From Thermorudis peleae (GTDB lineage: Bacteria; Chloroflexota; Chloroflexia; Thermomicrobiales; Thermomicrobiaceae), in assembly GCF_000744775.1 (NCBI RefSeq), contig NZ_JQMP01000003.1:248001-312000 (forward strand): DNA of 64,000 nt, read 5' to 3'. The position numbers were made by a program, and so were the translations under genes. The notes under the pieces are model-generated. The model worked only from the letters and a program-made list of their open reading frames with translations, was not told where the DNA came from and searched no databases. Below are positions 1 through 64,000 of this stretch, in pieces; the first letter of the stretch is position 1, and every line of letters begins with the position of its first letter.

Positions 1-257
1 ATTGGCTTATCATAGCCGCCCTTCTTGGCGCTGTCGATTGCACCACCGAGCAACGTTACTGCCATTGATTCGGCGGTCGCTGCAATGTTAATGATATCCT
101 TAACCGACTCAGGCGAGTCGGCGAGTACCGACCGGAAGAGCCCAAGCCGTGACATGAGCAGTCCGGCACCAGCAATACCGGCGCCTTTAAAGAGCGTGCG
201 CCGTGAGACGCGCGCATTCGTTACCGTGTTCAAGAGATCGACTGGATTCGTGGCCAT
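1..257 (-). CDS. Tat-exported ferritin-like protein, C-terminus cut by window edge
   Basis: Reading back from ATG at 257 gives 85 codons that run off the left edge. The N-terminus carries a twin-arginine motif (SRRTLFKG, residues 18-25) followed by a hydrophobic stretch with GAGIAGAGLLM and an ADS junction, so the protein is probably folded in the cytoplasm and exported by Tat. After the signal, residues 50-80 (VKDIINIAATAE, then TLLGGAIDSAKK) match the start of the neighbouring ferritin-like protein nearly word for word, so this is its exported paralogue. The catalytic or iron-binding part lies outside the window, so function is inferred from the paralogue. It probably forms a two-gene unit with the gene at 315-965. 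Confidence 0.75.
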   Translation of the reverse strand, partial: MATNPVDLLNTVTNARVSRRTLFKGAGIAGAGLLMSRLGLFRSVLADSPESVKDIINIAATAESMAVTLLGGAIDSAKKGGYDKP

Positions 258-314
258 CGTTTCACTGCCTCCTTCTCCGTCTATCGCCAGCCAGTGCAGC
301 ACCGTCCGGCACCA

Positions 315-965
315 CTACGGTCGCAGCTGGGTTACCCCGGTGTTGTCGATCGAGCCGGGGCCGGGGTAGGTCACCTGTGGGCCGCTGCCGCCGATGAAGC
401 CGAGTTGCTGCAAGGCTTGCGCAGCCGCGCCAACGCTGGTGAACATGGCCTTCTCAAAGGCGAGGTCGTTCGGCACACCCTGGAGAATGCCTGAGGCAAT
501 GGCGAAGAAGCGCAGGTGCGCTCGATGCTCGGCCTCGACTGCCCCGATCTGGAGTGCCAGCTTGACCAGATCAGGCTGGCCGAGAATCGCGAACTCCTGG
601 GCAGCTGCCATGTAGGCCGCGATAAACGCCTCTTCGAGCATGATACCGGTCTTGAGCAACGTCGCCGGATCGGTCACGATCTTCGGATCGGGAATCGTAA
701 AGGTCAGGGTCAGTGGCTTGGCCCCCGCCCCGGTCAGGACCTCATAGTGGGCTTGCTCTTCAGCGCGGGCTGCCGTGAGAAATTGCACGACTTCGGCGTT
801 GACATTCAGCTGGCCATTTTTCGCGGCATCGATCGCGCCACCCAGCGCCGTGACTGCCAGTGCCTCCGCTGTCGCCGCGATGTTGATGATGTCCTGCACT
901 GACTCGCACTGCTGCGCCGCTGCAGCAAGCCGTGCGAGCTGATTCGTGCTTACGGTCAATGACAT
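315..965 (-). CDS. Ferritin-like domain protein (cytoplasmic paralogue)
   Basis: 216 residues, with no signal peptide. The sequence is alpha-helical with pairs of carboxylates and histidines spaced as in ferritin-like four-helix bundles: EEQAHYE near residue 70, EEAFIAAY near 112 and EAEHRAHLR near 144. These can supply the E/ExxH ligands of a di-iron site. It fits the Ferritin_2 type of family; the substrate is unknown. It lies 57 bases upstream of the Tat-exported paralogue on the same strand and diverges from the ECF sigma factor gene, so a link to stress or oxidant response is plausible but not shown. The C-terminus ends in a Gly/Pro-rich tail. Confidence 0.8.
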   Translation of the reverse strand: MSLTVSTNQLARLAAAAQQCESVQDIINIAATAEALAVTALGGAIDAAKNGQLNVNAEVVQFLTAARAEEQAHYEVLTGAGAKPLTLTFTIPDPKIVTDPATLLKTGIMLEEAFIAAYMAAAQEFAILGQPDLVKLALQIGAVEAEHRAHLRFFAIASGILQGVPNDLAFEKAMFTSVGAAAQALQQLGFIGGSGPQVTYPGPGSIDNTGVTQLRP

Positions 966-1258
966 GGGTTCGCCTCCTTCGCTTCCATTCTGACCAGACG
1001 GACGCGTGTACTGCGCTGGACTCGCTGTTGCGCTCGTCGGGACGTTCCCGCTGTTCCACCCTCCACCGCTTCGCCGCCGCTACCTCCTCTCCTGCATGCG
1101 TGCTGCCATCGCACAGTGCTTGCAACGGTGCCTACGGCAAGAGCAACAGGAATAGATCACCAGAGACGTGGCAAAGCGGCAATTTCTTGCTAGACTGACC
1201 GCAGAAACCGGGTCAGCCTTGGCAACGCAGATGGCGACCGGGGAGGGGAACTGGGCAA

Positions 1259-1876
1259 ATGGTACGGAACAATGCGCCAAACGAGCGGGCTGCTGCCCAG
1301 CACGATCCCCGTACTGACGCGGAACTCTTGGCGGCGATCGCCGCTAGTGATCCTGACGCCCTCGTGGCACTGTATGACCGGTATGGTCGGCTTGCGTTCG
1401 GCCTCGCGTATCGCATCCTGGGCGACGCGTTTTTGGCGGAGGAAGTAGTGCAGGATGCCTTCATGAATGTCTGGCGCAACGCAGCCAAGTTCGATGCGAA
1501 CCGTGGGGCCGTGCGCTCGTGGCTGCTGGCGATTGTCCACCACCGCGCTGTTGACCGACTCCGCGAATGGCGCGGGAAGGCACCGGAAGTCGACCTCGAT
1601 GATGCTGCGCTGACCCTGGCTGCTCCTGACGTCTGGGGAGCGTTGCTTGACCAGCTCGAGCTGGAAAGCGTGCAACAAGCGCTTGCAGCGCTGCCGGAGG
1701 AACAGCGTCTTGCTCTCGAGCTCGCCTACTTCCAGGGTCTCACCCACCAGGAGATCGCTGAGCGAACCGGGTGGCCACTCGGTACGGTCAAGAGCCGGCT
1801 GAGGCTTGGCCTGGCCAAACTTGCCGACCTGCTGGCACCGTTACGAACACCAGGAGACCAGAATGCTCGGGGTTAA
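1259..1876 (+). CDS. ECF (SigK-like) RNA polymerase sigma factor
   Basis: 205 residues, the usual size for an ECF sigma factor. Region 2 is at about residues 35-85 (DALVALYDRYGRLAFGLAYR, then AEEVVQDAFMNVW). Region 4 is at about 140-190 with the helix-turn-helix LTHQEIAERTGWPLGTVKSR. The start ATG at 1259 has a purine-rich ribosome site (GGGGAGGGGAA) ending about nine bases upstream. The gene is followed after 49 bases by an RskA-type anti-sigma factor, the standard SigK/RskA arrangement in which the membrane protein holds the sigma factor inactive. It diverges from the ferritin-like genes, which could be part of its regulon. Confidence 0.93.
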   Translation: MVRNNAPNERAAAQHDPRTDAELLAAIAASDPDALVALYDRYGRLAFGLAYRILGDAFLAEEVVQDAFMNVWRNAAKFDANRGAVRSWLLAIVHHRAVDRLREWRGKAPEVDLDDAALTLAAPDVWGALLDQLELESVQQALAALPEEQRLALELAYFQGLTHQEIAERTGWPLGTVKSRLRLGLAKLADLLAPLRTPGDQNARG

Positions 1877-1925
1877 CTCCCATGGCGCAGGCCCGCATCG
1901 AAACCTAGGTTCAAAGGAGCACGAC

Positions 1926-2693
1926 GTGTGGGAACAGGAACACTCTAACCACGAGCAGATTCGCGACCTCCTCGGCGCGTATGCCCTTGATGCGCTGAGC
2001 GCTGAGGAGCAACAGCGTGTCCGTGCTCACCTTGCCCAGTGTGCTGAATGCCGAGCTGAACTTGCTCGCCTTCAGCTTGCTGTCCACGCCTTACCGCTCA
2101 GCGTCGCGCCGCGCACGCCCTCGCCCGAACTGCGCGAGCGCATCCGCGCGGCCGTCACTGCGCAGCCGGCTGCGAGCGAGCAGCCAGCGGCAACGCGCCA
2201 CCGCTTGCCGCACCCGGCGCTAGAGCGTGCAGAACGTCCAGCAGAGCCGAGCAATGTTCGGGTCTTCCCGCGCTGGCGTGCGTTCGCTCCGTGGGCGGCC
2301 GTGGCCGCGCTCTTCATCGTGTGTCTCGGCTTGCTCGGCTGGAACCTGCAGCTGCGCCAGCGCGTCTCGCCCGCGCCGCAGGTCATCGCGCTGCAGCCGA
2401 GCAACGGCGCCCCAGTGCAAGGCCAGGTGATCTATCTGCCGGATCAACGGGTGGCAGTGCTGCGTGTCGAGCAACTCCCGCCGCTGGCTGCCAACCAGGT
2501 CTATGAGATCTGGTTGATCAAAGATAATACGCCGGCACCGGCTGGTGTCTTCACCCAAAGCCAAACGGCCTACGCGATACCGGCGGATATTCAGAACTAT
2601 CAACTCCTGGCACTGACTGTTGAGCCGGGGCCATCGGGCAGCCCGCAGCCGACCTCGAAACCGTTCGCCGTGGCCTCGCTGCAGCGCACCTAG
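1926..2693 (+). CDS. Anti-sigma factor, RskA family
   Basis: The GTG at 1926 is chosen because an AAAGGAG site ends six bases upstream; the longer open frame from 1806 overlaps the sigma gene. This gives 255 residues. The N-terminal 80 residues hold a zinc-finger-like anti-sigma domain (LLGAYALDALSAEE, then HLAQCAECRAEL with HxxxCxxC). A single membrane helix follows at about residues 120-140 (WAAVAALFIVCLGLLGW), then an outer RskA C-terminal domain (VYEIWLIKDNTPAPAGVF). It should bind the sigma factor encoded just upstream and release it after a signal sensed outside the membrane. Confidence 0.9.
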   Translation: MWEQEHSNHEQIRDLLGAYALDALSAEEQQRVRAHLAQCAECRAELARLQLAVHALPLSVAPRTPSPELRERIRAAVTAQPAASEQPAATRHRLPHPALERAERPAEPSNVRVFPRWRAFAPWAAVAALFIVCLGLLGWNLQLRQRVSPAPQVIALQPSNGAPVQGQVIYLPDQRVAVLRVEQLPPLAANQVYEIWLIKDNTPAPAGVFTQSQTAYAIPADIQNYQLLALTVEPGPSGSPQPTSKPFAVASLQRT

Positions 2694-2699
2694 ATGTTC

Positions 2700-3206
2700 T
2701 CAGTTGAGATCAGCCCATGCCGGGTCTGCTATCTTCCGGACGACCGCGCTGACGTCGCCGAGCGCGTCGAGCAACTCGGCGACCGTTTTGCCGAGGACGG
2801 GATGCCGAGCCGCTGGTGCCAGCTCCGCCAGCGGCACGAGCACGAACGCCCGCTCGTGGAAACGTGGGTGCGGCAGGGTTAGTTCCGGCGTCTGCATAAC
2901 GACCTCATCGTAGAGCACGAGGTCGAGGTCGAGCGTGCGCGGGGCATTCGGAAACGGGCGCTGGCGTCCCGCCGCATCTTCCAGCACACGGAGCGCGGCG
3001 AGCACCGCCTGCGGCGGTAGCGTCGTTTCCAGGGCAACGACGGCATTCAAAAAGTCTGGCTGGTCAAGATAGCCAACTGGCGTGGTCTCGTAGAGCGACG
3101 AGACGGCCACAACGTTGCCGATCCCGCGCATCCCGCTTACGGCCAGCCGCAGAAACGCTGCTCGATCGCCGAGATTGCTGCCTAGGCTGATGAAAACCCG
3201 CGCCAT
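2700..3206 (-). CDS. folK: 2-amino-4-hydroxy-6-hydroxymethyldihydropteridine diphosphokinase
   Basis: 168 residues, typical for HPPK, which transfers pyrophosphate from ATP to hydroxymethyldihydropterin in folate synthesis. Family motifs are present in order: SLGSNLGDR near the N-terminus, SLYETTPVG...QPDFLN at about 38-55, and the catalytic block RTLDLDLVLYD at about 93-103 followed by LPHPRFHERAFVLVPL. The start overlaps the end of folP by 25 bases, so the two are translationally coupled in the folB-folP-folK operon. It ends six bases from the convergent anti-sigma gene. Confidence 0.95.
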   Translation of the reverse strand: MARVFISLGSNLGDRAAFLRLAVSGMRGIGNVVAVSSLYETTPVGYLDQPDFLNAVVALETTLPPQAVLAALRVLEDAAGRQRPFPNAPRTLDLDLVLYDEVVMQTPELTLPHPRFHERAFVLVPLAELAPAARHPVLGKTVAELLDALGDVSAVVRKIADPAWADLN

Positions 3207-4027
3207 CCACGCACCACCGCATCGGTCATCCGCACGACTCGCACCATCTGCGGCACATCATGCACGCGCACAATATCCGCGCCATTGGCAATGGCCAGGG
3301 CCACGGTCGCTGCTGTCCCCTCGACGCGATCGTCTGGCGGCGTGCCAAGCACGTGGCCGATCATGCTCTTGCGCGAGGTGCCGACGAGGATCGGCCGGCC
3401 CAGCGCGCGCAACTCGCCAAGGCGACGGAGCAACAGCAGATTGAGATCTGGCGTCTTGCCAAACCCAAAGCCCGGGTCGACGATGATCCGCTCCCACCGC
3501 ACTCCCGCCGCCAGCGCCTGGTCGATCCGGCGCGCCAACTCCCGGACGACATCAGGAATGAGACGATCTGCCGATGGAATCTTCTGATCATGCATGATGA
3601 TGACCGGCACGCCAGCCTCGGCTGCAAGTGTCGCCATGGCTGGATCGGCCTGCAAGCCACGCACGTCATTGATGATCGATGCACCAGCCTGGAGCGCCGC
3701 TTCCGCAACAACCGCTTTGGACGTATCGACCGAAATCGGCACCGGCACTGCCGCAGCGAGCGCACGAATTGCCGGAATGACGCGGCGCAGTTCTTCCTCC
3801 GCTGGCACCGGCTGATGCCCTGGCCGGGTCGACTCCCCGCCAACGTCGATGATGTCTGCGCCCGCTTCGACCATTGCCTGGGCCCGGGCTACAATCGCAT
3901 CGAGTTGATCGACCAGCCCATCGCCGCTGAACGAGTCCGGCGTCACGTTGATGATCCCCATCACAAACGTCCGCTCGCCCCACGGCCACTGCTCAAGAGC
4001 TGCTGGCAGTCGCTGTGTCTGCGTCAT
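3182..4027 (-). CDS. folP: Dihydropteroate synthase
   Basis: 281 residues from the ATG at 4027, preceded by an AAAGGAGG site; the longer frame from 4084 lacks one. The enzyme condenses the pterin pyrophosphate made by FolK with p-aminobenzoate. Signature blocks are intact: MGIINVTPDSFSGDG near residue 22, DVGGESTRPG near 58, SVDTSKAVVAEAAL near 95, IINDVRG, the DPGFGFGKT loop near 190, and GTSRKSMIG near 220. It overlaps folB by 35 bases upstream and folK downstream. Confidence 0.96.
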   Translation of the reverse strand: MTQTQRLPAALEQWPWGERTFVMGIINVTPDSFSGDGLVDQLDAIVARAQAMVEAGADIIDVGGESTRPGHQPVPAEEELRRVIPAIRALAAAVPVPISVDTSKAVVAEAALQAGASIINDVRGLQADPAMATLAAEAGVPVIIMHDQKIPSADRLIPDVVRELARRIDQALAAGVRWERIIVDPGFGFGKTPDLNLLLLRRLGELRALGRPILVGTSRKSMIGHVLGTPPDDRVEGTAATVALAIANGADIVRVHDVPQMVRVVRMTDAVVRGWRGFSSA

Positions 4028-4409
4028 GCCCTTCCTCCTTTGCCCGTCCGCGGACGACGCGCACCCCGACCCGTCCCGTTGCATGCCCGGGCATCGGGGA
4101 ACTCATCTTCCAGACCGTCACCGTGACTCGCACGATCAAGGGGAACCGCGCAAGTACCTGCTCCGCTACCGCTTCAGCCACTGACTCAAGCAACTGATGC
4201 GGCGGCCCTTCCAGCACCTCGCGCACGGCGTCGAAGAGCGCACGATAGCTCACCGTGTCGGCAAGCCGATCACTTCGCCCGGCCGGACGCAAGTCGCACT
4301 GTGCGACGAGATCGACCTGGAAGCGCTGGCCAAGTCGTTGTTCTTCTGGATGCACGCCATGGTAGCCGTAGAACGTCAACCCTTCGAGGATGATCGCATC
4401 GTGTGTCAT
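3993..4409 (-). CDS. folB: Dihydroneopterin aldolase
   Basis: 138 residues. The FolB signature is near the N-terminus (LEGLTFYGYHGVHPEEQRLGQ), with the catalytic-region Glu in EEQ and the typical central block DTVSYRALFDAV and later LLESVAEAVAEQVL. The enzyme cleaves dihydroneopterin to the substrate of FolK. The last 30 residues (RVVRGRAKEEGHDADTATASSS) are a low-complexity extension beyond the usual 120-residue fold. Its 3' end carries the folP ribosome site. It begins only a few bases after the stop of the bactofilin-like gene, so that gene probably shares the operon. Confidence 0.93.
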   Translation of the reverse strand: MTHDAIILEGLTFYGYHGVHPEEQRLGQRFQVDLVAQCDLRPAGRSDRLADTVSYRALFDAVREVLEGPPHQLLESVAEAVAEQVLARFPLIVRVTVTVWKMSSPMPGHATGRVGVRVVRGRAKEEGHDADTATASSS

Positions 4410-4412
4410 AGG

Positions 4413-5789
4413 TTACGACTCCGGCGAGGTGCGTGGCGTATCTGGCGGCGTATCCGACGGAGACAGTGGCTCGCTTGGTGGCTCGGCCGCTGCTTCGGAC
4501 GTCGGCTGCGGGCCTGTCTCCGTCGTCGTGCTGGGCGGCGCTGGCTCCTCGATTGACCGAATCGCGACCGGCGCAGAAGCTCCCGTAGCAGCCGGTGCTG
4601 GTTTTGGCAGCCCCCACCCCGTCACATCCGTCCAGAATGCTCCCAAGCCAAAGACGGCAACCAGCAGGCTCAGCACCAGCGTCCACCAAAAGCCAACGAC
4701 GCCCGGCAGTGGCACGAGCCGGATCAGCACGAGCACAGTCGTGCCAACAAGCATCGCGATCCACAGCGGGCCACGCCGGGTACTGCGCAGCCGTCCCGGC
4801 AAGATCCAGCGGACAAGCCCGAGACCGACGATGACCTGACTGAGATAGAGCACTGCGAGATACACCACCGTGACAAGAAACGCGACCGGCAAGCCCACAA
4901 TGGTGACGGCGAAAATCACGGCAGCGAGCGGCCCAGCGAACAACACCACAATCCCCCACAGCGCGCTGGGCAATGGTGCGCGCGTGACCGTTACGCTGAT
5001 CCGCGCTGACCGCTGGGGCAAGAGCAACACCAGCAGCGTGCCAGCGATCAGCGCCCATGCCAGCCGGAGCGCGACATGCTGGAGCCACGCCAAAGCCCGC
5101 TCGGTGAAGGTGCGCGGGGCTGGTTGAGGCGCTGTGTTCGTGTAGTGCGTTGTCCCACGCACTTGCGCATCTGATGCAAGTGTTGCCTGCCGCGGCGCCT
5201 CGTAGTCAAGGTCACCGCCAATGACAGCACCGGAGCCGAGCGTCAACGTTTGCACGGAGGCATGAACGGTGCCATCCACCTGACCCTGGAGCGTCAACTG
5301 CGACAGCGCAGCGCGGAGGTCACCCTTCACGTGGCCTTGCACAAGGCCATCGTTGCCGGCAATCCGCGCTTCATGGTCGACGGCCGCGTTCGGGCCGAGC
5401 GTGACCGACTGGCCAAGCAGTAACGCATCCCAGCCGACCGGCCCATTGATGCGCACCGTCCGACCGGCTGCCCGCACACTGCCACGGACCGGCCCGCTCA
5501 CCTCGACCGTGTTGCCAAGCACGTTGACGTCACCGTCGACCGTGCCAGTGATCCGGACAGAGCCAGCCACGACAAAGACGTTACGCAGCACATGCCCGGC
5601 AATCGTAGCCGACCCACCAACAATGTAGACATCGTCGTCGATTGTCTGGTCTGCTGGGATCTCAGCGGGAGAAACTCCCTCAGAGAAGAATGTGGCGGCC
5701 TTCGTCGTGGGCTGCCACAGCCATAGCGTACTGGTAAGGCTGGCTACTATCGCTACCAGCACGCACCACCGCCACATGCGCTGTCGCAT
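4413..5789 (-). CDS. Exported bactofilin-like membrane protein
   Basis: 458 residues from ATG 5789, chosen because AAGGAG lies six bases upstream; the frame from 5813 has no such site. A signal sequence or anchor spans residues 1-30. Residues 45-210 are a run of short beta repeats of the bactofilin/polymer-forming type (VYIVGGSATIAGHV, VNVLGNTVEVSGPVRGS). The C-terminal half holds about four membrane helices (ALIAGTLLVLLLP, IVVLFAGPLAAVIFAVTIVG, VVYLAVLYLSQVIVGL, VVGFWWTLVLSLLVAVFG), then a Pro/Ser/Thr/Glu-rich tail. The repeat domain is therefore predicted outside the membrane, unlike classical cytoplasmic bactofilins. It is first in an operon with folB-folP-folK. No enzymatic role can be assigned. 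Confidence 0.75.
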   Translation of the reverse strand: MRQRMWRWCVLVAIVASLTSTLWLWQPTTKAATFFSEGVSPAEIPADQTIDDDVYIVGGSATIAGHVLRNVFVVAGSVRITGTVDGDVNVLGNTVEVSGPVRGSVRAAGRTVRINGPVGWDALLLGQSVTLGPNAAVDHEARIAGNDGLVQGHVKGDLRAALSQLTLQGQVDGTVHASVQTLTLGSGAVIGGDLDYEAPRQATLASDAQVRGTTHYTNTAPQPAPRTFTERALAWLQHVALRLAWALIAGTLLVLLLPQRSARISVTVTRAPLPSALWGIVVLFAGPLAAVIFAVTIVGLPVAFLVTVVYLAVLYLSQVIVGLGLVRWILPGRLRSTRRGPLWIAMLVGTTVLVLIRLVPLPGVVGFWWTLVLSLLVAVFGLGAFWTDVTGWGLPKPAPAATGASAPVAIRSIEEPAPPSTTTETGPQPTSEAAAEPPSEPLSPSDTPPDTPRTSPES

Positions 5790-6004
5790 CCCGTACTCCT
5801 TCCCCATCCACACCCAGCCTGCTCTGCCCCGTCCAACCGAAAACGCCGGTTCAAGCGTGCCACATCAGGCAGGAGGATGGGTGAACTGGTATGCTTGCGG
5901 GCGTGTGACATCGAGCCGAGGAAGAAACCTGCCTCAGGAGATTGGGAACGTTGCCGGCCAGTCGCAAGCGCTGAGGCGGGTCATAGCCGAAGAAGGACAA
6001 GGTC

Positions 6005-7627
6005 ATGGTCGTTGACATTGAAGAACGCAACCGCGAGCACCTTGCCCGCATCCTCGCTGACCTCAGTCGTCCTGATGCTTACCCGTACCCCGTCGACCAC
6101 GTTGATATCGAAGAAACGCACATCTCCCTCGTATTCCTGGCCGGCGACTACGTCTTTAAGATCAAAAAGCCCGTTGACCTTGGCTTCCTCAACTTCACCA
6201 CACTCGAACGCCGCCGCCTGTTCTGTGAGGAGGAAGTGCGCCTGAACCGCCGGCTCACGCATGGGGTCTACCTCGGCGTCGTTCCAATCACGGATACGGG
6301 GCTGCAATTGCGCGTCGATGGCAAGGGGCCGGTGGTTGAATACGCGGTGAAGATGCGTCGGCTGCACCAGGAGCAGACATTCCTGCGTCTGCTCGAGCGG
6401 AACGCCCTCCCGGTAGATGCTCTTGAGTCATTGACGCTTCGGCTCACACAGTTCTACCGACAGGACGCCGCCCGTGGGCCAGATGTCGATCGCTGGGGAA
6501 CGCGCGATGCGATCTGGACGAATATCGCCGAGAACGTTGCGCAGACGCGTCCCTATGTCGGCAGTATCATTGCGCCAGTGCAACTGGAGTGGATTGAGCG
6601 TGTCTCACGCGATGTCCTTGACCGTGAAGCGGCCGCCTTTGACCAGCGGGTAGCCAATGGCTGGATCCGCGAGGGGCATGGAGACCTGCATCTCGCCCAT
6701 ATCTTCTTCGAGCGACCTGGCCCTGATGGGGTGCAGATCGTCGACTGCGTCGAGTTCAACCCACGGTTGCGCTGCGGCGACGTTGCCGCCGACATCGCGT
6801 TCCTTGCAATGGACCTTGACCATCACCAGCAGCCATACCTTGCAGCGCAGGTCGTTGCGCTGCTCACCGAGCAGTTGGCTGACCCAGACTTGCCCTGGCT
6901 TATCCATTTCTATTCGATCTACCGCGCCCACGTGCGGGCCAAAGTTGCCTGCTTCCGCTCCGACGACATCGCGCCGGAACTGCCCGAGGCACTCGCTGTC
7001 CGCACCGAGGCAGAGCGCTACATCGACCTGGCGACCTCGTACGTGATTGAGCCAGCACGCCCCATGCTGCTGCTTGTTGGCGGTCTTTCGGGCACGGGCA
7101 AAAGCGCACTCGCTCGGCGCCTTGCCCGTTCGCTGGGCACGACACTTGCCTCGTCCGATCTTGTGCGCAAGCAGCTCGCTGGCCGCTCGCCGACATCGTA
7201 CGCACCGGTTCCGTATGGTGCGGGAATCTACACCGAGCAACTGACGACCCAGACCTACGAAACGTTGCTAAACCAGGCCGCGCAGGCGCTCCTCAGCGGC
7301 CACTCCGTTGTGCTGGACGCAACTTTCCTCGATGCCACCTGGCGCGAACGAGCGCGCGATCTTGCGCAGAACGCCGGGGCCGATGTACTGCTTATTGAGT
7401 GCCAGTGTCCGGAACCGGTTGTGCAGCAGCGGCTCCAAGCCCGTCCCCAGGAGCCAGGGCAGGTCAGCGAGGCGACGTGGGCAATCTATCAGGAGCAGCG
7501 TCGGCGCTACGGCCCGGTGATGAAACAAACCGCCGGTCTTCCCCATCTGGTTGTCACGACCGATCGCCCGACCGCCCAAGTGCTCGACGACGTGTTGCGC
7601 GCGCTCCCGCTGCGCCGCCGACTTTAG
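6005..7627 (+). CDS. Bifunctional APH-like phosphotransferase / AAA ATP-binding protein
   Basis: 540 residues. Residues 1-330 resemble an aminoglycoside/choline-kinase-like fold: AGDYVFKIKKPVD (lysine of the ATP site) near 48, the catalytic loop GHGDLHLAHI near 222 and the metal block VDCVEFNPRLR near 243. Residues 345-535 are a P-loop kinase of the AAA_33/zeta-like group, with Walker A GLSGTGKSA near 360 and VVLDATFLDATWRERAR near 438. The fusion is known in many bacteria as a conserved pair of domains with an unknown small-molecule substrate; it should not be read as drug resistance. Start ATG follows GAAGAAGGACAAGGTC. It ends overlapping the convergent transporter gene by four bases. Confidence 0.8.
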   Translation: MVVDIEERNREHLARILADLSRPDAYPYPVDHVDIEETHISLVFLAGDYVFKIKKPVDLGFLNFTTLERRRLFCEEEVRLNRRLTHGVYLGVVPITDTGLQLRVDGKGPVVEYAVKMRRLHQEQTFLRLLERNALPVDALESLTLRLTQFYRQDAARGPDVDRWGTRDAIWTNIAENVAQTRPYVGSIIAPVQLEWIERVSRDVLDREAAAFDQRVANGWIREGHGDLHLAHIFFERPGPDGVQIVDCVEFNPRLRCGDVAADIAFLAMDLDHHQQPYLAAQVVALLTEQLADPDLPWLIHFYSIYRAHVRAKVACFRSDDIAPELPEALAVRTEAERYIDLATSYVIEPARPMLLLVGGLSGTGKSALARRLARSLGTTLASSDLVRKQLAGRSPTSYAPVPYGAGIYTEQLTTQTYETLLNQAAQALLSGHSVVLDATFLDATWRERARDLAQNAGADVLLIECQCPEPVVQQRLQARPQEPGQVSEATWAIYQEQRRRYGPVMKQTAGLPHLVVTTDRPTAQVLDDVLRALPLRRRL

Positions 7628-8646
7628 TCGTCTGATGACATATCGTCCGTGTGGTTGCCACCAGCGATTGGGGCGAGGCAGGCGCAGGATGCATCTGGGC
7701 TTTCCAGCGTGCAGCCGCGGAACGGCTCAGGGTGATGCGCCGGCGCTTCTGGTTGCAAGGTGACGTGGACGATGCCAAAGCGTTCGCGCAACAGGTGTGC
7801 CAAGCGGGCGAGCAGCGTCGGCCAGTTCACTCCTGGTCGGACTTCGACGTGGCTACTCAGCGCGATGACACCTGAGGTGAGTGTCCAAATATGCAAGTCG
7901 TGCACGGCCTCAACCCCAGGCACCGCTTCCATTGACGTCCGCACCTCGTCGAGGTCAAGATGGCGCGGCGTTGCTTCCAAGAGCACATCGACGGATTCGC
8001 GCACAAGCTGCCAGGCACTCCAGAGCACCAGTGCGCCGATCGCCAACGAAAGCACCGGGTCAGCCCAGTACCAGCCGGTTACCCACATGACACCTGCTGC
8101 GACAATAGCCGCGAGTGAGCCGAGGAAATCGCTGAGCACATGGAGCAGTGCCCCGCGAATGTTGAGATTGTGGTGATGCGCGCCGCCGCGTGACAGGACC
8201 CAGCTGATCAGGCCGTTGGCCACCATGCCAGAGACGGCAACGCCGAGCATGAGGCCCGTCTTGACCTCTGGCGGATGCTGGAGCCGCTGGAAAGCTTCCC
8301 AGGCGATGACACCGCTGATTGCGAGCAGCGCCGCCCCGTTCACCAACGCCACCAGAATCTCGGCGCGGTAGAGGCCGTACGAGCGCTGGGGCGTGGCCGG
8401 CCGGCGGGCCAACCAGAGCGCGAGCAACGCTAAGGCCAGCGCCGCTACGTCGCTCGCCATATGCCCGGCATCAGCGAGCAGCGCGAGCGAATTGGCCAGC
8501 CAGCCGCCAAGAAGCTCAATCACTGTAAAGAGCGCCGTGATCCCGAACGCAACGAGGAGCGGTCGGGCACTCGGCCGGCCGACGACCGCCTCGTGTTCAT
8601 GGCGATGATCGTGCTCATGAGTGTCATGACGATGAAGCTTGACCAT
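7624..8646 (-). CDS. Cation diffusion facilitator (Zn/Co/Cd efflux) transporter
   Basis: 340 residues from ATG 8646 (GGAG eight bases upstream; a slightly longer start at 8667 is possible). The cytoplasmic N-terminus is histidine-rich (HRHDTHEHDHRHEHE), as in CzcD/ZitB proteins. Six membrane helices follow with the metal-site pairs HxxxD in DAGHMASD (helix 2) and HVLSD (helix 5), then a cytoplasmic domain with the DLHIWTLTSG motif. The C-terminus adds a Cys/His-containing tail (CTLESPDASCACLAP). It exports divalent metal ions by proton exchange. A palindrome at 8678-8707 overlaps the likely promoter. Confidence 0.9.
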   Translation of the reverse strand: MVKLHRHDTHEHDHRHEHEAVVGRPSARPLLVAFGITALFTVIELLGGWLANSLALLADAGHMASDVAALALALLALWLARRPATPQRSYGLYRAEILVALVNGAALLAISGVIAWEAFQRLQHPPEVKTGLMLGVAVSGMVANGLISWVLSRGGAHHHNLNIRGALLHVLSDFLGSLAAIVAAGVMWVTGWYWADPVLSLAIGALVLWSAWQLVRESVDVLLEATPRHLDLDEVRTSMEAVPGVEAVHDLHIWTLTSGVIALSSHVEVRPGVNWPTLLARLAHLLRERFGIVHVTLQPEAPAHHPEPFRGCTLESPDASCACLAPIAGGNHTDDMSSDD

Positions 8647-8677
8647 ACACACCACTCCATCCACCAAACAGTATACG

Positions 8678-8707
8678 CCAGGCTATCCCCCAATAGGGAT
8701 AACCTGG
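8678..8707. promoter_or_regulatory. Palindromic operator candidate upstream of the CDF transporter
   Basis: CCAGGCTATCCC at 8678-8689 and GGGATAACCTGG at 8696-8707 form a 12-base inverted repeat with one mismatch and a six-base spacer. It begins 31 bases upstream of the transporter start codon, and a -10-like TATACT on the minus strand lies just inside it. The TATCCC...GGGATA core resembles G/C-rich sites of CsoR/RcnR-type metal regulators. A role in metal-controlled transcription is inferred from position; an RNA hairpin is an alternative. Confidence 0.45.
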
Positions 8708-8807
8708 TACATCTCCTCTACTGCCAAGTCAGGCACGACAATTTGGGATTAAGGAGGTCTCTCAGGATAAGGCCCTTGCGGCCCAGCAGGCGATCTTTCA
8801 GACCATT

Positions 8808-8993
8808 TTATAGGGCACGAGTCACACCGTTTGTCGTACCACTTGTGGTGGCACCGGCTGGCGTCTGCTGGCTAGCTCCAGCAGCCGGGGTTGTGGGCGC
8901 TGCTTGCCGGCACGCTGCTACGGCAGCTGCTATGCCACCAAGGCCCAATGCTTTGAGCACCGCTCGGCGGCTAGCCATCATGTCATCCATCAT
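8808..8993 (-). CDS. Tiny Tat/lipobox protein, possibly remnant of a substrate-binding lipoprotein
   Basis: 61 residues from ATG 8993, with GGAGG seven bases upstream. It has a twin-arginine-like motif (ASRRAVLKALG), a hydrophobic stretch GLGGIAAAVAAC ending in a lipobox-type cysteine, and then a Thr/Ala/Gln/Pro-rich linker that stops after about 30 residues. This is exactly the start of a Tat-exported lipoprotein such as a solute-binding protein, but no mature domain follows and the three forward frames after the stop are short. The neighbour upstream on the same strand is a GntR/FCD regulator, a usual companion of sugar-acid transport genes. A real mini-lipoprotein cannot be excluded. Confidence 0.5.
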   Translation of the reverse strand: MMDDMMASRRAVLKALGLGGIAAAVAACRQAAPTTPAAGASQQTPAGATTSGTTNGVTRAL

Positions 8994-9035
8994 CAATGGA
9001 CCTCCATCCCCACATCAGATAGCTGAACGCCACAC

Positions 9036-9806
9036 TTAACCCACAGAGGATTCGGCTTCCGGTGATGACAACGCTTTCGCCTTACTCGCTTGTACAGCTT
9101 GTTCAATGACCACGGGCTCAAACTCCCATGCTCGAGCACTCCCTTCCAAGTGCGCCCGCATGGCTGCCTCAGCGGCGGACGGATCGCGTGCAGCCAGCGC
9201 GCGATAGATCGCCTCATGCTCCGCCGTCACCGCCGCGAGCGACTCCCAGAGCAGATTGGTCACCTTGCGACTCGCGGCCAACAGCCAGCGGCAGGAATAG
9301 AGAATCCGGTCGAGCACCCGGTTGCCAACCGCCCAGCAAATCTCCATGTGGAAGAGCAAGTCTTGTTCCAAGTAGCGATCGGGATCAGCCTCAAGCTCAT
9401 GCATGCGCGCCAGGCATGCCTCCAGCCGGGCCAGCCCTTCAGCACTCAGCATGGTCGCTGCCCGTCCGGTCACCGCAGGCTCGATCAACAACCGCACCTC
9501 ATGGAGGTCAATCAAGATCTGGCGCACATCGACCGGATCAAGCATCTGAATCAGCAGGGGATTGAGGTAGTCCCACTCGCGCGGCGGCCGTAGCTCCATG
9601 CGCCGCCCGGATGAAACCCGGACGAGATCCAGTCCCTCCAGGATCCGCACCGCCTCGCGGGCAACGGTCCGCGATACCCCGTACTCTTCACAAATCTCTT
9701 GCTCAGATGGCAGCACCAGGCCAGGCTGCCCAGCCGCGGCAATCAGCTGCCGCCCTAAGTGCAAGGCCACCTGGAGCGGTAATTTCTGAACCATGACTTC
9801 CGGCAC
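9036..9806 (-). CDS. GntR family transcriptional regulator, FCD (FadR) subfamily
   Basis: 256 residues. The N-terminal winged helix spans residues 10-78 with LPSEQEICEEYGVSRTVAREAVRILEGLDLV, split here as LPSEQEICEEYGVSRT and VAREAVRILEGLDLV. The C-terminal FCD ligand domain at about 85-230 has the metal-binding pattern DLLFHMEICWAVGN and later TAEHEAIYRALAARD. Such regulators bind sugar acids or organic acids. The GTG start at 9806 follows GAGGTGAGAC. A perfect palindrome 60 bases upstream (9866-9886) suggests autoregulation. The only same-strand downstream gene is the tiny lipoprotein, so the regulated pathway is probably elsewhere or lost. Confidence 0.9.
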   Translation of the reverse strand: MPEVMVQKLPLQVALHLGRQLIAAAGQPGLVLPSEQEICEEYGVSRTVAREAVRILEGLDLVRVSSGRRMELRPPREWDYLNPLLIQMLDPVDVRQILIDLHEVRLLIEPAVTGRAATMLSAEGLARLEACLARMHELEADPDRYLEQDLLFHMEICWAVGNRVLDRILYSCRWLLAASRKVTNLLWESLAAVTAEHEAIYRALAARDPSAAEAAMRAHLEGSARAWEFEPVVIEQAVQASKAKALSSPEAESSVG

Positions 9807-9865
9807 GTCTCACCTCGTTCCTGCCTGTTCCCGGCTCCCTTGTCAATCCGACCAGCTTCTGTATG

Positions 9866-9886
9866 GCTATCATGCTGTATGATAGC
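9866..9886. promoter_or_regulatory. Palindrome, likely operator of the GntR/FCD regulator
   Basis: GCTATCAT at 9866-9873, a five-base spacer, and ATGATAGC at 9879-9886 form a perfect inverted repeat. It lies 60 bases upstream of the regulator start codon, where the promoter should be. FCD regulators bind short symmetric AT-rich sites of this size. Binding by the adjacent gene product is inferred. Confidence 0.6.
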
Positions 9887-9925
9887 TGAGCACGCACACA
9901 CTGTCAAGAGGGCACTGCCCCCTTT

Positions 9926-9966
9926 TCTGGCATGCCCAGTCCAGCACCACCCCGTGGTATGCCAGA
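9926..9966. repeat. Nested inverted repeat downstream of the recombinase
   Basis: TCTGGCAT (9926-9933) pairs with ATGCCAGA (9959-9966), and ACCAC/GTGGT with a CCC loop sits against the right arm. It lies between the GntR promoter and the end of the recombinase gene. It could be a terminator without a T-run or a protein site; nothing in the sequence decides. Confidence 0.4.
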
Positions 9967-10083
9967 CGCACAGGAGCGGGCTCGTGCAGCGCCTGCCACA
10001 GCCGCCACCACGCTGTCCGCGCGGCAACGCGCGCCCGCTATCCGGCTGGTGCGTCACCGGCGCGTCACGGTCAACGGCAGAGT

Positions 10084-11061
10084 TCACACACGGTCTGGGG
10101 GAGACATTGGCGTGAGCGGCGGGGCAGCAAGCGCCAGGTAACGCCGCACGCTCAGTCGATTCCGGGCATCGTCGGCAAGGCCAAGCAAGGCGAGCAACTC
10201 GTCTTCGCTGGCCCCGGCACGTGCTTGTTCAACCGCGAACGTGTCACGCAGCACCTGCGGCGTCACAGGCTTGGTAATACCGGCTGCTTCCGCGACCCGC
10301 TCCACGATTTTGTTGACCGTCTGCGGCAAAACCGGCACAAGCCGATCGAGCGGCTCCTCGCTTTCCGCGACGAGTCGTTCGTAAATCGCGCGCAACTCCG
10401 CGGTCGCAGCCAGCTTGCGCTCACGCAGCCGGCGCTTTGGCCCTTCGGCGAAAACGTAGACAATTGGCCGTTCCGGATCTGTCCAGTCAATGTGTCCGGC
10501 CCGCAACCCCAGGACTTCGCTCCGCGTCAGTCCCAGGCGCAGCATGAGCCAGACCATCAGATGCGTCCGGGCGCTCTCGGCCGCGGCCGCTGCAAGAAGA
10601 CGAGCTTGCTCGTCTGGAAAGAGCGGTTGAGGTGTTTTCAGGGGAATATGCTCGGGGTAAAACGAGGCCGTTGGATCTTCTTCCAGCACTTTCGCAGTGT
10701 TGATCAAGAACTTGAAGAAGCCGGAAAGCGTCGTCAAGCGCCGCTTGCGCGTTGACCGGCCTCGGCTCTCGTGCAAGAACGTGGCAACGTCGCGCCGGGA
10801 AATCGCACGGATTGGCTTGGGACCAATCAGTTGCTCAAATACGGCAAGATCATAGCTGTACGACTTGACGGTATTTGGAGGATGCCCAGCCTGCTCTAAG
10901 TGCCGCCGGTACCAAAACCGCGCGACCTCCAGGCTTGAGTCCGGCGTGAGCGGTGGCAGCAGACCGATGGTGCCCCGCAACCGCCCCCGAGCGTCTAGCT
11001 CAAACAGCGGCGGCTGAAACACCTTCAGCCGACGCTCTTCTCCGTGCTCCGTCCCGGTCAT
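10084..11061 (-). CDS. Tyrosine recombinase/integrase with altered catalytic histidines
   Basis: 325 residues from ATG 11061. The N-terminal core-binding SAM-like domain covers about residues 45-135 (EVARFWYRRHLEQAG, YSYDLAVFEQLIG). The catalytic domain follows with the first Arg in LRLGLTRSEVLGLRAGHI, a lysine region RLRERKLAA, the second Arg in PQVLRDTFAVE and the tyrosine in SVRRYLAL near the C-terminus. The HxxR histidine is Gln here (TPQVLRD), and the usual LGH is LGL (LLGLADD). There are no neighbouring phage or transposon genes and no tRNA target, so it looks like a resident recombinase of unknown role rather than an active island. Confidence 0.82.
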   Translation of the reverse strand: MTGTEHGEERRLKVFQPPLFELDARGRLRGTIGLLPPLTPDSSLEVARFWYRRHLEQAGHPPNTVKSYSYDLAVFEQLIGPKPIRAISRRDVATFLHESRGRSTRKRRLTTLSGFFKFLINTAKVLEEDPTASFYPEHIPLKTPQPLFPDEQARLLAAAAAESARTHLMVWLMLRLGLTRSEVLGLRAGHIDWTDPERPIVYVFAEGPKRRLRERKLAATAELRAIYERLVAESEEPLDRLVPVLPQTVNKIVERVAEAAGITKPVTPQVLRDTFAVEQARAGASEDELLALLGLADDARNRLSVRRYLALAAPPLTPMSPPDRV

Positions 11062-11190
11062 GCTCACCCCGTACGCCTGTTCGTCTCACTTCCAAGCCTA
11101 TCTATCGATCCCGCTTCTGTCAAGGTGCAGTGGCTTGTGCTGATGCGCCAGATGCGTTAGCCTGCCCGCAGGACAGGGAGGGAGTGGGTG

Positions 11191-12891
11191 ATGCAGCGGA
11201 GTGACTGGATTCTCGACCGAAAAGAAGCCGTGAGCCGTTATGGGATGGTCGCCGCCAAGCACGAGTTAGCGGCTGAGGTCGGTGCGGCCGTCCTTGAGGC
11301 GGGCGGCAACGCCATCGATGCCGCGGTCGCGACAGCCTTCACGGTCGGCGTAGTTGAGCCGATGATGAGTGGCATCGGCGGCGGTGGTCTGATGCTCATC
11401 TTCCTGGCCGAGCAGCGAGCGGTTGTCGCGCTCGACTACGGGATGGTTGCCCCGCGTGCGGCACGGCCGGACATGTACCATCTCCTCGACGCGACGAGTC
11501 CGAGTCTTTTTGGCTGGCGTGCGGTTGTCGACGATGCCAATATCCATGGCCCCTTAGCTATCGCCGTGCCGGGCACGGTTGCTGGGCTGGCGACTGCCGC
11601 AGCGCGATACGGCACGATGCCGCTCCACGAACTGCTGCATCCAGCCATCCGCTATGCGCGTGAGGGCTTCCCGGTCAGCTGGCACACGAGCTTTGAGATC
11701 ACCCAGGACCTCGAACTGCTCAATCGCTACCCCTCAACACGGGCTATTTTCACGAAGGATGGCCTTCCGTGGCCCGTCCTGACTGGGCTAACCCAGACGA
11801 AGCTGGTCCAAGCCGACCTTGCACGCTCGTTGGAAGCCATTGCCAAAGACGGCCCCGATGCCTTCTATCGCGGAGAGTTAGGCCAGGCGATTGTCGAAGG
11901 GCTGCGCAGCCTGGGCGCGATCATCTCGCTCGAGGACCTCGCCCACTATCGTGTCCGCATTTCAGAACCGCTCTGGGGCACCTATCGCGGCCACCGCGTC
12001 GCAGCCATGCCAGCGCCCTCGGGAGGGCCAACGCTGCTCGAATCGCTGCACCTGCTCGATTGCTTCGACCTTGCCACTTCCGGCCACAACACCGAGCGCA
12101 CGCTCCACATTCTCATCGAATGCTTCCGTCAAGCCTTCGTCGACCGCTTTGCGTATCTGGCTGACCCAGCCTTTGCGGACGTTCCGGTTGCGGGACTCAT
12201 CAACCCTGCGTATGCGCGCGCCCAAGCTGCCACGATCACGGAGCGCGCCCGGCGTGTCATTGAGCCTGGCGACCCCGAGCAACTCGGCGTGCGCGAGCGG
12301 TACGCCCGCTCGATGCCACACTACGCGAGCACCTCAACGACAACGCACCTCTCGGTCGTTGACCGGTGGGGCAATGCCGTCGCGTTGACCCAGACCCTGC
12401 TTTCTGCCTGGGGATCACGTGTTGTCGCTCCGGGAACGGGCATTTTGTTCAACAACGGCATGATGTGGTTCGATCCCGAACCAGGACGCGCCAATTCGAT
12501 TGCGCCCGGGAAGCGCCCGCTGGCCAACATGTGCCCCACCATCGTCTTTCGCGATGACAGGCCATTCCTTGTCCTGGGGGCAATGGGTGGCCGCCGCATC
12601 CTCAACGCCCTTGCCCAGATCATCAGCAACGTCATCGACCATGGCCTTGGTATCCAAGCGGCGATCACCGCGCCACGGATCGACTGCAGCGTCGATCCGA
12701 CGAACGTGAGCAGCCGTATCGATCCAGCAGTGATCGAGGGCCTGCGGGCTCGTGGCCATCGGCTCACGGTCGTGGTCGAGGATGTCGGCAACGTGCCGTT
12801 TGCCAGTCCGGCCGGCATCCTCGTCGACGCCGACGGCACGCTCCACGGTGGGGCAAACCCGTACTATCCAGCCATGGCGATCGGGCTTTAG
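11191..12891 (+). CDS. ggt: Gamma-glutamyltransferase family protein
   Basis: 566 residues, the family's usual length. The enzyme is an Ntn hydrolase made as a precursor and cleaved before a catalytic threonine. Here the cleavage and nucleophile block is STTTHLSVVDRWGNAV at about residue 382. Other family blocks are GNAIDAAVATAFTVGVVEPMMSGIGGGG in two parts (GNAIDAAVATAF near 32; GIGGGGLMLIF near 60), GTVAGLATAAARYG, and the C-terminal GAMGGRRI. No signal peptide is seen, so a cytoplasmic role is likely. It acts on gamma-glutamyl amides or related compounds. ATG 11191 follows GGGAGGGAG; a GTG lies one codon earlier. Confidence 0.92.
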   Translation: MQRSDWILDRKEAVSRYGMVAAKHELAAEVGAAVLEAGGNAIDAAVATAFTVGVVEPMMSGIGGGGLMLIFLAEQRAVVALDYGMVAPRAARPDMYHLLDATSPSLFGWRAVVDDANIHGPLAIAVPGTVAGLATAAARYGTMPLHELLHPAIRYAREGFPVSWHTSFEITQDLELLNRYPSTRAIFTKDGLPWPVLTGLTQTKLVQADLARSLEAIAKDGPDAFYRGELGQAIVEGLRSLGAIISLEDLAHYRVRISEPLWGTYRGHRVAAMPAPSGGPTLLESLHLLDCFDLATSGHNTERTLHILIECFRQAFVDRFAYLADPAFADVPVAGLINPAYARAQAATITERARRVIEPGDPEQLGVRERYARSMPHYASTSTTTHLSVVDRWGNAVALTQTLLSAWGSRVVAPGTGILFNNGMMWFDPEPGRANSIAPGKRPLANMCPTIVFRDDRPFLVLGAMGGRRILNALAQIISNVIDHGLGIQAAITAPRIDCSVDPTNVSSRIDPAVIEGLRARGHRLTVVVEDVGNVPFASPAGILVDADGTLHGGANPYYPAMAIGL

Positions 12892-13868
12892 TGCTGCGCA
12901 AAGTGGGGGAGGACTGTTCGGCCCAGTAATGTCACTGCCGCGACGGGATCAGGGCCGAGCGGCGGGCCGAAGCTGAGATGCCGAGCCCCAAGCGCAACCA
13001 GTTGCTCGAGCCGTGGGATCAGCTCCGGCGGCCGACCAACAAGCGCAAGGTCGAGGACAGCCGATGGCACAAGCCGCAACGCGCGCTCGCGGTCACCCGC
13101 AACGAGCGCGTGTTGAGCCGGGAGCAGATCCTCGGGCGTCAGGCCAACGCGCGCCAGGGTTGCAGCATCAAAGGCCGGTCCGTAGTAGGCGAATTTTTCG
13201 CGCAATGCTGCCTCCGCTGCCTTGCGGTCTTCCGCGACCGAGCACCAGACGCAGGCAGCCAGGTCAAGATCGTCGAGCGAGCGTCCAGCTCGCGCTGCAC
13301 CTTCGGCTACCGTTGCTGCCACGTCAGCATAGCGTTCTGGCGGGAGGAGCAGCGGCAGCGCACCATCAGCGAGTTCGCCGGCGAGTTGCAGCATCCGGGG
13401 GCCAAACCCGCCAAGATAGATCGGTACTGGTCGTGCTGGGAAGCGAAGGCACGCTGCCGCATCCCACCCGGGAACCGGTTCCCCAGCGAGCACACGGCGA
13501 ATCTGCGTGACTGCCCGCCGCACAGTGGCAAGCGGCTTCTCCTGGGGAATGCCCACCCATTGCAGGAACTCGGCGGCACCCGCGCCAAGCCCAAGCCGGA
13601 ACCGGCCATTGCTCAGTTCATCCAACGTTGCCGCAACCATGGCAAGTTCGGCAGGATGGATCGTGTAGGGGTTGGCGATACCAATGCCAATTGCAATGCG
13701 CTGGGTTTGCGCAAGCATCGAGGGAATCAGCACCAGTGCACTCCGCCAGAAGAGATCGTGGCTCACCCAGAGTTGGTCAAAGCCAGCCGCTTCAACACAG
13801 CGGGCAAGCACTGGATACGACGTTCCCGGCGCGTCGTTGTTGACCCGAATGCTCCAGCGCAGTGTCAT
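12888..13868 (-). CDS. LLM class flavin-dependent (F420-type) oxidoreductase
   Basis: 326 residues with the luciferase-like TIM barrel pattern: CVEAAGFDQLWVSHDLFWRS near residue 28, IAIGIGIANPYTIHP near 58, and LDELSNGRFRLGLGAGAAEF near 84. That last block is typical of F420-dependent members, though FMN use cannot be ruled out. Its start codon overlaps the RidA stop (ATGA) and its end overlaps gamma-glutamyltransferase by four bases in convergent orientation. Last gene of the TauE-DUF1634-RidA-LLM operon. Confidence 0.88.
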   Translation of the reverse strand: MTLRWSIRVNNDAPGTSYPVLARCVEAAGFDQLWVSHDLFWRSALVLIPSMLAQTQRIAIGIGIANPYTIHPAELAMVAATLDELSNGRFRLGLGAGAAEFLQWVGIPQEKPLATVRRAVTQIRRVLAGEPVPGWDAAACLRFPARPVPIYLGGFGPRMLQLAGELADGALPLLLPPERYADVAATVAEGAARAGRSLDDLDLAACVWCSVAEDRKAAEAALREKFAYYGPAFDAATLARVGLTPEDLLPAQHALVAGDRERALRLVPSAVLDLALVGRPPELIPRLEQLVALGARHLSFGPPLGPDPVAAVTLLGRTVLPHFAQH

Positions 13869-14305
13869 TGGGAATCGGTCGCCGTGGAAGGCAGTGGACG
13901 CACCACCGCGCCGCTACCCGCAATAGCGTCTGCTTCGATTTCGACGAGATAGGCATCACCAACGAGCGCCTTGACCGCGACGAGCGTGTTGGCTGGGCGT
14001 ACAGCGCCAAAGGCCTCGGCAAGTGCGCGGCCGACGGCTTCCCAATCCGCCGCGTTCGTCACGTACACCCGAACCCGCACAACGTCGGCAAGCGAAGCGC
14101 CGAGGCTCTTGAGCGCTCGCTCAATCTTGGCCAGAATGTATCGTGTTTGGGCTTCCGGATCGTCGCCGCCGACGAGGCGCCCCGCTTCGTCTGTCGCCGT
14201 AGTACCCGAGACGTAGATGTGATCGCCAACGCGCACTGCGCGGGCGTACCCCACCTTCTCCTCCCAGATCGTCCCTGACCCAACCCAGAGCCGTTCCATC
14301 TCCAT
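13865..14305 (-). CDS. RidA/YER057c/UK114 family protein
   Basis: 146 residues from ATG 14305 with GGAG seven bases upstream. The family core is clear: GYARAVRVGDHIYVSGTTAT, ALKSLGASLADVVRVRVYVT, and the C-terminal ANTLVAVKALVGDAYLVEIEADAI, including the conserved Glu-x-Glu region. RidA members hydrolyse reactive enamine/imine intermediates; this subgroup often sits with oxidoreductases. ATGA overlap with the LLM gene indicates translational coupling. Confidence 0.92.
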   Translation of the reverse strand: MEMERLWVGSGTIWEEKVGYARAVRVGDHIYVSGTTATDEAGRLVGGDDPEAQTRYILAKIERALKSLGASLADVVRVRVYVTNAADWEAVGRALAEAFGAVRPANTLVAVKALVGDAYLVEIEADAIAGSGAVVRPLPSTATDSQ

Positions 14306-14319
14306 CCTCAAACTCCTGA

Positions 14320-14733
14320 TCAGCGAATAAACAAGCTGACCGTCAGCACGATCAAGACAAAGAGCGTAATGGCGGTGAACTTCCAGTCACGATCAGCGAA
14401 TGCAAAGTAGATGACTGAGGCGACCACACGGGCATACGGCGTCAGCATCAGCACTGAAAGGCCGAGCCAGATAACACCAATCGAGCGATCGTGATCGTTC
14501 ACCACACGGCGGATACTCTGGGCGATAACGTCGAACAGGTTGGCCCCCGTAAATGGGAGATGAAACGTCAGCTGCCCGGTCGTAAGCCAGTGCCAGGCCA
14601 AGCCCAGGATCACCAATCCGGCGCTGATCAGCACGCCGATCGACAGCGCAGTGCCAATAACCACTTCAATATCGAAGCCGCCATGAGGAACGGCTTCCTC
14701 CATTCCTGCAGAGCGCGCTGGCTCAGCCTTCAT
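14320..14733 (-). CDS. DUF1634 membrane protein
   Basis: 137 residues from ATG 14733. Three membrane segments are visible: about residues 27-47 (IGTALSIGVLISAGLVILGL), 87-105 (IGVIWLGLSVLMLTPYARVV), and 118-136 (AITLFVLIVLTVSLFI). This matches DUF1634, a small protein commonly encoded beside TauE/SafE permeases. Its start overlaps the TauE stop (ATGA), so it is probably an accessory subunit of that transporter. Function is inferred from this pairing. Confidence 0.85.
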   Translation of the reverse strand: MKAEPARSAGMEEAVPHGGFDIEVVIGTALSIGVLISAGLVILGLAWHWLTTGQLTFHLPFTGANLFDVIAQSIRRVVNDHDRSIGVIWLGLSVLMLTPYARVVASVIYFAFADRDWKFTAITLFVLIVLTVSLFIR

Positions 14734-15566
14734 ACATACCCCCCGATTCCACGGATAATCATCTGGATGCCGATCAACAAGAAGACAAATAGGAAGAAGG
14801 TCCGCACCGTGCGGTTTGACAACCGGACCAACAGCCGCGTGGCGAGAAACGAGCCGCCAAGCACGCCAAGCACGGTCGGCCCAGCGAGTCCGCTGTCGAT
14901 CAAGCCACTGGCCAAATAGACGCTCGTGCCAGCGAGCGCTGTCACGCCGATAATGAAATTGCTCGTGGTCGTCGAGACCTTTGGCGGCAGCCCCATCACG
15001 CGGTCCATCGCCAGCACCTTGACGGCTCCTGCGCCGATGCCGAGCAGGCCCGCGATCACACCGGCGCAAAACAGGATGAGCCCTCCCCATATCGCATTCG
15101 TCGCGTGATAGGGAATGCTGCGCCGCTCGGCGAGATCGTAGTATTCCCCTTTGAGCGCAAGCCAGCGCGAGATCCGATCAGGGGTTGCAGGATGATAACT
15201 GGTCCGCGGTTTCTGGAAGAAGCTCGTTGCCCAGGAAAAGAGCAAGACCAGTCCAAACGCAATAAAAAGCGGCCGCTTCGCCGCTGAAAGCGTAATGGTC
15301 GCACCGATGAGCGCGCCGATGATCGTAAACATCTCGAGGAACATGCCGATCCGAATGTTCGTGATACGGTCGCGGACATATGCGGCCGCTGACCCGCTTG
15401 AGGTTGCGATCACCGTTAAGGCGCTGAGGGCAATTGCGTGTTTGATGTCATAGCCAAACAGGGTGAGGACCGGCGTTAGCACCACGCCGCCTCCCAACCC
15501 GCTCATCGCGCCAATAAAGCCCGCCAAGATCGCGGCCAGCAGCGCGACCCCAAACGAGACGTGCAC
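14730..15566 (-). CDS. TauE/SafE family sulfite/organic anion exporter
   Basis: 278 residues with eight or so membrane segments. The family's repeated glycine motif appears twice: GAMSGLGGGVVLTPVL near residue 20 and GLLGIGAGAVKVLAMDRVMG near 175. The GTG start at 15566 follows AAAGGGGGGATAG. TauE/SafE proteins export sulfite, sulfoacetate or similar anions. First gene of a four-gene minus-strand operon with DUF1634, RidA and an LLM oxidoreductase, which may act on the same sulfur- or nitrogen-containing compound. Confidence 0.9.
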   Translation of the reverse strand: MHVSFGVALLAAILAGFIGAMSGLGGGVVLTPVLTLFGYDIKHAIALSALTVIATSSGSAAAYVRDRITNIRIGMFLEMFTIIGALIGATITLSAAKRPLFIAFGLVLLFSWATSFFQKPRTSYHPATPDRISRWLALKGEYYDLAERRSIPYHATNAIWGGLILFCAGVIAGLLGIGAGAVKVLAMDRVMGLPPKVSTTTSNFIIGVTALAGTSVYLASGLIDSGLAGPTVLGVLGGSFLATRLLVRLSNRTVRTFFLFVFLLIGIQMIIRGIGGYV

Positions 15567-15771
15567 CTATCCCCCCTTTCGGCACTCATCCGTGACAAGC
15601 GTGCCGGGCGTATTATACCCCTGCCTTCTCGCTGTCCTGAACCTTCCGATCACCTATCTCGAACACGAGCTGAGGCATGGCCCCAATCCACGCGTGCGCC
15701 TCGCGCGTAGTGATAGCAGAGCGCTGGCGTTCACCAACCAGCATCAGCTACGTATCTGGAGGGGCATTGCA

Positions 15772-16479
15772 ATGACACGCCTTCACCTGACGCTCGCGTT
15801 CACACTCGTTCTCCTCGTACTCGGCTCACCGATAGCTGCAGCCCCAGCCACCGCTCAGGGGGAAACCGTCAGTCTGACCCTGACAGAGTTTCGCATCACG
15901 CCAAATACCCTTAGCGTCCCGGCTGGTGTTCCAGTGACATTCGTTGTCCGCAACGCTGGGCAGGTGCAGCATAACCTCACGGTCGAGTTGGAAGCACAAG
16001 GGATTGAGCAGACACTCTTCGCAACCAACCTCGCCCCAGGTGAAACCCGTCAGGCAACGTATACATTCAGCGCCGCGGGCACATGGGAGATGTACTGCCC
16101 GGTCGACGGCCATCGGCAACTCGGCATGCAAGGGACCATTACCGTCACCGCTCAGGCAGCGACACCGACGGCAGCAACTGCTCCCTCGCCGACGGCAACG
16201 CCCGCCCCGACAGCATTACCAACGGCAACGCCATCGCCACGCGCAACGCCAACGCCCGCCCTAACGCCGACCTCCGCGCCAGCAGCGCCAGCGACGCCAA
16301 CGCCGCGGCCGGCGCCAACGGCAACACGAGTTCCTGCGGTCACCCCAACGCCGATCCCACAAGTCATCCCGGCAACCGGCCACGGTGCAAGCCGGCCGTC
16401 CTGGCTCGCCGCTGTGCTCTTGATGCTTGGAATAGCTGGCATCGGATACGGACTCCGCGCGCGCCGTCGAGCCGAGTAG
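15772..16479 (+). CDS. Secreted cupredoxin with Thr/Pro-rich stalk and sortase-like C-terminus
   Basis: 235 residues from ATG 15772, with GGAGGGG seven bases upstream; the longer frame from 15463 overlaps the divergent promoter. A signal peptide spans residues 1-29 (LVLLVLGSPIAAAPATAQG). The blue-copper domain at 30-125 carries the ligands His in VQHNL and Cys-His-Met in MYCPVDGHRQLGM. Residues 128-195 are a Pro/Thr/Ala stalk. The end reads IPATG, a 20-residue hydrophobic helix and RARRRAE, the layout of a cell-wall sorting signal or membrane anchor. Likely a surface electron carrier. Confidence 0.85.
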   Translation: MTRLHLTLAFTLVLLVLGSPIAAAPATAQGETVSLTLTEFRITPNTLSVPAGVPVTFVVRNAGQVQHNLTVELEAQGIEQTLFATNLAPGETRQATYTFSAAGTWEMYCPVDGHRQLGMQGTITVTAQAATPTAATAPSPTATPAPTALPTATPSPRATPTPALTPTSAPAAPATPTPRPAPTATRVPAVTPTPIPQVIPATGHGASRPSWLAAVLLMLGIAGIGYGLRARRRAE

Positions 16480-16520
16480 GGAATTCGTTTTCCCGCTCTC
16501 AGCCAGGCCCCACCGCTCGT

Positions 16521-16554
16521 GTTGAGTGAGGAGAGCATGCTCTCCTCACTCAAC
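16521..16554. terminator. Perfect 34-bp palindrome between convergent genes
   Basis: GTTGAGTGAGGAGAGC at 16521-16536 is followed by AT and its exact complement, making a 34-base palindrome with no mismatch. It includes the stop codon of the deacetylase gene (16550-16552) and lies 41 bases after the cupredoxin stop. Position suggests a bidirectional terminator, although no T-run follows on either strand; a tiny loop forces partial melting of the centre. Confidence 0.6.
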
Positions 16555-17515
16555 TTCCAAGGATGTCGGCAAAACCGGCAAGCGTGAGATCGCCTTGAAT
16601 CCGCACCCGTGGCAGGACGAGCGGCGCATCCGTGGCCCGAGCCCATCCTGGCTTGGTCGTCACTGCAAGGGTAAAGCCAGCGCGTTGTACCGCTGACACA
16701 ACCGTCTCGTTGAAACGGCCGGCAGGATAGGCGAAGGACTCGATCGGATGGCCGAGTTGGGTCTCGAGCGTTTGCTTGCAGTCAGCCACTTCATGCTCGA
16801 GGGCAGACGCATTCAATTGAGTCAGGTCAAGGTGATGCACCGTGTGCCCGCCAACCTCGACCAACCCTGAACGATCGAGTTCGCGGAGCATGTCCCAGGT
16901 CATGTATTGCGGGTTGCCGACAACGCCGGTAATGATGAAGATCGTTGCCTTAAAGCCATGCCGCTTCAGCACGGGCCAGGCAGCCGTGTAGAAGTCACGG
17001 TAGCCATCATCGAACGTCAAGACAATCGGCTTGGGAGGTAAGCCGATCTTCCCAGCGCGCACTTCCGCCAGCTCATGCAGCGTCAACGTGGTGTAGCCGT
17101 GCGCTGCCAACCAGTCCATCTGAGCGGCAAACGTTTCGGGATCGACTGAGAGCGCAGCTCCCAACGGATCATTGGCTGGCTTTGGGCGGATATAGTGATA
17201 CATCAAGATCGGTACTGGCGCGGTCTGGCCATGTGGGGGCAAGGTCGGCGTCGGCGAGGGAGTACTGCGCGCTGGAGGCGGCGTTGGCCGCGTCAGGCCA
17301 GCAGCGCGGTCATCGGGCAATGTCACGGTCGCGAGGGGCGTTGGCGAAGGAGCAACCGGAATCGCCGTTGTAGCTGGTGTGGTGATACGCTCCTGGGCTT
17401 CGACCGCGCGCGGCGCAGGGTGCTGGAGCAACTGGTTCAGCACAAGCCGTCCCCCAACAACCACGCCGAAAAGAACGCCGAACAAGACCGCCGTCTGCAC
17501 AAGCCAGCGTAGCAT
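16550..17515 (-). CDS. Polysaccharide deacetylase (NodB homology) family protein
   Basis: 321 residues from ATG 17515. An N-terminal membrane anchor (AVLFGVLFGVVVGGRLVLN) is followed by a Pro/Thr-rich linker and then the NodB domain from about residue 110: PILMYHYI, LTFDDGYRDFYTAAWPVL (catalytic and metal Asp pair), the zinc histidines in VGGHTVHHLDL, and SFAYPAGRFNETVV. It should remove acetyl groups from a cell-envelope glycan outside the membrane. The convergent neighbour is the cupredoxin gene. Confidence 0.92.
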   Translation of the reverse strand: MLRWLVQTAVLFGVLFGVVVGGRLVLNQLLQHPAPRAVEAQERITTPATTAIPVAPSPTPLATVTLPDDRAAGLTRPTPPPARSTPSPTPTLPPHGQTAPVPILMYHYIRPKPANDPLGAALSVDPETFAAQMDWLAAHGYTTLTLHELAEVRAGKIGLPPKPIVLTFDDGYRDFYTAAWPVLKRHGFKATIFIITGVVGNPQYMTWDMLRELDRSGLVEVGGHTVHHLDLTQLNASALEHEVADCKQTLETQLGHPIESFAYPAGRFNETVVSAVQRAGFTLAVTTKPGWARATDAPLVLPRVRIQGDLTLAGFADILGS

Positions 17516-17628
17516 TGCCCTTCCCCCTTTGCCCCTCAAAGTGTAGAGGCAACGTCACTCCACCGTCGAGGACTGACGCGGTATAGTCTCCATGAAGACG
17601 GGCAGCGGGCGCAACGAAGGAGACCGCC

Positions 17629-18642
17629 ATGCCAGTCATGCGTGCTATGGTGTTGGAAAGCCCGGGGCAACAACTGCATCTGCGTGAGCTGCCGATCCCG
17701 CAGCCTGGCCCGGGCGAAGTCCAAATTCGCGTCCATGCGTGCGGTGTTTGCCGCACCGACCTTCACATCGTCGATGGCGAACTGCCTCACCCGGCGCTTC
17801 CGCTTATTCCCGGGCACCAAATCGTCGGGACGGTCACGGCGCTTGGGCCTGGCGTTACCCGCTTTCGCGTTGGCGATCGTGTTGGCGTGCCGTGGCTTGG
17901 GAGCACCTGTGGAACCTGCCGGTACTGCCAGCGAGGGCAGGAAAACCTCTGCGATGCCGCCCAATTCACCGGATACACGCTCCCGGGCGGGTACACCGAA
18001 TACACGGTTGCCGACGCCCGCTACTGTTTTCCACTTCCCGCTGGCTACCCCGACCTCCAGGCCGCGCCGCTGTTGTGCGCTGGGCTTATCGGCTACCGTG
18101 CCCTGCGGTTTGCCGGCGACGCGGAGCGTGTCGGCTTCTACGGCTTCGGAGCGTCGGCGCATATTCTGACGCAGCTTGCTGCCTGGCAGGGACGTCAGGT
18201 CTATGCGTTCACGCGCCCTGGCGATACCGCTGGCCAGCACTTTGCCCGTCAACTCGGGGCAGTCTGGGCAGGCGGCTCTGACGAACTCCCCCCAGTGCCA
18301 CTTGATGCTGCTTTGATCTTCGCCCCGGTCGGCGCGCTGGTTCCACAAGCCCTCCGCGCCGTCGCCAAAGGCGGCATCGTCGTCTGTGCTGGCATTCATA
18401 TGAGCGATATCCCTGGATTTCCCTATGCACTGCTCTGGGAAGAGCGCGTGGTTCGCTCTGTCGCCAACCTCACGCGCCAGGACGGCGAGGAGTTTCTGTC
18501 GCTCGCCCCGCGCGTGCCAATTCAGACGGTCGTCCAGCCATATCCGCTTGAAGCTGCGAACGAGGCCTTGGCTGACCTGCGCGCTGGCCATGTGCACGGC
18601 GCAGCAGTGCTCGTCATCGACGCCAAGCTCTACACGCCGTAA
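17629..18642 (+). CDS. Zinc-dependent alcohol dehydrogenase family protein
   Basis: 337 residues of the medium-chain dehydrogenase fold. The catalytic zinc ligands are in ACGVCRTDLH (Cys) and LIPGHQIVG (His). The structural zinc site is CGTCRYCQRGQENLC with four cysteines. The nucleotide-binding fold has GFYGFGASAH near residue 170. It resembles the AdhA/AdhP group that oxidises primary alcohols with NAD(P). A possible second start is MRAM at codon 4. Followed after 27 bases by an FGGY kinase, with which it may share a transcript. Confidence 0.9.
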   Translation: MPVMRAMVLESPGQQLHLRELPIPQPGPGEVQIRVHACGVCRTDLHIVDGELPHPALPLIPGHQIVGTVTALGPGVTRFRVGDRVGVPWLGSTCGTCRYCQRGQENLCDAAQFTGYTLPGGYTEYTVADARYCFPLPAGYPDLQAAPLLCAGLIGYRALRFAGDAERVGFYGFGASAHILTQLAAWQGRQVYAFTRPGDTAGQHFARQLGAVWAGGSDELPPVPLDAALIFAPVGALVPQALRAVAKGGIVVCAGIHMSDIPGFPYALLWEERVVRSVANLTRQDGEEFLSLAPRVPIQTVVQPYPLEAANEALADLRAGHVHGAAVLVIDAKLYTP

Positions 18643-18669
18643 GCTGCGCCACACGCGGGAGGAAAGGCA

Positions 18670-20142
18670 GTGGAGCAGGTGCGCGCGCCGCTTGTCCTGA
18701 GTCTTGACCTGGGTACATCTTCGGCCCGTGCTGCGCTTTTCGACGGCACAGGCCAGCGCTGCACTGAGCCACGCCGCGTCCATTATGAACTACGAACGAC
18801 ACCCGACGGCGGCGCAGAACTTGACCCTACAGCGCTGGCTACTACGGTTGAAGGGCTCCTTGACGCGCTCCTCCAGGAAGTCAACCAGCCCATCGACGCC
18901 GTCGCGCTCTCAACATTCTGGCACAGCTTGCTTGGAACCGACGCGCAGGGGCAGCCGACAACGGCAGTGCTTACGTGGGCCGATACCCGCGCTGCGGCGG
19001 TCATCCCTCGGCTGCGAGATCGGCTCGATCCCGCTGCCCACCATGCCCGCACTGGTGCATTTCTCCATCCAAGCTATCCGGTTGCCCGGCTTGCCTGGCT
19101 CCGCGAAACCGCGCCGGACGTTTGGCGCCGCACCAGGCATTGGCTCGCCTTCCCTGATTGGCTGTTTCTTCGCTGGTTCGGCGAGCCGGTCAGTTCGATC
19201 TCGATGGCCTCTGGCAGTGGACTGTTCGCACACTCGCAGGCTGACTGGGATCAGCTTACGCTCGATGCGATCGACCTCTCCCGCGACCACCTTCCCATGA
19301 TTGCCGATGAGGCGCTGACCAACCTGCGTGCAGCCTACCGCGCGCGTTGGCCAGCGCTGGCTGCAGCCCGCTGGTTTCCTGCCTGGGGAGATGGCGCCTG
19401 TAACAACGTGGGCAGCGGAGCAGTCGGCCTTGATCGGCTGAGTCTGATGATCGGCACATCCGGCGCAATGCGCTTACTCTGGCAAGCGCAGCCGTTCACG
19501 CCACCCGACGGCCTCTGGCTGTATCGCCTCGACCGCGATTGGATCCTCCTTGGCGGCGCGTTGAGTGAAGGCGGCGGCTTCATCGACTGGCTCTTCGAAA
19601 CCTTCCAGCTGCCGGATCGACAAGCCGCTGATGCCGCCCTCGCCAACCACCAGGCCGACCAGCACGGCTTGCTCTGGCTGCCGTTTATCGCTGGTGAGCG
19701 CAGTCCCGGCTGGGCCGGCGCTGCCCGCGCGACACTCACCGGACTCCATCTCCAAACAAGACCGCTTGCGATCCTGCAGGCCGCCTTTGAAAGTGTTGCC
19801 TGCCGTTTTGCGCTCGTCGCGCGGGCGATCGCCGCGGCCGTCCCCGGCGAGCGGACGTTGATTGGCAGCGGTAACGGACTTGCTGCCTTTTCATCATGGC
19901 AAGCGATCCTCACGGATGCGATCGGATTGCCACTCGCCCTCGTGGACGACCCCGAGGCGTCGTTGCGCGGGGCAGCCCTGGTTGCACTCGCCCGACTCGG
20001 GGTTGCGAGCTTGCCAGCGCTTGCCCGCCCACTCGCCGACAGCTTGCCAACGCGATTGCCGAATCCCGATCGCCGTGCCTACTATGACGACCTCATCACG
20101 CGCCAGCAAGCGCTCTACGCTGTACTCGTCGACAAGCCATAA
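18670..20142 (+). CDS. FGGY-family carbohydrate kinase, gluconokinase-like
   Basis: 490 residues. The N-terminal FGGY domain begins LSLDLGTSSARAALFDG (phosphate-1 motif), then AVLTWADTRA and SISMASGSGLF. The C-terminal domain holds LMIGTSGAMRLL, the adenosine region GSGNGLAAFSSWQAILTDA near residue 400, and EASLRGAALVAL. This order and length fit the gluconokinase/xylulokinase branch. GTG start follows GGAGGAAAGGCA. It phosphorylates a sugar or sugar acid; the exact substrate is not visible. Confidence 0.87.
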   Translation: MEQVRAPLVLSLDLGTSSARAALFDGTGQRCTEPRRVHYELRTTPDGGAELDPTALATTVEGLLDALLQEVNQPIDAVALSTFWHSLLGTDAQGQPTTAVLTWADTRAAAVIPRLRDRLDPAAHHARTGAFLHPSYPVARLAWLRETAPDVWRRTRHWLAFPDWLFLRWFGEPVSSISMASGSGLFAHSQADWDQLTLDAIDLSRDHLPMIADEALTNLRAAYRARWPALAAARWFPAWGDGACNNVGSGAVGLDRLSLMIGTSGAMRLLWQAQPFTPPDGLWLYRLDRDWILLGGALSEGGGFIDWLFETFQLPDRQAADAALANHQADQHGLLWLPFIAGERSPGWAGAARATLTGLHLQTRPLAILQAAFESVACRFALVARAIAAAVPGERTLIGSGNGLAAFSSWQAILTDAIGLPLALVDDPEASLRGAALVALARLGVASLPALARPLADSLPTRLPNPDRRAYYDDLITRQQALYAVLVDKP

Positions 20143-20195
20143 ACCATCCTGTCAGAAGAATAGAATGAGCCGAATTGAGAGGAGCAGTCCGCGCG

Positions 20196-20732
20196 ATGGA
20201 ACAGCATGCGATTCCCAGCCCACGGGTTGGCCGCGTTGTCGGCGTCTGTTTGCGCCCAACGAGCGGCGTTCCAAAGTACCGACAAGAAGCCATTGTGATT
20301 GGGCCCGACGGTGTCGTTGGCGACTATCACGCTGGTCCGGTGAATCGGCATCGCAAGAAGGGACCTCCCGAGCCGAACCATCGCCAGCTGACCCTCGTTG
20401 CCCAAGAAGTGCTTGACGAACTCAATGCGCTTCTTGGCACCACACTCCACGCCGGTTCACTGGGCGAAAACATCACCGTCGAGGGGCTTGGCGACCTCAG
20501 CGACCTTGCGCCCGGCACACTCCTCCGCGTCGGCTCGGCAATTCTCGAAGTGACTGGGCAGAATCAACCCTGCAAGACGATCGCGGTCTACCACCCACAC
20601 CTCGTCAAATTGATCAACGGGCGACGTGGCGTGACTGCCATCGTGCGGCAGCCAGGCATTGCACGACCGAATGATCAGGTCATGGTGCTTGGCCCGCTAC
20701 CGGAAAGCCAAACTGGCGACGCGACCGCTTAA
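20196..20732 (+). CDS. MOSC domain protein
   Basis: 178 residues from ATG 20196 (GAGAGGAGCAG upstream). The MOSC beta-barrel has GDYHAGPVNRHRK near 50, RQLTLVAQEVLDEL, GSLGENITVEGL near 95 and the conserved cysteine in GQNQPCKTIA near 127, followed by RRGVTAIV. MOSC domains handle molybdenum-cofactor sulfur or act on N-hydroxylated compounds. A free-standing member like this is usually of unknown substrate. Convergent with the EAL protein gene (four-base overlap). Confidence 0.88.
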   Translation: MEQHAIPSPRVGRVVGVCLRPTSGVPKYRQEAIVIGPDGVVGDYHAGPVNRHRKKGPPEPNHRQLTLVAQEVLDELNALLGTTLHAGSLGENITVEGLGDLSDLAPGTLLRVGSAILEVTGQNQPCKTIAVYHPHLVKLINGRRGVTAIVRQPGIARPNDQVMVLGPLPESQTGDATA

Positions 20733-23308
20733 GGCGTTTCGCGCTTCCAGCGCTCGAGGAATTGCCGCAGCGCTTCGAGCGCGAGTGGCGGCGCAATCAC
20801 GTACCCCTGGATGCGATCACAGTTGGCATCCTGCAACCAGGAGAACTGCTCTGGTGTTTCGACGCCTTCAGCCGTCATGCCCAGCCCGAGCGCCTCTCCC
20901 ATCTGCAGGATTGCCCGGAGCAAGGCCGCACTCGACGGATCGTGCCCCAACCCAATGACGAGTTGACGGTCGATTTTGAGCCCGCTGACCGGCAACTCTT
21001 TGACGTAGCGAAGCGACGAGTGGCCAGCGCCGAAGTCGTCGACGACAACAGCAACGCCAAGTGCACGCAAGCGCTGCACCTGGCCAGCGGCCTTCTCTGC
21101 ATCGAGCATCGCGCTTTCAGTAATCTCAAGCGTCAACCGTTCAGGCGGCAAGCCAGTCCGCGCAAGCGTGCTCGCGACTAACCGCGGCAGGGTTGGGTTC
21201 AAGAGGTCAAACGGGCTCAGGTTGACACTCACGCCAACATCGCGGAGGAGCGGATGCAGAGTAACCCAGTCAACGGCCTGGCGGCACGCCCGCTCGATCA
21301 CCCACGCTGTCAGTTGACGGATCAAGCCCGTTGCCTCAGCGACCGTGATGAATTGCGGCGGCGGAATCAGCCCCAGTTCCGGGTGTGGCCAGCGCAACAG
21401 CGCTTCAAGCGTGACTGGCCGGCGTGTATGCACATCGATCACGGGCTGAAAGACAAGCTGTAACTGATCTGTCTCGATCGCCCGTCGCAAGTCTTGTTCA
21501 ATCCGCTGGCGCGTCGCCGTCTCCTCACGCATGCCCGGGGTGAAACGGGTCATAATCAGCCCAGGCTGGCGTTTGACTTCGGCCAGCGCGATTTCCGCAT
21601 CGCGCACGACTTCGGCCGGCGACTGTCCCGCTTCGGCAATTGCAAGGCCGGCCCGGAAACTGACGAAGAGCAACTTGCCTGCTACTTCGTACCACCCCTG
21701 GAGCGAAGTGGTCAACGACTGAGCCCACCGCTCAAGCATGACGGCGTTGCCAGAACCGGTGAAGCCAACGGCAAAGACGTCCCCGCCAAGCCGCCCAACA
21801 CAGGCTTCGACGTCAAGCACCTCTTGCAGGCGTGCCCCAATCGCTGCCAGTGCACGGTCGCCAACCTCGTGGCCAAGGACGTGGTTAATGAGCGAGAACC
21901 GCTCGATATCAAGCACGAGGACACCGAACGGTTGCCCAGCCTCACGCGCCCGTGTAGCGAGGTGCTCGCATGCTGCAAGAAAGCCTGCGTGACTTGCCAG
22001 GCCTGTCACCGCGTCTTCGTAGGCCAACCGGCGGAGTTGCGTTTCCAACCGCCAGCGTTCGGTGACATCGCGCAGCGTTGCAATAACGCCGCGCACTTGT
22101 GGGTCATGCAGGCAGTTGAGGCCAAACACCTCGAGTTGCCGGACCTCACCCCCAGCGCGCCGCGCCGTGAATGTCAGCGAGCAGTGCAGCCCTGGATGGC
22201 GCAGCACGTGCACAAACCACCGGGTGAGAGGGGTATGATCGTCATCGCCTGCCAGGGCAACGATCGGTGCCCCAATGAGCGCGCTTGGTGGCTGGCCAGT
22301 CACTGCTTCCATTGCTGCCGACGCAAAGCGGATTACCCCATGGTCGTCGAGTACCAGAATGGCATCGGGCACGCCGGCAATCAGCGAGCGCAGCCAGGCA
22401 TGTTGCTCAGTCTCACGCTGTTGTAGCCGCTCGCGGCCAAGCACCATGCCCAGCCCTTGGGCACCAATCGCCACCAGCGATTCGCTCTCCCCGTCGCTCG
22501 CACCCATCCCCCGCGTTGCGATGACCAGCACACCAGTGCCAAGCGTTGCCTCACGAACCGGCGCCAGGATCAACCCTGCCGCGCCGCTCGCGCGCTGGAG
22601 CGCTTCCAGCGCCAAACTGAGCGCAGTCGGGACGATGGCCGCTGTCGGATAGCTCAGCGGTTCACCAAGCCCAGCTAATGTTTCAGCAAGCCCCGGCTGG
22701 GCAGCCAGCTGCAACAGCGCCTCCCGCGCTGCTGCGATCGTTCCCCACGTCCAGCAGCGTGGCTCGGCCTCGCCTGCATCCCACCAGAAGAACGCCGCTC
22801 CAGTGCCGTTCACCACATGGCATAGCCCTGCCAGCGCCTCCTCAAGGCCAGATTGACTGCCAGCACGCTCAGCTGCGACCCACGCCAGGAGCCATCGCTG
22901 CAGCGCCAGCGCCCGTTGCAGCCGAGCTTGCAGGCGTGTCTGCTCACGCCGATCGAGCAACAGCCCAACCCAGCCGACAGGTTGACCAGCCTGATCGTGG
23001 AGGAGCGCGCCAGTTTCGTGGATCCAGGCAATCTGTCCATCACCGCAGACAAGCCGATACTCGCGTGATTCCACGTCAGGCGCACGAGCGTGCAGCGCCG
23101 CTTTGGCCCGGTCTTCGGCCAGGACCCGCGTGCTCCACCGCTCCCATTCGCCGAATCCGAACTGCTGCCGCGCTGCCTTGTTGAGCCAGCGCACATCAAA
23201 GTCTTCGCTCGTCGCGATCGAGCCTGGCAACGCCAGCACATCAAGCCACATCACAAGGTGATGGAGGAGCGGATGGGTTTCGTCTTTGGGAAGTCCGGAC
23301 TGTGGCAT
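20729..23308 (-). CDS. PAS-GAF-PAS-GGDEF-EAL cyclic-di-GMP phosphodiesterase
   Basis: 859 residues from ATG 23308, with GGAGGG just upstream; the frame open to 23842 runs under another gene. Domains: PAS (about 25-130), GAF-like (135-290), second PAS (295-420), GGDEF (430-595), EAL (605-855). The GGDEF signature is GGDVF, so cyclase activity is doubtful. The EAL domain keeps EALLRW, NLSPFDLL, ITESAML, DDFGAGHSSL, LKIDR, AEGVET and QGYVIAPPL, so c-di-GMP hydrolysis is expected. No transmembrane segment, hence a cytosolic sensor. Confidence 0.92.
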   Translation of the reverse strand: MPQSGLPKDETHPLLHHLVMWLDVLALPGSIATSEDFDVRWLNKAARQQFGFGEWERWSTRVLAEDRAKAALHARAPDVESREYRLVCGDGQIAWIHETGALLHDQAGQPVGWVGLLLDRREQTRLQARLQRALALQRWLLAWVAAERAGSQSGLEEALAGLCHVVNGTGAAFFWWDAGEAEPRCWTWGTIAAAREALLQLAAQPGLAETLAGLGEPLSYPTAAIVPTALSLALEALQRASGAAGLILAPVREATLGTGVLVIATRGMGASDGESESLVAIGAQGLGMVLGRERLQQRETEQHAWLRSLIAGVPDAILVLDDHGVIRFASAAMEAVTGQPPSALIGAPIVALAGDDDHTPLTRWFVHVLRHPGLHCSLTFTARRAGGEVRQLEVFGLNCLHDPQVRGVIATLRDVTERWRLETQLRRLAYEDAVTGLASHAGFLAACEHLATRAREAGQPFGVLVLDIERFSLINHVLGHEVGDRALAAIGARLQEVLDVEACVGRLGGDVFAVGFTGSGNAVMLERWAQSLTTSLQGWYEVAGKLLFVSFRAGLAIAEAGQSPAEVVRDAEIALAEVKRQPGLIMTRFTPGMREETATRQRIEQDLRRAIETDQLQLVFQPVIDVHTRRPVTLEALLRWPHPELGLIPPPQFITVAEATGLIRQLTAWVIERACRQAVDWVTLHPLLRDVGVSVNLSPFDLLNPTLPRLVASTLARTGLPPERLTLEITESAMLDAEKAAGQVQRLRALGVAVVVDDFGAGHSSLRYVKELPVSGLKIDRQLVIGLGHDPSSAALLRAILQMGEALGLGMTAEGVETPEQFSWLQDANCDRIQGYVIAPPLALEALRQFLERWKRETP

Positions 23309-23485
23309 TCGCCCTCCGCCTAGGCGCTCACCATACGGCGGCCTCATTCCCACCCCATACACCGTCAGCCGACGGCACGTCTTCATTGCTATGGTATCGG
23401 CACAATGCATCCAGTCCTCAATACCGTCACGGCAGTTGCCACCGGGAGTACCCTTAGTCCGAGAAAGACACGATCGGAGGTCCTC

Positions 23486-23848
23486 ATGGCTTTCTACCTT
23501 GTGCGTGCTCGCCCAATCCCAGAGCGGCTGGCAGCCCTTCGCCAGCAACTCGACGCCCACGCCTTCCGTGAGCTTCGTCCATTTGGCCGCGCGCTCACGA
23601 CCGCACTTGAACAGGCGCGACGTGATCCAGCGACCGGTTGGGCCCTGTGGGAGGAAGAAGACTACTGTACGCCGCCGTTGGCCATGGAACGGGCTGCGGT
23701 GCTCGATCAGTACTTCACCGATCTGACAGTCCAGCCGGTGCAGCGTGACGAAGGCTGGGCCGCAATCGCCCACCTGCCATCGCTCTGGCAGCACACGCCG
23801 CTCACGAGCGACGATGGTGCAGACGAAGGAGGCCGGACGCACCGGTGA
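23486..23848 (+). CDS. Conserved-looking small protein of unknown function
   Basis: 120 residues from ATG 23486, with CGGAGG seven bases upstream. No domain is recognised. It is a soluble mixed protein with DAHAFRELRPFGRALTTALE, a Trp-rich acidic patch WALWEEEDYCTPPLAMERA and QYFTDLTVQPV. The stop overlaps the start of the ABC exporter (GTGATG), so the two are translationally coupled and may act together. It diverges from the EAL gene. Confidence 0.7.
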   Translation: MAFYLVRARPIPERLAALRQQLDAHAFRELRPFGRALTTALEQARRDPATGWALWEEEDYCTPPLAMERAAVLDQYFTDLTVQPVQRDEGWAAIAHLPSLWQHTPLTSDDGADEGGRTHR

Positions 23849-25821
23849 TGCTCCCGGATGCCCCGCGGCCCTGGCACGGCGGTTGGCGTCGTGCCGAGGA
23901 CTCCCAGCCGTTGCGGCTCAACCGAACACTGCTCCGGCGCATTCTCCACTACGCCGCGCCCTATCGCTGGGCCTTACTCGGCACGCTGCTCACCATCGCC
24001 CTTGGCGCTGCGCTCGACACACTTCAGCCGCAGTTACTCCGCATGGTGATCGACCAGGCGCTGCCGCATGATACTGTGCCGGGCAATCCGCGTCTGCTTG
24101 CCTTCTTGAGCCTCGGCATCCTGGCCCTGCCGCTGGCCAGCGGGCTTGTCGGTGTCTGGCAGCGGCAACTCACCGCGTCGATTGGGGAAGGATTGATCGC
24201 TGACCTTCGCCGTGACCTCTATGCCCACCTGCTTCGACTCGGCTTCCGATTCTTCACCAGCGTGAAAACCGGCGAAACGATGGCGCGGATCACCACCGAC
24301 GTTGTCGGCGCCCAACGCGCGATTACTGGCACGGCCGTCAGTGTCGTCACCAACGGCGTGCTGCTTGCCGCGACCCTTGCTGCCATGCTCGCGCTCGATT
24401 GGCGTCTAACTACGCTTGGGCTGCTTGTCCTGCCGATATTCATTTTGCCTTCCTGGCATGTTGGGCAACGTCTCCGCCAGCTTACCCGTCAGCAGCTTGA
24501 GGCCAATGCGCGGCTGCACGGCCAACTGACGGAGACGCTGAACATCAACGGCATCCTCCATGTCAAGCTGTTCGGCCGCCGCCAGGCTGAACAAGCCCGC
24601 TTTGTCAAGCATGTCCAAGAACTCCGCGACCTCGGAATCCGCCTCGCGGTCACTGGCCGCTGGCTGATGGTTGCCCTTGGCCTCGGTGCCGCAATCGGCA
24701 GCGCGCTCGTCTATGGTGTTGGTGGCCTGCTCGTGATTCATGGCCAGCTTACCACTGGCGCGCTTGTCGCGTTCGCGGTCTATCTGGCCCGGCTCTACGG
24801 TCCGGTCACGTCGCTGGCTAGCGCACGGGTCGACCTCGCTACGGCACTGGTGAGCTTCGAGCGTGTCTTTCAGGTGCTCGACACACCCGTTGAGATCGAC
24901 GAAAAACCTGGAGCCATTGCCCTGGCTCGTCCTCGCGGAGCGATCACCTTCGACCACGTCTGGTTCTCCTACTTCGAGCTTCCCACTCACGCTGCACTCG
25001 GCTTTCACGCTGACGACGCTCCTCGTCCAGCTCCCGCCCCGACTCAGGGCCGCTACTGGGCGCTGGAAGACATTTCGTTTCAGGTTGAACCAGGCGAATT
25101 CGTCGCACTCGTTGGGCCAAGCGGCGCTGGCAAATCGACGATTACCTACTTGATCGCCCGGCTCTATGATCCAACTCGTGGCCGGATCCTGCTTGACGGC
25201 ATTGATCTGCGCGATCTGACACTTGAAAGCCTTGCGCGGGCGATTGGCATGGTACCGCAAGAGCCCTATCTCTTCCATGACACGATTGCCGCTAACTTGC
25301 GCTTCGCCCGGCCAGACGCCACAGATGCCGAACTTGAAGCAGCCGCCCGCGCAGCCTTCATTCACGAGCGCATCCTTGAGCTACCACAGGGCTACGACAC
25401 CATCGTGGGCGAACGAGGGTATCGGCTGTCTGGGGGAGAAAAGCAGCGCCTTGCCATTGCCCGGTTGATCCTTGCTGATCCCCCGGTGCTGGTTCTTGAC
25501 GAGGCCACGTCGTCGCTTGACAGTGAATCCGAGCAGGCTGTTCAACAGGCGCTGGCGACCCTTATGCGTGGCCGCACAACCATCGTCATTGCCCACCGCC
25601 TCTCGACGATTCTGGCCGCCGATCGGATCCTGGTGCTCGACGGCGGGCGGCTGGTCGAGGTCGGCCACCACAACGAACTCCTGGCTCGCAACGGCCGCTA
25701 CGCTCGGCTCTACCACACCCAATTCCGCCATCCGGCGAACGGGCAGGCAGAACATCGCCGCACCGGCAATGATGCGGTCGTGTCTACCGATGCTGGCCTG
25801 CTGACGGCTCCAGAGTCTTGA
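23845..25821 (+). CDS. ABC transporter, fused permease and ATPase (exporter type)
   Basis: 658 residues (GTG 23845 or ATG 23848). Residues 30-335 hold six membrane helices of the type I exporter fold. The nucleotide-binding domain runs from about 360: Walker A GPSGAGKST near 425, Q-loop VPQEPYLFHD, signature LSGGEKQRLAIAR near 528, Walker B VLVLDEATSSLD near 550, and the H-loop AHRLST near 585. There is an extra segment of about 30 residues (ELPTHAALGFHADDAPRPAP) early in the ATPase domain. Works as a homo- or heterodimer. The stop codon lies within the -35 box of the next RNA gene. Confidence 0.93.
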   Translation: MMLPDAPRPWHGGWRRAEDSQPLRLNRTLLRRILHYAAPYRWALLGTLLTIALGAALDTLQPQLLRMVIDQALPHDTVPGNPRLLAFLSLGILALPLASGLVGVWQRQLTASIGEGLIADLRRDLYAHLLRLGFRFFTSVKTGETMARITTDVVGAQRAITGTAVSVVTNGVLLAATLAAMLALDWRLTTLGLLVLPIFILPSWHVGQRLRQLTRQQLEANARLHGQLTETLNINGILHVKLFGRRQAEQARFVKHVQELRDLGIRLAVTGRWLMVALGLGAAIGSALVYGVGGLLVIHGQLTTGALVAFAVYLARLYGPVTSLASARVDLATALVSFERVFQVLDTPVEIDEKPGAIALARPRGAITFDHVWFSYFELPTHAALGFHADDAPRPAPAPTQGRYWALEDISFQVEPGEFVALVGPSGAGKSTITYLIARLYDPTRGRILLDGIDLRDLTLESLARAIGMVPQEPYLFHDTIAANLRFARPDATDAELEAAARAAFIHERILELPQGYDTIVGERGYRLSGGEKQRLAIARLILADPPVLVLDEATSSLDSESEQAVQQALATLMRGRTTIVIAHRLSTILAADRILVLDGGRLVEVGHHNELLARNGRYARLYHTQFRHPANGQAEHRRTGNDAVVSTDAGLLTAPES

Positions 25822-25846
25822 CAACCAGACAAGGGTGAAGTAAACT
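25818..25846 (+). promoter_or_regulatory. Sigma-70-type promoter of the structured RNA
   Basis: A perfect -35 TTGACA (25818-25823), a 17-base spacer and TAAACT (25841-25846) are followed by the RNA start at about 25853. The exporter stop codon TGA (25819-25821) is inside the -35 box, so transcription starts immediately after the upstream gene. Confidence 0.8.
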
Positions 25847-25853
25847 AAGTACT

Positions 25854-26028
25854 GCGATCCTGATGGGTTGCCGGTTTCCGGCACAACGGTCAGCGCAGGC
25901 TGACCGGCCCTTGGCCCGCATGGGCCTTGTGTAAAGGTCGCGGCGTCCGGCGTTTGCCGGCTCCGCGGGCCGCTTACGCCGACGAGGGGCGTGCCGGACA
26001 GTAAGCGCCCGTCAGGATCGCGTTTTTT
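25854..26028 (+). ncRNA. Multibranched structured RNA of unknown family ahead of glnA
   Basis: A closing helix pairs GCGATCCTGATGGG (25854-25867) with CCCGTCAGGATCGC (26008-26021), 14 pairs with one G-T wobble. Inside are successive hairpins: TGCCGG/CCGGCA (25869-25883), CGGTCAGC/GCTGACCG (25887-25906), GGCCC/GGGCC with loop GCAT (25913-25926), CGCGG...CCGGC/GCCGG...CCGCG (25939-25967), and CGCTTAC/GTAAGCG (25971-26007), which stacks on the closing helix. Six Ts follow at 26023-26028. The frame is non-coding and the promoter is strong. The layout differs from 6S, SRP, tmRNA and RNase P. It could be a free small RNA or a terminator-type regulatory leader of glnA. Confidence 0.75.
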
Positions 26029-26068
26029 CTCGGCTGCTTCTCCTCTCTTTTCCTACCTCACCGCCAAG

Positions 26069-26085
26069 TTGTGCATAGTGCACAA
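26069..26085. promoter_or_regulatory. Palindromic site upstream of glnA
   Basis: TTGTGCA (26069-26075), spacer TAG, TGCACAA (26079-26085): a perfect 7-3-7 inverted repeat in the 174 bases between the RNA's T-run and the glnA start. It does not match NtcA, GlnR or TnrA consensus sites. A protein operator is likely; the regulator is unknown. The rest of 26029-26202 shows no clear second promoter. Confidence 0.55.
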
Positions 26086-26202
26086 TCTCCGACGCTGCCC
26101 TTGAGGCACATTCCCATATGCTCCCACGTGGCGTCTGCGTATTGTCATCTGCTGGTGACGCGGCGCGGGCCGCTTCCACACGTGGACAACGGGAGGTGCA
26201 GC

Positions 26203-27648
26203 ATGTACGGCCATTGCAAGACACCGGATGACGTCCTTCAGCTCATCACCGAGCACAACATCCAAATCGTCGATCTCCGCTTCACTGACTTGCCCGGCAT
26301 GTGGCAGCATGCCTCGATCCCTGCTTCGCAGCTGACGGCGAAGTCGTTCGAACGAGGCATCGGCTTTGACGGCAGCAGCATTCGGGGATTCCAAGCGATT
26401 CAAGAAAGCGACATGCTCCTCATGCCCGATCCCACAACGGCCTTTATCGATCCATTCCTCAGTGTGCCCACCTTGGCGATCATTTGTAATGTCTATGACC
26501 CGGAAACACGCACACCCTATTCACGCGACCCGCGCTATGTCGCGCAAAAAGCAGAGCATTTCTTGAAGTCCTCAGGGATCGCCGATACGAGCTACTGGGG
26601 CCCAGAGGCGGAGTTCTTTATTTTCGACCACCTTGCATACAGTGTCCTTCCGCACTCGATGGGCTACGCCATTGACTCGCGCGAAGGGTATTGGAACACC
26701 GGCAAGAACGGCAGTGAACCAAACCTGGCATACAAGATTCGCCCCAAAGAGGGATACTTCCCCGCGCCGCCCTCTGATACCTTCCAAGATATTCGCAGCG
26801 AAGCGGTCCTCGTGCTCGAGCAGATCGGCATCCCGGTTGAAATGCACCATCACGAGGTCGCAACAGCCGGCCAAGGTGAGATTGACCTCGAGCGTGACAC
26901 GCTGACCGCCATGGCTGATAAGGTGATGATCTACAAGTACGTCATCAAGAACATTGCACGCAAGCACGGCTGCGTTGCCACGTTCATGCCAAAGCCGCTC
27001 TTCGGCGACAACGGCAACGGCATGCACACCCACCAGAGCCTCTGGCGCGGCGGCAAGAACCTGTTCTATGGAGATGGCTACGCTGAACTCAGCGAGGACG
27101 CGCTCCACTACATCGCTGGTCTGCTGACGCACGCTGATGCGCTGCTCGGCCTGACCAGCCCCACGACGAACTCGTACAAGCGCCTCGTGCCACACTACGA
27201 AGCACCGGTTAACATTGCCTTCTCCAAGCGCAATCGCAGCGCGTGCATCCGCATTCCGATGTACACCACCGGCCCGGAAAATGCGGCCAGCAAGCGCATC
27301 GAGTTCCGACCACCCGACCCAAGCTGCAACCCCTATCTTGCCTTTGCTGCCATGCTCATGGCCGGGATTGACGGGATTCGGCGTGAACTCGATCCTTCAC
27401 CCTTCGGGCCACTCGACATCAACACCTATGACCTGCCGCCGGACTTCTGCGGCCGTGTTAAGAGTGTTCCAGGCTCGCTTGAAGCCGTGCTTGACGCCCT
27501 CGAGCGCGACCATGAGTGGCTCCTCGAAGGCGACGTCTTTACCACTGATCTGATCACGACCTGGCTCAGCTATAAGCGGGAAAAGGAGCTCCAGGAGGTC
27601 AGTATCCGTCCCCATCCGTACGAGTTCTATCTCTACGCTGATATCTAG
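26203..27648 (+). CDS. glnA: Glutamine synthetase type I, beta-like
   Basis: 481 residues from ATG 26203 (CGGGAGG upstream; the longer frame crosses the palindrome). Makes glutamine from glutamate, ammonia and ATP. Motifs: FDGSSIRGF near 52, YWGPEAEFFIF near 130, EMHHHEVATAGQGEID near 215, FMPKPLFGDNGNGMHTHQSL near 260, and NRSACIRIP near 345. It carries the approximately 25-residue insertion (residues about 150-175) and the segment NTYDLPPD with the tyrosine that is adenylylated in GSI-beta enzymes. First of two adjacent glutamine synthetase genes. Confidence 0.95.
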   Translation: MYGHCKTPDDVLQLITEHNIQIVDLRFTDLPGMWQHASIPASQLTAKSFERGIGFDGSSIRGFQAIQESDMLLMPDPTTAFIDPFLSVPTLAIICNVYDPETRTPYSRDPRYVAQKAEHFLKSSGIADTSYWGPEAEFFIFDHLAYSVLPHSMGYAIDSREGYWNTGKNGSEPNLAYKIRPKEGYFPAPPSDTFQDIRSEAVLVLEQIGIPVEMHHHEVATAGQGEIDLERDTLTAMADKVMIYKYVIKNIARKHGCVATFMPKPLFGDNGNGMHTHQSLWRGGKNLFYGDGYAELSEDALHYIAGLLTHADALLGLTSPTTNSYKRLVPHYEAPVNIAFSKRNRSACIRIPMYTTGPENAASKRIEFRPPDPSCNPYLAFAAMLMAGIDGIRRELDPSPFGPLDINTYDLPPDFCGRVKSVPGSLEAVLDALERDHEWLLEGDVFTTDLITTWLSYKREKELQEVSIRPHPYEFYLYADI

Positions 27649-27813
27649 GCCCTTACCAGCACGTCGGTATCTATGGTGGAAGCGGGAGAGGAAAGGAGCG
27701 ATGCACAAACTGAGGACATAAGGAGTACACTCATGGTGCATGACAAGCATCATGCGCAGGACAGGAATGGCTCATACCCGTGGATTGAATCGCTTTGGAA
27801 AAGGAGGACAAGG

Positions 27814-29187
27814 TTGGCGGTTGATACGCGTGTGATTGGTCGGCAGCTTCCAACGCCAACTGCTGACGAAGTGCTCAAGCGTGCTGAAGAAGCGCGGGTT
27901 GAGTTCGTTAGCCTGCAATTCACCGATATTCTTGGCATCGTCAAGAATGTCACCGTGCCGATTGATGTCTTTCCTCATATCATCGAGGAGGGGCAGTGGT
28001 TTGACGGCTCGTCGATCGAGGGCTTTGCGCGAATCGCCGAAAGCGATATGTACCTCATGCCCGACCTCTCGACTTTTGCCGTCATTCCCTGGAGCACCGG
28101 CGAGACGACGACCGCCCGTGTCATCTGCTGGGTCTACAACCCGAACGGCGAACTCTTCCCGGGCGATCCGCGTGTCGTCCTGCTGCGCCAGCTCGAGCGT
28201 GCTGCCAAGCTCGGTTATGTCTACAACACTGGCCCGGAGCTCGAGTTCTTCCTGTTTCGCAAGGAAGATGGCAAGATTTCCCCATTGCCACACGATCAGG
28301 GCAGCTACTTCGACCTGACGACTGACCTGGCCGATGAAGTGCGCAAGGACATGATCCGCGCCCTGCAGGCGTTTGGCATCAAGGTCGAGGCTGGGCACCA
28401 CGAAGTCGCTGTCGGCCAGCACGAAATCGACTTTGAATATGCCGACGCGCTCACCACCGCGGACAATGCCATCACGTTCAAGTACACCCTCAAGGCCATC
28501 GCGCAGCAGCATGGCCTCCATGCCACCTTCATGCCCAAGCCAATCCAAGGGATCAACGGCTCGGGCATGCACACGCACCAGAGCCTGTCTTCACTAGAAA
28601 CGGGTGAGAATGTCTTCGTCGACCAGAACGATCCCTACGGGCTCTCGGAAGTCGCCAAGCGCTTCATCGCTGGTCAGCTCTACCATGCACGCAGCATGTG
28701 CGCGGTGCTCGCCCCGCTCGTCAATTCCTACAAGCGGCTTGTCCCGGGGTATGAGGCGCCAGTGTACATTAGCTGGGCACGACAAAATCGCTCCGCTCTG
28801 ATCCGGGTGCCAGCTGTCCGCGCCGGCCGCGTCCAAGCGACCCGCATCGAGCTGCGTTGTCCGGATCCCTCGGCCAACCCCTACCTGGCATACGCTGTCA
28901 TGCTTGCTGCCGGGCTCGACGGCATCGAGCGCGAGCTGCCATTGCCTGAGCCAGTTGAGGAAAATGTCTATCACTTCACTGAAGAAGACTTGCGCCGCCG
29001 CAACGTCGGCGTCCTCCCAGCCACACTTGGCGAGGCGATGGAAGAGCTGGCCCGCGACGACGTCATTCGCGAGGCGCTCGGCGAGCACGCTTTTGAGCGA
29101 CTCCTCGAAGCCCAGAAGCGTGACTGGGATGCCTATCGGCAGTATGTCACGCAGTGGGAGCTCGATCGCTACCTCGAGATCTACTAG
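27814..29187 (+). CDS. glnA: Glutamine synthetase type I, alpha-like
   Basis: 457 residues from TTG 27814, chosen because a full AAGGAGG ends six bases upstream and the start then matches the family's usual N-terminus; an ATG at 27733 with AAGGAG upstream would add 27 unusual residues. Motifs: FTDILGIVKNV near 35, FDGSSIEGFARI near 64, GPELEFFLF, EAGHHEVAVGQHEIDF, FMPKPIQGINGSGMHTHQS, and NRSALIRVP. It lacks the insertion of the upstream enzyme and its equivalent adenylylation region reads NVYHFTEEDL, so it belongs to the alpha group. Co-transcribed with the first gene is likely (165 bases apart). Confidence 0.93.
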   Translation: MAVDTRVIGRQLPTPTADEVLKRAEEARVEFVSLQFTDILGIVKNVTVPIDVFPHIIEEGQWFDGSSIEGFARIAESDMYLMPDLSTFAVIPWSTGETTTARVICWVYNPNGELFPGDPRVVLLRQLERAAKLGYVYNTGPELEFFLFRKEDGKISPLPHDQGSYFDLTTDLADEVRKDMIRALQAFGIKVEAGHHEVAVGQHEIDFEYADALTTADNAITFKYTLKAIAQQHGLHATFMPKPIQGINGSGMHTHQSLSSLETGENVFVDQNDPYGLSEVAKRFIAGQLYHARSMCAVLAPLVNSYKRLVPGYEAPVYISWARQNRSALIRVPAVRAGRVQATRIELRCPDPSANPYLAYAVMLAAGLDGIERELPLPEPVEENVYHFTEEDLRRRNVGVLPATLGEAMEELARDDVIREALGEHAFERLLEAQKRDWDAYRQYVTQWELDRYLEIY

Positions 29188-29209
29188 CGCAGTCACGGCA
29201 GTGTCTTTG

Positions 29210-29252
29210 GGCCGGAGCGTCAAGGCACGCTCCGGCCTTGTGTTTCTTTTCT
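29210..29252 (+). terminator. Rho-independent terminator of the glutamine synthetase operon
   Basis: GGCCGGAGCGT (29210-29220), loop CAAGGC and ACGCTCCGGCC (29227-29237) form an 11-bp stem followed by a T-rich tract TTGTGTTTCTTTTCT. It lies 23 bases after the second glnA stop. Confidence 0.9.
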
Positions 29253-29254
29253 CC

Positions 29255-30061
29255 TTAGCTCTGCTCAACCACTCCCGGCCGGCGCAGGATGCCGTGCGGG
29301 TCATGATGGAAATGGGCCAGCTTGGCAACTTCGGTTTCAATCCCCGTACGCCGCACAAGCACAACGGCAATGGCCGCCCCGAGCAGCGGCCCAACCCAGT
29401 AGACCCAGTACGCTGTCCACACATCAGCAGCAACGGCTGAGCCAAGCGTCCGCGCTGGATTCGTGCTCGTTCCAGAAATCGGTGCTTCCAACGCGACCAT
29501 GACGGCATAGAGCGGCGGCAGCATTAGCGGCGTCACTGGACGAAGTCTCCGATGATGGAGGAACAGCAAAATCCCACCGACGAGGCAGAAGGTCGTGGCT
29601 GCTTCACCGAGACAGGCTGCTCCCACTCCCTGAGGACCGGGAGTCGTTGCCCCGTACGCGATACTCGCCCCCATCGTTCCCCAGAGGCGAAGAACCAGTC
29701 CACCAATCGCTGCCCCGAGTAACTGCGCCACGACATACCCCGGCACGTATCGCCCGCGTATCGTTCCTGTCCACCAGAACGCGATGCTCACAACGGGATT
29801 AATGTGCGCACCGCTCGTCTTGCCGATCCAGGAAAACGCAATCGCTGCTCCGGTGGTGCCAAAGAGCATCCCCGTCAGGGCACGGCGCTCCCAGGGTGCC
29901 GGCAGCCAGTGCACGACTGGACTGTCAGCGCCGAAATCAAGGATGACCCACGAACAGCCAATGGCCACAAGGAGCGCAGTGCCCAGCAACTCGGCGAGAA
30001 AGAGCGGCCCTGGGAGACCGAGGAGTGACCATCCTGTGGTGGCGCCACTGCGCGCGTTCAC
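29255..30061 (-). CDS. Aquaporin (MIP family)
   Basis: 268 residues from GTG 30061, placed just after the glucoamylase stop. Six membrane helices and two half-helix signatures: the first is AHINPVVSIAF (NPV instead of NPA), the second is STNPARTLGSAV (canonical NPA-R). The channel passes water or small neutral solutes such as glycerol; selectivity cannot be read. Last gene in a zwf-glucoamylase-aquaporin unit. The N-terminus upstream of FLAELLGTALLVAIG is short and polar. Confidence 0.88.
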   Translation of the reverse strand: MNARSGATTGWSLLGLPGPLFLAELLGTALLVAIGCSWVILDFGADSPVVHWLPAPWERRALTGMLFGTTGAAIAFSWIGKTSGAHINPVVSIAFWWTGTIRGRYVPGYVVAQLLGAAIGGLVLRLWGTMGASIAYGATTPGPQGVGAACLGEAATTFCLVGGILLFLHHRRLRPVTPLMLPPLYAVMVALEAPISGTSTNPARTLGSAVAADVWTAYWVYWVGPLLGAAIAVVLVRRTGIETEVAKLAHFHHDPHGILRRPGVVEQS

Positions 30062-30075
30062 TGCCGCGTTGCCCC

Positions 30076-32364
30076 TTATGTCATCGCGGTCGCGCGACGG
30101 ACCTGGTAGTCGCGCCCTTCCCACCGGTTTTCGTCCGGGAAGAAGAACGTGAACTCGAGGCTCGCGTGCTCTCCGAGTTCGACCTCAACGCCGTGCAGCC
30201 CAAACGGCAGCGGTTGACTTGCTCGATCCGTGACATGCTGCCACCCATCGACGCCGACGTGTAGCTGGAATGGCCGCCGATCTTCAATCAGTAGCCGTTC
30301 GCCGTCACCGATGCTGTCCAGCGGCACGTCCCGTCGCCAATGCCGAACTCGCGGCTTTGGGGCAACACGATAGCGTTCGGCCACTGCAGCGAGTTGCTCA
30401 ATCGGCTTGCCAGTCGAGAGCGCGAGGACCAACTTGACAAACTCGGCATGCGCCCAAAGCAACGGCATCGCGCTTCCCGTCGGCTTGCCGGGAAACAGTC
30501 CTTGATCCGGGATGGGGTCACTGTCCCACACCTGCTCAGGAATCAAGCCGCCCTTGCCAGCTCCACGGATCATCGCGAACAGATAAGGCAGCGGATCTTC
30601 GCCAGCCACCAGGGCATAGTGCCCTCGCTCTCCTGAAAGGAGCGGCCATGCTCGACCAATGCCCGTGCCATCAAATGGGCGGCCATCGGCATGCTCACCA
30701 TAGCCATCGTCGTTGTAGCGGTGGTAGAAGGGTCCACTCGGAGTGTCAACCCGTAAGATGGCGTCAACCAGCCGGACCGTATCCCGAATGCGTGGGTCGT
30801 CCGGCGCCCGTAAGCCAAACCGGACCAGTGAGAGAAACTCCAGGCCGATGAGCTCAGCCGCTGGTAAGATCACGCCCTGCCGATTGTGCACATCGACTCG
30901 TCCTCGGAGACCAAGCGCTCCTGGCGGGCGAATCCGGACATAGTGTCCTCGGATTCCATGAGCACGGTCGAGCGGCGTGTCTTCAACATAGGTCCACTCT
31001 TCTATGCGTTGATTCCAATCATCGGCGAGGTCGAGGGCGTAGGCAGCTTCGTCGCCGTCGAGCAGGCCGAGGAGCGCGCTGGCCGCCAGGGCGGCGATCG
31101 TTGCGGCAAGTGTGAACGGGTTGATACCAGCATTCTCTTCCCAACGATCCTGGGGGCTGCATGGCCCCTCGCGCGCTAAAAACCCAACTGCTCGCCGTAC
31201 CATCGCCTGCACTGTCTCGATCAGTCCACTGAGATGACCCAATTCGGCGAGTTTCGCCGCTAATAAGACAGGGAACGCTGTTTCATCCAGCTGGATACCT
31301 GTCCAATACGGCCGGCCATCAGGGTACACGTTCTGCGGCCAGTGGCCATCGGTGGCCTGGATTGCACTGAGGTATGCCAGCTGTCGCCGCGCGTCAGCGG
31401 GTAGGCCGAGCGCGAGGAAGGCCAAACCGGCTTCAACAGCATCGCGCGTCCAGACCAGATGATAGCCGCCGGGATCGTCACGTGAATTCCCCCAGGGGAT
31501 GGAGAGGCTCGCGACCATCGCCCCAGGGTATGTGCGATCCTCATGCGCCTTCAGCACGAGGAGCGAGCGCTTGACCATGTCTAACACGTCTGGTTGGGCT
31601 GACGGCAACTGGATACCTCTCGTGAACCGCCGCCATTCCTGGAGCACTTGGCTACGCGCACGGTCGATCCCGTCAGCGAGGCTACTACGGGCTAACGTCA
31701 CCGCGCCATCCGGCGTGGTTGCAAAGGCAAGCGCGAGTACTCCCTCGGGTTCAGCGAGTTCGCCCATCAATGCGACGTTGCCATCCTCCGCGCGGTCAAA
31801 CGTCCACGTCATCCGCCCATTGTGGGCCATGTCCTGCCAGCCATCGGAAAATCCGACGTACCCAGCGCTTCCCCGCAGAAATCGACCGACCAGGGCAACG
31901 GCACTCTGGCCTTTCTGCGCCAGCAGCGCCTCACCGGCAACCCACGCCGTGTTGCCCCAGCCTGAACCACCCAGATGAGGTGCCAAGAGTGGATAGAGCC
32001 GCATGCCGTCGCCTTCGAGGCGATAGGCAATGAGCAACACGTCACGGTCTGGGTCTGGAACAACGCGGAGCGTCAGCCGATACCGTTCATGCTCATGGAT
32101 AATCACCGGTAGTGGCGTCGCTGGATTGGGGGTTGTGAGGGTGTAGCGGTTGACGCGTTTGACTTCAGCCCAGAAACCGTCCCCAGCCACCAGGAAGCCC
32201 AGATCGCGAATTTGCGGTTCGCCCGTTGCTGGCCAGAAGACTTCGTTGATGATTCCATGGCTTATCGTGAACCAGAGCCGACTGGTGCTGAGGGCCGTCC
32301 CAATGAGATCTTTATCGCTTGACGACCACGTCGGCGCGATGCCTGGTTTGCCAAATGCTTCCAT
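30076..32364 (-). CDS. Glycoside hydrolase family 15 (glucoamylase/trehalase-like)
   Basis: 762 residues from ATG 32364 (CAGGAG upstream). The N-terminal beta-sandwich domain covers about 1-260 (LSTSRLWFTISHGIINEVFWPATGEPQ, given here as ISHGIINEVFWPATG). The catalytic (alpha/alpha)6 barrel follows with GYHLVWTRDAVEAGLAF near 305, WEENAGINPFTLAATIAAL near 420 and GDPLPY...PEQVWDSDPIP near 620. These fit bacterial GH15 glucan 1,4-alpha-glucosidases. No signal peptide, so it acts inside the cell on glycogen, maltodextrin or trehalose. Lies 29 bases after zwf on the same strand, so released glucose can be fed toward the pentose phosphate pathway. Confidence 0.9.
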   Translation of the reverse strand: MEAFGKPGIAPTWSSSDKDLIGTALSTSRLWFTISHGIINEVFWPATGEPQIRDLGFLVAGDGFWAEVKRVNRYTLTTPNPATPLPVIIHEHERYRLTLRVVPDPDRDVLLIAYRLEGDGMRLYPLLAPHLGGSGWGNTAWVAGEALLAQKGQSAVALVGRFLRGSAGYVGFSDGWQDMAHNGRMTWTFDRAEDGNVALMGELAEPEGVLALAFATTPDGAVTLARSSLADGIDRARSQVLQEWRRFTRGIQLPSAQPDVLDMVKRSLLVLKAHEDRTYPGAMVASLSIPWGNSRDDPGGYHLVWTRDAVEAGLAFLALGLPADARRQLAYLSAIQATDGHWPQNVYPDGRPYWTGIQLDETAFPVLLAAKLAELGHLSGLIETVQAMVRRAVGFLAREGPCSPQDRWEENAGINPFTLAATIAALAASALLGLLDGDEAAYALDLADDWNQRIEEWTYVEDTPLDRAHGIRGHYVRIRPPGALGLRGRVDVHNRQGVILPAAELIGLEFLSLVRFGLRAPDDPRIRDTVRLVDAILRVDTPSGPFYHRYNDDGYGEHADGRPFDGTGIGRAWPLLSGERGHYALVAGEDPLPYLFAMIRGAGKGGLIPEQVWDSDPIPDQGLFPGKPTGSAMPLLWAHAEFVKLVLALSTGKPIEQLAAVAERYRVAPKPRVRHWRRDVPLDSIGDGERLLIEDRRPFQLHVGVDGWQHVTDRASQPLPFGLHGVEVELGEHASLEFTFFFPDENRWEGRDYQVRRATAMT

Positions 32365-32393
32365 CCTACGCACTCCTGTACAAAACCAGCAGG

Positions 32394-33752
32394 CTACTTA
32401 CCAATCGGATCCCAGCTGTCACCAGGATCAAGCAACGCGTGCTGGCTCTTCGGCCCTTCCGATCCTTGTTCGTATGGCTCCGGCTCTCCCTGTTGCCACG
32501 CTCGCAAGATCGGGTCGACGATGCGCCAGGCTTCTTCGACTTCGCCTTCGCTTGGGAAGAAGGACAGGTCACCGTCGAGTAAGGCGAGGAGCAGCTCTTC
32601 GTACGCACCATATTCCGGCTCTTGGCCGAGCGCGGCCTGGAGGCGCAGCTGCTGTGCTTCGTCACCGTGGCGGGTTGACAGCCACAACTCCAATGCCCCG
32701 GGCTTCATGCGAAAGACCAGCCGCCCAGGCGGCAAGGTGCCGAGCGGCGCCGCAGGAGCCGGCCTGAACACGAGCGCGATCTCCGCCGCATCGGCAGCCA
32801 GACGCTTGCCACTGCGCAGATAGAACGGAATCCCTTGCCAACGCCAGGAATCGACATACAGCTTCATGGCCGCGAACGTCTCCGTTCGCGAATCCGCCGG
32901 GATGCCCGGTTCGTTGCGGTACCCGACGTATTGGCCGCGCGCTGCAAACTGATCGACGTTCCCGGGTGGAATTGGCCGGACTGCCCGCAGCGCCTCAAGC
33001 TTGTGTATGCGGAGTGACTGGGCATCGAGGCGTGCAGGGGGCTCCATCGCGACGAGGGCGAAGAGCTGCAGCAGGTGGTTCTGGAGCATGTCGCGCAAGG
33101 CGCCTGACCGGTCATAGTACCGAGCCCGGCCTTCCAGACCCAATGTCTCCGCGTAGGTAATCTGGACAAAATCAACGTGATAGCCATTCCAAATCGGTTC
33201 AAGGAAGCGGTTGGCCAGCCGCACGTGCAGCAAGTTCTGCGTCGCTGCTTTGCCCAAAAAGTGATCCATCCGGAAGATCTGGTCCTCGCGCCAGAACGCG
33301 TGCAGCGCCTGGTTCAGGGCTTGCGCCGAAGCCAAATCCGTCCCGAAGGGCTTCTCGACGGCGAGACGCCGGAACCCCGAGCGCTCATCAGCTACGCCCA
33401 ACGTGCCTAAGGCTTGCGCTGCCTGAGCAAAGAGATCGGGGGGCAACGCAAGGTAGAAGACCGCATCCCCTGACAACTGCTTCAGCCCCTGAAGCCCCTC
33501 CGCACTCAACTCCGCCGCCTGGTAATGGATCCGCTCCTGAAAGCGCTCCCACGCTTTAAGCGGAACGCCTGGCAATGTGCGGAGTAACTCGGCCACGTGC
33601 TGGCGCAGCTGTTCATCCGACCAGTCCCGCGTCCCAAATCCAAGGATGGTTAACTCTGGCAGCTTGCCCTGGGCAAACAGGCGAACCATGGCTGGAAGAA
33701 TCAACCGGCGCGACAAGTCGCCGGTGATGCCAAACAACACGAACTGGATCAC
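32394..33752 (-). CDS. zwf: Glucose-6-phosphate 1-dehydrogenase
   Basis: 452 residues, a little shorter than the usual 480-510. NADP-binding start FGITGDLSRRLILPAM, the substrate site RMDHFLGK near residue 167, the catalytic region RYYDRSGALRDMLQNHLLQL near 225, and the C-terminal YLRSGKRLAADAAEIALVF. Oxidises glucose-6-phosphate to the lactone, giving NADPH. No gnd or opcA gene adjoins. First gene of the operon with glucoamylase and aquaporin. Confidence 0.95.
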   Translation of the reverse strand: MIQFVLFGITGDLSRRLILPAMVRLFAQGKLPELTILGFGTRDWSDEQLRQHVAELLRTLPGVPLKAWERFQERIHYQAAELSAEGLQGLKQLSGDAVFYLALPPDLFAQAAQALGTLGVADERSGFRRLAVEKPFGTDLASAQALNQALHAFWREDQIFRMDHFLGKAATQNLLHVRLANRFLEPIWNGYHVDFVQITYAETLGLEGRARYYDRSGALRDMLQNHLLQLFALVAMEPPARLDAQSLRIHKLEALRAVRPIPPGNVDQFAARGQYVGYRNEPGIPADSRTETFAAMKLYVDSWRWQGIPFYLRSGKRLAADAAEIALVFRPAPAAPLGTLPPGRLVFRMKPGALELWLSTRHGDEAQQLRLQAALGQEPEYGAYEELLLALLDGDLSFFPSEGEVEEAWRIVDPILRAWQQGEPEPYEQGSEGPKSQHALLDPGDSWDPIGK

Positions 33753-33855
33753 CGCACCCTCCTTCGCCTCCGACCTCTCTGACGGTGCACTGCCGTCTGC
33801 TGGTCACCTTTAGGGTGCTTCGGATCCATCGCTGTTGGCAAGCACAGCCTATGCA

Positions 33856-33897
33856 AAACACGCCCCAGGGCAGTCTATAGTGCCCTGGAGCGTGTGC
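33856..33897 (-). terminator. Terminator after the small acidic-protein gene
   Basis: On the minus strand ACACGC-T-CCAGGGCA (33896 to 33882) pairs with TGCCCTGG-G-GCGTGT (33873 to 33859), eight-base loop, followed by a short T-run (TTTT, 33856-33859). It separates the 33918-34193 gene from zwf. Confidence 0.75.
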
Positions 33898-33917
33898 TTG
33901 CTAAAGGCAGAGGAGCA

Positions 33918-34193
33918 TTACTCGGGCGAGGCGGTTTCGGCCGCTGCCTGCTGAGCGAGCCGACGACGGAAGGTTCGGACTTCCTCCTCGTGGCCCTCAG
34001 TCGCAAAGGTGACGCGCGATTGGTTATTCCCATCAGCACGGATAATGAGCTCGACAAACCCAGCTGCGTCCTCATACCGCAGCCGTTCGCCTTCGTTGGC
34101 CACGAGCTCCATCCCCAGTTCGTCGCCAAAATACCGGCGTGCTCGCTCAATGACCTCGTTCGGTCGCAGTCGGAACGGATGCGTCTCAGCCAT
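33918..34193 (-). CDS. Small protein of unknown function
   Basis: 91 residues from ATG 34193 with AAAGGGGG upstream. No recognised domain. Contains RPNEVIERARRYFGDELGMEL, then an alternating strand pattern (GERLRYEDAAGFVELIIRADG, QSRVTFATEG) and a charged helix EEEVRTFRRRLAQQ. Its predicted alpha-beta fold is small enough to bind a ligand or partner. Lies directly after the HAD phosphatase (stop and start nearly touch) in the peptidase-phosphatase operon. Confidence 0.65.
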   Translation of the reverse strand: MAETHPFRLRPNEVIERARRYFGDELGMELVANEGERLRYEDAAGFVELIIRADGNNQSRVTFATEGHEEEVRTFRRRLAQQAAAETASPE

Positions 34194-34198
34194 CTGCC

Positions 34199-34921
34199 TC
34201 ACCCCCTTTCAGCGTAATCAGCGAGCAGTCGTTGTATTGCACCAAGGACGTCCTCGACGTTGGCAAGGTTCGGAAGCACAGCATCAGCACCAGCAGCCGC
34301 GAGCGCCACTGTATCGTAGCGGCCAGTGGCCACCGCCAACGCGCGTGCACCAGCTCCGTGGGCCGCGGCAATGTCGCGCGGCGTATCACCTACGAGCACA
34401 GTCCTCGCCGGTTCAAAGCGACCGCCATAATAGGCGGCTGCCTCAGCACACGCGAGCGCCACAAGCGCGCTCCGTTCTTCAGCCTGATCACCGTACGCGC
34501 CGATCGGCAGCCAATCTGCTAATGCAGTAGCGGCAAGCTTCGCTCGTGCCACAGCCCGCACGTTGCCGGTTAGCACGCCAAGAGCATAGCCAGCGTCAGC
34601 TAGACGCGGCAACACGGAGCGCACGCCTGGTAGCACCCAACTCATCCGCTCCTCAGTCTTCAGTCGCTCACAGTACCATTGCCCAGCAAGCGACAGCGCT
34701 GCTGCAAGGCGCTCTTCAATGTGCTCAGGTGGTACTCCAGCTCGTTCCAGTGCGAACCGGGCAATTTGCCGATCAAGCATCCCAGCCAGTGGCACCCCGT
34801 CAAGCACAACCGTAATGCCAAACGTCTGCTCAAGCGCATCGCAGAGTACGCGTGCATGCACGGGATCCCCAGCACGCAGCAGCGTTCCATCAATATCGAA
34901 GAGCACGCAGCCACGGATCAT
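34199..34921 (-). CDS. HAD-superfamily hydrolase (phosphoglycolate phosphatase-like)
   Basis: 240 residues. Motif I LFDIDGTLLRAGD (nucleophile Asp), motif II LTGN near 118, motif III region and motif IV VLVGDTPRDIAAAHGAGARA near 175. The helical cap between motifs I and II is of class C1. Similar proteins dephosphorylate phosphoglycolate or other small phosphates. Overlaps the M20 peptidase stop (ATGA-type), in the same minus-strand operon. Confidence 0.88.
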   Translation of the reverse strand: MIRGCVLFDIDGTLLRAGDPVHARVLCDALEQTFGITVVLDGVPLAGMLDRQIARFALERAGVPPEHIEERLAAALSLAGQWYCERLKTEERMSWVLPGVRSVLPRLADAGYALGVLTGNVRAVARAKLAATALADWLPIGAYGDQAEERSALVALACAEAAAYYGGRFEPARTVLVGDTPRDIAAAHGAGARALAVATGRYDTVALAAAGADAVLPNLANVEDVLGAIQRLLADYAERG

Positions 34922-36267
34922 GCAACATGCACCTCAGGGTAGGCATGGCAAAAGCGCGTCACAATCGCAAAGAGCGCTTTCGTTGCAAAGCGTATCGTAT
35001 CGACCGAGATTCGCTCGTTATGGGCATGGGCCAGGTCAAACTCTTCTGGATGATCACGCATGGGCATAAAGCCATACACCCGCACGCCTGGCAAGTGGCG
35101 AGCATCGGTCGCTCCTGGCACAAGGTACGGCACGACGTGCGACCCTGGGTCAATTTCGCCCATCACCTCGCGAATCGTCACAAAGAACGGCGTATCCGGC
35201 GGTGCTTCAATTCCACTTGCCATCGAGAGTGCTTCAACGTGAACCCCTGGACGCACAAGCGCTTGGATCGCATCGACGAAGGACTGCGGGTCTTCACCCG
35301 GAAGAATCCGCCCGTCAACGTCAACAGTGACCTCGGAGGGAATGACGTTAATTCGATGCCCACCGTGCACTATCGTCGGCACAGCTGTATTGCGCGTCAT
35401 TGCATAGAGCATACGCTGCTCGGGCTCAGGCAGTGGCAGTTGCTGCAACATCGTCCAATCGGGTTGCTGGATTGCCTGTTCGACAACTGCCGCGACGTTC
35501 CCGCCGACAACGTCGCCAATCGCGCGAAGCATCGTTTGCACCGTCGGCGTGAGCACCGTCGGAAACTGGTGCGTAACGAGCGCCATAATCGACTGGGCCG
35601 CTCGTTCCATTGCTGTGTCAGGGATTGGCACCGAGGCATGTCCTGGCTGGCCACGCGCAATCAGCCGCAGCCGCGTCGCTCCTTTCTCGCCGGTCTGGCA
35701 GAGGTAGAAGTGATGGCCAGCGAGCGAGAGCCGCGTGCCGCCTCCTTCATTGATCGCATACTCAGCGTCAATCAGCTCTCGCCGGTTCTGCCACATCCAG
35801 GCCGCACCATAGCGCCCTCCAGCCTCCTCGTCGGCAAAGACGGCAAAGATGAGGTCGCGGTCGAGTTGCAGCCCGAGCCGTTGGACGAGCAGCATGACCA
35901 TTAACTCACACGCAACGAGTCCCTTGGTGTCGACGGCGCCCCGCCCCCAAATCCACCCATCAAGCACTTCTCCGCCGAACGGGTCATGCATCCAATAGGC
36001 CGGCTCAACGCTCACCACGTCGCTGTGCGCCATCAGCAGCAACGGTCGCGCGTTGCCGTTCCCGCGAATCCGCGCCACCAGATTGCCGCGCCCAGGTGCA
36101 CTCTCAATGACGTCTGCGGCAATCCCTTCGCGTTGCAGCACCTGCGCCAGATATTGGGCTGCTGCGGTTTCATTTCCTGGTGGATTCACCGTGTTGATCC
36201 GGAGCAACGCTTGCAGGTGCCGGACAGCTTCTTCCTGCACCTGTTCCCAGACCATTGTTGCGGTCAT
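34918..36267 (-). CDS. M20-family metallopeptidase / carboxypeptidase-like
   Basis: 449 residues from ATG 36267 (AAAGGA upstream). Metal-ligand motifs in order: LLMAHSDVVSVEP (His), WGRGAVDTKG (bridging Asp), FADEEAGGRYGA (catalytic and metal Glu pair), YAINEGGG, and a late His in DARHLPGVR. The dimerisation domain lies in the middle (RLIARGQPGHASVP). No signal peptide. It hydrolyses peptides or N-acyl amino acids in the cytoplasm. First of an operon with the HAD hydrolase and the small protein. Confidence 0.9.
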   Translation of the reverse strand: MTATMVWEQVQEEAVRHLQALLRINTVNPPGNETAAAQYLAQVLQREGIAADVIESAPGRGNLVARIRGNGNARPLLLMAHSDVVSVEPAYWMHDPFGGEVLDGWIWGRGAVDTKGLVACELMVMLLVQRLGLQLDRDLIFAVFADEEAGGRYGAAWMWQNRRELIDAEYAINEGGGTRLSLAGHHFYLCQTGEKGATRLRLIARGQPGHASVPIPDTAMERAAQSIMALVTHQFPTVLTPTVQTMLRAIGDVVGGNVAAVVEQAIQQPDWTMLQQLPLPEPEQRMLYAMTRNTAVPTIVHGGHRINVIPSEVTVDVDGRILPGEDPQSFVDAIQALVRPGVHVEALSMASGIEAPPDTPFFVTIREVMGEIDPGSHVVPYLVPGATDARHLPGVRVYGFMPMRDHPEEFDLAHAHNERISVDTIRFATKALFAIVTRFCHAYPEVHVA

Positions 36268-36501
36268 CTGCCTATCCTTTCCCTGACCCGGCTCTGTGCC
36301 TGATCGATCCAGCACCAGTGCTCAGCGTAGCACGTCAGCCAGCCGACTGAGTGCTTTTGTCCCTATGACCATTCTCCCCGCCTCTGTCTCCCCCTCATGT
36401 CCGCATGCCACTAGCCGGAATCGGCCATGAAGCGTTCCTCTCGGCCGCCGACAACTCCCAGTGCAGGGGACCAACCGTCTCCGTGGGAACAAGGGGGGTT
36501 C

Positions 36502-37506
36502 ATGCGGCAGAGACGGATGCGAAACTGGATTGGCACACTGCTTGGCCTAACGGCCAGCCTGTTCCTCTGGCTCGGCTTCTCAGCGGCCGCGGGCGCATCC
36601 GCGCCAACTGGTTATGACGTCGCCCCAATTTTCCAGCAGTTTTACACCGCTCATGGCGGCGTTCGCATCTTTGGCTATCCCATCAGTCCACCGGTCGATG
36701 AAAACGGCCGGCTTGTCCAGTACTTCGAGCGTCAGCGACTCGAGTACCATCCCGAATTGGAGCGTGCTGGGTTCTCCGTGCTTCCTGGTCTCGTCGGTCG
36801 GGAAGCGGCGGCGATTGAAGGGCGCACGTTCGGTCCGGTTGCTCCCCAGCCAGGCCTGCAGTACTTCCCACAGACAAGCCATAACCTTGACCCGCATTTC
36901 GCCGACTTCTGGGCAAGGAACGGAGACGTGCTCGTCTTTGGCTATCCCATCTCTGAGGGCTTTACCGAAAACGGCGTGCTTGTCCAATACTTCGAACGAG
37001 CACGCTTTGAATACCATCCCGAGTTTGCTGGAACGCCCAATGAGATCGAGCTTGGCCTGCTTGGACGCGTTGTGTGGGAGCAGCAGAGCCATGTTGTCCA
37101 CTTCTCAAGCCTCTCGCTCGCTGAGCAATTAGCCGCTGCCCTCAACGAGGCGCGTCAGCAGAATGGTCTGCCGCCGCTCACGCTCGACCCAGCCTTGACC
37201 CAAATTGCGCAACTCCGCAGCGACGACATGGCCCAGCGCAACTACTTCAGCCATACGACGCCAGAAGGCACGACCGTCTTCGACCTCTTCGGCCAGTGGG
37301 GCATCCGGTGGAGCTACGGCGGCGAGACGATTCAACGCAATAATTTCCCAATTGACCAAACTGCCGCCGAAGCTGCTCGCTCGCTGCTCGCCAGCGCGCC
37401 TCACCGCGCTATCATCCTCGACCCACGCTTCTCACTCTTCGGCGTCGCAGAACGAACGTCAGCCGACGGCATGCACTACTACACCGTCGTCTTCGTCCAA
37501 CCGTAA
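36502..37506 (+). CDS. Secreted CAP/SCP-domain protein with two FGYPIS repeats
   Basis: 334 residues from ATG 36502 (AAGGGGGG upstream). Signal peptide 1-34 (TLLGLTASLFLWLGFSAAAG). Two copies of a repeat follow: VRIFGYPISPPVDENG...YFERQRLEYHPE at about 50-85 and VLVFGYPISEGFTENG...YFERARFEYHPE at about 150-185. The CAP domain fills about 215-334 with LNEARQQNGLPPL, the His in YFSHTTPEG, the GGE in SYGGETI and the final YYTVVFVQ. The repeat type is common in secreted proteins of Chloroflexota. Surface role unknown. Confidence 0.87.
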   Translation: MRQRRMRNWIGTLLGLTASLFLWLGFSAAAGASAPTGYDVAPIFQQFYTAHGGVRIFGYPISPPVDENGRLVQYFERQRLEYHPELERAGFSVLPGLVGREAAAIEGRTFGPVAPQPGLQYFPQTSHNLDPHFADFWARNGDVLVFGYPISEGFTENGVLVQYFERARFEYHPEFAGTPNEIELGLLGRVVWEQQSHVVHFSSLSLAEQLAAALNEARQQNGLPPLTLDPALTQIAQLRSDDMAQRNYFSHTTPEGTTVFDLFGQWGIRWSYGGETIQRNNFPIDQTAAEAARSLLASAPHRAIILDPRFSLFGVAERTSADGMHYYTVVFVQP

Positions 37507-37631
37507 CGCAGTACGCTCAACCTCTCCCTCCCATGTTCCCGCAGCCCGACGGCGCATCCCCCAGCAGCGCCGCCTGGGCTGCCTCCTCTGTGGTATCGTG
37601 ACCTTAGGATGCGTGATGGACAGGAGCGCCC

Positions 37632-38111
37632 ATGTCTGACCTCGAGCTCCTCACCCGACTCGTGGTCGCCACACTCCTCGGCGGCGCCCTCGGACTTGAA
37701 CGCGAATTGACCGCCAAGCCCGCTGGGCTCCGCACGCATATGCTCGTTGCCGAGGGAGCCGCCCTGTTCATGCTTGCTTCGCTCCTGATCGCCCCGTACG
37801 GTGGCCCAGACAATCCAACCGACCTTTCGCGGATCGCGGCGAACGTTGTCACGGGCGTCGGCTTCCTCGGTGGGGGGATGATCTTGCGTGCCCGCGACCG
37901 GGTCTATGGCCTGACAACTGCAGCTGGTATCTGGGTAGCTGCAGCGATCGGCATGCTTGCCGGTGCCGGAGCCTACTTCCTGGCGGTGGCTGGCACAGTC
38001 GTCGGCCTTGCCACCATTACCGCTGGACGCTGGGTCGAGCGGCGGCTTAGCCGTGTCTCGCGAGCTGGCGTTGGTGAGACAGCGGAGCCAAGCGACGAGG
38101 AGGGCGCATGA
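37632..38111 (+). CDS. MgtC/SapB family membrane protein
   Basis: 159 residues. The MgtC N-terminal domain is complete: ATLLGGALGLERE (near residue 12), GLRTHMLVAEGAALFML, RIAANVVTGVGFLGGGMIL and GLTTAAGIWVAAAIGMLAGAG, spread over about four membrane helices. The C-terminal cytoplasmic domain of longer members is absent. MgtC proteins affect growth at low magnesium by modulating ATP synthase or related systems. Stop overlaps the next gene's start (ATGA). Confidence 0.92.
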   Translation: MSDLELLTRLVVATLLGGALGLERELTAKPAGLRTHMLVAEGAALFMLASLLIAPYGGPDNPTDLSRIAANVVTGVGFLGGGMILRARDRVYGLTTAAGIWVAAAIGMLAGAGAYFLAVAGTVVGLATITAGRWVERRLSRVSRAGVGETAEPSDEEGA

Positions 38112-38458
38112 TCAAGCTCAAGCGTGTGTACGATCCCGCCGAACCAAGTGACGGCAAGCGGTTTCTCGTCGAGCGACTCTGGCCGCGCGGAGTGCGGAAG
38201 GATGCACTGCCGCTTGACGGCTGGCTGCGCGATGTCGCTCCAAGCGATGAACTCCGCCGCTGGTTCCACCATGATCCCGCCCGCTGGGACACCTTCCAAC
38301 AACGCTACTGGGCTGAACTCGAGACCAAACCCGAAACGTGGAAGCTACTGGTGGAAGCTGCCCGTCAGGGAGACGTCACGTTGCTCTTCAGTGCTCGTGA
38401 TACGGAGCACAACAACGCCGTCGCCCTGAAAGCGTTCCTCGAATCTCGGCTTGGCTAG
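38108..38458 (+). CDS. DUF488 family protein
   Basis: 116 residues. Typical DUF488 start LKRVYDPAEPSDGKRFLVER followed by LWPRGVRK, later RWFHHDPARWDTFQQRYWAEL and TLLFSARDTEHNNAVALKAFL. Many short DUF488 members follow other genes in this way; the biochemical role is unknown. Translationally coupled to MgtC and converges on the tRNA methyltransferase with a four-base overlap. Confidence 0.88.
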   Translation: MIKLKRVYDPAEPSDGKRFLVERLWPRGVRKDALPLDGWLRDVAPSDELRRWFHHDPARWDTFQQRYWAELETKPETWKLLVEAARQGDVTLLFSARDTEHNNAVALKAFLESRLG

Positions 38459-39120
38459 CTGCTCGCTTCAGGCTCGTCTACACTGAGAGGTAGCGCGTCT
38501 GGCAGCGCGCGCCCCTCTCGCTCCAACCACTTCAGCAAGCGGCGTTGTCGTTCAGCGAAGGGGAGCTTCGGCTGGTTGTACGCGCCGGCCAGGCGGCGCT
38601 GCCGGAATGCTTCATAGAGAATGACTGCGCACGCAACCGAAATATTCAGGCTCTGGACCATGCCAACCATCGGGATATACACCGGTGCATCAGCCAATCG
38701 CACCGCTTCATCGGACACCCCACGTTGCTCATTGCCAAACACCAGCGCGACCGGCTGGGTGAGATCGAGGGTATAGATGTCAAGGCTTTTACTCAAATCA
38801 CCGAGATACGTCGCATAGATTTGCATTCCTTGCGCACGCAGCGCGGCGTAACACTGCGGAATATCGGGATGCACGACAATGTCAAGCCATTTCAGCGCAC
38901 TGCCGGAGACGTGCTCGCTCAGCTCCGGCAGGGCCTCGATGGTGTAGACGAGATGGACGGTCAGCACCCCGACCGCATCGCAGGAACGCAACACCGCGCT
39001 GACATTGTGGGGATCATGCACGTTCTCCAACACAACAGCCAAATCAGGCTGCCGCCGCGCTAAGACACCCGTCATCCGTCGCAGTCGCCGCTCAGTGATC
39101 GGTCGTCCTGTCTGCCCCAT
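38455..39120 (-). CDS. trmH: TrmH-family tRNA/rRNA 2'-O-methyltransferase
   Basis: 221 residues of the SPOUT fold. Motif 1 ENVHDPHNVSAVLRSCDAVG, motif 2 LVFGNEQRGVS (SAM loop) and motif 3 YIPMVGMVQSLNISVACAVI, the deep trefoil knot. The C-terminal extension (LPFAERQRRLLKWLERE) and N-terminal RLRRMTGVLARRQPDL agree with TrmH, which methylates G18 of tRNA. Gene stands alone. Confidence 0.9.
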   Translation of the reverse strand: MGQTGRPITERRLRRMTGVLARRQPDLAVVLENVHDPHNVSAVLRSCDAVGVLTVHLVYTIEALPELSEHVSGSALKWLDIVVHPDIPQCYAALRAQGMQIYATYLGDLSKSLDIYTLDLTQPVALVFGNEQRGVSDEAVRLADAPVYIPMVGMVQSLNISVACAVILYEAFRQRRLAGAYNQPKLPFAERQRRLLKWLEREGRALPDALPLSVDEPEASS

Positions 39121-39171
39121 CGCGCTTCTGCTCCCGCGCTAGACTTTCCTTCGGAAGGAGTGCCGGCCGCG

Positions 39172-40326
39172 ATGTCAGCGAACGGTGACCCAGCACTGAT
39201 TGCGCTTCTTCACGACGAGATCCGCGCTCACGGGCCAATCACCTTCGCGCGCTTCATGGCTCTTGCACTCTACCACCCAACCCACGGCTACTACCAGAAA
39301 GCGGTACGGGTCGGCCGCGAAGGCGACTACTTGACCGCGCCGGAAGCACACCCGATCTTCGGCTGGACCCTCGCACGCCAGCTCGACGACTGCTGGCAAC
39401 TGCTCGGCCGGCCCGAACCGTTCGTCCTGCGCGAGTATGGTCCTGGCCCTGGCACGCTCATCCACTCACTGATCGAGGGACTCGACCGTATCGGCACGCC
39501 GTTGTCCCAGCGTCTGTGGTACCAGCCAGTTGAGCCCAGCGCAGCTCACCGTGCTGCCCTAGAAGAGCGATTGACCGCTCATGGCCTCGGCCAACGTCTT
39601 CTGGACGCAACGGCACAGCCGATCACCGGCGTTGTGTTAGCCAACGAAGTCCTTGATGCATTACCTTTCCATCGTGTCAGCTGGCACGACGGCCAACTGT
39701 GGGAACAGTATGTTGATTGGCAGGAAGGCCGCCTAGTCGCCGTCGAGGGGCCTCCGTCCACTCCAGCACTCGCTGAAACACTTCACGCGCTCGGCGTCAC
39801 CCTTGCCGAAGGCCAAACGACCGAAATCTGCCTCGCCTTAGCTGACTGGGTCGCCGAGGTAGCTAAGGCACTCGAACGTGGCTACGTGCTTGTCCTCGAC
39901 TACGGCTATCCTGTTCCCGAGCGCTACGACCCCCAGCGCTTCCCACATGGCACGCTCAAGACGTATCGCGCGCATACCGTCAGCGACGATCCATTAACCG
40001 CCGTTGGTGAGCAAGACATCACCGCCCATGTTGACTTCAGCCTGCTCGCCCACTATGCTCACCAGCACGGGCTGACGGTACTCGGTTTGACGACGCAGGC
40101 CGAGTTTCTTGCCCAAGCCGGCCTTGGCGACATTCTTGTAGCACTGCAGCACGAACCCGGCATGACCGCCCACCAGTACCTTGCCGCCCGGGCCGCTGCC
40201 TTTCACTTGCTTGATCCGGCTGGACTTGGCCGCTTCCGGGTCATGATCCTTGGCAAGAACGTGCCACCGACGCCGCCCCGCGGCCTCGGCCAGCGTCTCC
40301 TCTGCGGGGTTGCGCCAAGCCACTAA
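39172..40326 (+). CDS. MidA/NDUFAF7-like SAM-dependent methyltransferase (COG1565)
   Basis: 384 residues from ATG 39172 (GGAAGGAG 11 bases upstream; a GTG at 39160 overlaps that site). Family blocks: GPITFARFMALALYHPTHGYY, GDYLTAPEAHPIFGWTLA, the SAM loop LREYGPGPGTL near 90, NEVLDALPFHRV near 165, and LVLDYGYPVPERY near 245. The mitochondrial relative methylates an arginine of a complex I subunit. Whether the bacterial protein does the same is not known. Its end overlaps dnaA by four bases in convergent orientation. Confidence 0.88.
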   Translation: MSANGDPALIALLHDEIRAHGPITFARFMALALYHPTHGYYQKAVRVGREGDYLTAPEAHPIFGWTLARQLDDCWQLLGRPEPFVLREYGPGPGTLIHSLIEGLDRIGTPLSQRLWYQPVEPSAAHRAALEERLTAHGLGQRLLDATAQPITGVVLANEVLDALPFHRVSWHDGQLWEQYVDWQEGRLVAVEGPPSTPALAETLHALGVTLAEGQTTEICLALADWVAEVAKALERGYVLVLDYGYPVPERYDPQRFPHGTLKTYRAHTVSDDPLTAVGEQDITAHVDFSLLAHYAHQHGLTVLGLTTQAEFLAQAGLGDILVALQHEPGMTAHQYLAARAAAFHLLDPAGLGRFRVMILGKNVPPTPPRGLGQRLLCGVAPSH

Positions 40327-41711
40327 CCAGCAAGTAACCGCTCTCGTACAGCCAGAACCTCGCCACGCAACTGCGCATCGTGCTGGAGTTGCTGCTCAAT
40401 TTTTTCGATCCCGTGCAGCACGGTTGTATGGTCACGGCCACCAAGCCGCTGGCCAATTTCCACCAGCGACAACCCCAGTTCTTCGCGCAGGAGATACATG
40501 GCGACCTGCCGAGGCACAACGATGTCACGCCGCCGGCCTGGTCCCACGAGGTCGGCAGTCGAGATGCGATAGTAACGGCAGATCGTGTCGAGCACCGCCT
40601 CTGGCGTGAGCTGACGCCGCTGGGCCTCGGTATGCGCATCAGTCAGTGCCTCAACCGCGAGCTCAAGCGTTACTGGCCGATGGTAGAGTTGGGACAACGC
40701 CACCACGCGGTTCAGTGCCCCTTCGAGCTCACGGATATTCGACTCCACCTTGCGGGCAATGTACTCGAGCACGTCTGGAGGGATGGTGACGCCAAGTTCA
40801 CGGCCTTTTTCGGCCAGGATCGCCTGCCGCGTCTCTAAGTCAGGAGGCTGAACGTCGGCAATCAGCCCGCCTTCAAAGCGTGAACGCAAGCGATCCGTCA
40901 AGTTATGGATCGCTTTGGGCGGGCGATCGCTGGAGAGCACGATCTGCTTGCCAGCCTGGTAGAGCGCATTGAACGTATGGAAGAACTCCTCCTGCGTGCT
41001 TTCTTTGCCGGCAATGAACTGGATGTCGTCGATCATCAAGATGTCGATCGTGCGATAGCGGTTGCGGAACTCCTCGGTCCGCTGCAACCGAATCGCCTCA
41101 ATCAGATCATTGGTGAACGTCTCCGATGAAACATAGCGCACTTTGAGATCGGGATGTCGGGCTAGCGCACGATGACCAATCGCATGCAGGAGGTGCGTCT
41201 TTCCCAGACCTACTCCGCCATAGATGAAGAGTGGGTTGAACTTATCTGCAGGTCGATCAGCAACCGCCAGCGCCGCTGCGTGCGCGAGCCGGTTATTCGG
41301 CCCGACAACAAACTTCTCAAACGTATAGCGGGGATTCAGCCCATGCTCAGGGGTAACCGCCAGCTCGAGCTGACGCGGGGAAGCTGGCGGTTCCGGTTCA
41401 ACCACCGTGCTACGCCGCCCGCTGCGTCGCTGTCCCACGCTCGCAGCTGCCGGAACTGGCGCTTCACTGTTCAAGACCGTGAACTGTACGCCGACTGGCC
41501 GGCCAAGGATCAACTCGAGCGCTTCCTGGATCAGCGGGGCGAATTTACTGCGCAACTGCTCAGCTGCAAAACTGTTTGGCGCTCCAACGGTCGCGACATC
41601 ACCCTCGAGTGAGACGAGTTCCGTATGACGGAGCCAGGTCTCAAAGTTTGCGCGCGAGACCCGCGTCTCAAGCTCCCCTAATGCTGTTTGCCAGAGTTGC
41701 TTGGCTCGCAT
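40323..41711 (-). CDS. dnaA: Chromosomal replication initiator DnaA
   Basis: 462 residues from ATG 41711. Domain I is at about 1-85 (LWQTALGELETRVSRANFETW), the linker (domain II) is 90-130, and the AAA+ ATPase from 130 has YTFEKFVVGPNNRLAHAAAL, Walker A YGGVGLGKTH, Walker B MIDDIQFIAGK, and the sensor block DRLRSRFEGGL. Domain IV at the C-terminus has the DNA-recognition motif GGRDHTTVLHGI. dnaN, recF and gyrB are not next to it, so the usual dnaA-dnaN order is broken. Nearest DnaA-box cluster is 6.3 kb away. Confidence 0.97.
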   Translation of the reverse strand: MRAKQLWQTALGELETRVSRANFETWLRHTELVSLEGDVATVGAPNSFAAEQLRSKFAPLIQEALELILGRPVGVQFTVLNSEAPVPAAASVGQRRSGRRSTVVEPEPPASPRQLELAVTPEHGLNPRYTFEKFVVGPNNRLAHAAALAVADRPADKFNPLFIYGGVGLGKTHLLHAIGHRALARHPDLKVRYVSSETFTNDLIEAIRLQRTEEFRNRYRTIDILMIDDIQFIAGKESTQEEFFHTFNALYQAGKQIVLSSDRPPKAIHNLTDRLRSRFEGGLIADVQPPDLETRQAILAEKGRELGVTIPPDVLEYIARKVESNIRELEGALNRVVALSQLYHRPVTLELAVEALTDAHTEAQRRQLTPEAVLDTICRYYRISTADLVGPGRRRDIVVPRQVAMYLLREELGLSLVEIGQRLGGRDHTTVLHGIEKIEQQLQHDAQLRGEVLAVRERLLAG

Positions 41712-42010
41712 TGGCCCGGCCCCTCCCACCGTGTACGTACACATGGTGGGATCAGCGTAGCACGTCGTGAGGTTGCTGACAAGGTGTGTCAGCCAGACAA
41801 CGCCGAGCCGGGCAGGGCGCCCGGCTCGTGCGCGGGAAGGGGAGGGGTGGAGCGGGTCTCGCTCCAGCGGGATCAGAAGCGGGCTGGGGAACCCCGCTTC
41901 CACTATAAGTATACGGCCGACGGTTGCAGAAGGTTCCCAGTTCCCCAACGCGCCAGATCATGGTACCCTGTGACAAGCACGACACGGTCTTGGGTAGCTC
42001 GGGAGGAAGA
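41712..42010. promoter_or_regulatory. Hairpin-rich dnaA leader and divergent promoter region
   Basis: Four hairpins lie upstream of dnaA: CCCACC-GTGTAC/GTACAC-AT-GGTGGG (41725-41750, arms next to the GGGAGGGG ribosome site), GAGCCGGG/CCCGGCTC (41805-41827), GGAGCG/CGCTCC (41849-41865), and GAAGCGGG/CCCGCTTC (41876-41900). Minus-strand -10-like TATACT/TATAGT elements lie at about 41905-41915, so a dnaA transcript would carry all four. No DnaA box is seen here. The MarR promoter must be in the remainder, but I cannot place it. Confidence 0.5.
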
Positions 42011-42484
42011 ATGACCGATCCAAGTCGTGAGCGGTTGATTCAGGAGATCTGGAACGCACTTGATGTTGTCCTGCGCACGACGCACGCGCGCGCCGCGCCT
42101 GTCTGGCGAGAACTCGATCTCTCCACTGCCCAACTGAAAGTGCTCTATCGCCTCGCGCATACTCAGCCTGTGACGGTGGGTAAACTCGCACGCTGGCTCG
42201 GCGTCAGTGGGCCAACCGCCAGCCATCTCGTCGACCGACTCGTCCAGGCCGGTCTGGCTGAACGCGCTGAAGACCCGCATGACCGACGCCGGACGCTCGT
42301 TCGTCTCACTGAAGCTGGTGAGCAACTCCATCAACGGCTGCGCGATGGCAACCGCGCTGCATTGAACGAGTTACTCACCCGGCTTTCGCTCGACGAATTG
42401 TCCGCGCTTCACCAGGGAATGGCTGCGCTCGCCCGCGTTGCTGAGGCCGAGCAGGAACACCCCGCTCCAGCGCCATCGCGGTAG
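42011..42484 (+). CDS. MarR family transcriptional regulator
   Basis: 157 residues from ATG 42011 with GGGAGGAAG upstream. The winged helix is at about 45-110: AQLKVLYRLAHTQPVTVGKL, ARWLGVSGPTASHLVDRLVQ and the wing DRRRTLVRLTEAG. N- and C-terminal helices form the dimer. Sits beside dnaA and one base from the DUF1232 gene, which may be its target or partner. Ligand unknown. Confidence 0.92.
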   Translation: MTDPSRERLIQEIWNALDVVLRTTHARAAPVWRELDLSTAQLKVLYRLAHTQPVTVGKLARWLGVSGPTASHLVDRLVQAGLAERAEDPHDRRRTLVRLTEAGEQLHQRLRDGNRAALNELLTRLSLDELSALHQGMAALARVAEAEQEHPAPAPSR

Positions 42485-42937
42485 GTGTTGCCGGCCATGA
42501 ACGAGCCCAAGGACCGATCACCACAGCTACCACGTTCGCTGTTCGGTCGTGCTCGCACCTGGGCGACGGAAACCTTGCCGGCCGATGCCGCGATGCTTGC
42601 AGCATTGCTTGCGGCACTGATTCACGACCGGCGCGTTCCGTGGTCATCACGTGTGCTGGCTGCTCTCGCCCTTGCCTATCTCGCAAGCCCAATTGACCTG
42701 ATTCCTGACGTTATCCCCGTTCTTGGTCAGCTCGACGACGCCGTGATCACTCCTGGCTTACTTACCCTCGCGCTCCGGCGGATCCCACCTGACGTCGTCG
42801 CCGAAGCGCGCCAAACTGCGAGGAGTTGGCAAACGCACTGGCGCTTGGTTGGCATCGCACTCGTCGCGCTCGTCTGGCTTCTCATTCTCGCCCTCATCTG
42901 GCAAATCATCGCAGCCGTGCTCACGACCATCAGGTAG
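42485..42937 (+). CDS. DUF1232 (YkvA-like) membrane protein
   Basis: 150 residues from GTG 42485 or 146 from ATG 42497. The DUF1232 core is at about 65-95: [20 protein letters not shown] followed by QLDDAVI. A membrane helix ends the protein ([23 protein letters not shown], split here as [18 protein letters not shown]). YkvA-type proteins are of unknown function. Adjacent to the MarR gene with no gap, so co-transcribed. Confidence 0.85.
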
Positions 42938-43209
42938 TCTTCCAGCTTGTCTGCTTCTACGCCACGCCATATACGGGCGCATTCCACAGGGCGACGCTCG
43001 CTTCTCCCGCACAAACGCTTCATTCCCAATCCGTTGCGGGGAAGAGCCGACATGATCCAGAAGAACTGCAAGCTTGCCTACCCTCTTACCGACTGAAAGC
43101 CTCACGGTGAGGCCTTGCCTGCGTCTATCAGACGAAAAGTCGCAGAACGTCTCTCGGCTGAGAGGCTCAAGCAGGACATTCGCACCGAGCATGAGCAATG
43201 AACCAGGGC
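42938..43209. other. Non-coding gap before the ABC operon
   Basis: 272 bases with no supported gene. Two small hairpins: GCCTCA/TGAGGC (43099-43113) and CTCTC/GAGAG near 43150-43163, which may end the MarR-DUF1232 transcript. The last part leads into the operator-promoter at 43210. Confidence 0.4.
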
Positions 43210-43274
43210 TTGACAAGCACGTCATCATAGAGTACTCTGCATTGCAGAGTACTCTACAGATCTTGTGAGTACTC
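43210..43274 (+). promoter_or_regulatory. Promoter with three GAGTACTC palindromes
   Basis: TTGACA (43210-43215), 17-base spacer, TACTCT (43233-43238) is a good sigma-70-like promoter. AGAGTACTCTGCA (43229-43241), one base, then TGCAGAGTACTCT (43243-43255) is a perfect 27-base inverted repeat. Its eight-base palindrome GAGTACTC recurs at 43230, 43247 and 43267. The sites overlap the -10 element and the transcript start, as expected for repression by the winged-helix protein encoded in the same operon. Confidence 0.8.
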
Positions 43275-43294
43275 GATGGAATGGAGCGACGTCG

Positions 43295-43849
43295 ATGCAA
43301 ACCGAGGAAATCCGCCAAGCGTTGGTCCTTGTCGATCAAACGAGCCAGAAAGTGCGGCGTGCTCTCCTCCGCGATTCCTTCGCCCCATTTGCCATCCTCT
43401 GGGGAGCAATCTGGATCGTTGGATTTTCGACCAGCGCCTTGTTTCCAGCCGCTGCGGGGATCCTTTGGATAGCGCTTGATATCGTTGGCTTGGTCGCCAG
43501 CATCATCATCGGAAACCAGTATTCCGGTCGTGTCCTTTCGCCGAATGGGCTACGGCTGTTCTGGTCCTGGATCGCGTTGGCCGGATACGCGGGACTCGTC
43601 CTCTTTGTAGCGCGGCCTCTTCCCCCGCTGAGAAGTAGCATGCTGCTCGTGATCATCATTATGGCTGGCTATGTCATCCAGGGCATCTGGCTGTGGCGAG
43701 GCCAATTGATCGTCGGCCTCGTCATTACGGCGGTGACGCTCCTTGGAGGATGGTTGCTGCCAGACTACTACTTGTGGTTAATGGCGCTCCTCGGCGGCGG
43801 CACGCTCCTCGGCACTGGCCTCTATCTCTGGATTGCCTACCGGCCATGA
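43295..43849 (+). CDS. Multi-pass membrane protein of unknown function
   Basis: 184 residues from ATG 43295 (GGAG eight bases upstream). Short cytoplasmic start MQTEEIRQALVLVDQTSQKV, then about six hydrophobic segments (ILWGAIWIVGFSTSALFPAA, GILWIALDIVGLVASIIIG, LFWSWIALAGYAGLVLFVA, MLLVIIIMAGYVIQGIWLW, LIVGLVITAVTLLGGWLLP, YYLWLMALLGGGTLLGTGLY). No known domain. First gene of a four-gene operon with a regulator and an ABC transporter; coupled to the regulator by an ATGA overlap, so it may be a sensor or part of the transporter. Confidence 0.75.
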   Translation: MQTEEIRQALVLVDQTSQKVRRALLRDSFAPFAILWGAIWIVGFSTSALFPAAAGILWIALDIVGLVASIIIGNQYSGRVLSPNGLRLFWSWIALAGYAGLVLFVARPLPPLRSSMLLVIIIMAGYVIQGIWLWRGQLIVGLVITAVTLLGGWLLPDYYLWLMALLGGGTLLGTGLYLWIAYRP

Positions 43850-44208
43850 GTCAATTGAACGAGCTAATCCACCAACCGACACGGTTACGCATTATGGCAG
43901 CGCTGAGTGCGCTCGGGCCTGGAACTGAAGTTGAGTTCACGTATCTCCGTGATATCCTCGACCTTACCGACGGTAACCTTGGTACGCACTTGGCGAAGCT
44001 CGAGGAAGCAGGATACGTCGCTGTGCGCAAGACGTTCGTTGGTCGGAAGCCCCGCACCTTCGTGAGCCTCACACCCCATGGGCAACATGCCTTCGCCGAG
44101 CATCTCGCGGCGCTCCGCGCCATCCTCAACCCAACGCTCGTTGAGCCAAATGGTGCATCACCTGCCACAACCGACACGCAGCCGAATCGAAAGGGGGACA
44201 AAGCATGA
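43846..44208 (+). CDS. Winged-helix transcriptional regulator (HTH_34-like)
   Basis: 120 residues. The DNA-binding part covers nearly the whole protein: LNELIHQPTRLRIMAALSAL, EFTYLRDILDLTDGNLGTHL (recognition helix), AKLEEAGYVAVRKTFVGRKP and TFVSLTPHGQHAF. This is the short MarR/PadR-like winged-helix group often found in front of ABC-2 transporters. Most likely binds the GAGTACTC palindromes 570 bases upstream. Overlaps the genes on both sides by four bases. Confidence 0.85.
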   Translation: MSQLNELIHQPTRLRIMAALSALGPGTEVEFTYLRDILDLTDGNLGTHLAKLEEAGYVAVRKTFVGRKPRTFVSLTPHGQHAFAEHLAALRAILNPTLVEPNGASPATTDTQPNRKGDKA

Positions 44209-45119
44209 CGCCGATCATCGTCGTTGATCACCTTCGAAAAATCTACGGAACTACCGTTGCAGTTGACGACCTCTCGTTTACTGTTGAACAGGGAGAGATC
44301 TTTGGTCTGCTCGGACCAAACGGGGCAGGCAAAACAACGACCGTCGAATGCCTCGAGGGGTTGCGGCGGCCGGACGGCGGCAGGGTTGCGGTACTTGGAC
44401 ACGATCCCTGGCGCGAACGACACGTGTTGGTGCATGAGATCGGCGTCCAACTCCAAGAATCGGCCCTCCCAGACCAATTGAAGGTGCGCGAAGCTCTCGA
44501 TCTCTTTGGCTCGTTCTACCGACGCACGCGCGACGCGGCCCAGCTCCTTGAACAGCTTGGCCTTGCCGAACAAGCGCGCACACCGTTTGCCAAACTCTCG
44601 GGCGGGCAAAAACAGCGCCTCTTCATCGCCCTCGCGCTTATCCACGATCCCCAGGTCCTCTTTCTCGATGAATTGACGACCGGACTTGACCCTCAAGCCC
44701 GCCGCGCTATCTGGGAGTTCATTCGCCAGATTCGCGAGCACGGGAAGACAATTCTCCTCACCACCCATTACATGGAAGAGGCGCAAGCGCTCTGTGATCG
44801 GATCGCCATCATTGACCGCGGACGGCTGATTGCCCTCGATTCCCCGGCAAACCTGGTGCGGCAGTTTGCTGGCCAAGTCCGCGTCCTCCTCCAGGCTGGA
44901 GCAACCCACGAATGGGATTGGCTCCGCCAAATTCCGGGGGTCAGCGCCGTCGAATTCCGCGATGGCCAGGTAGTGATCACCGTCTGCAACGAGCAGGTCG
45001 TCAGCGAGATTATTCAGGCCTTAGCGGCTCGCGGAATTCCCCCACTTGGACTCACGGTACAGCACGGCTCGCTCGAAGACGTGTTTTTGGCGCTCACCGG
45101 CCAACAGGTGCGCGATTAG
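44205..45119 (+). CDS. ABC-2 type transporter ATP-binding protein
   Basis: 304 residues. Walker A GLLGPNGAGKTTT near residue 38, Q-loop VQLQESALPDQL, signature KLSGGQKQRLFIAL near 133, Walker B VLFLDELTTGLD near 157, and the H-loop TTHYMEEAQAL. The C-terminal 80 residues are the regulatory extension of this group. Drives export by the permease encoded next, probably of a drug, lipid or peptide. Confidence 0.93.
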   Translation: MTPIIVVDHLRKIYGTTVAVDDLSFTVEQGEIFGLLGPNGAGKTTTVECLEGLRRPDGGRVAVLGHDPWRERHVLVHEIGVQLQESALPDQLKVREALDLFGSFYRRTRDAAQLLEQLGLAEQARTPFAKLSGGQKQRLFIALALIHDPQVLFLDELTTGLDPQARRAIWEFIRQIREHGKTILLTTHYMEEAQALCDRIAIIDRGRLIALDSPANLVRQFAGQVRVLLQAGATHEWDWLRQIPGVSAVEFRDGQVVITVCNEQVVSEIIQALAARGIPPLGLTVQHGSLEDVFLALTGQQVRD

Positions 45120-45139
45120 CGTGGATGAGGAGGCAGACA

Positions 45140-45877
45140 ATGCGCGGCTTCTGGATGCTCACCTGGACTGAATGGAAACTCTATCTCCGCAATCCGTTCG
45201 CAGCGTTCTTCACACTCATTTACCCAGTCATGCTCATCTTCTTGTTCGGCAGTATCTACGGAAACGAACCTCGTTTCGCTGGTTTCGGCACCATTGATCT
45301 TTCTGTCCCAAGTTACATTGTCCTTATTATCACAACTGTTGGGTCACTCTCACTGCCAATCCACCTCTCGACCTATCGTGAGCGACGGATCCTCCGTCGG
45401 CTGGCAGTTACCCCAATCTCGCCGCTCGCGCTATTGGGAGCTGAAGGACTGACCCTCTTCGCCTTCACGTTGAGTGGCACCCTGCTTATGATCGTGGCAG
45501 CGCGCCTCTTCTACGGCTTACGTTTTGCCGGAACCATCACCAGCGTGGCTGTCGCGTTCGTGCTCAGCTGCCTCGCCCTGTTCTCCTTTGGATTCCTCGT
45601 TGCCAGCCTCTGCAATTCGGCACGCATGGCTCAAGCAGTCAGCTTCGTCATCTTCTTTCCGATGATGTTTCTTTCCGGCGCCGCTCTGCCACGCGAGATT
45701 CTCTCTGAAAACCTGCGACGCATCTCCGTGATCTTCCCGGCAACCCCAGCTGTTACACTCCTCCGTGCAACGTGGGTCGGAGAATCACTCCGCACCCACC
45801 TTCCGGCACTTGGTGGCCTGTTAGCCGTCTGGATCGTCTCTTCAGTGCTTGCCAGCCGCCTCTTCCGCTGGGAATAG
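45140..45877 (+). CDS. ABC-2 type transporter permease
   Basis: 245 residues from ATG 45140 (GAGGAGG upstream; ATG 45125 is an alternative). ABC-2 fold with six membrane helices and the conserved block FFPMMFLSGAALPREIL near residue 185 followed by FPATPAVTLLRATW. Starts 20 bases after the ATPase gene. Forms the transporter with that ATPase; two copies or two permeases are needed for a channel. Confidence 0.9.
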   Translation: MRGFWMLTWTEWKLYLRNPFAAFFTLIYPVMLIFLFGSIYGNEPRFAGFGTIDLSVPSYIVLIITTVGSLSLPIHLSTYRERRILRRLAVTPISPLALLGAEGLTLFAFTLSGTLLMIVAARLFYGLRFAGTITSVAVAFVLSCLALFSFGFLVASLCNSARMAQAVSFVIFFPMMFLSGAALPREILSENLRRISVIFPATPAVTLLRATWVGESLRTHLPALGGLLAVWIVSSVLASRLFRWE

Positions 45878-45893
45878 AGGCGCTCTGTGGGCG

Positions 45894-45983
45894 TCGCAGG
45901 ACTCCCGCCCTGCGATGTCCTCTCCATCCAGCAGGAGGCAAGGAAAGCGACTCCCTCAGTCGCTCTCCAGTGCCTCCTGCTGG
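45894..45983. repeat. Tandem and nested hairpins after the ABC operon
   Basis: TCGCAGG/CCTGCGA (45894-45915) is followed by CCAGCAGGAGGCA (45928-45940) pairing perfectly with TGCCTCCTGCTGG (45971-45983). Inside this second stem AGCGACT/AGTCGCT (45946-45964) forms another. There is no T-run. Candidates are a terminator, a transcript stabiliser or the leader of the M28 gene that starts 131 bases later. Confidence 0.6.
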
Positions 45984-46114
45984 TGCATCTCAGGCCGCCT
46001 GCAGCGTGACTACTCAGCAGCGCGTTCCTCAGTTACGATTCCGCGGGAAGCGAGCACGCGGCGGCAACGATGCACGCAACGATGCCCGGCTGATGGATAA
46101 CCAGGGAGGAAGGC

Positions 46115-47893
46115 ATGCTGACACAGTGGCGCGACCCAGAAGCTGAACAGGCCATTCTCGAGCAGATTACGATCGATGAGCCGTGGGCTCTCCTTGAGCG
46201 CTTTAGCACGCTCGAACGCCTCTCCGGCAGTCAGGACGAAGCCGAAGCGGTTGCGTACATCCAGGAACGGCTGGAAAGTTGGGGTATCCCTTACCGGCTC
46301 TATCACCCTACATGCCTCATCAGCCTGCCGCGCCGCGCAACACTCCGCACCCTCGCCCCTGTTGAGCGACCGATCCGTGCCAAAACTCTTTCGTTCAGCC
46401 CATCAACCGACGGGCACGAGATTGTAGGCGAACTGGTCTACGTTCCAGGCGAGCAGCCGACTGACATCGCCGGCGTCCTTGGCAGCGGCCCAACTCGCCT
46501 CACTGCCGATGTCCACGGCAAGGTCATCCTGACCGACGGCATGGGCATGGCCGCACGCGGTGTCGAGCTTGGACAGAGTGGCGCACTCGGGGTGATCTTT
46601 ATCCACCCTGGCCAGTACATCCATGAAGGCATTGCGACGACGAGCTGGGGATCACCTGACCTTGATGCCCTCGGCCGCGTGCCGCATGCCCCACTCCTGT
46701 CAATCGCTCGGCCTGATGGCGAGTGGCTCAAAGAACAACTTGCCAAGGGGCCGGTTACTGTTGCCCTTTCCACGGTCGTCGAAACCAGCTGGCGTCCTAT
46801 CCCCGTCCTTGTCGCCGAAATTCCGGGTTCGCCAGCAACTGATGAGTTCGTCCTGCTGCACGCGCACCTTGACTCCTGGCACGTTGGTATCGGCGACAAT
46901 GCGACTGGTGACGCGACGTTGCTTGAGCTCGCCCGCGTCTTCTGGCAGCATCGCGATCGCCTCCGCCGGACACTCCGCGTCGCCTGGTGGAGCGGCCATT
47001 CACACGGTCGATACGCTGGATCGACCTGGTTTGCCGACACATTTGCCCAAGATCTCGTGCCAAACTGTATTGCTCACATTAACTGTGACTCTCCGGGCTG
47101 CCGCTGGGCCACCGAATACCGCGACCTCTCATGGATGGCTGAGGCAAGCGACCTGCTCCGCACTGTCGTCTACGATCTGACACGGCAGCAGGCAACGGGT
47201 ACGCGCCCATCACGCGCCGGCGATTACTCGTTCAACAACCTCGGGATCACTGGTTTCCTCATGCTCTCATCGACCATGCCAGAAGAACTCGCCCGTGCGA
47301 AGGGCTTCTATCCCGTCGGTGGCTGCGGCGGCAACATTGTCTGGCACACGGAAGACGATACCCTCGAGGTTGCCGACCCCGATAACCTGCTGCGCGACAT
47401 GCGGGTCTATGCTGCCACAGTCCTGCGCGTGCTCAATGCGCCCGTTCACCCCTTCGACTATCGTGCGACGGTTCGCGAACTTGAAGGAGCGCTGCTCCGT
47501 TATCAAGAAGCTGCGGGCGACGCGTTTGACTTTGGGCCAGCCTTCCGTGCTGCCGGCAACTTGCTCACCACCCTCGACCGATTCTATGAGCTTGCCGAAA
47601 CCCTGCTCGATCGCGAAGTCGATGACCCCGATGTCCGACGGATCAATGCTGCCCAACGTGCACTTGCCCGACACCTTGTTCCGCTCGGCTACGTCCGGCA
47701 GGGACGGTTTCGCCACGATCCAGCACAAAACCTCCCACCGATTCCGGAAATTGCGCCTGCCGCTGAACTGGCGCATCTCCCACCCGAGAGCGACCGCTGG
47801 CACGCTGTTCGCGTTCACCTTGGCCGTGGACTGAATCAGGTCGTCTGGACGCTTCGCGCCGCCCAACGACGAATTGCCGAGATCCTTCCGTGA
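46115..47893 (+). CDS. M28-family metallopeptidase with PA domain
   Basis: 592 residues. A PA-like insertion at about 100-210 (GKVILTDGMG, GALGVIFIHPG) precedes the M28 catalytic domain with HAHLDSWHVGIGDNATGD (zinc His and Asp), INCDSPGCRW and IVWHTEDDTLEV. The usual EE catalytic pair reads WSGHSHGRYAGS here, so the general-base Glu is replaced and activity is uncertain. No signal peptide is seen. The C-terminal 150 residues are helical and lack a known domain. Reads toward the candidate origin. Confidence 0.85.
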   Translation: MLTQWRDPEAEQAILEQITIDEPWALLERFSTLERLSGSQDEAEAVAYIQERLESWGIPYRLYHPTCLISLPRRATLRTLAPVERPIRAKTLSFSPSTDGHEIVGELVYVPGEQPTDIAGVLGSGPTRLTADVHGKVILTDGMGMAARGVELGQSGALGVIFIHPGQYIHEGIATTSWGSPDLDALGRVPHAPLLSIARPDGEWLKEQLAKGPVTVALSTVVETSWRPIPVLVAEIPGSPATDEFVLLHAHLDSWHVGIGDNATGDATLLELARVFWQHRDRLRRTLRVAWWSGHSHGRYAGSTWFADTFAQDLVPNCIAHINCDSPGCRWATEYRDLSWMAEASDLLRTVVYDLTRQQATGTRPSRAGDYSFNNLGITGFLMLSSTMPEELARAKGFYPVGGCGGNIVWHTEDDTLEVADPDNLLRDMRVYAATVLRVLNAPVHPFDYRATVRELEGALLRYQEAAGDAFDFGPAFRAAGNLLTTLDRFYELAETLLDREVDDPDVRRINAAQRALARHLVPLGYVRQGRFRHDPAQNLPPIPEIAPAAELAHLPPESDRWHAVRVHLGRGLNQVVWTLRAAQRRIAEILP

Positions 47894-47975
47894 TACGGCG
47901 CGTGCTCTACCCCACTGCATGCTTCTGCCTGCCAGGCACAGCGCTACGCGGCTTCGCCAGGAGCCAGCCGTGGGA

Positions 47976-48277
47976 TGTGGAGAACTTACCCGCAAATGTG
48001 GATAACTCCATCAGGTTATCCACACCATCCGGGGAGAGTTGGCGCTTTCTTCGGGGATATCATGGGGATCACTCCTCCCGCAACGGGGATAGTTCCCCGA
48101 CTCGTCACTGCGTCACAGGGCACCAGGGAAAACACCAAGCTGAAACGGGCTGTTGCCCACACAGTCATCCAGGGCAACATTGCCGTCCCGACGAGGGAAC
48201 GTGCGGATTTCCCCACAATCCACACGCCCGACGAAGGACGACGAGATATACACAAAGAAGAGAAGAAGAGATCCACA
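47976..48277. other. oriC: Candidate chromosomal replication origin (oriC): DnaA-box cluster
   Basis: The 402-base gap between two plus-strand genes holds two perfect DnaA boxes in opposite orientation (TGTGGATAA 47997-48005; TTATCCACA 48016-48024). Near matches are TGTGGAGAA (47976), CAATCCACA (48216), ATATACACA (48246) and AGATCCACA (48269). A purine-rich, AT-richer tract at 48241-48270 could be the unwinding element. dnaA is 6.3 kb to one side and parS 5 kb to the other, and G/C bias in four hand-counted lines switches sign across this point. Confidence 0.75.
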
Positions 48278-48295
48278 CGAGGAAAGGAACGGTGC

Positions 48296-49450
48296 GTGGA
48301 ACACTACGATGTAATTGTCCTTGGTCTCGGAATTATGGGAAGCGCAACCGTTGCTACGCTTGCTCAACGTGGCTACCACGTCCTGGCACTTGAGGCGTTT
48401 TCGCGGCATCATACCAATGGCTCATCCCATGGCCGGACACGGATTATCCGTGAGGCCTACTTCGAATCGCCGGAGTATGTGCCACTGGTCCGGCGAGCGT
48501 ATGCGCGCTGGCGCGAACTCGAGGAGGTGACTGGACGCCGCCTTCTCCACATCACTGGCGGCTTGAGCATTGGCCGACCAGAGAGTGCATTCGTTGCGGG
48601 AGCGCTGGCAAGCGCCGAGCGCCACCAGATTCCCTATGAACTCCTCGATGCCTCAGCACTGATGACGCGGTTTCCTTTCCGCGTGCCTGACGACTTTGTC
48701 GGCTTACTTGAATCACGTGCTGGCTTTCTTGATGCTGAAGCTTGCCTCGATGCCTGCTGGGACGTTGCCCAACGCCACGGAGCCGCGTTGCGCTTTGAAG
48801 AACCGGTGCTGCAGTGGTGGGTTGACGGAGAAGGGGTAGCTGTTCAGACAGCAAAAGCCCGCTATGCCGCTGACCGACTCGTCATAACGCCTGGTCCATG
48901 GGCTCCGCAGGTGCTCGCCGGCCTTGGCCTTCCCTTGACTGTCCGACGAATCGTGAATGTCCATTTCGCGCCTGCTGACCCAAGCCGGTTTGCCGCTGAT
49001 CGCCTACCGATCTATCTTCTTGCGGTCGATGAAGGGCAGTACTACGGCTTCCCGGCCTTGCCTGAGCAGGGCGTGAAATTCGGCCGTCACGATGCTGGCG
49101 AGCCATGCACCCCTGAGACCTGCCGTCGGACTGTCACCGCTGACGAAATTGCCGCGCTCCAGTCTGTGCTCAACCGGTATGTGCCCGGTGCGGCGGATGG
49201 TGTGCTCTGGTCGTTTACCTGTCTCTATACTATGACCCCGGACGAGCACTTCATCATCGATCGCCATCCCCTCTGGCCACAGGTTGTGCTGGCTTGCGGC
49301 TTCTCGGGCCATGGGTTCAAGTTCGGGAGCGTTGTTGGAGAGATCGTGAGTGACCTTGCTCTCAACGGCAAAACCGAGCATCCAATCGGCTTCTTGCGCC
49401 TGCAACGCTTTGCCGAGAGCACAGGGAGCCAGGCGGCTAAGCATCAGTAG
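48296..49450 (+). CDS. Sarcosine oxidase / N-methyltryptophan oxidase-like flavoenzyme
   Basis: 384 residues from GTG 48296 (AAAGGA upstream); the longer frame runs through the DnaA boxes. FAD fold starts [21 protein letters not shown] in two parts (GLGIMGSA near 11). [20 protein letters not shown] is at 42-60. The C-terminal [17 protein letters not shown] has the cysteine that binds FAD covalently in monomeric sarcosine oxidase. Oxidises a secondary amine such as sarcosine or N-methylated amino acid, releasing formaldehyde and peroxide. Reads away from the candidate origin. Confidence 0.9.
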
Positions 49451-50427
49451 AAGATAGTTCGCGTTCGGTGGTAGGGCGGCGCCTCGGGCGGCAATGTTTG
49501 ACCAATTTGCCAAAGTGCCCAATCGACTCGCCACGCTGGCCAGTTGCCGCTTCGTTGGTCGAGCATTGCTGCGAGCCGTTCAACTGCTTGTACGGTCGCA
49601 GCGCGGATTTCGACCTCCCACGCACTCCCAGCGGGAATGAGCATTCGCTGGTCAATATGCGCTGCCAGATCAGGCGTGTAACGCAGTACCCCATGCCAAC
49701 GGAGTACCTGGGGCAGCTTGTAATCAGCGAAGGCGGTCAATATCGTCATATCCGTGAACTGCCCCAGAGGATGCCCGTGCAGCGCCCCAGCGATATCGCT
49801 CACCAGCAACTGTGCCCGCTTGTAAAAGCGCACTTCCTGCCCCTCATAAATGGCGATGTCGTTGAATGAAGGAAAAGCCTGCACGACGAGCCGGACGAGC
49901 GTGGCTGCGCTTCCCTGTGCACGTGCAAGCAATGTGTGAAAGTGCCCGTCTGCGTGCGCAAGGAGCCCCTTCCCGACTTCGCGCATGTGGCGCACGCGGG
50001 CAGAAAACAGGGGGATTTCGCCCTCTCCTGCAAGAATCGCTGCCACCTCGTTGTCCGTGATCGTGGCCAGGTAGTGCGCGTCCCAGAGTGGTTTACCTTG
50101 TTCAATAGCGCGCCGCAACGCTGCTGCCAACGCCCAGTACCCGTCGTATGTGACGCCGCGGTACTGCACGCGCCAGCGTGGCTCACCCCAAAAGCAGAAG
50201 TTCAGTGCATCGAGCACCAGCACATAGTTTGCCGTTGCTTCTGGTGCCCTTCGCCAGTGAAGCGGATGGTCCCAACTTGGTTCCCCCTCGGCATAGCGAG
50301 CAATTTGGTCAGCGAGTGCAGGAAGTGCTTCGTCCGCAATGGCAACACTTTTTGCCCGGCTCATGACCCAGGCTGTTGTCTCGCGCACGCCAAGGGGGTC
50401 GCTAACCGGTTCTCGCCGTTCTGTCAT
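49444..50427 (-). CDS. Queuosine salvage protein (DUF2419 family)
   Basis: 327 residues from ATG 50427. The DUF2419/Qng1 signature is clear: [19 protein letters not shown] near 70, [39 protein letters not shown] near 140, [20 protein letters not shown] near 185, [21 protein letters not shown] near 230, and the final WALWQIGQ. Such enzymes cleave queuosine 5'-phosphate to free queuine for salvage. No tgt or transporter gene adjoins. Converges with the oxidase gene. Confidence 0.87.
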
Positions 50428-50584
50428 CGCTCTTCCTACCGTTTCCTCTCGCCGATCTAGGACGAATGGCAGCTGTAGCTCTGCCGCGCAAGCTCGTATA
50501 CTGGCGGTGAAGTATTCCGGATCAGCCGCGAGGCGTGGGAGTAGGAGCGGACGCCGCGTCGGCGCAGGGTGGGGGTGAGTGGGA

Positions 50585-52297
50585 ATGACCATGCGACCCA
50601 TAACTGAAGTGGTGCAGCAGGCGGAAATGGCGCTTGAACAGGGTCGCCAGCTTGAGGCAGTGCGGCTTTGCCAAGCGTTGGTGACTCGCTTCCCGAAATA
50701 CTTCCGGGCTTATCTCCTCCTGGGCCAGGCGGCGCTGCGACTTGGCGACCTCCTTCTTGCTGAAGAAGCGTTGCAGGCAGCCCGCCGCTATCATCCTGGC
50801 TCGTCCGAAGCTCTGCTTGGCCTTGCCGATATTGCCGAGCAGCGTGGCCAGCGTGAGCTTGTGTTGCGTTATTGTCAGGCTGCGTGGGAACTCACTCCAT
50901 GGCAAAGCTCGCTCCGCCAACGCCTCGCCCGCTTGAGTGCCGCCCTCTTTGGCGAAGGTCAGCTCTTCTTCACGCTCCCCGCTCTTGCTTCAATGTACAT
51001 CCATCAGGGGCGCTGGATGCGGGCTGCTTTGGCTCTGGAAAGCGCGCTCCGTGATCTGAATGATCGTCCGGATCTTGAGCAGATGCTGGCGCTCGTTCTC
51101 TGGCGTGCTGGTCGCGTGCGTGACGCGTCGCAGTGGGCACATCGAGTGCTTGAGCGGTTGCCAGATGCTATCGTACCGTTGGCGGTGGTGATCGGTACTG
51201 ACAATGGTGACGCGTCGGTGATTGCTCCTCGCTTGTACGACGTTGACCTTGATGGTCAGGTCATGGCACAGGTGCTTGCTGAGTTCGGGGCGGTGGATGC
51301 ATACCAGAAGTTGAAGTATCCCGAGCCGCCGATGATTGACGAGGATGCGTTGGTAGCAGCGCAGCGTGAGCCTGCTCCCTTGCCCTCAGCTGAATCGACC
51401 GTCTCGCTCGAGCAAGAACTGGCGCTCCTTGACCAGCTCTTTCGTCTCCCGTCCCTCGACGAGCTCAGTACCCCGCCATCGCAACCAGCGGCACAGGGTG
51501 AGCCCGTTGCTCACACGCAGGATCAAGCTCCTCCACCAGAACCGCTCCTTTCCTTGCCGTCGGATGAAGAGCTTGAGGCGGCGCGGCCTTCGGATATCCC
51601 TGCCGCGCCCGAATTCGTACCGCTTGATTCTTTGCCCGATATTGCACCGTTCTCTCCCGAGGAACTCGGCCTCGTTGAGGCTGCTAGCCCTCAAGCTAGT
51701 GAGTCTACCCATCATCCCTCGGCTCAGGCTGAGCCGAATGAGGCTGAAGATCAGGTCGCCGAAACGCTCGCGCACCTCGGCGTTACTGACGACGTCGTTG
51801 AGCGTGCCCGTGCGGCCAAGCAGCAACTGCGCGAAACCGGCATCTTGCCGCCACTCCCGCCTGAGCCGCCATCTGAGCTACCTTTCCAGCTTCAGCAGGA
51901 AGCGCCAGCCGAACCAGCAGCGGCAAGTCCATCGGCTGACGTCCCGCCAGCAGTACCTTCACCTGCCGTGTCCGCTGAACCGGTTCCTGACCAGCCGAGT
52001 TCCGCCGGTGCGCAGGCGCCTGCTCCACCAGGTGATTCAGCGGACGCTCTTTTCGCTGCAGCGCAGGCTCAGCTTGAAGCGGGCCATCTCGATGAAGCAT
52101 TGCGCCTCTTTCATCGAGTTTTCCGTCTTGGTCCGGCCTACGACCAGCAGCTTGTTGCTGTGCTGAGCAGGATTGCTGAAGAAACGGAAGGGCGTGAGGC
52201 GGCTGCGGCTGACCGTCTACTCGGTGCCATCTATCGTCGGCAAGGTGCCGATGCCCTCGCTCGCCGCCACTATGAGCGTTCGCTTCGTCACCGCTAG
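50585..52297 (+). CDS. Tetratricopeptide-repeat protein with long acidic Pro-rich middle
   Basis: 570 residues from ATG 50585. N-terminal TPR units at about 10-150 (AEMALEQGRQLEAVRLCQAL, LLAEEALQAARRYHPGS), an uncharacterised segment to 260, then a low-complexity Pro/Glu/Ala region (about 265-480, e.g. PPPEPLLSLPSDEELEAARP), and a last TPR-like pair at 490-570 (AQAQLEAGHLDEALRLFHRV, AIYRRQGADALARRHYERSL). No signal peptide. A scaffold role is likely. Eight bases before a roadblock-like gene. Confidence 0.8.
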   Translation: MTMRPITEVVQQAEMALEQGRQLEAVRLCQALVTRFPKYFRAYLLLGQAALRLGDLLLAEEALQAARRYHPGSSEALLGLADIAEQRGQRELVLRYCQAAWELTPWQSSLRQRLARLSAALFGEGQLFFTLPALASMYIHQGRWMRAALALESALRDLNDRPDLEQMLALVLWRAGRVRDASQWAHRVLERLPDAIVPLAVVIGTDNGDASVIAPRLYDVDLDGQVMAQVLAEFGAVDAYQKLKYPEPPMIDEDALVAAQREPAPLPSAESTVSLEQELALLDQLFRLPSLDELSTPPSQPAAQGEPVAHTQDQAPPPEPLLSLPSDEELEAARPSDIPAAPEFVPLDSLPDIAPFSPEELGLVEAASPQASESTHHPSAQAEPNEAEDQVAETLAHLGVTDDVVERARAAKQQLRETGILPPLPPEPPSELPFQLQQEAPAEPAAASPSADVPPAVPSPAVSAEPVPDQPSSAGAQAPAPPGDSADALFAAAQAQLEAGHLDEALRLFHRVFRLGPAYDQQLVAVLSRIAEETEGREAAAADRLLGAIYRRQGADALARRHYERSLRHR

Positions 52298-52305
52298 GGG
52301 TTCGT

Positions 52306-52656
52306 ATGGTGCTCCACGAGCAGGTGCGTGCGGTGTTACTTCGGCTCCTTGCCGAGCAAGCCGTCCTCGGTGCGCTTGCTGCCACGGTCGACGGATTGAT
52401 TATCGACACCCTTGCCTTGAGTGCTGAAGATGCTGAACGACTTGGTGCTGCCTCAGCGCTCCTTGCACGCCATGCATTGGCCCGTGGCGAGCGCAGCGGC
52501 GTCGTCGCGCTTGGTACGGGCGCGCTTGCCTTTGCGCTTGGCGAACGGATTTTGGTGGCTGCGTTGCTCGATGCGACACTTGCTGGGCAGTCAATTCCTT
52601 CGTTCCTGACTTCGGCGGCTGATCAACTTGATGCGGTGTTGATGAGTGAGCGCTGA
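52306..52656 (+). CDS. Roadblock/LC7-like small protein
   Basis: 116 residues. The pattern LLRLLAEQAVLGALAATVDGLIIDTLAL, then ASALLARHALARGERSGV and ILVAALLDATLAG, matches the roadblock/LC7 fold: helix, 'dG' turn (TVDGLIID) and beta sheet. These proteins act as regulators of small GTPases. No MglA-type GTPase lies in the window. Co-transcribed with the TPR gene; a hairpin terminator follows at 52707. Confidence 0.65.
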   Translation: MVLHEQVRAVLLRLLAEQAVLGALAATVDGLIIDTLALSAEDAERLGAASALLARHALARGERSGVVALGTGALAFALGERILVAALLDATLAGQSIPSFLTSAADQLDAVLMSER

Positions 52657-52706
52657 GTGCTGGCGTGCGTTGTCGCAACGCCGTTTGCCATGCTAGGCTA
52701 GGGAGT

Positions 52707-52729
52707 CCGGCATGTGCCGGCTTTGTTTG
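52707..52729 (+). terminator. Terminator of the TPR-roadblock operon
   Basis: CCGGC, loop ATGT, GCCGG (52707-52720) followed by the T-rich CTTTGTTTGT. Located 50 bases after the roadblock stop and before ndk. Confidence 0.7.
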
Positions 52730-52776
52730 TGTATTGTGCATGCTTGCCGATGTGGAGATGTGGAGAGGAGTTGAGT

Positions 52777-53223
52777 GTGGAGCGCACGCTCATCATTATC
52801 AAGCCGGATGCCGTTCAGCGTGGCTTGATTGGCGAGATCCTCGCCCGCCTCGAGCGGCGTGGACTCCGCTTCGCTGGTCTCAAGCTCATGCACGTCAGTC
52901 GTGAGTTAGCCGAAAAGCACTATGCAGTGCACCGGGAGAAGCCGTTCTTCGCCGACCTCGTGCAGTTCATTACCTCTGGGCCGGTGGTTGTGGGCGTCGT
53001 CGAAGGCCCAGACGCGATTGCGATTACCCGGCGCACGGTTGGCGCGACGAATCCTGCGGAAGCGGCTCCTGGCACGATCCGTGGTGACTTTGGCTTGACG
53101 ATTGGCCAGAACTTGATCCATGCCTCTGACAGTCCAGAGTCGGCTGCGTACGAAATTGACCTCTTCTTCCGCCCCGAGGAATTGCTGAGCTATCAGCGCG
53201 CAATTGACCCTTGGATCGCCTAA
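52777..53223 (+). CDS. ndk: Nucleoside diphosphate kinase
   Basis: 148 residues from GTG 52777 with AGGAG six bases upstream; a TTG two codons earlier is an alternative. Phosphorylates NDPs using ATP. Motifs: [37 protein letters not shown], the nucleotide site [17 protein letters not shown], and the catalytic histidine in [12 protein letters not shown] near 117. Slight difference: the usual R-V-M-x-G-x-T is REL... region normal. Followed by parS. Confidence 0.96.
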
Positions 53224-53232
53224 TCCCGGCAA

Positions 53233-53248
53233 TGTTTCACGTGAAACA
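53233..53248. other. parS: parS centromere site
   Basis: TGTTTCACGTGAAACA is a perfect 16-base palindrome and equals the standard bacterial parS sequence bound by ParB. It lies nine bases after the ndk stop, 5 kb from the DnaA-box cluster. parAB themselves are not in the window. No second copy was noticed. Confidence 0.93.
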
Positions 53249-53252
53249 TGAT

Positions 53253-53284
53253 GCGGCCGCTGACAGAGGCGGCCGCGCTGTTTT
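53253..53284 (+). terminator. Terminator after ndk
   Basis: GCGGCCGC (53253-53260) and GCGGCCGC (53269-53276), each self-complementary, form an eight-base stem with loop TGACAGAG; GCTGTTTT follows. It lies four bases after parS. Confidence 0.75.
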
Positions 53285-53309
53285 GCTGTCCTGCTGGTCT
53301 TGGTACACG

Positions 53310-53723
53310 CTACGTATCTGACTGGTAGATGAATAGTGGCTGGGCATGCCAGGCGCCAATAAGCCGTGCTAGTTCATCGCGGAGTTCAGCATCGCTCAAA
53401 TTCGGTGCAAGCGAGCGACGGATCACGCGCGGCGTTGCTCCAAAGCGCTCGTGCCCGGCACTTCGCCCTACCTCGCGGTCTCGCCAGTCCGGCCGGATGA
53501 TCTCGACCACGAGGTGGTCACCTTCTTGCAAGACGGTGAGGCTGTGTCCGGGCGCAAGTTCTAATCCTATCGCTCCACTACCCTCGATATCATCAAAAAT
53601 GACGGGATAGCCTGGATAAAACGCCCGATCGCGAAACTGCGCGACAAGCGCCCGAAGAATGGGCAGCAGCCGCGCACGCAACGCCTGCAACTGTACCTGC
53701 CCTGTCCTTGTCTCTGCCGTCAC
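53310..53723 (-). CDS. Hypothetical protein, 137 residues
   Basis: No recognised domain. Two parts: an N-terminal helix pair (RARLLPILRALVAQFRDR) and a beta-rich middle (GYPVIFDDIEGSGAIGLELA, GHSLTVLQEGDHLVVEII), followed by a C-terminal helix LSDAELRDELARLIGAWH. The fold is soluble. Converges with ndk. Called real because it keeps a long open frame against many overlapping frames and has a plausible ribosome site (GGAGG before ATG 53723). Confidence 0.65.
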   Translation of the reverse strand: MTAETRTGQVQLQALRARLLPILRALVAQFRDRAFYPGYPVIFDDIEGSGAIGLELAPGHSLTVLQEGDHLVVEIIRPDWRDREVGRSAGHERFGATPRVIRRSLAPNLSDAELRDELARLIGAWHAQPLFIYQSDT

Positions 53724-53831
53724 GGTTGCCTCCTCACTCGCTCCCTCTGCTGCTCAACTATATACTGTCGCGTTACCCTTCATCCTCCCGAGGCTTCGTT
53801 CCTGTATTCTTTGCGAGGGTAACGTTATAGG

Positions 53832-54410
53832 GTGAGGAAACAAGCTGTGGGAATTGTCCACGTACCGCCACAGCCGCTCAGCCGCCGGGGACAGTGGCTC
53901 GCTGGGTTGCTCGTGCTCGAACTTGTCGCAATCTGGGGAATTGGACTTGGACTCTTCTTCCGCCTCCCGCCCGTTGTCCCAGTGCACTTTACCCTGCACG
54001 GCGAGCCGGATCGCTATGGAAGTCGCACCGAATTGCTCTTCCTGTTGCCAGCGTTGAGCATTGTTCCGGTGCTGTTCTTGGCTATTGTCCGCTGGCGCTT
54101 CGTGCTCGTTAACCGGTTCCCTTATCTCATCAATCTGCCGGCCTTCTTTCTCGCCCTACCATCGTTGCCGCCTGAACGGCGCTCTGCCTGGTTCAACCGG
54201 TATATCGAGGCAATGGTGGTCTTTGCCGTTCTGACCACGCTGTGGCTCCTGGTTCTTGAGGTTAGTATCCTGACGAGTGCACTTGTCCAGATTCCGGGAT
54301 CGATCTTTCTGCTCGTGATGCTCATTGTGCCCTTCGCTCTCGTCGTAGCCTTTCTCGTCTGGCTTCGTTCGCTCGACCGTGCGCTACGGGCGGAAATCCA
54401 GCATGGGTAG
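53832..54410 (+). CDS. DUF1648 membrane protein
   Basis: 192 residues from GTG 53832, or 187 from GTG 53847, which has GAGGA eight bases upstream. The DUF1648 motif is PPVVPVHFTLHGEPDRYGSR at about 50-70, flanked by membrane helices. Two or three further helices follow (LLFLLPALSIVPVLFLAIV, AMVVFAVLTTLWLLVLEVS, IFLLVMLIVPFALVVAFLVW). Function unknown; relatives occur near spore-germination or sugar-transport genes. Diverges from the 137-residue gene. Confidence 0.78.
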   Translation: MRKQAVGIVHVPPQPLSRRGQWLAGLLVLELVAIWGIGLGLFFRLPPVVPVHFTLHGEPDRYGSRTELLFLLPALSIVPVLFLAIVRWRFVLVNRFPYLINLPAFFLALPSLPPERRSAWFNRYIEAMVVFAVLTTLWLLVLEVSILTSALVQIPGSIFLLVMLIVPFALVVAFLVWLRSLDRALRAEIQHG

Positions 54411-54474
54411 CCGGTATGTCCTGCTCCCTTTGTCAAGGGAAATGGGGAAGCGGAAGAAACACGGTCTGCCCCTC

Positions 54475-54503
54475 TTGCGAAAACGGGAAACGTGTGATAA
54501 AGT
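54475..54503 (+). promoter_or_regulatory. Promoter and long leader of the zinc-ribbon gene
   Basis: TTGCGA (54475-54480), 17-base spacer, TAAAGT (54498-54503) predicts a start near 54510 and a leader of about 155 bases before the ATG at 54668. The leader contains the hairpin GCACCA/TGGTGC (54621-54637) 30 bases before the start. Long leaders of this kind are typical for cold- or growth-phase-regulated genes; that use is inferred. Confidence 0.55.
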
Positions 54504-54667
54504 GAAGTGGCTGGTCTGGGGTGCCGCGTGAAGCCCGAGGCGACAGAGAGGGCCTGTCCCCGAGTTCATCTCAGCGAGATACCCCCTGCAGCCAGTGTGA
54601 AGTGTGTTCGTTTGTTGTTCGCACCAGCAATTGGTGCGATGAGCCCTACTAAGGAGTACCGGAAGAG

Positions 54668-55027
54668 ATGAGCTTCGGGTTCCAGGATAAGACCCTCGTC
54701 TGTCGTGACTGTGGTGAGACCTTCGTCTTCACCGCGGGTGAGCAGCGCTTCTACGCTGATAAGGGATTCACTAACGAGCCAACGCGCTGCCCTTCGTGCC
54801 GCCAACTCCACCGCTCCCGCAGGAACAGCCGTCAGGAAGGTTCCGGTGGGTACCGCGGCCGTGACAACCGCGATCGCGAGCCGCGTGGCGAGCGTCAGCT
54901 CTACCCCGCGATCTGCAGCGACTGCGGCCGTGAGACCATGGTGCCGTTCGTCCCGCGGGAAGATCGGCCCGTCTACTGCTCAGACTGCTATCGCGCTCAC
55001 CGGCAGTTCTCGCCGCGCGGGTACTAA
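54668..55027 (+). CDS. Small zinc-ribbon protein (two CxxC...CxxC modules)
   Basis: 119 residues. Two zinc ribbons: CRDCGETFVFTAGEQRFY...CPSC at residues 12-45 and CSDCGRETMVPF...YCSDC at about 81-107. They are joined by an Arg/Gly-rich linker (RGRDNRDREPRGERQ). This matches the 'probable zinc-binding domain' family, often found in Chloroflexota and spore formers and thought to bind RNA or ribosomes. A strong terminator follows at 55053. Confidence 0.85.
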   Translation: MSFGFQDKTLVCRDCGETFVFTAGEQRFYADKGFTNEPTRCPSCRQLHRSRRNSRQEGSGGYRGRDNRDREPRGERQLYPAICSDCGRETMVPFVPREDRPVYCSDCYRAHRQFSPRGY

Positions 55028-55052
55028 CCGCGCAGCGTAAAGCGTGAAATCA

Positions 55053-55092
55053 CCGCCGCTCGGTTGCCCTCGCCGAGCGGCGGCTCTTTTTC
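55053..55092 (+). terminator. Strong terminator of the zinc-ribbon gene
   Basis: CCGCCGCTCGG (55053-55063), nine-base loop, CCGAGCGGCGG (55073-55083), a perfect 11-bp stem, then CTCTTTTTCT. Confidence 0.93.
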
Positions 55093-55149
55093 TCCTACAC
55101 GAGGTGGCATGCCTGCTGCACGCGTTCGCTTGTGCGAGTGCTCTACTTC

Positions 55150-55728
55150 CTAGCGGCGGATCGGCATCCCGCCACGGTTCAGCGCCTGCTCCGTCGTCGA
55201 TGTCGCTAAGTAGTGCACGGTGATCGCGCCAAACGTAATCTGGTCACCGTGGCGCAAGATCGCGTTGCGTACCGGCGTGCCGTTAATTCGCGTCCCGTTG
55301 CGACTCTCGCGGTCAATCAATTCGTATCGTCCATCTGGCCGTCGGATCAGTTCGGCGTGGTATGCCGACACGGTGGGGTGGTCGATCACGATGTCGTTGT
55401 TGGGGTAACGTCCAATCCGAACCCGATCTTGCACGAGCAGCACCGTCCGCCCCGGCATGACGAGCCGGGGCGTGGACTGAAGCTCAGGTGTCGCTCGCCC
55501 GGTCAGCGCCTGCACAACGCGTGCCCAGAACTCGCCGACCTTCTCGACGATGCCTGGCGCGGTGTTCACGACTGGCAATGCCAGCACAAAGAAGATCACT
55601 GCCCCCGAGAGTAACGTAAGTGGATCACGGCCAAGCAACGGAGCTCGCCGATACACGGCTACAAGCTCAACGACCCAGAGGACGATGAGGACGATGTAGA
55701 TTAATGCTAGCCAGGGATGTGCGCCCAC
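55150..55728 (-). CDS. FHA-domain membrane protein
   Basis: 192 residues from GTG 55728 (GGAGG upstream). Two N-terminal membrane helices (LALIYIVLIVLWVVELVAVY; TLLSGAVIFFVLALPVVN) are followed by a cytoplasmic FHA domain at about 105-180 with the typical RIGRYPNNDIVIDHPTVSAYHAEL (given as GRYPNNDIVIDHPTVSAYHA) and DRESRNGTRINGTPV. It recognises phosphothreonine on a partner protein. No Ser/Thr kinase lies nearby. Confidence 0.9.
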   Translation of the reverse strand: MGAHPWLALIYIVLIVLWVVELVAVYRRAPLLGRDPLTLLSGAVIFFVLALPVVNTAPGIVEKVGEFWARVVQALTGRATPELQSTPRLVMPGRTVLLVQDRVRIGRYPNNDIVIDHPTVSAYHAELIRRPDGRYELIDRESRNGTRINGTPVRNAILRHGDQITFGAITVHYLATSTTEQALNRGGMPIRR

Positions 55729-55778
55729 TGGTCGCCTCCACCCTCTTGCTATTTCGAAGTATACGGTCAGTGTATCCT

Positions 55779-56306
55779 CTATTGTATCCGACGGTTATCC
55801 TCATCCAATGCAAGCTGTACGGCAAGGGTCTGCAGGGCGCCTTCGCGATCGGCTCCGGCAGCTGCCAGTTGGCGAAAAACCCGGCACAGGACTGCTCGAA
55901 TTCGCTGCTCACGTTCAGCATAGGGCGCGGTGGCAGCATTAGCCCACGCGTCGGCAAGCGCAGCGAAAACGGTGTACGCATGGCCCGGTGCGAGCTCGTT
56001 GACGAGCGTTGCCAGGAGCGCGCGCCCAGCTTCATCGGGTTTCGCATGTCGAGCGCTCAACGTGGTGATGGCAAGGAGGGCCGGTGCGCCGAGTTCCGCA
56101 GGCACGCGATCAACGAGTAGCCGCAAGAGGTCGCTCTGCGCATCCCAGAGTGCTTCCCAGGCGAGCGAGGTGTGTTTGGCCAACGCCGTTCGGTAGGCCG
56201 TCACGCTGGCTTCACCGGTAAACCAGCGCGCCCATTCTTGCGCTCGTTCGATCCGCAGTTCCGCTGTTGTCTTCTGTCTCGTCCCTCGCTCGTCGGATCG
56301 CCACAT
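55779..56306 (-). CDS. Hypothetical helical protein, 175 residues
   Basis: No known domain. All-helical, Ala-rich protein (AQEWARWFTGEASVTAYRTAL, LLATLVNELAPGHAYTVFAA, RQLAAAGADREGALQTLAVQ). Reads in the same direction as the FHA gene (50 bases apart) and the MFS gene upstream, so it may be in one operon. Soluble. ATG 56306 with GGGGGGAG upstream. Confidence 0.65.
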   Translation of the reverse strand: MWRSDERGTRQKTTAELRIERAQEWARWFTGEASVTAYRTALAKHTSLAWEALWDAQSDLLRLLVDRVPAELGAPALLAITTLSARHAKPDEAGRALLATLVNELAPGHAYTVFAALADAWANAATAPYAEREQRIRAVLCRVFRQLAAAGADREGALQTLAVQLALDEDNRRIQ

Positions 56307-56324
56307 GCTCCCCCCACCCGTTGC

Positions 56325-57512
56325 TTAGGGGATAAGCGTACGCTCGTCATGTGCGACTGGCTCGGGCGCCGGCGCTTGGGCTAGCTTCTGCTTAATGGCC
56401 ACAATTCCCCAACAGAGCGGCACAATTGCGCCGAGTGCCGCCACGATGGGCGTTCGCGGATGAATAATGTAGAGCCAGCCAGCAGCATACGGTGCAAGGG
56501 TTGAGCTGGCACTTCCGATGATTTCAGCCAGGGCAAACGCTGGTGGACGCAGGTGCTCCGGGGTTACTTCGCCGTAGGCTGCGTAAAAGACTGACCAGGC
56601 TACCAGGAATCCTCCCCGCAGCACGTATGCGACAACAAAACTTGCCAGCGAGTGGCCGATCAGGAGGAGCACCATACCCGCCGCAACGAGCCCAACCGAG
56701 ACCATGAGTGCGGTAAACGGGGCCTGAAGTGCTCGCACGCGGCTGATGGCAATGCTCAGGACGACGCTTCCCACCGCGGCAGCTGATCCGAACCAGCCAA
56801 TCCACTCGACCGGCACGCTGTGCACGTCTTGCAAGTAGTTCGGCGCAAGAATAAGCCCGAGTTGCAGGACTGTCAGCGTAATGAGCATCAGTGCGCTGAC
56901 CCAGCGCACTCCCGGATGGGCTAAGGCGATTCGGTATCCGGTTGCGCTACCAGGGGCAACCGGCGACGTTGGGGCTGGCACCGTTGCGAAGGTCAACGCT
57001 GCACACGCGGTGAGGATGCCTGCCCCGATCAGCGTCCAGCGAAGCCCAAATGTTTGCCCGATCATCCCACTAATGGCCGGCGTGATCACGTAGGCGAACG
57101 ATGGCGCGACAGTGTAGACGATCGTAAAGATACGTGTTCGCTCAGCCGCATCCCCACCGAGTCCAGCAAGGAGGTTGGAAAGCGCTGGAAACGCCAGCAC
57201 GCCCACGCTTACCAGGACGAGCGGCAGGAGCACATGCCACCAGTGCTGTGCAATGCCACATCCCAGCAAGCCAAGCGCAGCAAGTCCCCGCATTGCCACG
57301 ATCAAACGCCGTGGTGGTACGCGGGTAGCGAGCATGGTGCTTGGCAGAAGAAACACCATGCGCGCTAAGCCAGAAAGACTAATGACCAGCCCGATTTGTG
57401 GCGGTGACGCGCCAAGTGACGCTAAGTACAGAGGCCACAGGGTATTGTAAAGCCCGATCGCCCCTTCATTGAACAGCATGCCGATGGAGAGTCGGAGCAT
57501 TGTTCCGCGCAC
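56325..57512 (-). CDS. Major facilitator superfamily transporter
   Basis: 395 residues with twelve predicted membrane helices. The MFS loop 2-3 motif appears as PSTMLATRVPPRRLIVAMRG near residue 60 and a mild repeat in the second half. GTG 57512 is chosen because GGAGG lies six bases upstream; an ATG four codons later is possible. Substrate unknown. Diverges from the aldolase gene. Confidence 0.9.
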   Translation of the reverse strand: MRGTMLRLSIGMLFNEGAIGLYNTLWPLYLASLGASPPQIGLVISLSGLARMVFLLPSTMLATRVPPRRLIVAMRGLAALGLLGCGIAQHWWHVLLPLVLVSVGVLAFPALSNLLAGLGGDAAERTRIFTIVYTVAPSFAYVITPAISGMIGQTFGLRWTLIGAGILTACAALTFATVPAPTSPVAPGSATGYRIALAHPGVRWVSALMLITLTVLQLGLILAPNYLQDVHSVPVEWIGWFGSAAAVGSVVLSIAISRVRALQAPFTALMVSVGLVAAGMVLLLIGHSLASFVVAYVLRGGFLVAWSVFYAAYGEVTPEHLRPPAFALAEIIGSASSTLAPYAAGWLYIIHPRTPIVAALGAIVPLCWGIVAIKQKLAQAPAPEPVAHDERTLIP

Positions 57513-57613
57513 AGTGTTCCTCCCACACCCTGACCCGGCAGGTCATCTGGAGTAGTATACGGGGCGCAAACGCGGTACCGTGACCGCGTCATCGATGGGA
57601 AAGGCAGGACGGT

Positions 57614-58669
57614 ATGATTGACCTGTATAGCGATACGGTAACGCAACCAACACCGGAAATGCGCCGGGTGATGGCTGAGGCACCGGTTGGCGACGAGCAG
57701 CTTGGTGAAGATCCCTCAGTCAATCGGCTGCAGGACATGGTAGCGGCACTGACTGGCAAGGAGGCCGCGATCTTCCTTCCTTCTGGCACGATGTGTAACC
57801 TCATCGGCATCAAAGTCCATACGCAACCCGGTGATCGTGTCATTCTCGAACGGACTGCTCATCCGATGACGTCAGAAGCTGGCGGTGCTGGCCTGGTCTG
57901 CGGCGTCCTCACCGTTCCGCTCGACGGCGTCCGCGGCGTCTTTACGCCCGAGCAACTTGAGGCGGCTGCCTATCCCGGCGATGGCGTGCACACGCCACCT
58001 GTCACCCTTGTCTGCCTCGAGAACACCCACAATCGCGGCGGTGGCAAAGTCTGGCCGTTCGAGACGTTCAAGGCCGTGACTGACACAGCACATCGCCTTG
58101 GCTTGAAAGTCCACCTCGATGGTGCACGATTGCTCAACGCCGTCATCGCTTCCGGTATTCCTGCTCATGTCTGGAGCGCCAGCGTTGACACCGTTTGGAT
58201 CGATCTCTCCAAAGGGCTCGGTTGCCCCGTTGGTGCCGTGCTTGCTGGCGACCGGGAGACGATCCAACGAGCGCGCCGCTACAAGCAGATGTTCGGTGGG
58301 GCAATGCGCCAGGCTGGCATTCTCGCTGCAGCGGGCATTTATGCCCTTGAGCATCACGTTGAGCGACTTGCCGAAGACCATGCAAATGCTCAACTCCTCG
58401 CTCGGGGCCTGGCTGAAATTCCAGGTATCCGCCTTAATCCTGCCGATGTTGAGACGAATATCGTAATCTTCGATGTTCGTGATACCGGGTGGACGGCGGA
58501 CGAGCTGAATCAGGCCTTTATGGCGCGAGGCGTTCGCTGCAGTGTCTTTGGCCCGTACCTCCTTCGCGCGGTCACGCACCTGAACGTCTCACGGGCAGAT
58601 ATCGAGCGCGCCATCGAGATTATGCGAGAGGTTCTTGTTGGTCAGCGCTCGTCTTCGAGCTATGCCTAG
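57614..58669 (+). CDS. Threonine aldolase / GntG-type PLP-dependent aldolase
   Basis: 351 residues of the aspartate aminotransferase fold. Start [20 protein letters not shown] with [26 protein letters not shown] near 58; ENTHNRGGG near 135; [11 protein letters not shown] near 165; and the PLP lysine in [14 protein letters not shown] near 198. Splits L-threonine or related beta-hydroxy amino acids into glycine and an aldehyde. The 'low-specificity' name is the usual annotation; exact substrate is not visible. Confidence 0.93.
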
Positions 58670-58757
58670 CAGGCGATCCCTTCTCCGCGCTCGCTGCTGA
58701 GCTATCGCGGCAGTGATCGTGCGTGTGAACACCAGCGTGGGTGTGGACAACGCTTTT

Positions 58758-58798
58758 CGAACCCGGCATCCGTTTACGAGACGGGAATGCCGGGTTCG
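58758..58798. repeat. Hairpin between convergent genes
   Basis: CGAACCCGGCAT (58758-58769) pairs perfectly with ATGCCGGGTTCG (58787-58798); CCGT/ACGG (58770-58784) makes an inner stem. It lies between the aldolase and DinB stops and probably stops transcription from one or both sides, though there is no T-run. Confidence 0.65.
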
Positions 58799-58801
58799 AC
58801 T

Positions 58802-59311
58802 CTAGTTCTCTGTCAGTGTGATCACGCCCTCTTCCTCAGCATATGCCCAGAGGTCAAGTTCTGGTGGCGTGAAACCAAAAAGCGTCAACGCGGTTGCAAG
58901 CTGTGAGCGATGATCACAGCCATGGGCGATTGCCTGCCCAAGTATGACCCACGCCGGCAAGGATTGTGGCTGGGGAAGCCGTGCTGATCGCCGCAGGACA
59001 CGTTGCTCCCCGTCCAGCGTTCGTGCAAGCTCAAGGAGCGCACTGCCCGATGCTGCAAGTGCCGCGCTGATCTCATCGAGTGTCGCATCTTCTGCGACAG
59101 TCGCCACTGGCTTCACTGTCGGAGCTGCGCTCGCAAGTACGCTCACGTAACGCGATTCTGCTGCCGCGATATGGACAAGTGTCGCACGCACACTGCCGTA
59201 CAGTCCTGGTACTGCCTGGTCGAGTTGCTCAGGCGAGAGCTGCCGGCAGGCTTTGACCATTTCGATGTTGGCCCAGCGATTAAATTCGAAGAGTCGTTCA
59301 AGTGTGCTCAT
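58802..59311 (-). CDS. DinB-family protein
   Basis: 169 residues. DinB four-helix fold with the metal triad His in TLVHIAAAES near 47 and HxxxH in QAIAHGCDHRSQL near 128-136. Start LERLFEFNRWANIEMVKACRQL. DinB-like proteins are metal-dependent, some are thiol transferases or damage-inducible; this one has no assigned substrate. Ends next to a long hairpin. Confidence 0.9.
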   Translation of the reverse strand: MSTLERLFEFNRWANIEMVKACRQLSPEQLDQAVPGLYGSVRATLVHIAAAESRYVSVLASAAPTVKPVATVAEDATLDEISAALAASGSALLELARTLDGEQRVLRRSARLPQPQSLPAWVILGQAIAHGCDHRSQLATALTLFGFTPPELDLWAYAEEEGVITLTEN

Positions 59312-59440
59312 ACCTTACCCCTCCACTCGCTGCCCACCGTCGCAGGTGGGAGCTGCCAAAGAGGAAGCGAGTGTATTCCCCGCTTGCTCTTTTGTCAATG
59401 GTCGCCGGTCGTTGCTGAGCCAGACATGGCGATAACAGCA

Positions 59441-59469
59441 GGAGCGCCTGGATTGTATCCAGGCGCTCC
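59441..59469. terminator. Hairpin downstream of the secreted protein gene
   Basis: GGAGCGCCTGGA (59441-59452) and TCCAGGCGCTCC (59458-59469) form a perfect 12-bp stem with loop TTGTA. It follows the minus-strand gene ending at 59491; T-rich bases after it are few. Confidence 0.65.
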
Positions 59470-59490
59470 CCAGTAGTGCGGGCCAGTGGT

Positions 59491-61089
59491 CTAAGACGGC
59501 TGGTAGACCGCGACCCAATTTGCGTTGTTCAACCCAAGGGCCTGGAACGTATCCCAGGCGAGCTCAATCACCCACTTGCTTCGCCAGGCTGGGATGTCGC
59601 CGGGGCTCACCGTATCACCAATGGTGCACCAGAGTGCATGCCCGTTTGCAATCAGCAGCAGGCGCTGGCCCGGCCGGAAATCTGGATGCACGCAGTAGTA
59701 CCCATTGGGATCAGGCTGTGCCCCGGGGGTTGCACCTCCCCAGCTGGCATACGATTGCAAGGTGCTGTCCCACCATTGCCGGGTGTAGTTCGGCGAGTAG
59801 AATGCCGCTTGCCCTTGACCAATCAGCCGATACGTCGTCGCGCTGGGCGGCTCACTCAAATGGGCGAAGCGAGCGCGATAGGCGTTAGCAGTCTGGCGCA
59901 AGGTATCGAGACTGACCGCAATCCCAGCGCGCTGGAGATAGGCTCCCCAGGCGGCATCGTCATCGCCGTTGCCACGGAGTGACGCCACGGTTTTCGCCGC
60001 GAGTTGCGCATTCGCCGTCGGGTCTTGGGCTGCATTACCGAGCGAAGCGGCTACGTCGCGTGGCAATCCCAGTAACCCGATGCCGTTGCCCGTCTGCGCA
60101 AGCGGATCGAAGTGGCTTGCAAGCTCAGCCAATGCCACAAAGCGATAGGGATCGAGTCCATTCGCCAGCGCTTGCGTGACCAGGACTTCTCCGGCTGGCA
60201 CGTTCCGGGCGAGCGCCGCCAGGGTTGGATCGTCAGGTGTCTGTTCCTGCCGCCAGATCCGATAGTGGATCCCAACGTTCTCGGATGTCACCTGCCATCC
60301 TTGCGGGCTTGCGGGATTGTATGCCAGCACCCGACGTTCGAATGCTTGGATGAGCACGGTCGTCGGTTGGCCATTGATGTTCGTCTCAACCCAGTACGGA
60401 TCGGTGAGTGGCAAGCCCGTCAACGTGACCCACGGGAGCGGCTGGGCTTGCATCCACTGCCAAAAGACATCCGCAACGTTGTGGCCAAGGGTCGGCTCGT
60501 ACCAGCCAACTGTCACGCCATGATCTGGCACAGCATCGGAGTGCACGGTACCGTCGGCATCGAGCAGTGTGGTTACTGCCTGGCCAATGCGGTTTGGTTG
60601 CCGTCGCCCGGCCAGATCGTTGCCGACCGAAGCGAGGCGACCAAGCACAGCATAGGTCGGCGCTCGTGGATTGGCGCTCACATCGCCAGCGACCGGCACA
60701 GATGCTGGCTGGGCAGTAACGTAGAGCTGGTCGCCAACCTGGATTTGCCCGGAGAGCAAATCACGAACCAGCGAGGCAAGCTGCGCAGGACTGTTGTCCC
60801 CGTTCAAATCGAGACGTCCCTTGTCGAAGTAGTAGACTGTCCGAGCACCGCCTGGGGCCTCGCGGTATGGCTCTTTGCCAACTGCTCGGACGCTCGGACC
60901 AAGCAGCCATGGCTGCTTTCCTCCGTTGAATGCGTTCGCCCCATCAAGTTGAAACCACACAGCGCTGACCGATGGTGATATCCGGAGCGGGTCATATTGC
61001 CGATCGGCAGCGCGCACCGGTAAAGCTCCAAGGCTGGCGACAAGGAAGAGACAAGCGGCCAGCCGGAGCGCGCGTCGGAACCCCGTCAC
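59491..61089 (-). CDS. Secreted multi-domain protein with Chloroflexota-type N-terminus and RlpA-like end
   Basis: 532 residues from GTG 61089 (AAGGGAAGGGG upstream; a GTG at 61128 is possible). Signal peptide LRLAACLFLVASLGALPVRA. Residues 30-290 hold the beta repeats LDLNGDNSP, GQAVTTLLDADGTV, VGWYEPTLGHNVADVFWQWM and LAYNPASPQGWQVTSENVGI, a style seen in many secreted proteins of Chloroflexota. The middle (about 300-400) is helical with lysozyme/transglycosylase-like VTQALANGLDPYRFVALAEL. The end at 440-532 (YYCVHPDFRPGQRLLLIANG, WVIELAWDTFQAL) resembles a double-psi barrel (RlpA/3D). Probably a cell-wall-binding enzyme. Confidence 0.7.
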   Translation of the reverse strand: MTGFRRALRLAACLFLVASLGALPVRAADRQYDPLRISPSVSAVWFQLDGANAFNGGKQPWLLGPSVRAVGKEPYREAPGGARTVYYFDKGRLDLNGDNSPAQLASLVRDLLSGQIQVGDQLYVTAQPASVPVAGDVSANPRAPTYAVLGRLASVGNDLAGRRQPNRIGQAVTTLLDADGTVHSDAVPDHGVTVGWYEPTLGHNVADVFWQWMQAQPLPWVTLTGLPLTDPYWVETNINGQPTTVLIQAFERRVLAYNPASPQGWQVTSENVGIHYRIWRQEQTPDDPTLAALARNVPAGEVLVTQALANGLDPYRFVALAELASHFDPLAQTGNGIGLLGLPRDVAASLGNAAQDPTANAQLAAKTVASLRGNGDDDAAWGAYLQRAGIAVSLDTLRQTANAYRARFAHLSEPPSATTYRLIGQGQAAFYSPNYTRQWWDSTLQSYASWGGATPGAQPDPNGYYCVHPDFRPGQRLLLIANGHALWCTIGDTVSPGDIPAWRSKWVIELAWDTFQALGLNNANWVAVYQPS

Positions 61090-61492
61090 GATACCCCTTC
61101 CCTTGGCGCGTTCTTTTTGATCCCCCACTGTTGGGCGCTCGTTCGGCGGCCGCCATCACGCCCTATTGCGTTGTCTTGCTGTGTGATTCCATCTATCACA
61201 CAGCGTTCGCTACTCTACTCATACGTGATGCTCTTGTCAAGGATGAATCGACTTCTCACACATCCATCACGAATACCTCAAGATCATGTTCTTGGGGTAA
61301 ATCTCTCCGTTCTCCGAATATCGATCATCTATGACGAGCATATTCGAGGGGATGGTCAAATATGTGATAAGCATGCATTTTGCCGATCTAGTTGGCGATG
61401 TTGTCGCCTTTTGGTCCGCAGCCAGGCATACTTGCGCTGAGGCTATTCACCGTCGATGATCGGTCAACGCGTGTAGCGGAAAGGACACGGAG
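61090..61492. other. AT-richer intergenic region
   Basis: 403 bases without a supported gene between divergent genes. The base composition is more AT-rich than the surroundings. It must contain both promoters, but no convincing -35/-10 pair, repeat or RNA was identified. Confidence 0.4.
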
Positions 61493-61798
61493 ATGCCCCG
61501 CTTGTCAGACGAACAAATCGCCCAGGAGTTAGCGCAGTTACCGGACTGGGAATACGCGGACAATGCGTTGCGCCGGGAGTTCCGCTTTCGCACCTTCCGT
61601 GAGGCGATGGCATTCGTCAATGCGGTTGCCGACCTCGCGGAGGAGCTTCGGCATCATCCTGACATTACGATCACGTATAACCGCGTGCAGCTCGCGTTAA
61701 CGAGCCACGATAGCGGTGGCGTGACGGAGCGCGACGTCAACTTCGTCAAGCAACTTGAGCAACGCCAGCTTTGGCATGTGCGATGGGGAGAAAGCTAG
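61493..61798 (+). CDS. 4a-hydroxytetrahydrobiopterin dehydratase (pterin carbinolamine dehydratase)
   Basis: 101 residues, the normal length. The catalytic motif is complete: ELRHHPDITITYNRVQLAL followed by SHDSGGVTERD (with His-His-Pro, Tyr-Asn, and His-Asp). Removes water from 4a-hydroxy-tetrahydropterin. No aromatic amino acid hydroxylase gene is near. ATG follows AAAGGA. Converges with the HAD gene (four-base overlap). Confidence 0.94.
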   Translation: MPRLSDEQIAQELAQLPDWEYADNALRREFRFRTFREAMAFVNAVADLAEELRHHPDITITYNRVQLALTSHDSGGVTERDVNFVKQLEQRQLWHVRWGES

Positions 61799-62469
61799 GG
61801 GTCACAGGCAAGCGCCGCGAGGTCGCGAATCGCTTCCCAGCTCAGGGTCGAGACGATGCGATCTGCTCCGAGCCCAGCACTGAACGTCCCGGCGCGGTCG
61901 ACGGCCAGGCAGCGCATCTGGGCAGCTTTGGCTGCCTGGATACCTGCCGGTGTATCTTCAACAACGACGCAGGCAGTGGGAGGCAACTGTAGCCGCTGCG
62001 CCGCGAGAAGATAAGGTTCGGGGTCAGGCTTGCCGTACCGCACATCGTCTCCCGTGACCAGCACGTCGAGTTGAAGGCCATCGAGCAAGTGCTGTACCAC
62101 CCACTCCGCTTCATGACGGCGTGCGCCGGTCACGATGCCAAGGTGCACTCCAGCCTGGGTGGCGCATTGCAGCGTCGCGGCAGCGTCGGGAAACAGCCGG
62201 AGCGCGCTGAGATGCTCGGCAAAGGCCCGGGCTTTTGCTGCAACGAGTTCCTCAACCAGCGTGTCATAGGTCGGGAGCCCTCGCGCGGCGAGGTAGTCGC
62301 GAAAGCTCGGGCGGTCAGGCCGCCCATACATCCAGCGGGTGTACTCCTCCCATGGCAGTGGACCGAGTCCCAGCGCCAGCAGCGCTGCATTACTGGCGGC
62401 GTAGTGTGCCTGTTCGCTATCGAGCAACGTTCCGTCCAGATCGAAGAGCACAGCCAGGGCGCAGCCCAT
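61795..62469 (-). CDS. HAD-IA hydrolase, beta-phosphoglucomutase-like
   Basis: 224 residues from ATG 62469 (AAGGA upstream; TTG 62493 possible). Motif I VLFDLDGTLLDSE, motif II VTGARR near 113, motif III GKPDPEPYL near 146, motif IV VVVEDTPAGIQAAKAAQM near 165. Cap domain of the C1 helical type. Probably removes phosphate from a sugar phosphate; a mutase is possible. Confidence 0.9.
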   Translation of the reverse strand: MGCALAVLFDLDGTLLDSEQAHYAASNAALLALGLGPLPWEEYTRWMYGRPDRPSFRDYLAARGLPTYDTLVEELVAAKARAFAEHLSALRLFPDAAATLQCATQAGVHLGIVTGARRHEAEWVVQHLLDGLQLDVLVTGDDVRYGKPDPEPYLLAAQRLQLPPTACVVVEDTPAGIQAAKAAQMRCLAVDRAGTFSAGLGADRIVSTLSWEAIRDLAALACDP

Positions 62470-62525
62470 CACCCCATCCTTCCCTTGCTCCAACTCTAGC
62501 GGGTTTCATTGCCGCAAGCAAAAAT

Positions 62526-62574
62526 TGAAAATTTTCATCTTTTGATTGACATTGGACAGGAACTCTGCTATGCT
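62526..62574 (+). promoter_or_regulatory. Promoter with AT palindrome ahead of the DUF2089 operon
   Basis: TTGACA (62546-62551), 17-base spacer, TATGCT (62569-62574): start near 62580, only about 18 bases before the ATG at 62598. TGAAAATTTTCA (62526-62537) is a perfect palindrome just upstream and may bind a regulator, possibly DUF2089 itself. Confidence 0.75.
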
Positions 62575-62597
62575 TTTGCATGATAAAGGAGGTGCCA

Positions 62598-62999
62598 ATG
62601 TTCCCTGCACCGACACAGTGCCCAACCTGTAACGAGCCCCTGCAGCTCCGTGAGCTTGCCTGCCCAAACTGCGGCACGGTTGTCCGCGGTCACTGGGCGC
62701 CGGGCCCGTTTGCTCGCCTCTCGCGCGATCAGCAAGCGTTCCTGCTCCTCTTCGTCCGCAGTCGCGGCAACCTCAGTGAGGTTGAACGAGCGCTGGGAGT
62801 TTCCTATCCCACCGTCCGCGCCAAGCTGGAAGAGGTCATCGATGCCTTGCGTGATGAACCGGCAGCCCAACCCCCGCGGCGGCCAAATCCCCGCCGCGAG
62901 GTGCTTGAACGTGTCGCCCGTGGCGAGCTCAGTCCCACCGAAGCTCTCGCGCTACTGCGTCAACAAAAGCCGGCTGAAGGACAAGGAGGTGAAGGATGA
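62598..62999 (+). CDS. DUF2089 family zinc-ribbon/HTH-like protein
   Basis: 133 residues from ATG 62598, with AAAGGAGG six bases upstream. The N-terminal zinc ribbon is CPTCNEPLQLRELACPNC. The middle has FLLLFVRSRGNLSEVERALG followed by VSYPTVRAKLEEVIDAL, which looks like a helix-turn-helix. The end ELSPTEALALLRQQKP is typical of the SHOCT-like tail. DUF2089 genes commonly precede DUF4097 genes; the pair is thought to sense envelope stress. Translationally coupled to the next gene (ATGA). Confidence 0.88.
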   Translation: MFPAPTQCPTCNEPLQLRELACPNCGTVVRGHWAPGPFARLSRDQQAFLLLFVRSRGNLSEVERALGVSYPTVRAKLEEVIDALRDEPAAQPPRRPNPRREVLERVARGELSPTEALALLRQQKPAEGQGGEG

Positions 63000-64000
63000 C
63001 CGAGAACCAGCGTCAATCTTTTGCGATAGGCCATGCCTCACGGCTGTTTCTCCGCTTTGACCGTGCCCGCGTCGCCGTGCGCTGGGAGCCGGTTGATCAA
63101 CTCATTGTCGAGCATGATCCAGACCTCCCTGTCCGCGTCGATGTTGGTGGCAGCGATATCACTGTTGTTGCTGAGCGGAATGATGGCGATGAACCTGAAG
63201 ATTGGGGATGGGGATTAACCGGCGACTGGTGGGCTGGGCAACATCACCGGGCAACAAGTCGGCCTGGCCGCTTCACCGTCGGCGAGGGTGGCGTTCATGT
63301 CAGCCTCGGCCCTTTTGGTCACGTTGCAGTGACCGAGCAAGGTGTCGACGTCAAAGTTGAGACGCGGCTCGAAGCGCTCCGCGGCCTTGTCGATTGGCTC
63401 TTTGGCGGGTGGCGTGGCGGTGCCGAGCCTGTCGGACTCGTCCTCCGTGTTCCGCTTGCTGTCACCCAGCTGGAAGCACGTGGGAAACGTGGCACGCTTG
63501 TCCTCTCGAACCTCAACGGTGAGGCAACGTTGCATCTACGCTCTGGCGATCTCCTCGTCTCTGGTGGTCGCGGCCACATTACCGCGTCGCTTGGTTCGGG
63601 TGATGTCCAGGTTGTCGATCTTCAAGGAGATGTTGATGTCCAGGCTGGTTCTGGCGACATCACCCTGAGCGCAATTGATGGAGCGATTCACCTCAAGGGC
63701 GGCAGCGGTGATGTCATGATTGAGGGCGGATCTGGGGCAACACAGATCGCCTTTGGCTCTGGCGACGTGCGGTACATCGACCGTATAGCGTCGTCGCTTG
63801 TTATCCAAAGCGGCTCTGGCGATATTGACCTGCAAAGTGGACGCGCTCAGCAGACCTCAGTGCAACTCGGCAGCGGTGACATCATCAGCCGACTCTGGCT
63901 TGACGTTGGCCAGCACGAGTTCGTTACCGGAACTGGTGACGTCAAGATCAGCATCCCGCAAAACCTGCCAGCTCGCATTGAAGTCGTTGCCCGTGGTGAT
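62996..64000 (+). CDS. DUF4097 beta-repeat protein, cut by window edge
   Basis: Open from ATG 62996 (ATGA overlap with DUF2089) to the window end, at least 335 residues. The first 150 residues are a globular part (FLRFDRARVAVRWEPVDQL). From about 160 on, there is a run of adhesin-like beta repeats with the pattern GSGDVxxxxxxG (GSGDVQVVDLQG, GSGDITLSAIDG, GSGDVMIEGGSG, GSGDIDLQSGRA, GSGDIISRLWLD). No signal peptide at the start. Binding of a partner by the beta-helix is likely; true end not visible. Confidence 0.85.
   Translation, partial: MTENQRQSFAIGHASRLFLRFDRARVAVRWEPVDQLIVEHDPDLPVRVDVGGSDITVVAERNDGDEPEDWGWGLTGDWWAGQHHRATSRPGRFTVGEGGVHVSLGPFGHVAVTEQGVDVKVETRLEALRGLVDWLFGGWRGGAEPVGLVLRVPLAVTQLEARGKRGTLVLSNLNGEATLHLRSGDLLVSGGRGHITASLGSGDVQVVDLQGDVDVQAGSGDITLSAIDGAIHLKGGSGDVMIEGGSGATQIAFGSGDVRYIDRIASSLVIQSGSGDIDLQSGRAQQTSVQLGSGDIISRLWLDVGQHEFVTGTGDVKISIPQNLPARIEVVARGD

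Follow-up and report, generated by a model that had tools for sequence, protein, structure and literature searches.

In Escherichia coli strong and weak DnaA boxes are mixed at oriC beside an unwinding element, and the chromosome has neither parS nor ParB. This oriC is also separate from the dnaA gene (PMC8287927). One criterion for oriC is three or more clustered DnaA boxes at an average spacing below 100 bp (quoted in PMC7561715), while the rule for the basal unwinding system (BUS) describes a box, a spacer of 0–16 bases and then at least three NAN trios (PMC8287927). Closer to the organism studied here, the account of Thermomicrobium roseum DSM 5159 gives dnaA, dnaN and the gyrase genes as dispersed, with base 1 set by GC skew near dnaX (PMC2615216). 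We found no sequence-level origin for Sphaerobacter or the Thermomicrobia in the papers searched; DoriC may list the orthologous gaps of T. roseum or S. thermophilus.

Here we analyse a stretch of 64,000 nucleotides from Thermorudis peleae (C3:248001–312000 of a four-contig draft genome), referred to below as the window. Between the stop of an M28-family peptidase gene (47893) and an in-frame GTG at 48296 lies a gap of exactly 402 bases, which we read as the chromosomal oriC with a probability of roughly 93%, judged from sequence. We favour this reading because of the density of DnaA boxes, an unstable tract beside them, a minimum of the keto skew, a unique parS, and a module of genes and sites that is conserved at the skew switch of relatives. 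A first-pass annotation of the same DNA had already proposed the gap, at this size, as the chromosomal origin, and on these points the proposal is supported. The features are listed in Table 1.

Table 1. Features of the candidate origin and its surroundings, in window positions unless a contig (C3, C4) is named.
Feature	Position	Strand	Evidence or remark
dnaA, initiator	40323..41948	-	TIGR00362, E 3.7e-162
M28-family peptidase gene, left flank of gap	46115–47893		PF04389
Candidate oriC, intergenic	47894..48295	.	Box count; keto-skew minimum 48290; orthologous in relatives
DnaA box TTCTCCACA, 1 mismatch	47976..47984	-	In most relatives 21–22 bases left of first perfect box
Weak DnaA box TTACCCGCA, 2 mismatches	47986..47994	+	
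Perfect DnaA box TTATCCACA	47997..48005	-	Kept in every aligned relative; weaker box in G018
Perfect DnaA box TTATCCACA, inverted partner, N10 spacer	48016..48024	+	TTGTCCACA-like in g3 and g6 relatives
Weak DnaA box TTGCCCACA, 2 mismatches	48153..48161	+	Between left trio and right-hand pair
Weak DnaA box TTCCCCACA	48209..48217	+	First of conserved overlapping pair beside unwinding site
Weak DnaA box CAATCCACA	48216..48224	+	Second of conserved overlapping pair
G+C-rich spacer and degenerate trio-like stretch (CGCCC GACGA...)	48225..48242	+	CTACTA in several relatives; strict DnaA-trio rule does not hold
Probable duplex unwinding element, purine-rich, A+T-rich	48243..48272	.	Least stable DNA in gap
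Weak DnaA box AGATCCACA, 2 mismatches	48269..48277	+	Not conserved
FAD oxidase gene, N-methyl-L-tryptophan oxidase / sarcosine oxidase type	48296..49450	+	NF008425, E 6e-129
Queuosine salvage gene (Q_salvage)	49444..50601	-	PF10343, E 1.2e-88
TPR protein gene	50579..52297	+	Conserved neighbourhood
ndk, nucleoside-diphosphate kinase	52714..53223	+	NF001908, E 1.9e-63
parS TGTTTCACGTGAAACA, perfect 16-base palindrome	53233..53248	.	Adjoins ndk, also in relatives
ParB gene	C3:959635		
dnaN	C4:57489		Different contig from gap

Allowing up to two mismatches the gap holds 10 DnaA boxes, two of them perfect, one with a single mismatch and seven with two. Order-2 Markov simulations predict 0.475 such boxes per 405 bases, and none of 2000 simulations reached the observed count at 0, 1 or 2 mismatches. 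The three boxes with no more than one mismatch fall within 49 bases and all ten within 302 bases, giving more than the three boxes and less than the 100 bp mean spacing expected of an oriC. This is the densest spot of the window, and among the 10 perfect boxes of the whole 2.93 Mb genome the two in the gap are the only pair so close together. The first-pass annotation was right about these two (47997, -; 48016, +), while its count of four near-perfect boxes was generous, as one (47976) has a single mismatch and the others have two.

The purine-rich tract that it had also pointed out is confirmed, and proves to be the least stable DNA of the gap. It adjoins the boxes, and just 0.02% of the window's 30-base positions fall below it in stability. 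In G001, G006, G010 and the genomes of genus g3 the least stable tract lies at the same place. In several genera the least stable stretch follows a conserved block of approximately 40 bases, TTTCCCCAC-nn-TCCACA-nCCC-C(T/G)AC(T/G)A. With the box in its consensus orientation the gap contains no match to the BUS trio rule. We considered whether the purine tract could provide the DnaA-trios of the box at 48269, and do not claim this, since the rule is matched only if the box is turned round, the tract lacks conservation, and under this looser rule approximately 11% of shuffled sequences also match. The DnaA-trio repeat amounts to one or two units across the relatives, with two (CTACTA) left in several, and is degenerate here, which may reflect either an unwinding core poor in trios or some different arrangement.

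The parS palindrome lies 5.2 kb from the gap and is the only site in the genome at up to two mismatches, so that the nearby parS of the first-pass annotation is real and unique; together with the ParB encoded in the genome it has the properties of a chromosomal Spo0J/ParB site. The dnaA gene is present in a single copy with a standard profile score, approximately 6 kb to the left of the gap. Since DnaA is standard by TIGR00362 and has GGRDHTTV, a stretch of the box-reading domain, it would be expected to read ordinary 9-base boxes. No box cluster was found at the promoter of dnaA itself, and the candidate lies neither in that promoter nor in a dnaA–dnaN gap, in agreement with the earlier view that the origin is outside the dnaA promoter, 6 kb from the gene, and that dnaN is not in its usual place. 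Neither RNA families nor tRNA genes were found in the window. No gene stays beside the origin more constantly across the order than the queuosine salvage gene, which has no obvious link to replication. On another contig, C1 (670 kb), there is a second ParB gene (C1:575515–576018), and the sampled skew switches sign between 450 and 600 kb; C1 may be a separate replicon like the megaplasmid of T. roseum, the assignment of C1 and C4 to replicons being a guess.

A plain DNA similarity search with the gap returned nothing useful in the relatives, but patterns and gene order did find orthologues. The relatives include bacterium HR28 (G005), Sphaerobacter sp. (G006 and G010), Thermalbibacter longus (G007) and Thermomicrobium sp. 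CFH 73360 (G013). The inverted box pair, at up to two mismatches, occurs in 7 of the 30 relatives, covering three genera besides that of T. peleae. In six of these seven it sits inside the origin module, the seventh case (G010:C65) lying elsewhere, and in five of the six module genomes the pair is 4.7–5.7 kb from a single parS, the module of G011 being split over two contigs. Genera g2, g3, g4 and g6 share one order of box cluster, Q_salvage, TPR gene, ndk and parS, and the full module, with the oxidase gene between box cluster and Q_salvage, occurs in g3 and g6. When 13 gaps are aligned, the left box trio and the right-hand block prove to be conserved, with the geometry of two - boxes 21 bases apart and a + box 19 further kept across genera, so the gap is conserved in both place and sequence. 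Two Thermomicrobiales MAGs that are more distant have boxes flanking Q_salvage as well.

Other arrangements were seen along the way. One Sphaerobacter genome carries, away from parS, another inverted pair of boxes at identical spacing (G010:C65:25799–25826), which is possibly the origin of another replicon. In the more distant G020, from another family, 5 kb is enough to span dnaA, ndk and a pair of parS-like sites (L159:5818–10779), and this may be an older state, with dnaA moving away later. On the same stretch, approximately 25 copies of TTGTCCCCA at approximately 61-base spacing (L159:18416–19948) are probably a CRISPR array rather than DnaA boxes.

The position of the boxes relative to the strand-composition switch could be followed in three relatives. 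On the 2.05 Mb contig of G009 the sampled GC skew changes sign a single time, in the contig interior, being negative before and positive after; the G-C minimum is at 1,099,904 and the keto minimum at 1,101,728, with the boxes at 1,101,433–1,101,609 and dnaA 732 kb from them. The contig of bacterium HR28 is negative on the left and positive on the right, and within the 100 kb examined the skew minimum (507,427) lies close to boxes at 505,302–505,583, dnaA being approximately 710 kb from the boxes. In G001, a complete genome with noisy skew, the keto minimum is at 2,587,621, the boxes at 2,593,926–2,594,209 and dnaA 147 kb from the boxes. The skew minima are therefore approximately 0.1, 2 and 6 kb from the boxes and dnaA approximately 147 to 732 kb, suggesting that origin and parS stay together while dnaA wanders, and that the nearness of dnaA in T. 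peleae is uninformative. Going by these comparisons of sequence, the candidate origin is marked by the box–Q_salvage–TPR–ndk–parS module and not by dnaA.

In T. peleae itself the skew, read from sampled stretches, is less simple. In 12 kb windows the GC skew is -0.083 to the left of the gap and -0.008 to the right, that is, approximately zero rather than positive. The first-pass annotation had reported more C than G on the left and more G than C on the right from four 60-base lines, which are too few; the left half of this statement holds and the right half does not. Along C3 the GC skew is negative from approximately 80 kb to the site, approximately zero for 20–25 kb rightward, weakly positive from approximately 320 to approximately 392 kb, negative from 392 to 463 kb and then mostly positive. 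It counts against the origin that rightward of the gap the GC skew does no better than approximately zero over 20–100 kb. Strongly skewed, G+C-rich blocks occupy C3:160–240 kb and 463–530 kb. The AT skew changes sign near 282–287 kb, and over the contiguous 378 kb the keto skew (G+T-A-C) is lowest at C3:296290, inside the gap and 13 bases beyond the last box. A strand-composition switch at the site is thus seen in the keto skew and in the relatives. The keto measure was picked after the G-C result had been seen, and the argument for the origin is carried by the relatives and not by this choice.

Clusters of boxes also exist outside origins, and the gap is the promoter region of the oxidase gene, with a good ribosome-binding site. 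The cluster could thus be a DnaA control site, either for titration or reactivation in the manner of datA or DARS or as a DnaA-regulated oxidase promoter, with the origin elsewhere. We regard this as very unlikely, although it is the best of the alternatives. An oxidase promoter would not account for the cluster persisting where the oxidase gene is absent from the locus, as in G001, G006 and G010, the loci of genus g2 (Sphaerobacter) and the g4 genome G008. Nor would a control site be expected to lie beside parS in every relative where one contig covers the two, or to have skew minima within approximately 2 kb of the cluster here (keto) and in two relatives, and approximately 6 kb in a third. 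No second cluster of comparable size was found in the contiguous 378 kb.

A second alternative, which we consider even less probable, takes the true origin to be the minimum of the cumulative G-C curve. Over the contiguous 378 kb this minimum is the deepest at C3:463378, 167 kb from the gap, and the third-position skew changes strongly there. The first-pass annotation had named a skew minimum lying elsewhere as the result that would count against its reading, and on the G-C curve this is formally what was found. A G-C minimum at the boxes is not itself required of an oriC, and it lies within 2 kb of them in G009 and bacterium HR28. The position C3:463378 falls in an amino-sugar operon, within a beta-lactamase-like gene, has neither a box cluster nor a parS nearby, and shows no switch of the AT skew, and the keto curve is shallower there than at the gap (-4272 vs -5612). 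We therefore rejected an origin at C3:463 kb, and with it GC skew alone as proof of an origin. Compared with G009, the gene block at C3:418–430 kb, which lies within the negative-skew stretch, has the opposite orientation. This is what a rearranged right arm would show, and a recent rearrangement or integration in that arm likely explains the deviant skew, with some blocks that do not fit. Chance accumulation of boxes is the least credible explanation of all, as seven of the ten do carry two mismatches but no simulation matched the observed count, and both the box geometry and the right-hand block recur from genus to genus.

If the gap is the chromosomal origin, the arrangement of its sites suggests how it could work. 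DnaA would bind first to the strong left trio (47976, -; 47997, -; 48016, +), and further copies would then occupy the weak boxes rightward. The overlapping weak pair at 48209–48224 may guide the DnaA filament rightwards across the G+C-rich spacer, so that the A+T-rich tract at 48243–48272 would melt, allowing helicase loading and two forks to leave in opposite directions. ParB, loading at the parS site 5.2 kb from the gap, would separate the new origins.

A more general proposal, to which we give somewhat less than an even chance, joins two claims. The first is that origin, Q_salvage/TPR/ndk and parS form one fixed module from which dnaA moved repeatedly and independently, and the second is that its unwinding core is the conserved block of approximately 40 bases, opening with few or no proper DnaA-trios. 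The locus provides a base-level candidate origin for the Thermomicrobiaceae and their Sphaerobacter relatives, where dnaA is no marker and GC skew can mislead, and the Q_salvage–ndk–parS neighbourhood is a usable signpost to origins in further genomes of this group. An origin whose dnaA lies 6 kb away can here be compared, in a natural setting, with others where the distance reaches 700 kb, and the same holds for a thermophile unwinding core that may be poor in DnaA-trios.

Set against known systems, the candidate belongs with the familiar DnaA-dependent origins, and its position is lineage-specific. T. roseum DSM 5159, which probably belongs to the same family, resembles it in the dispersed dnaA, dnaN and gyrase genes and in an origin near dnaX. 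In the related G009 dnaX is approximately 12 kb from the box cluster, which agrees with the placement near dnaX described for T. roseum (PMC2615216). In the part of that account available to us the T. roseum origin was placed by GC skew alone, and boxes, unwinding tract and parS are not given (PMC2615216). With the dnaA–dnaN oriC of the Bacillus subtilis type the candidate shares a cluster of 9-base boxes, weak boxes by a G+C-rich spacer, an A+T-rich tract and a nearby parS, and differs in lying outside the dnaA promoter, with dnaN elsewhere and the DnaA-trio repeat degenerate. It is like the oriC of E. coli in its separation from dnaA and in having both strong and weak boxes next to an unwinding element, but the neighbouring genes and the box layout are different, and the parS/ParB pair has no counterpart on the E. 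coli chromosome.
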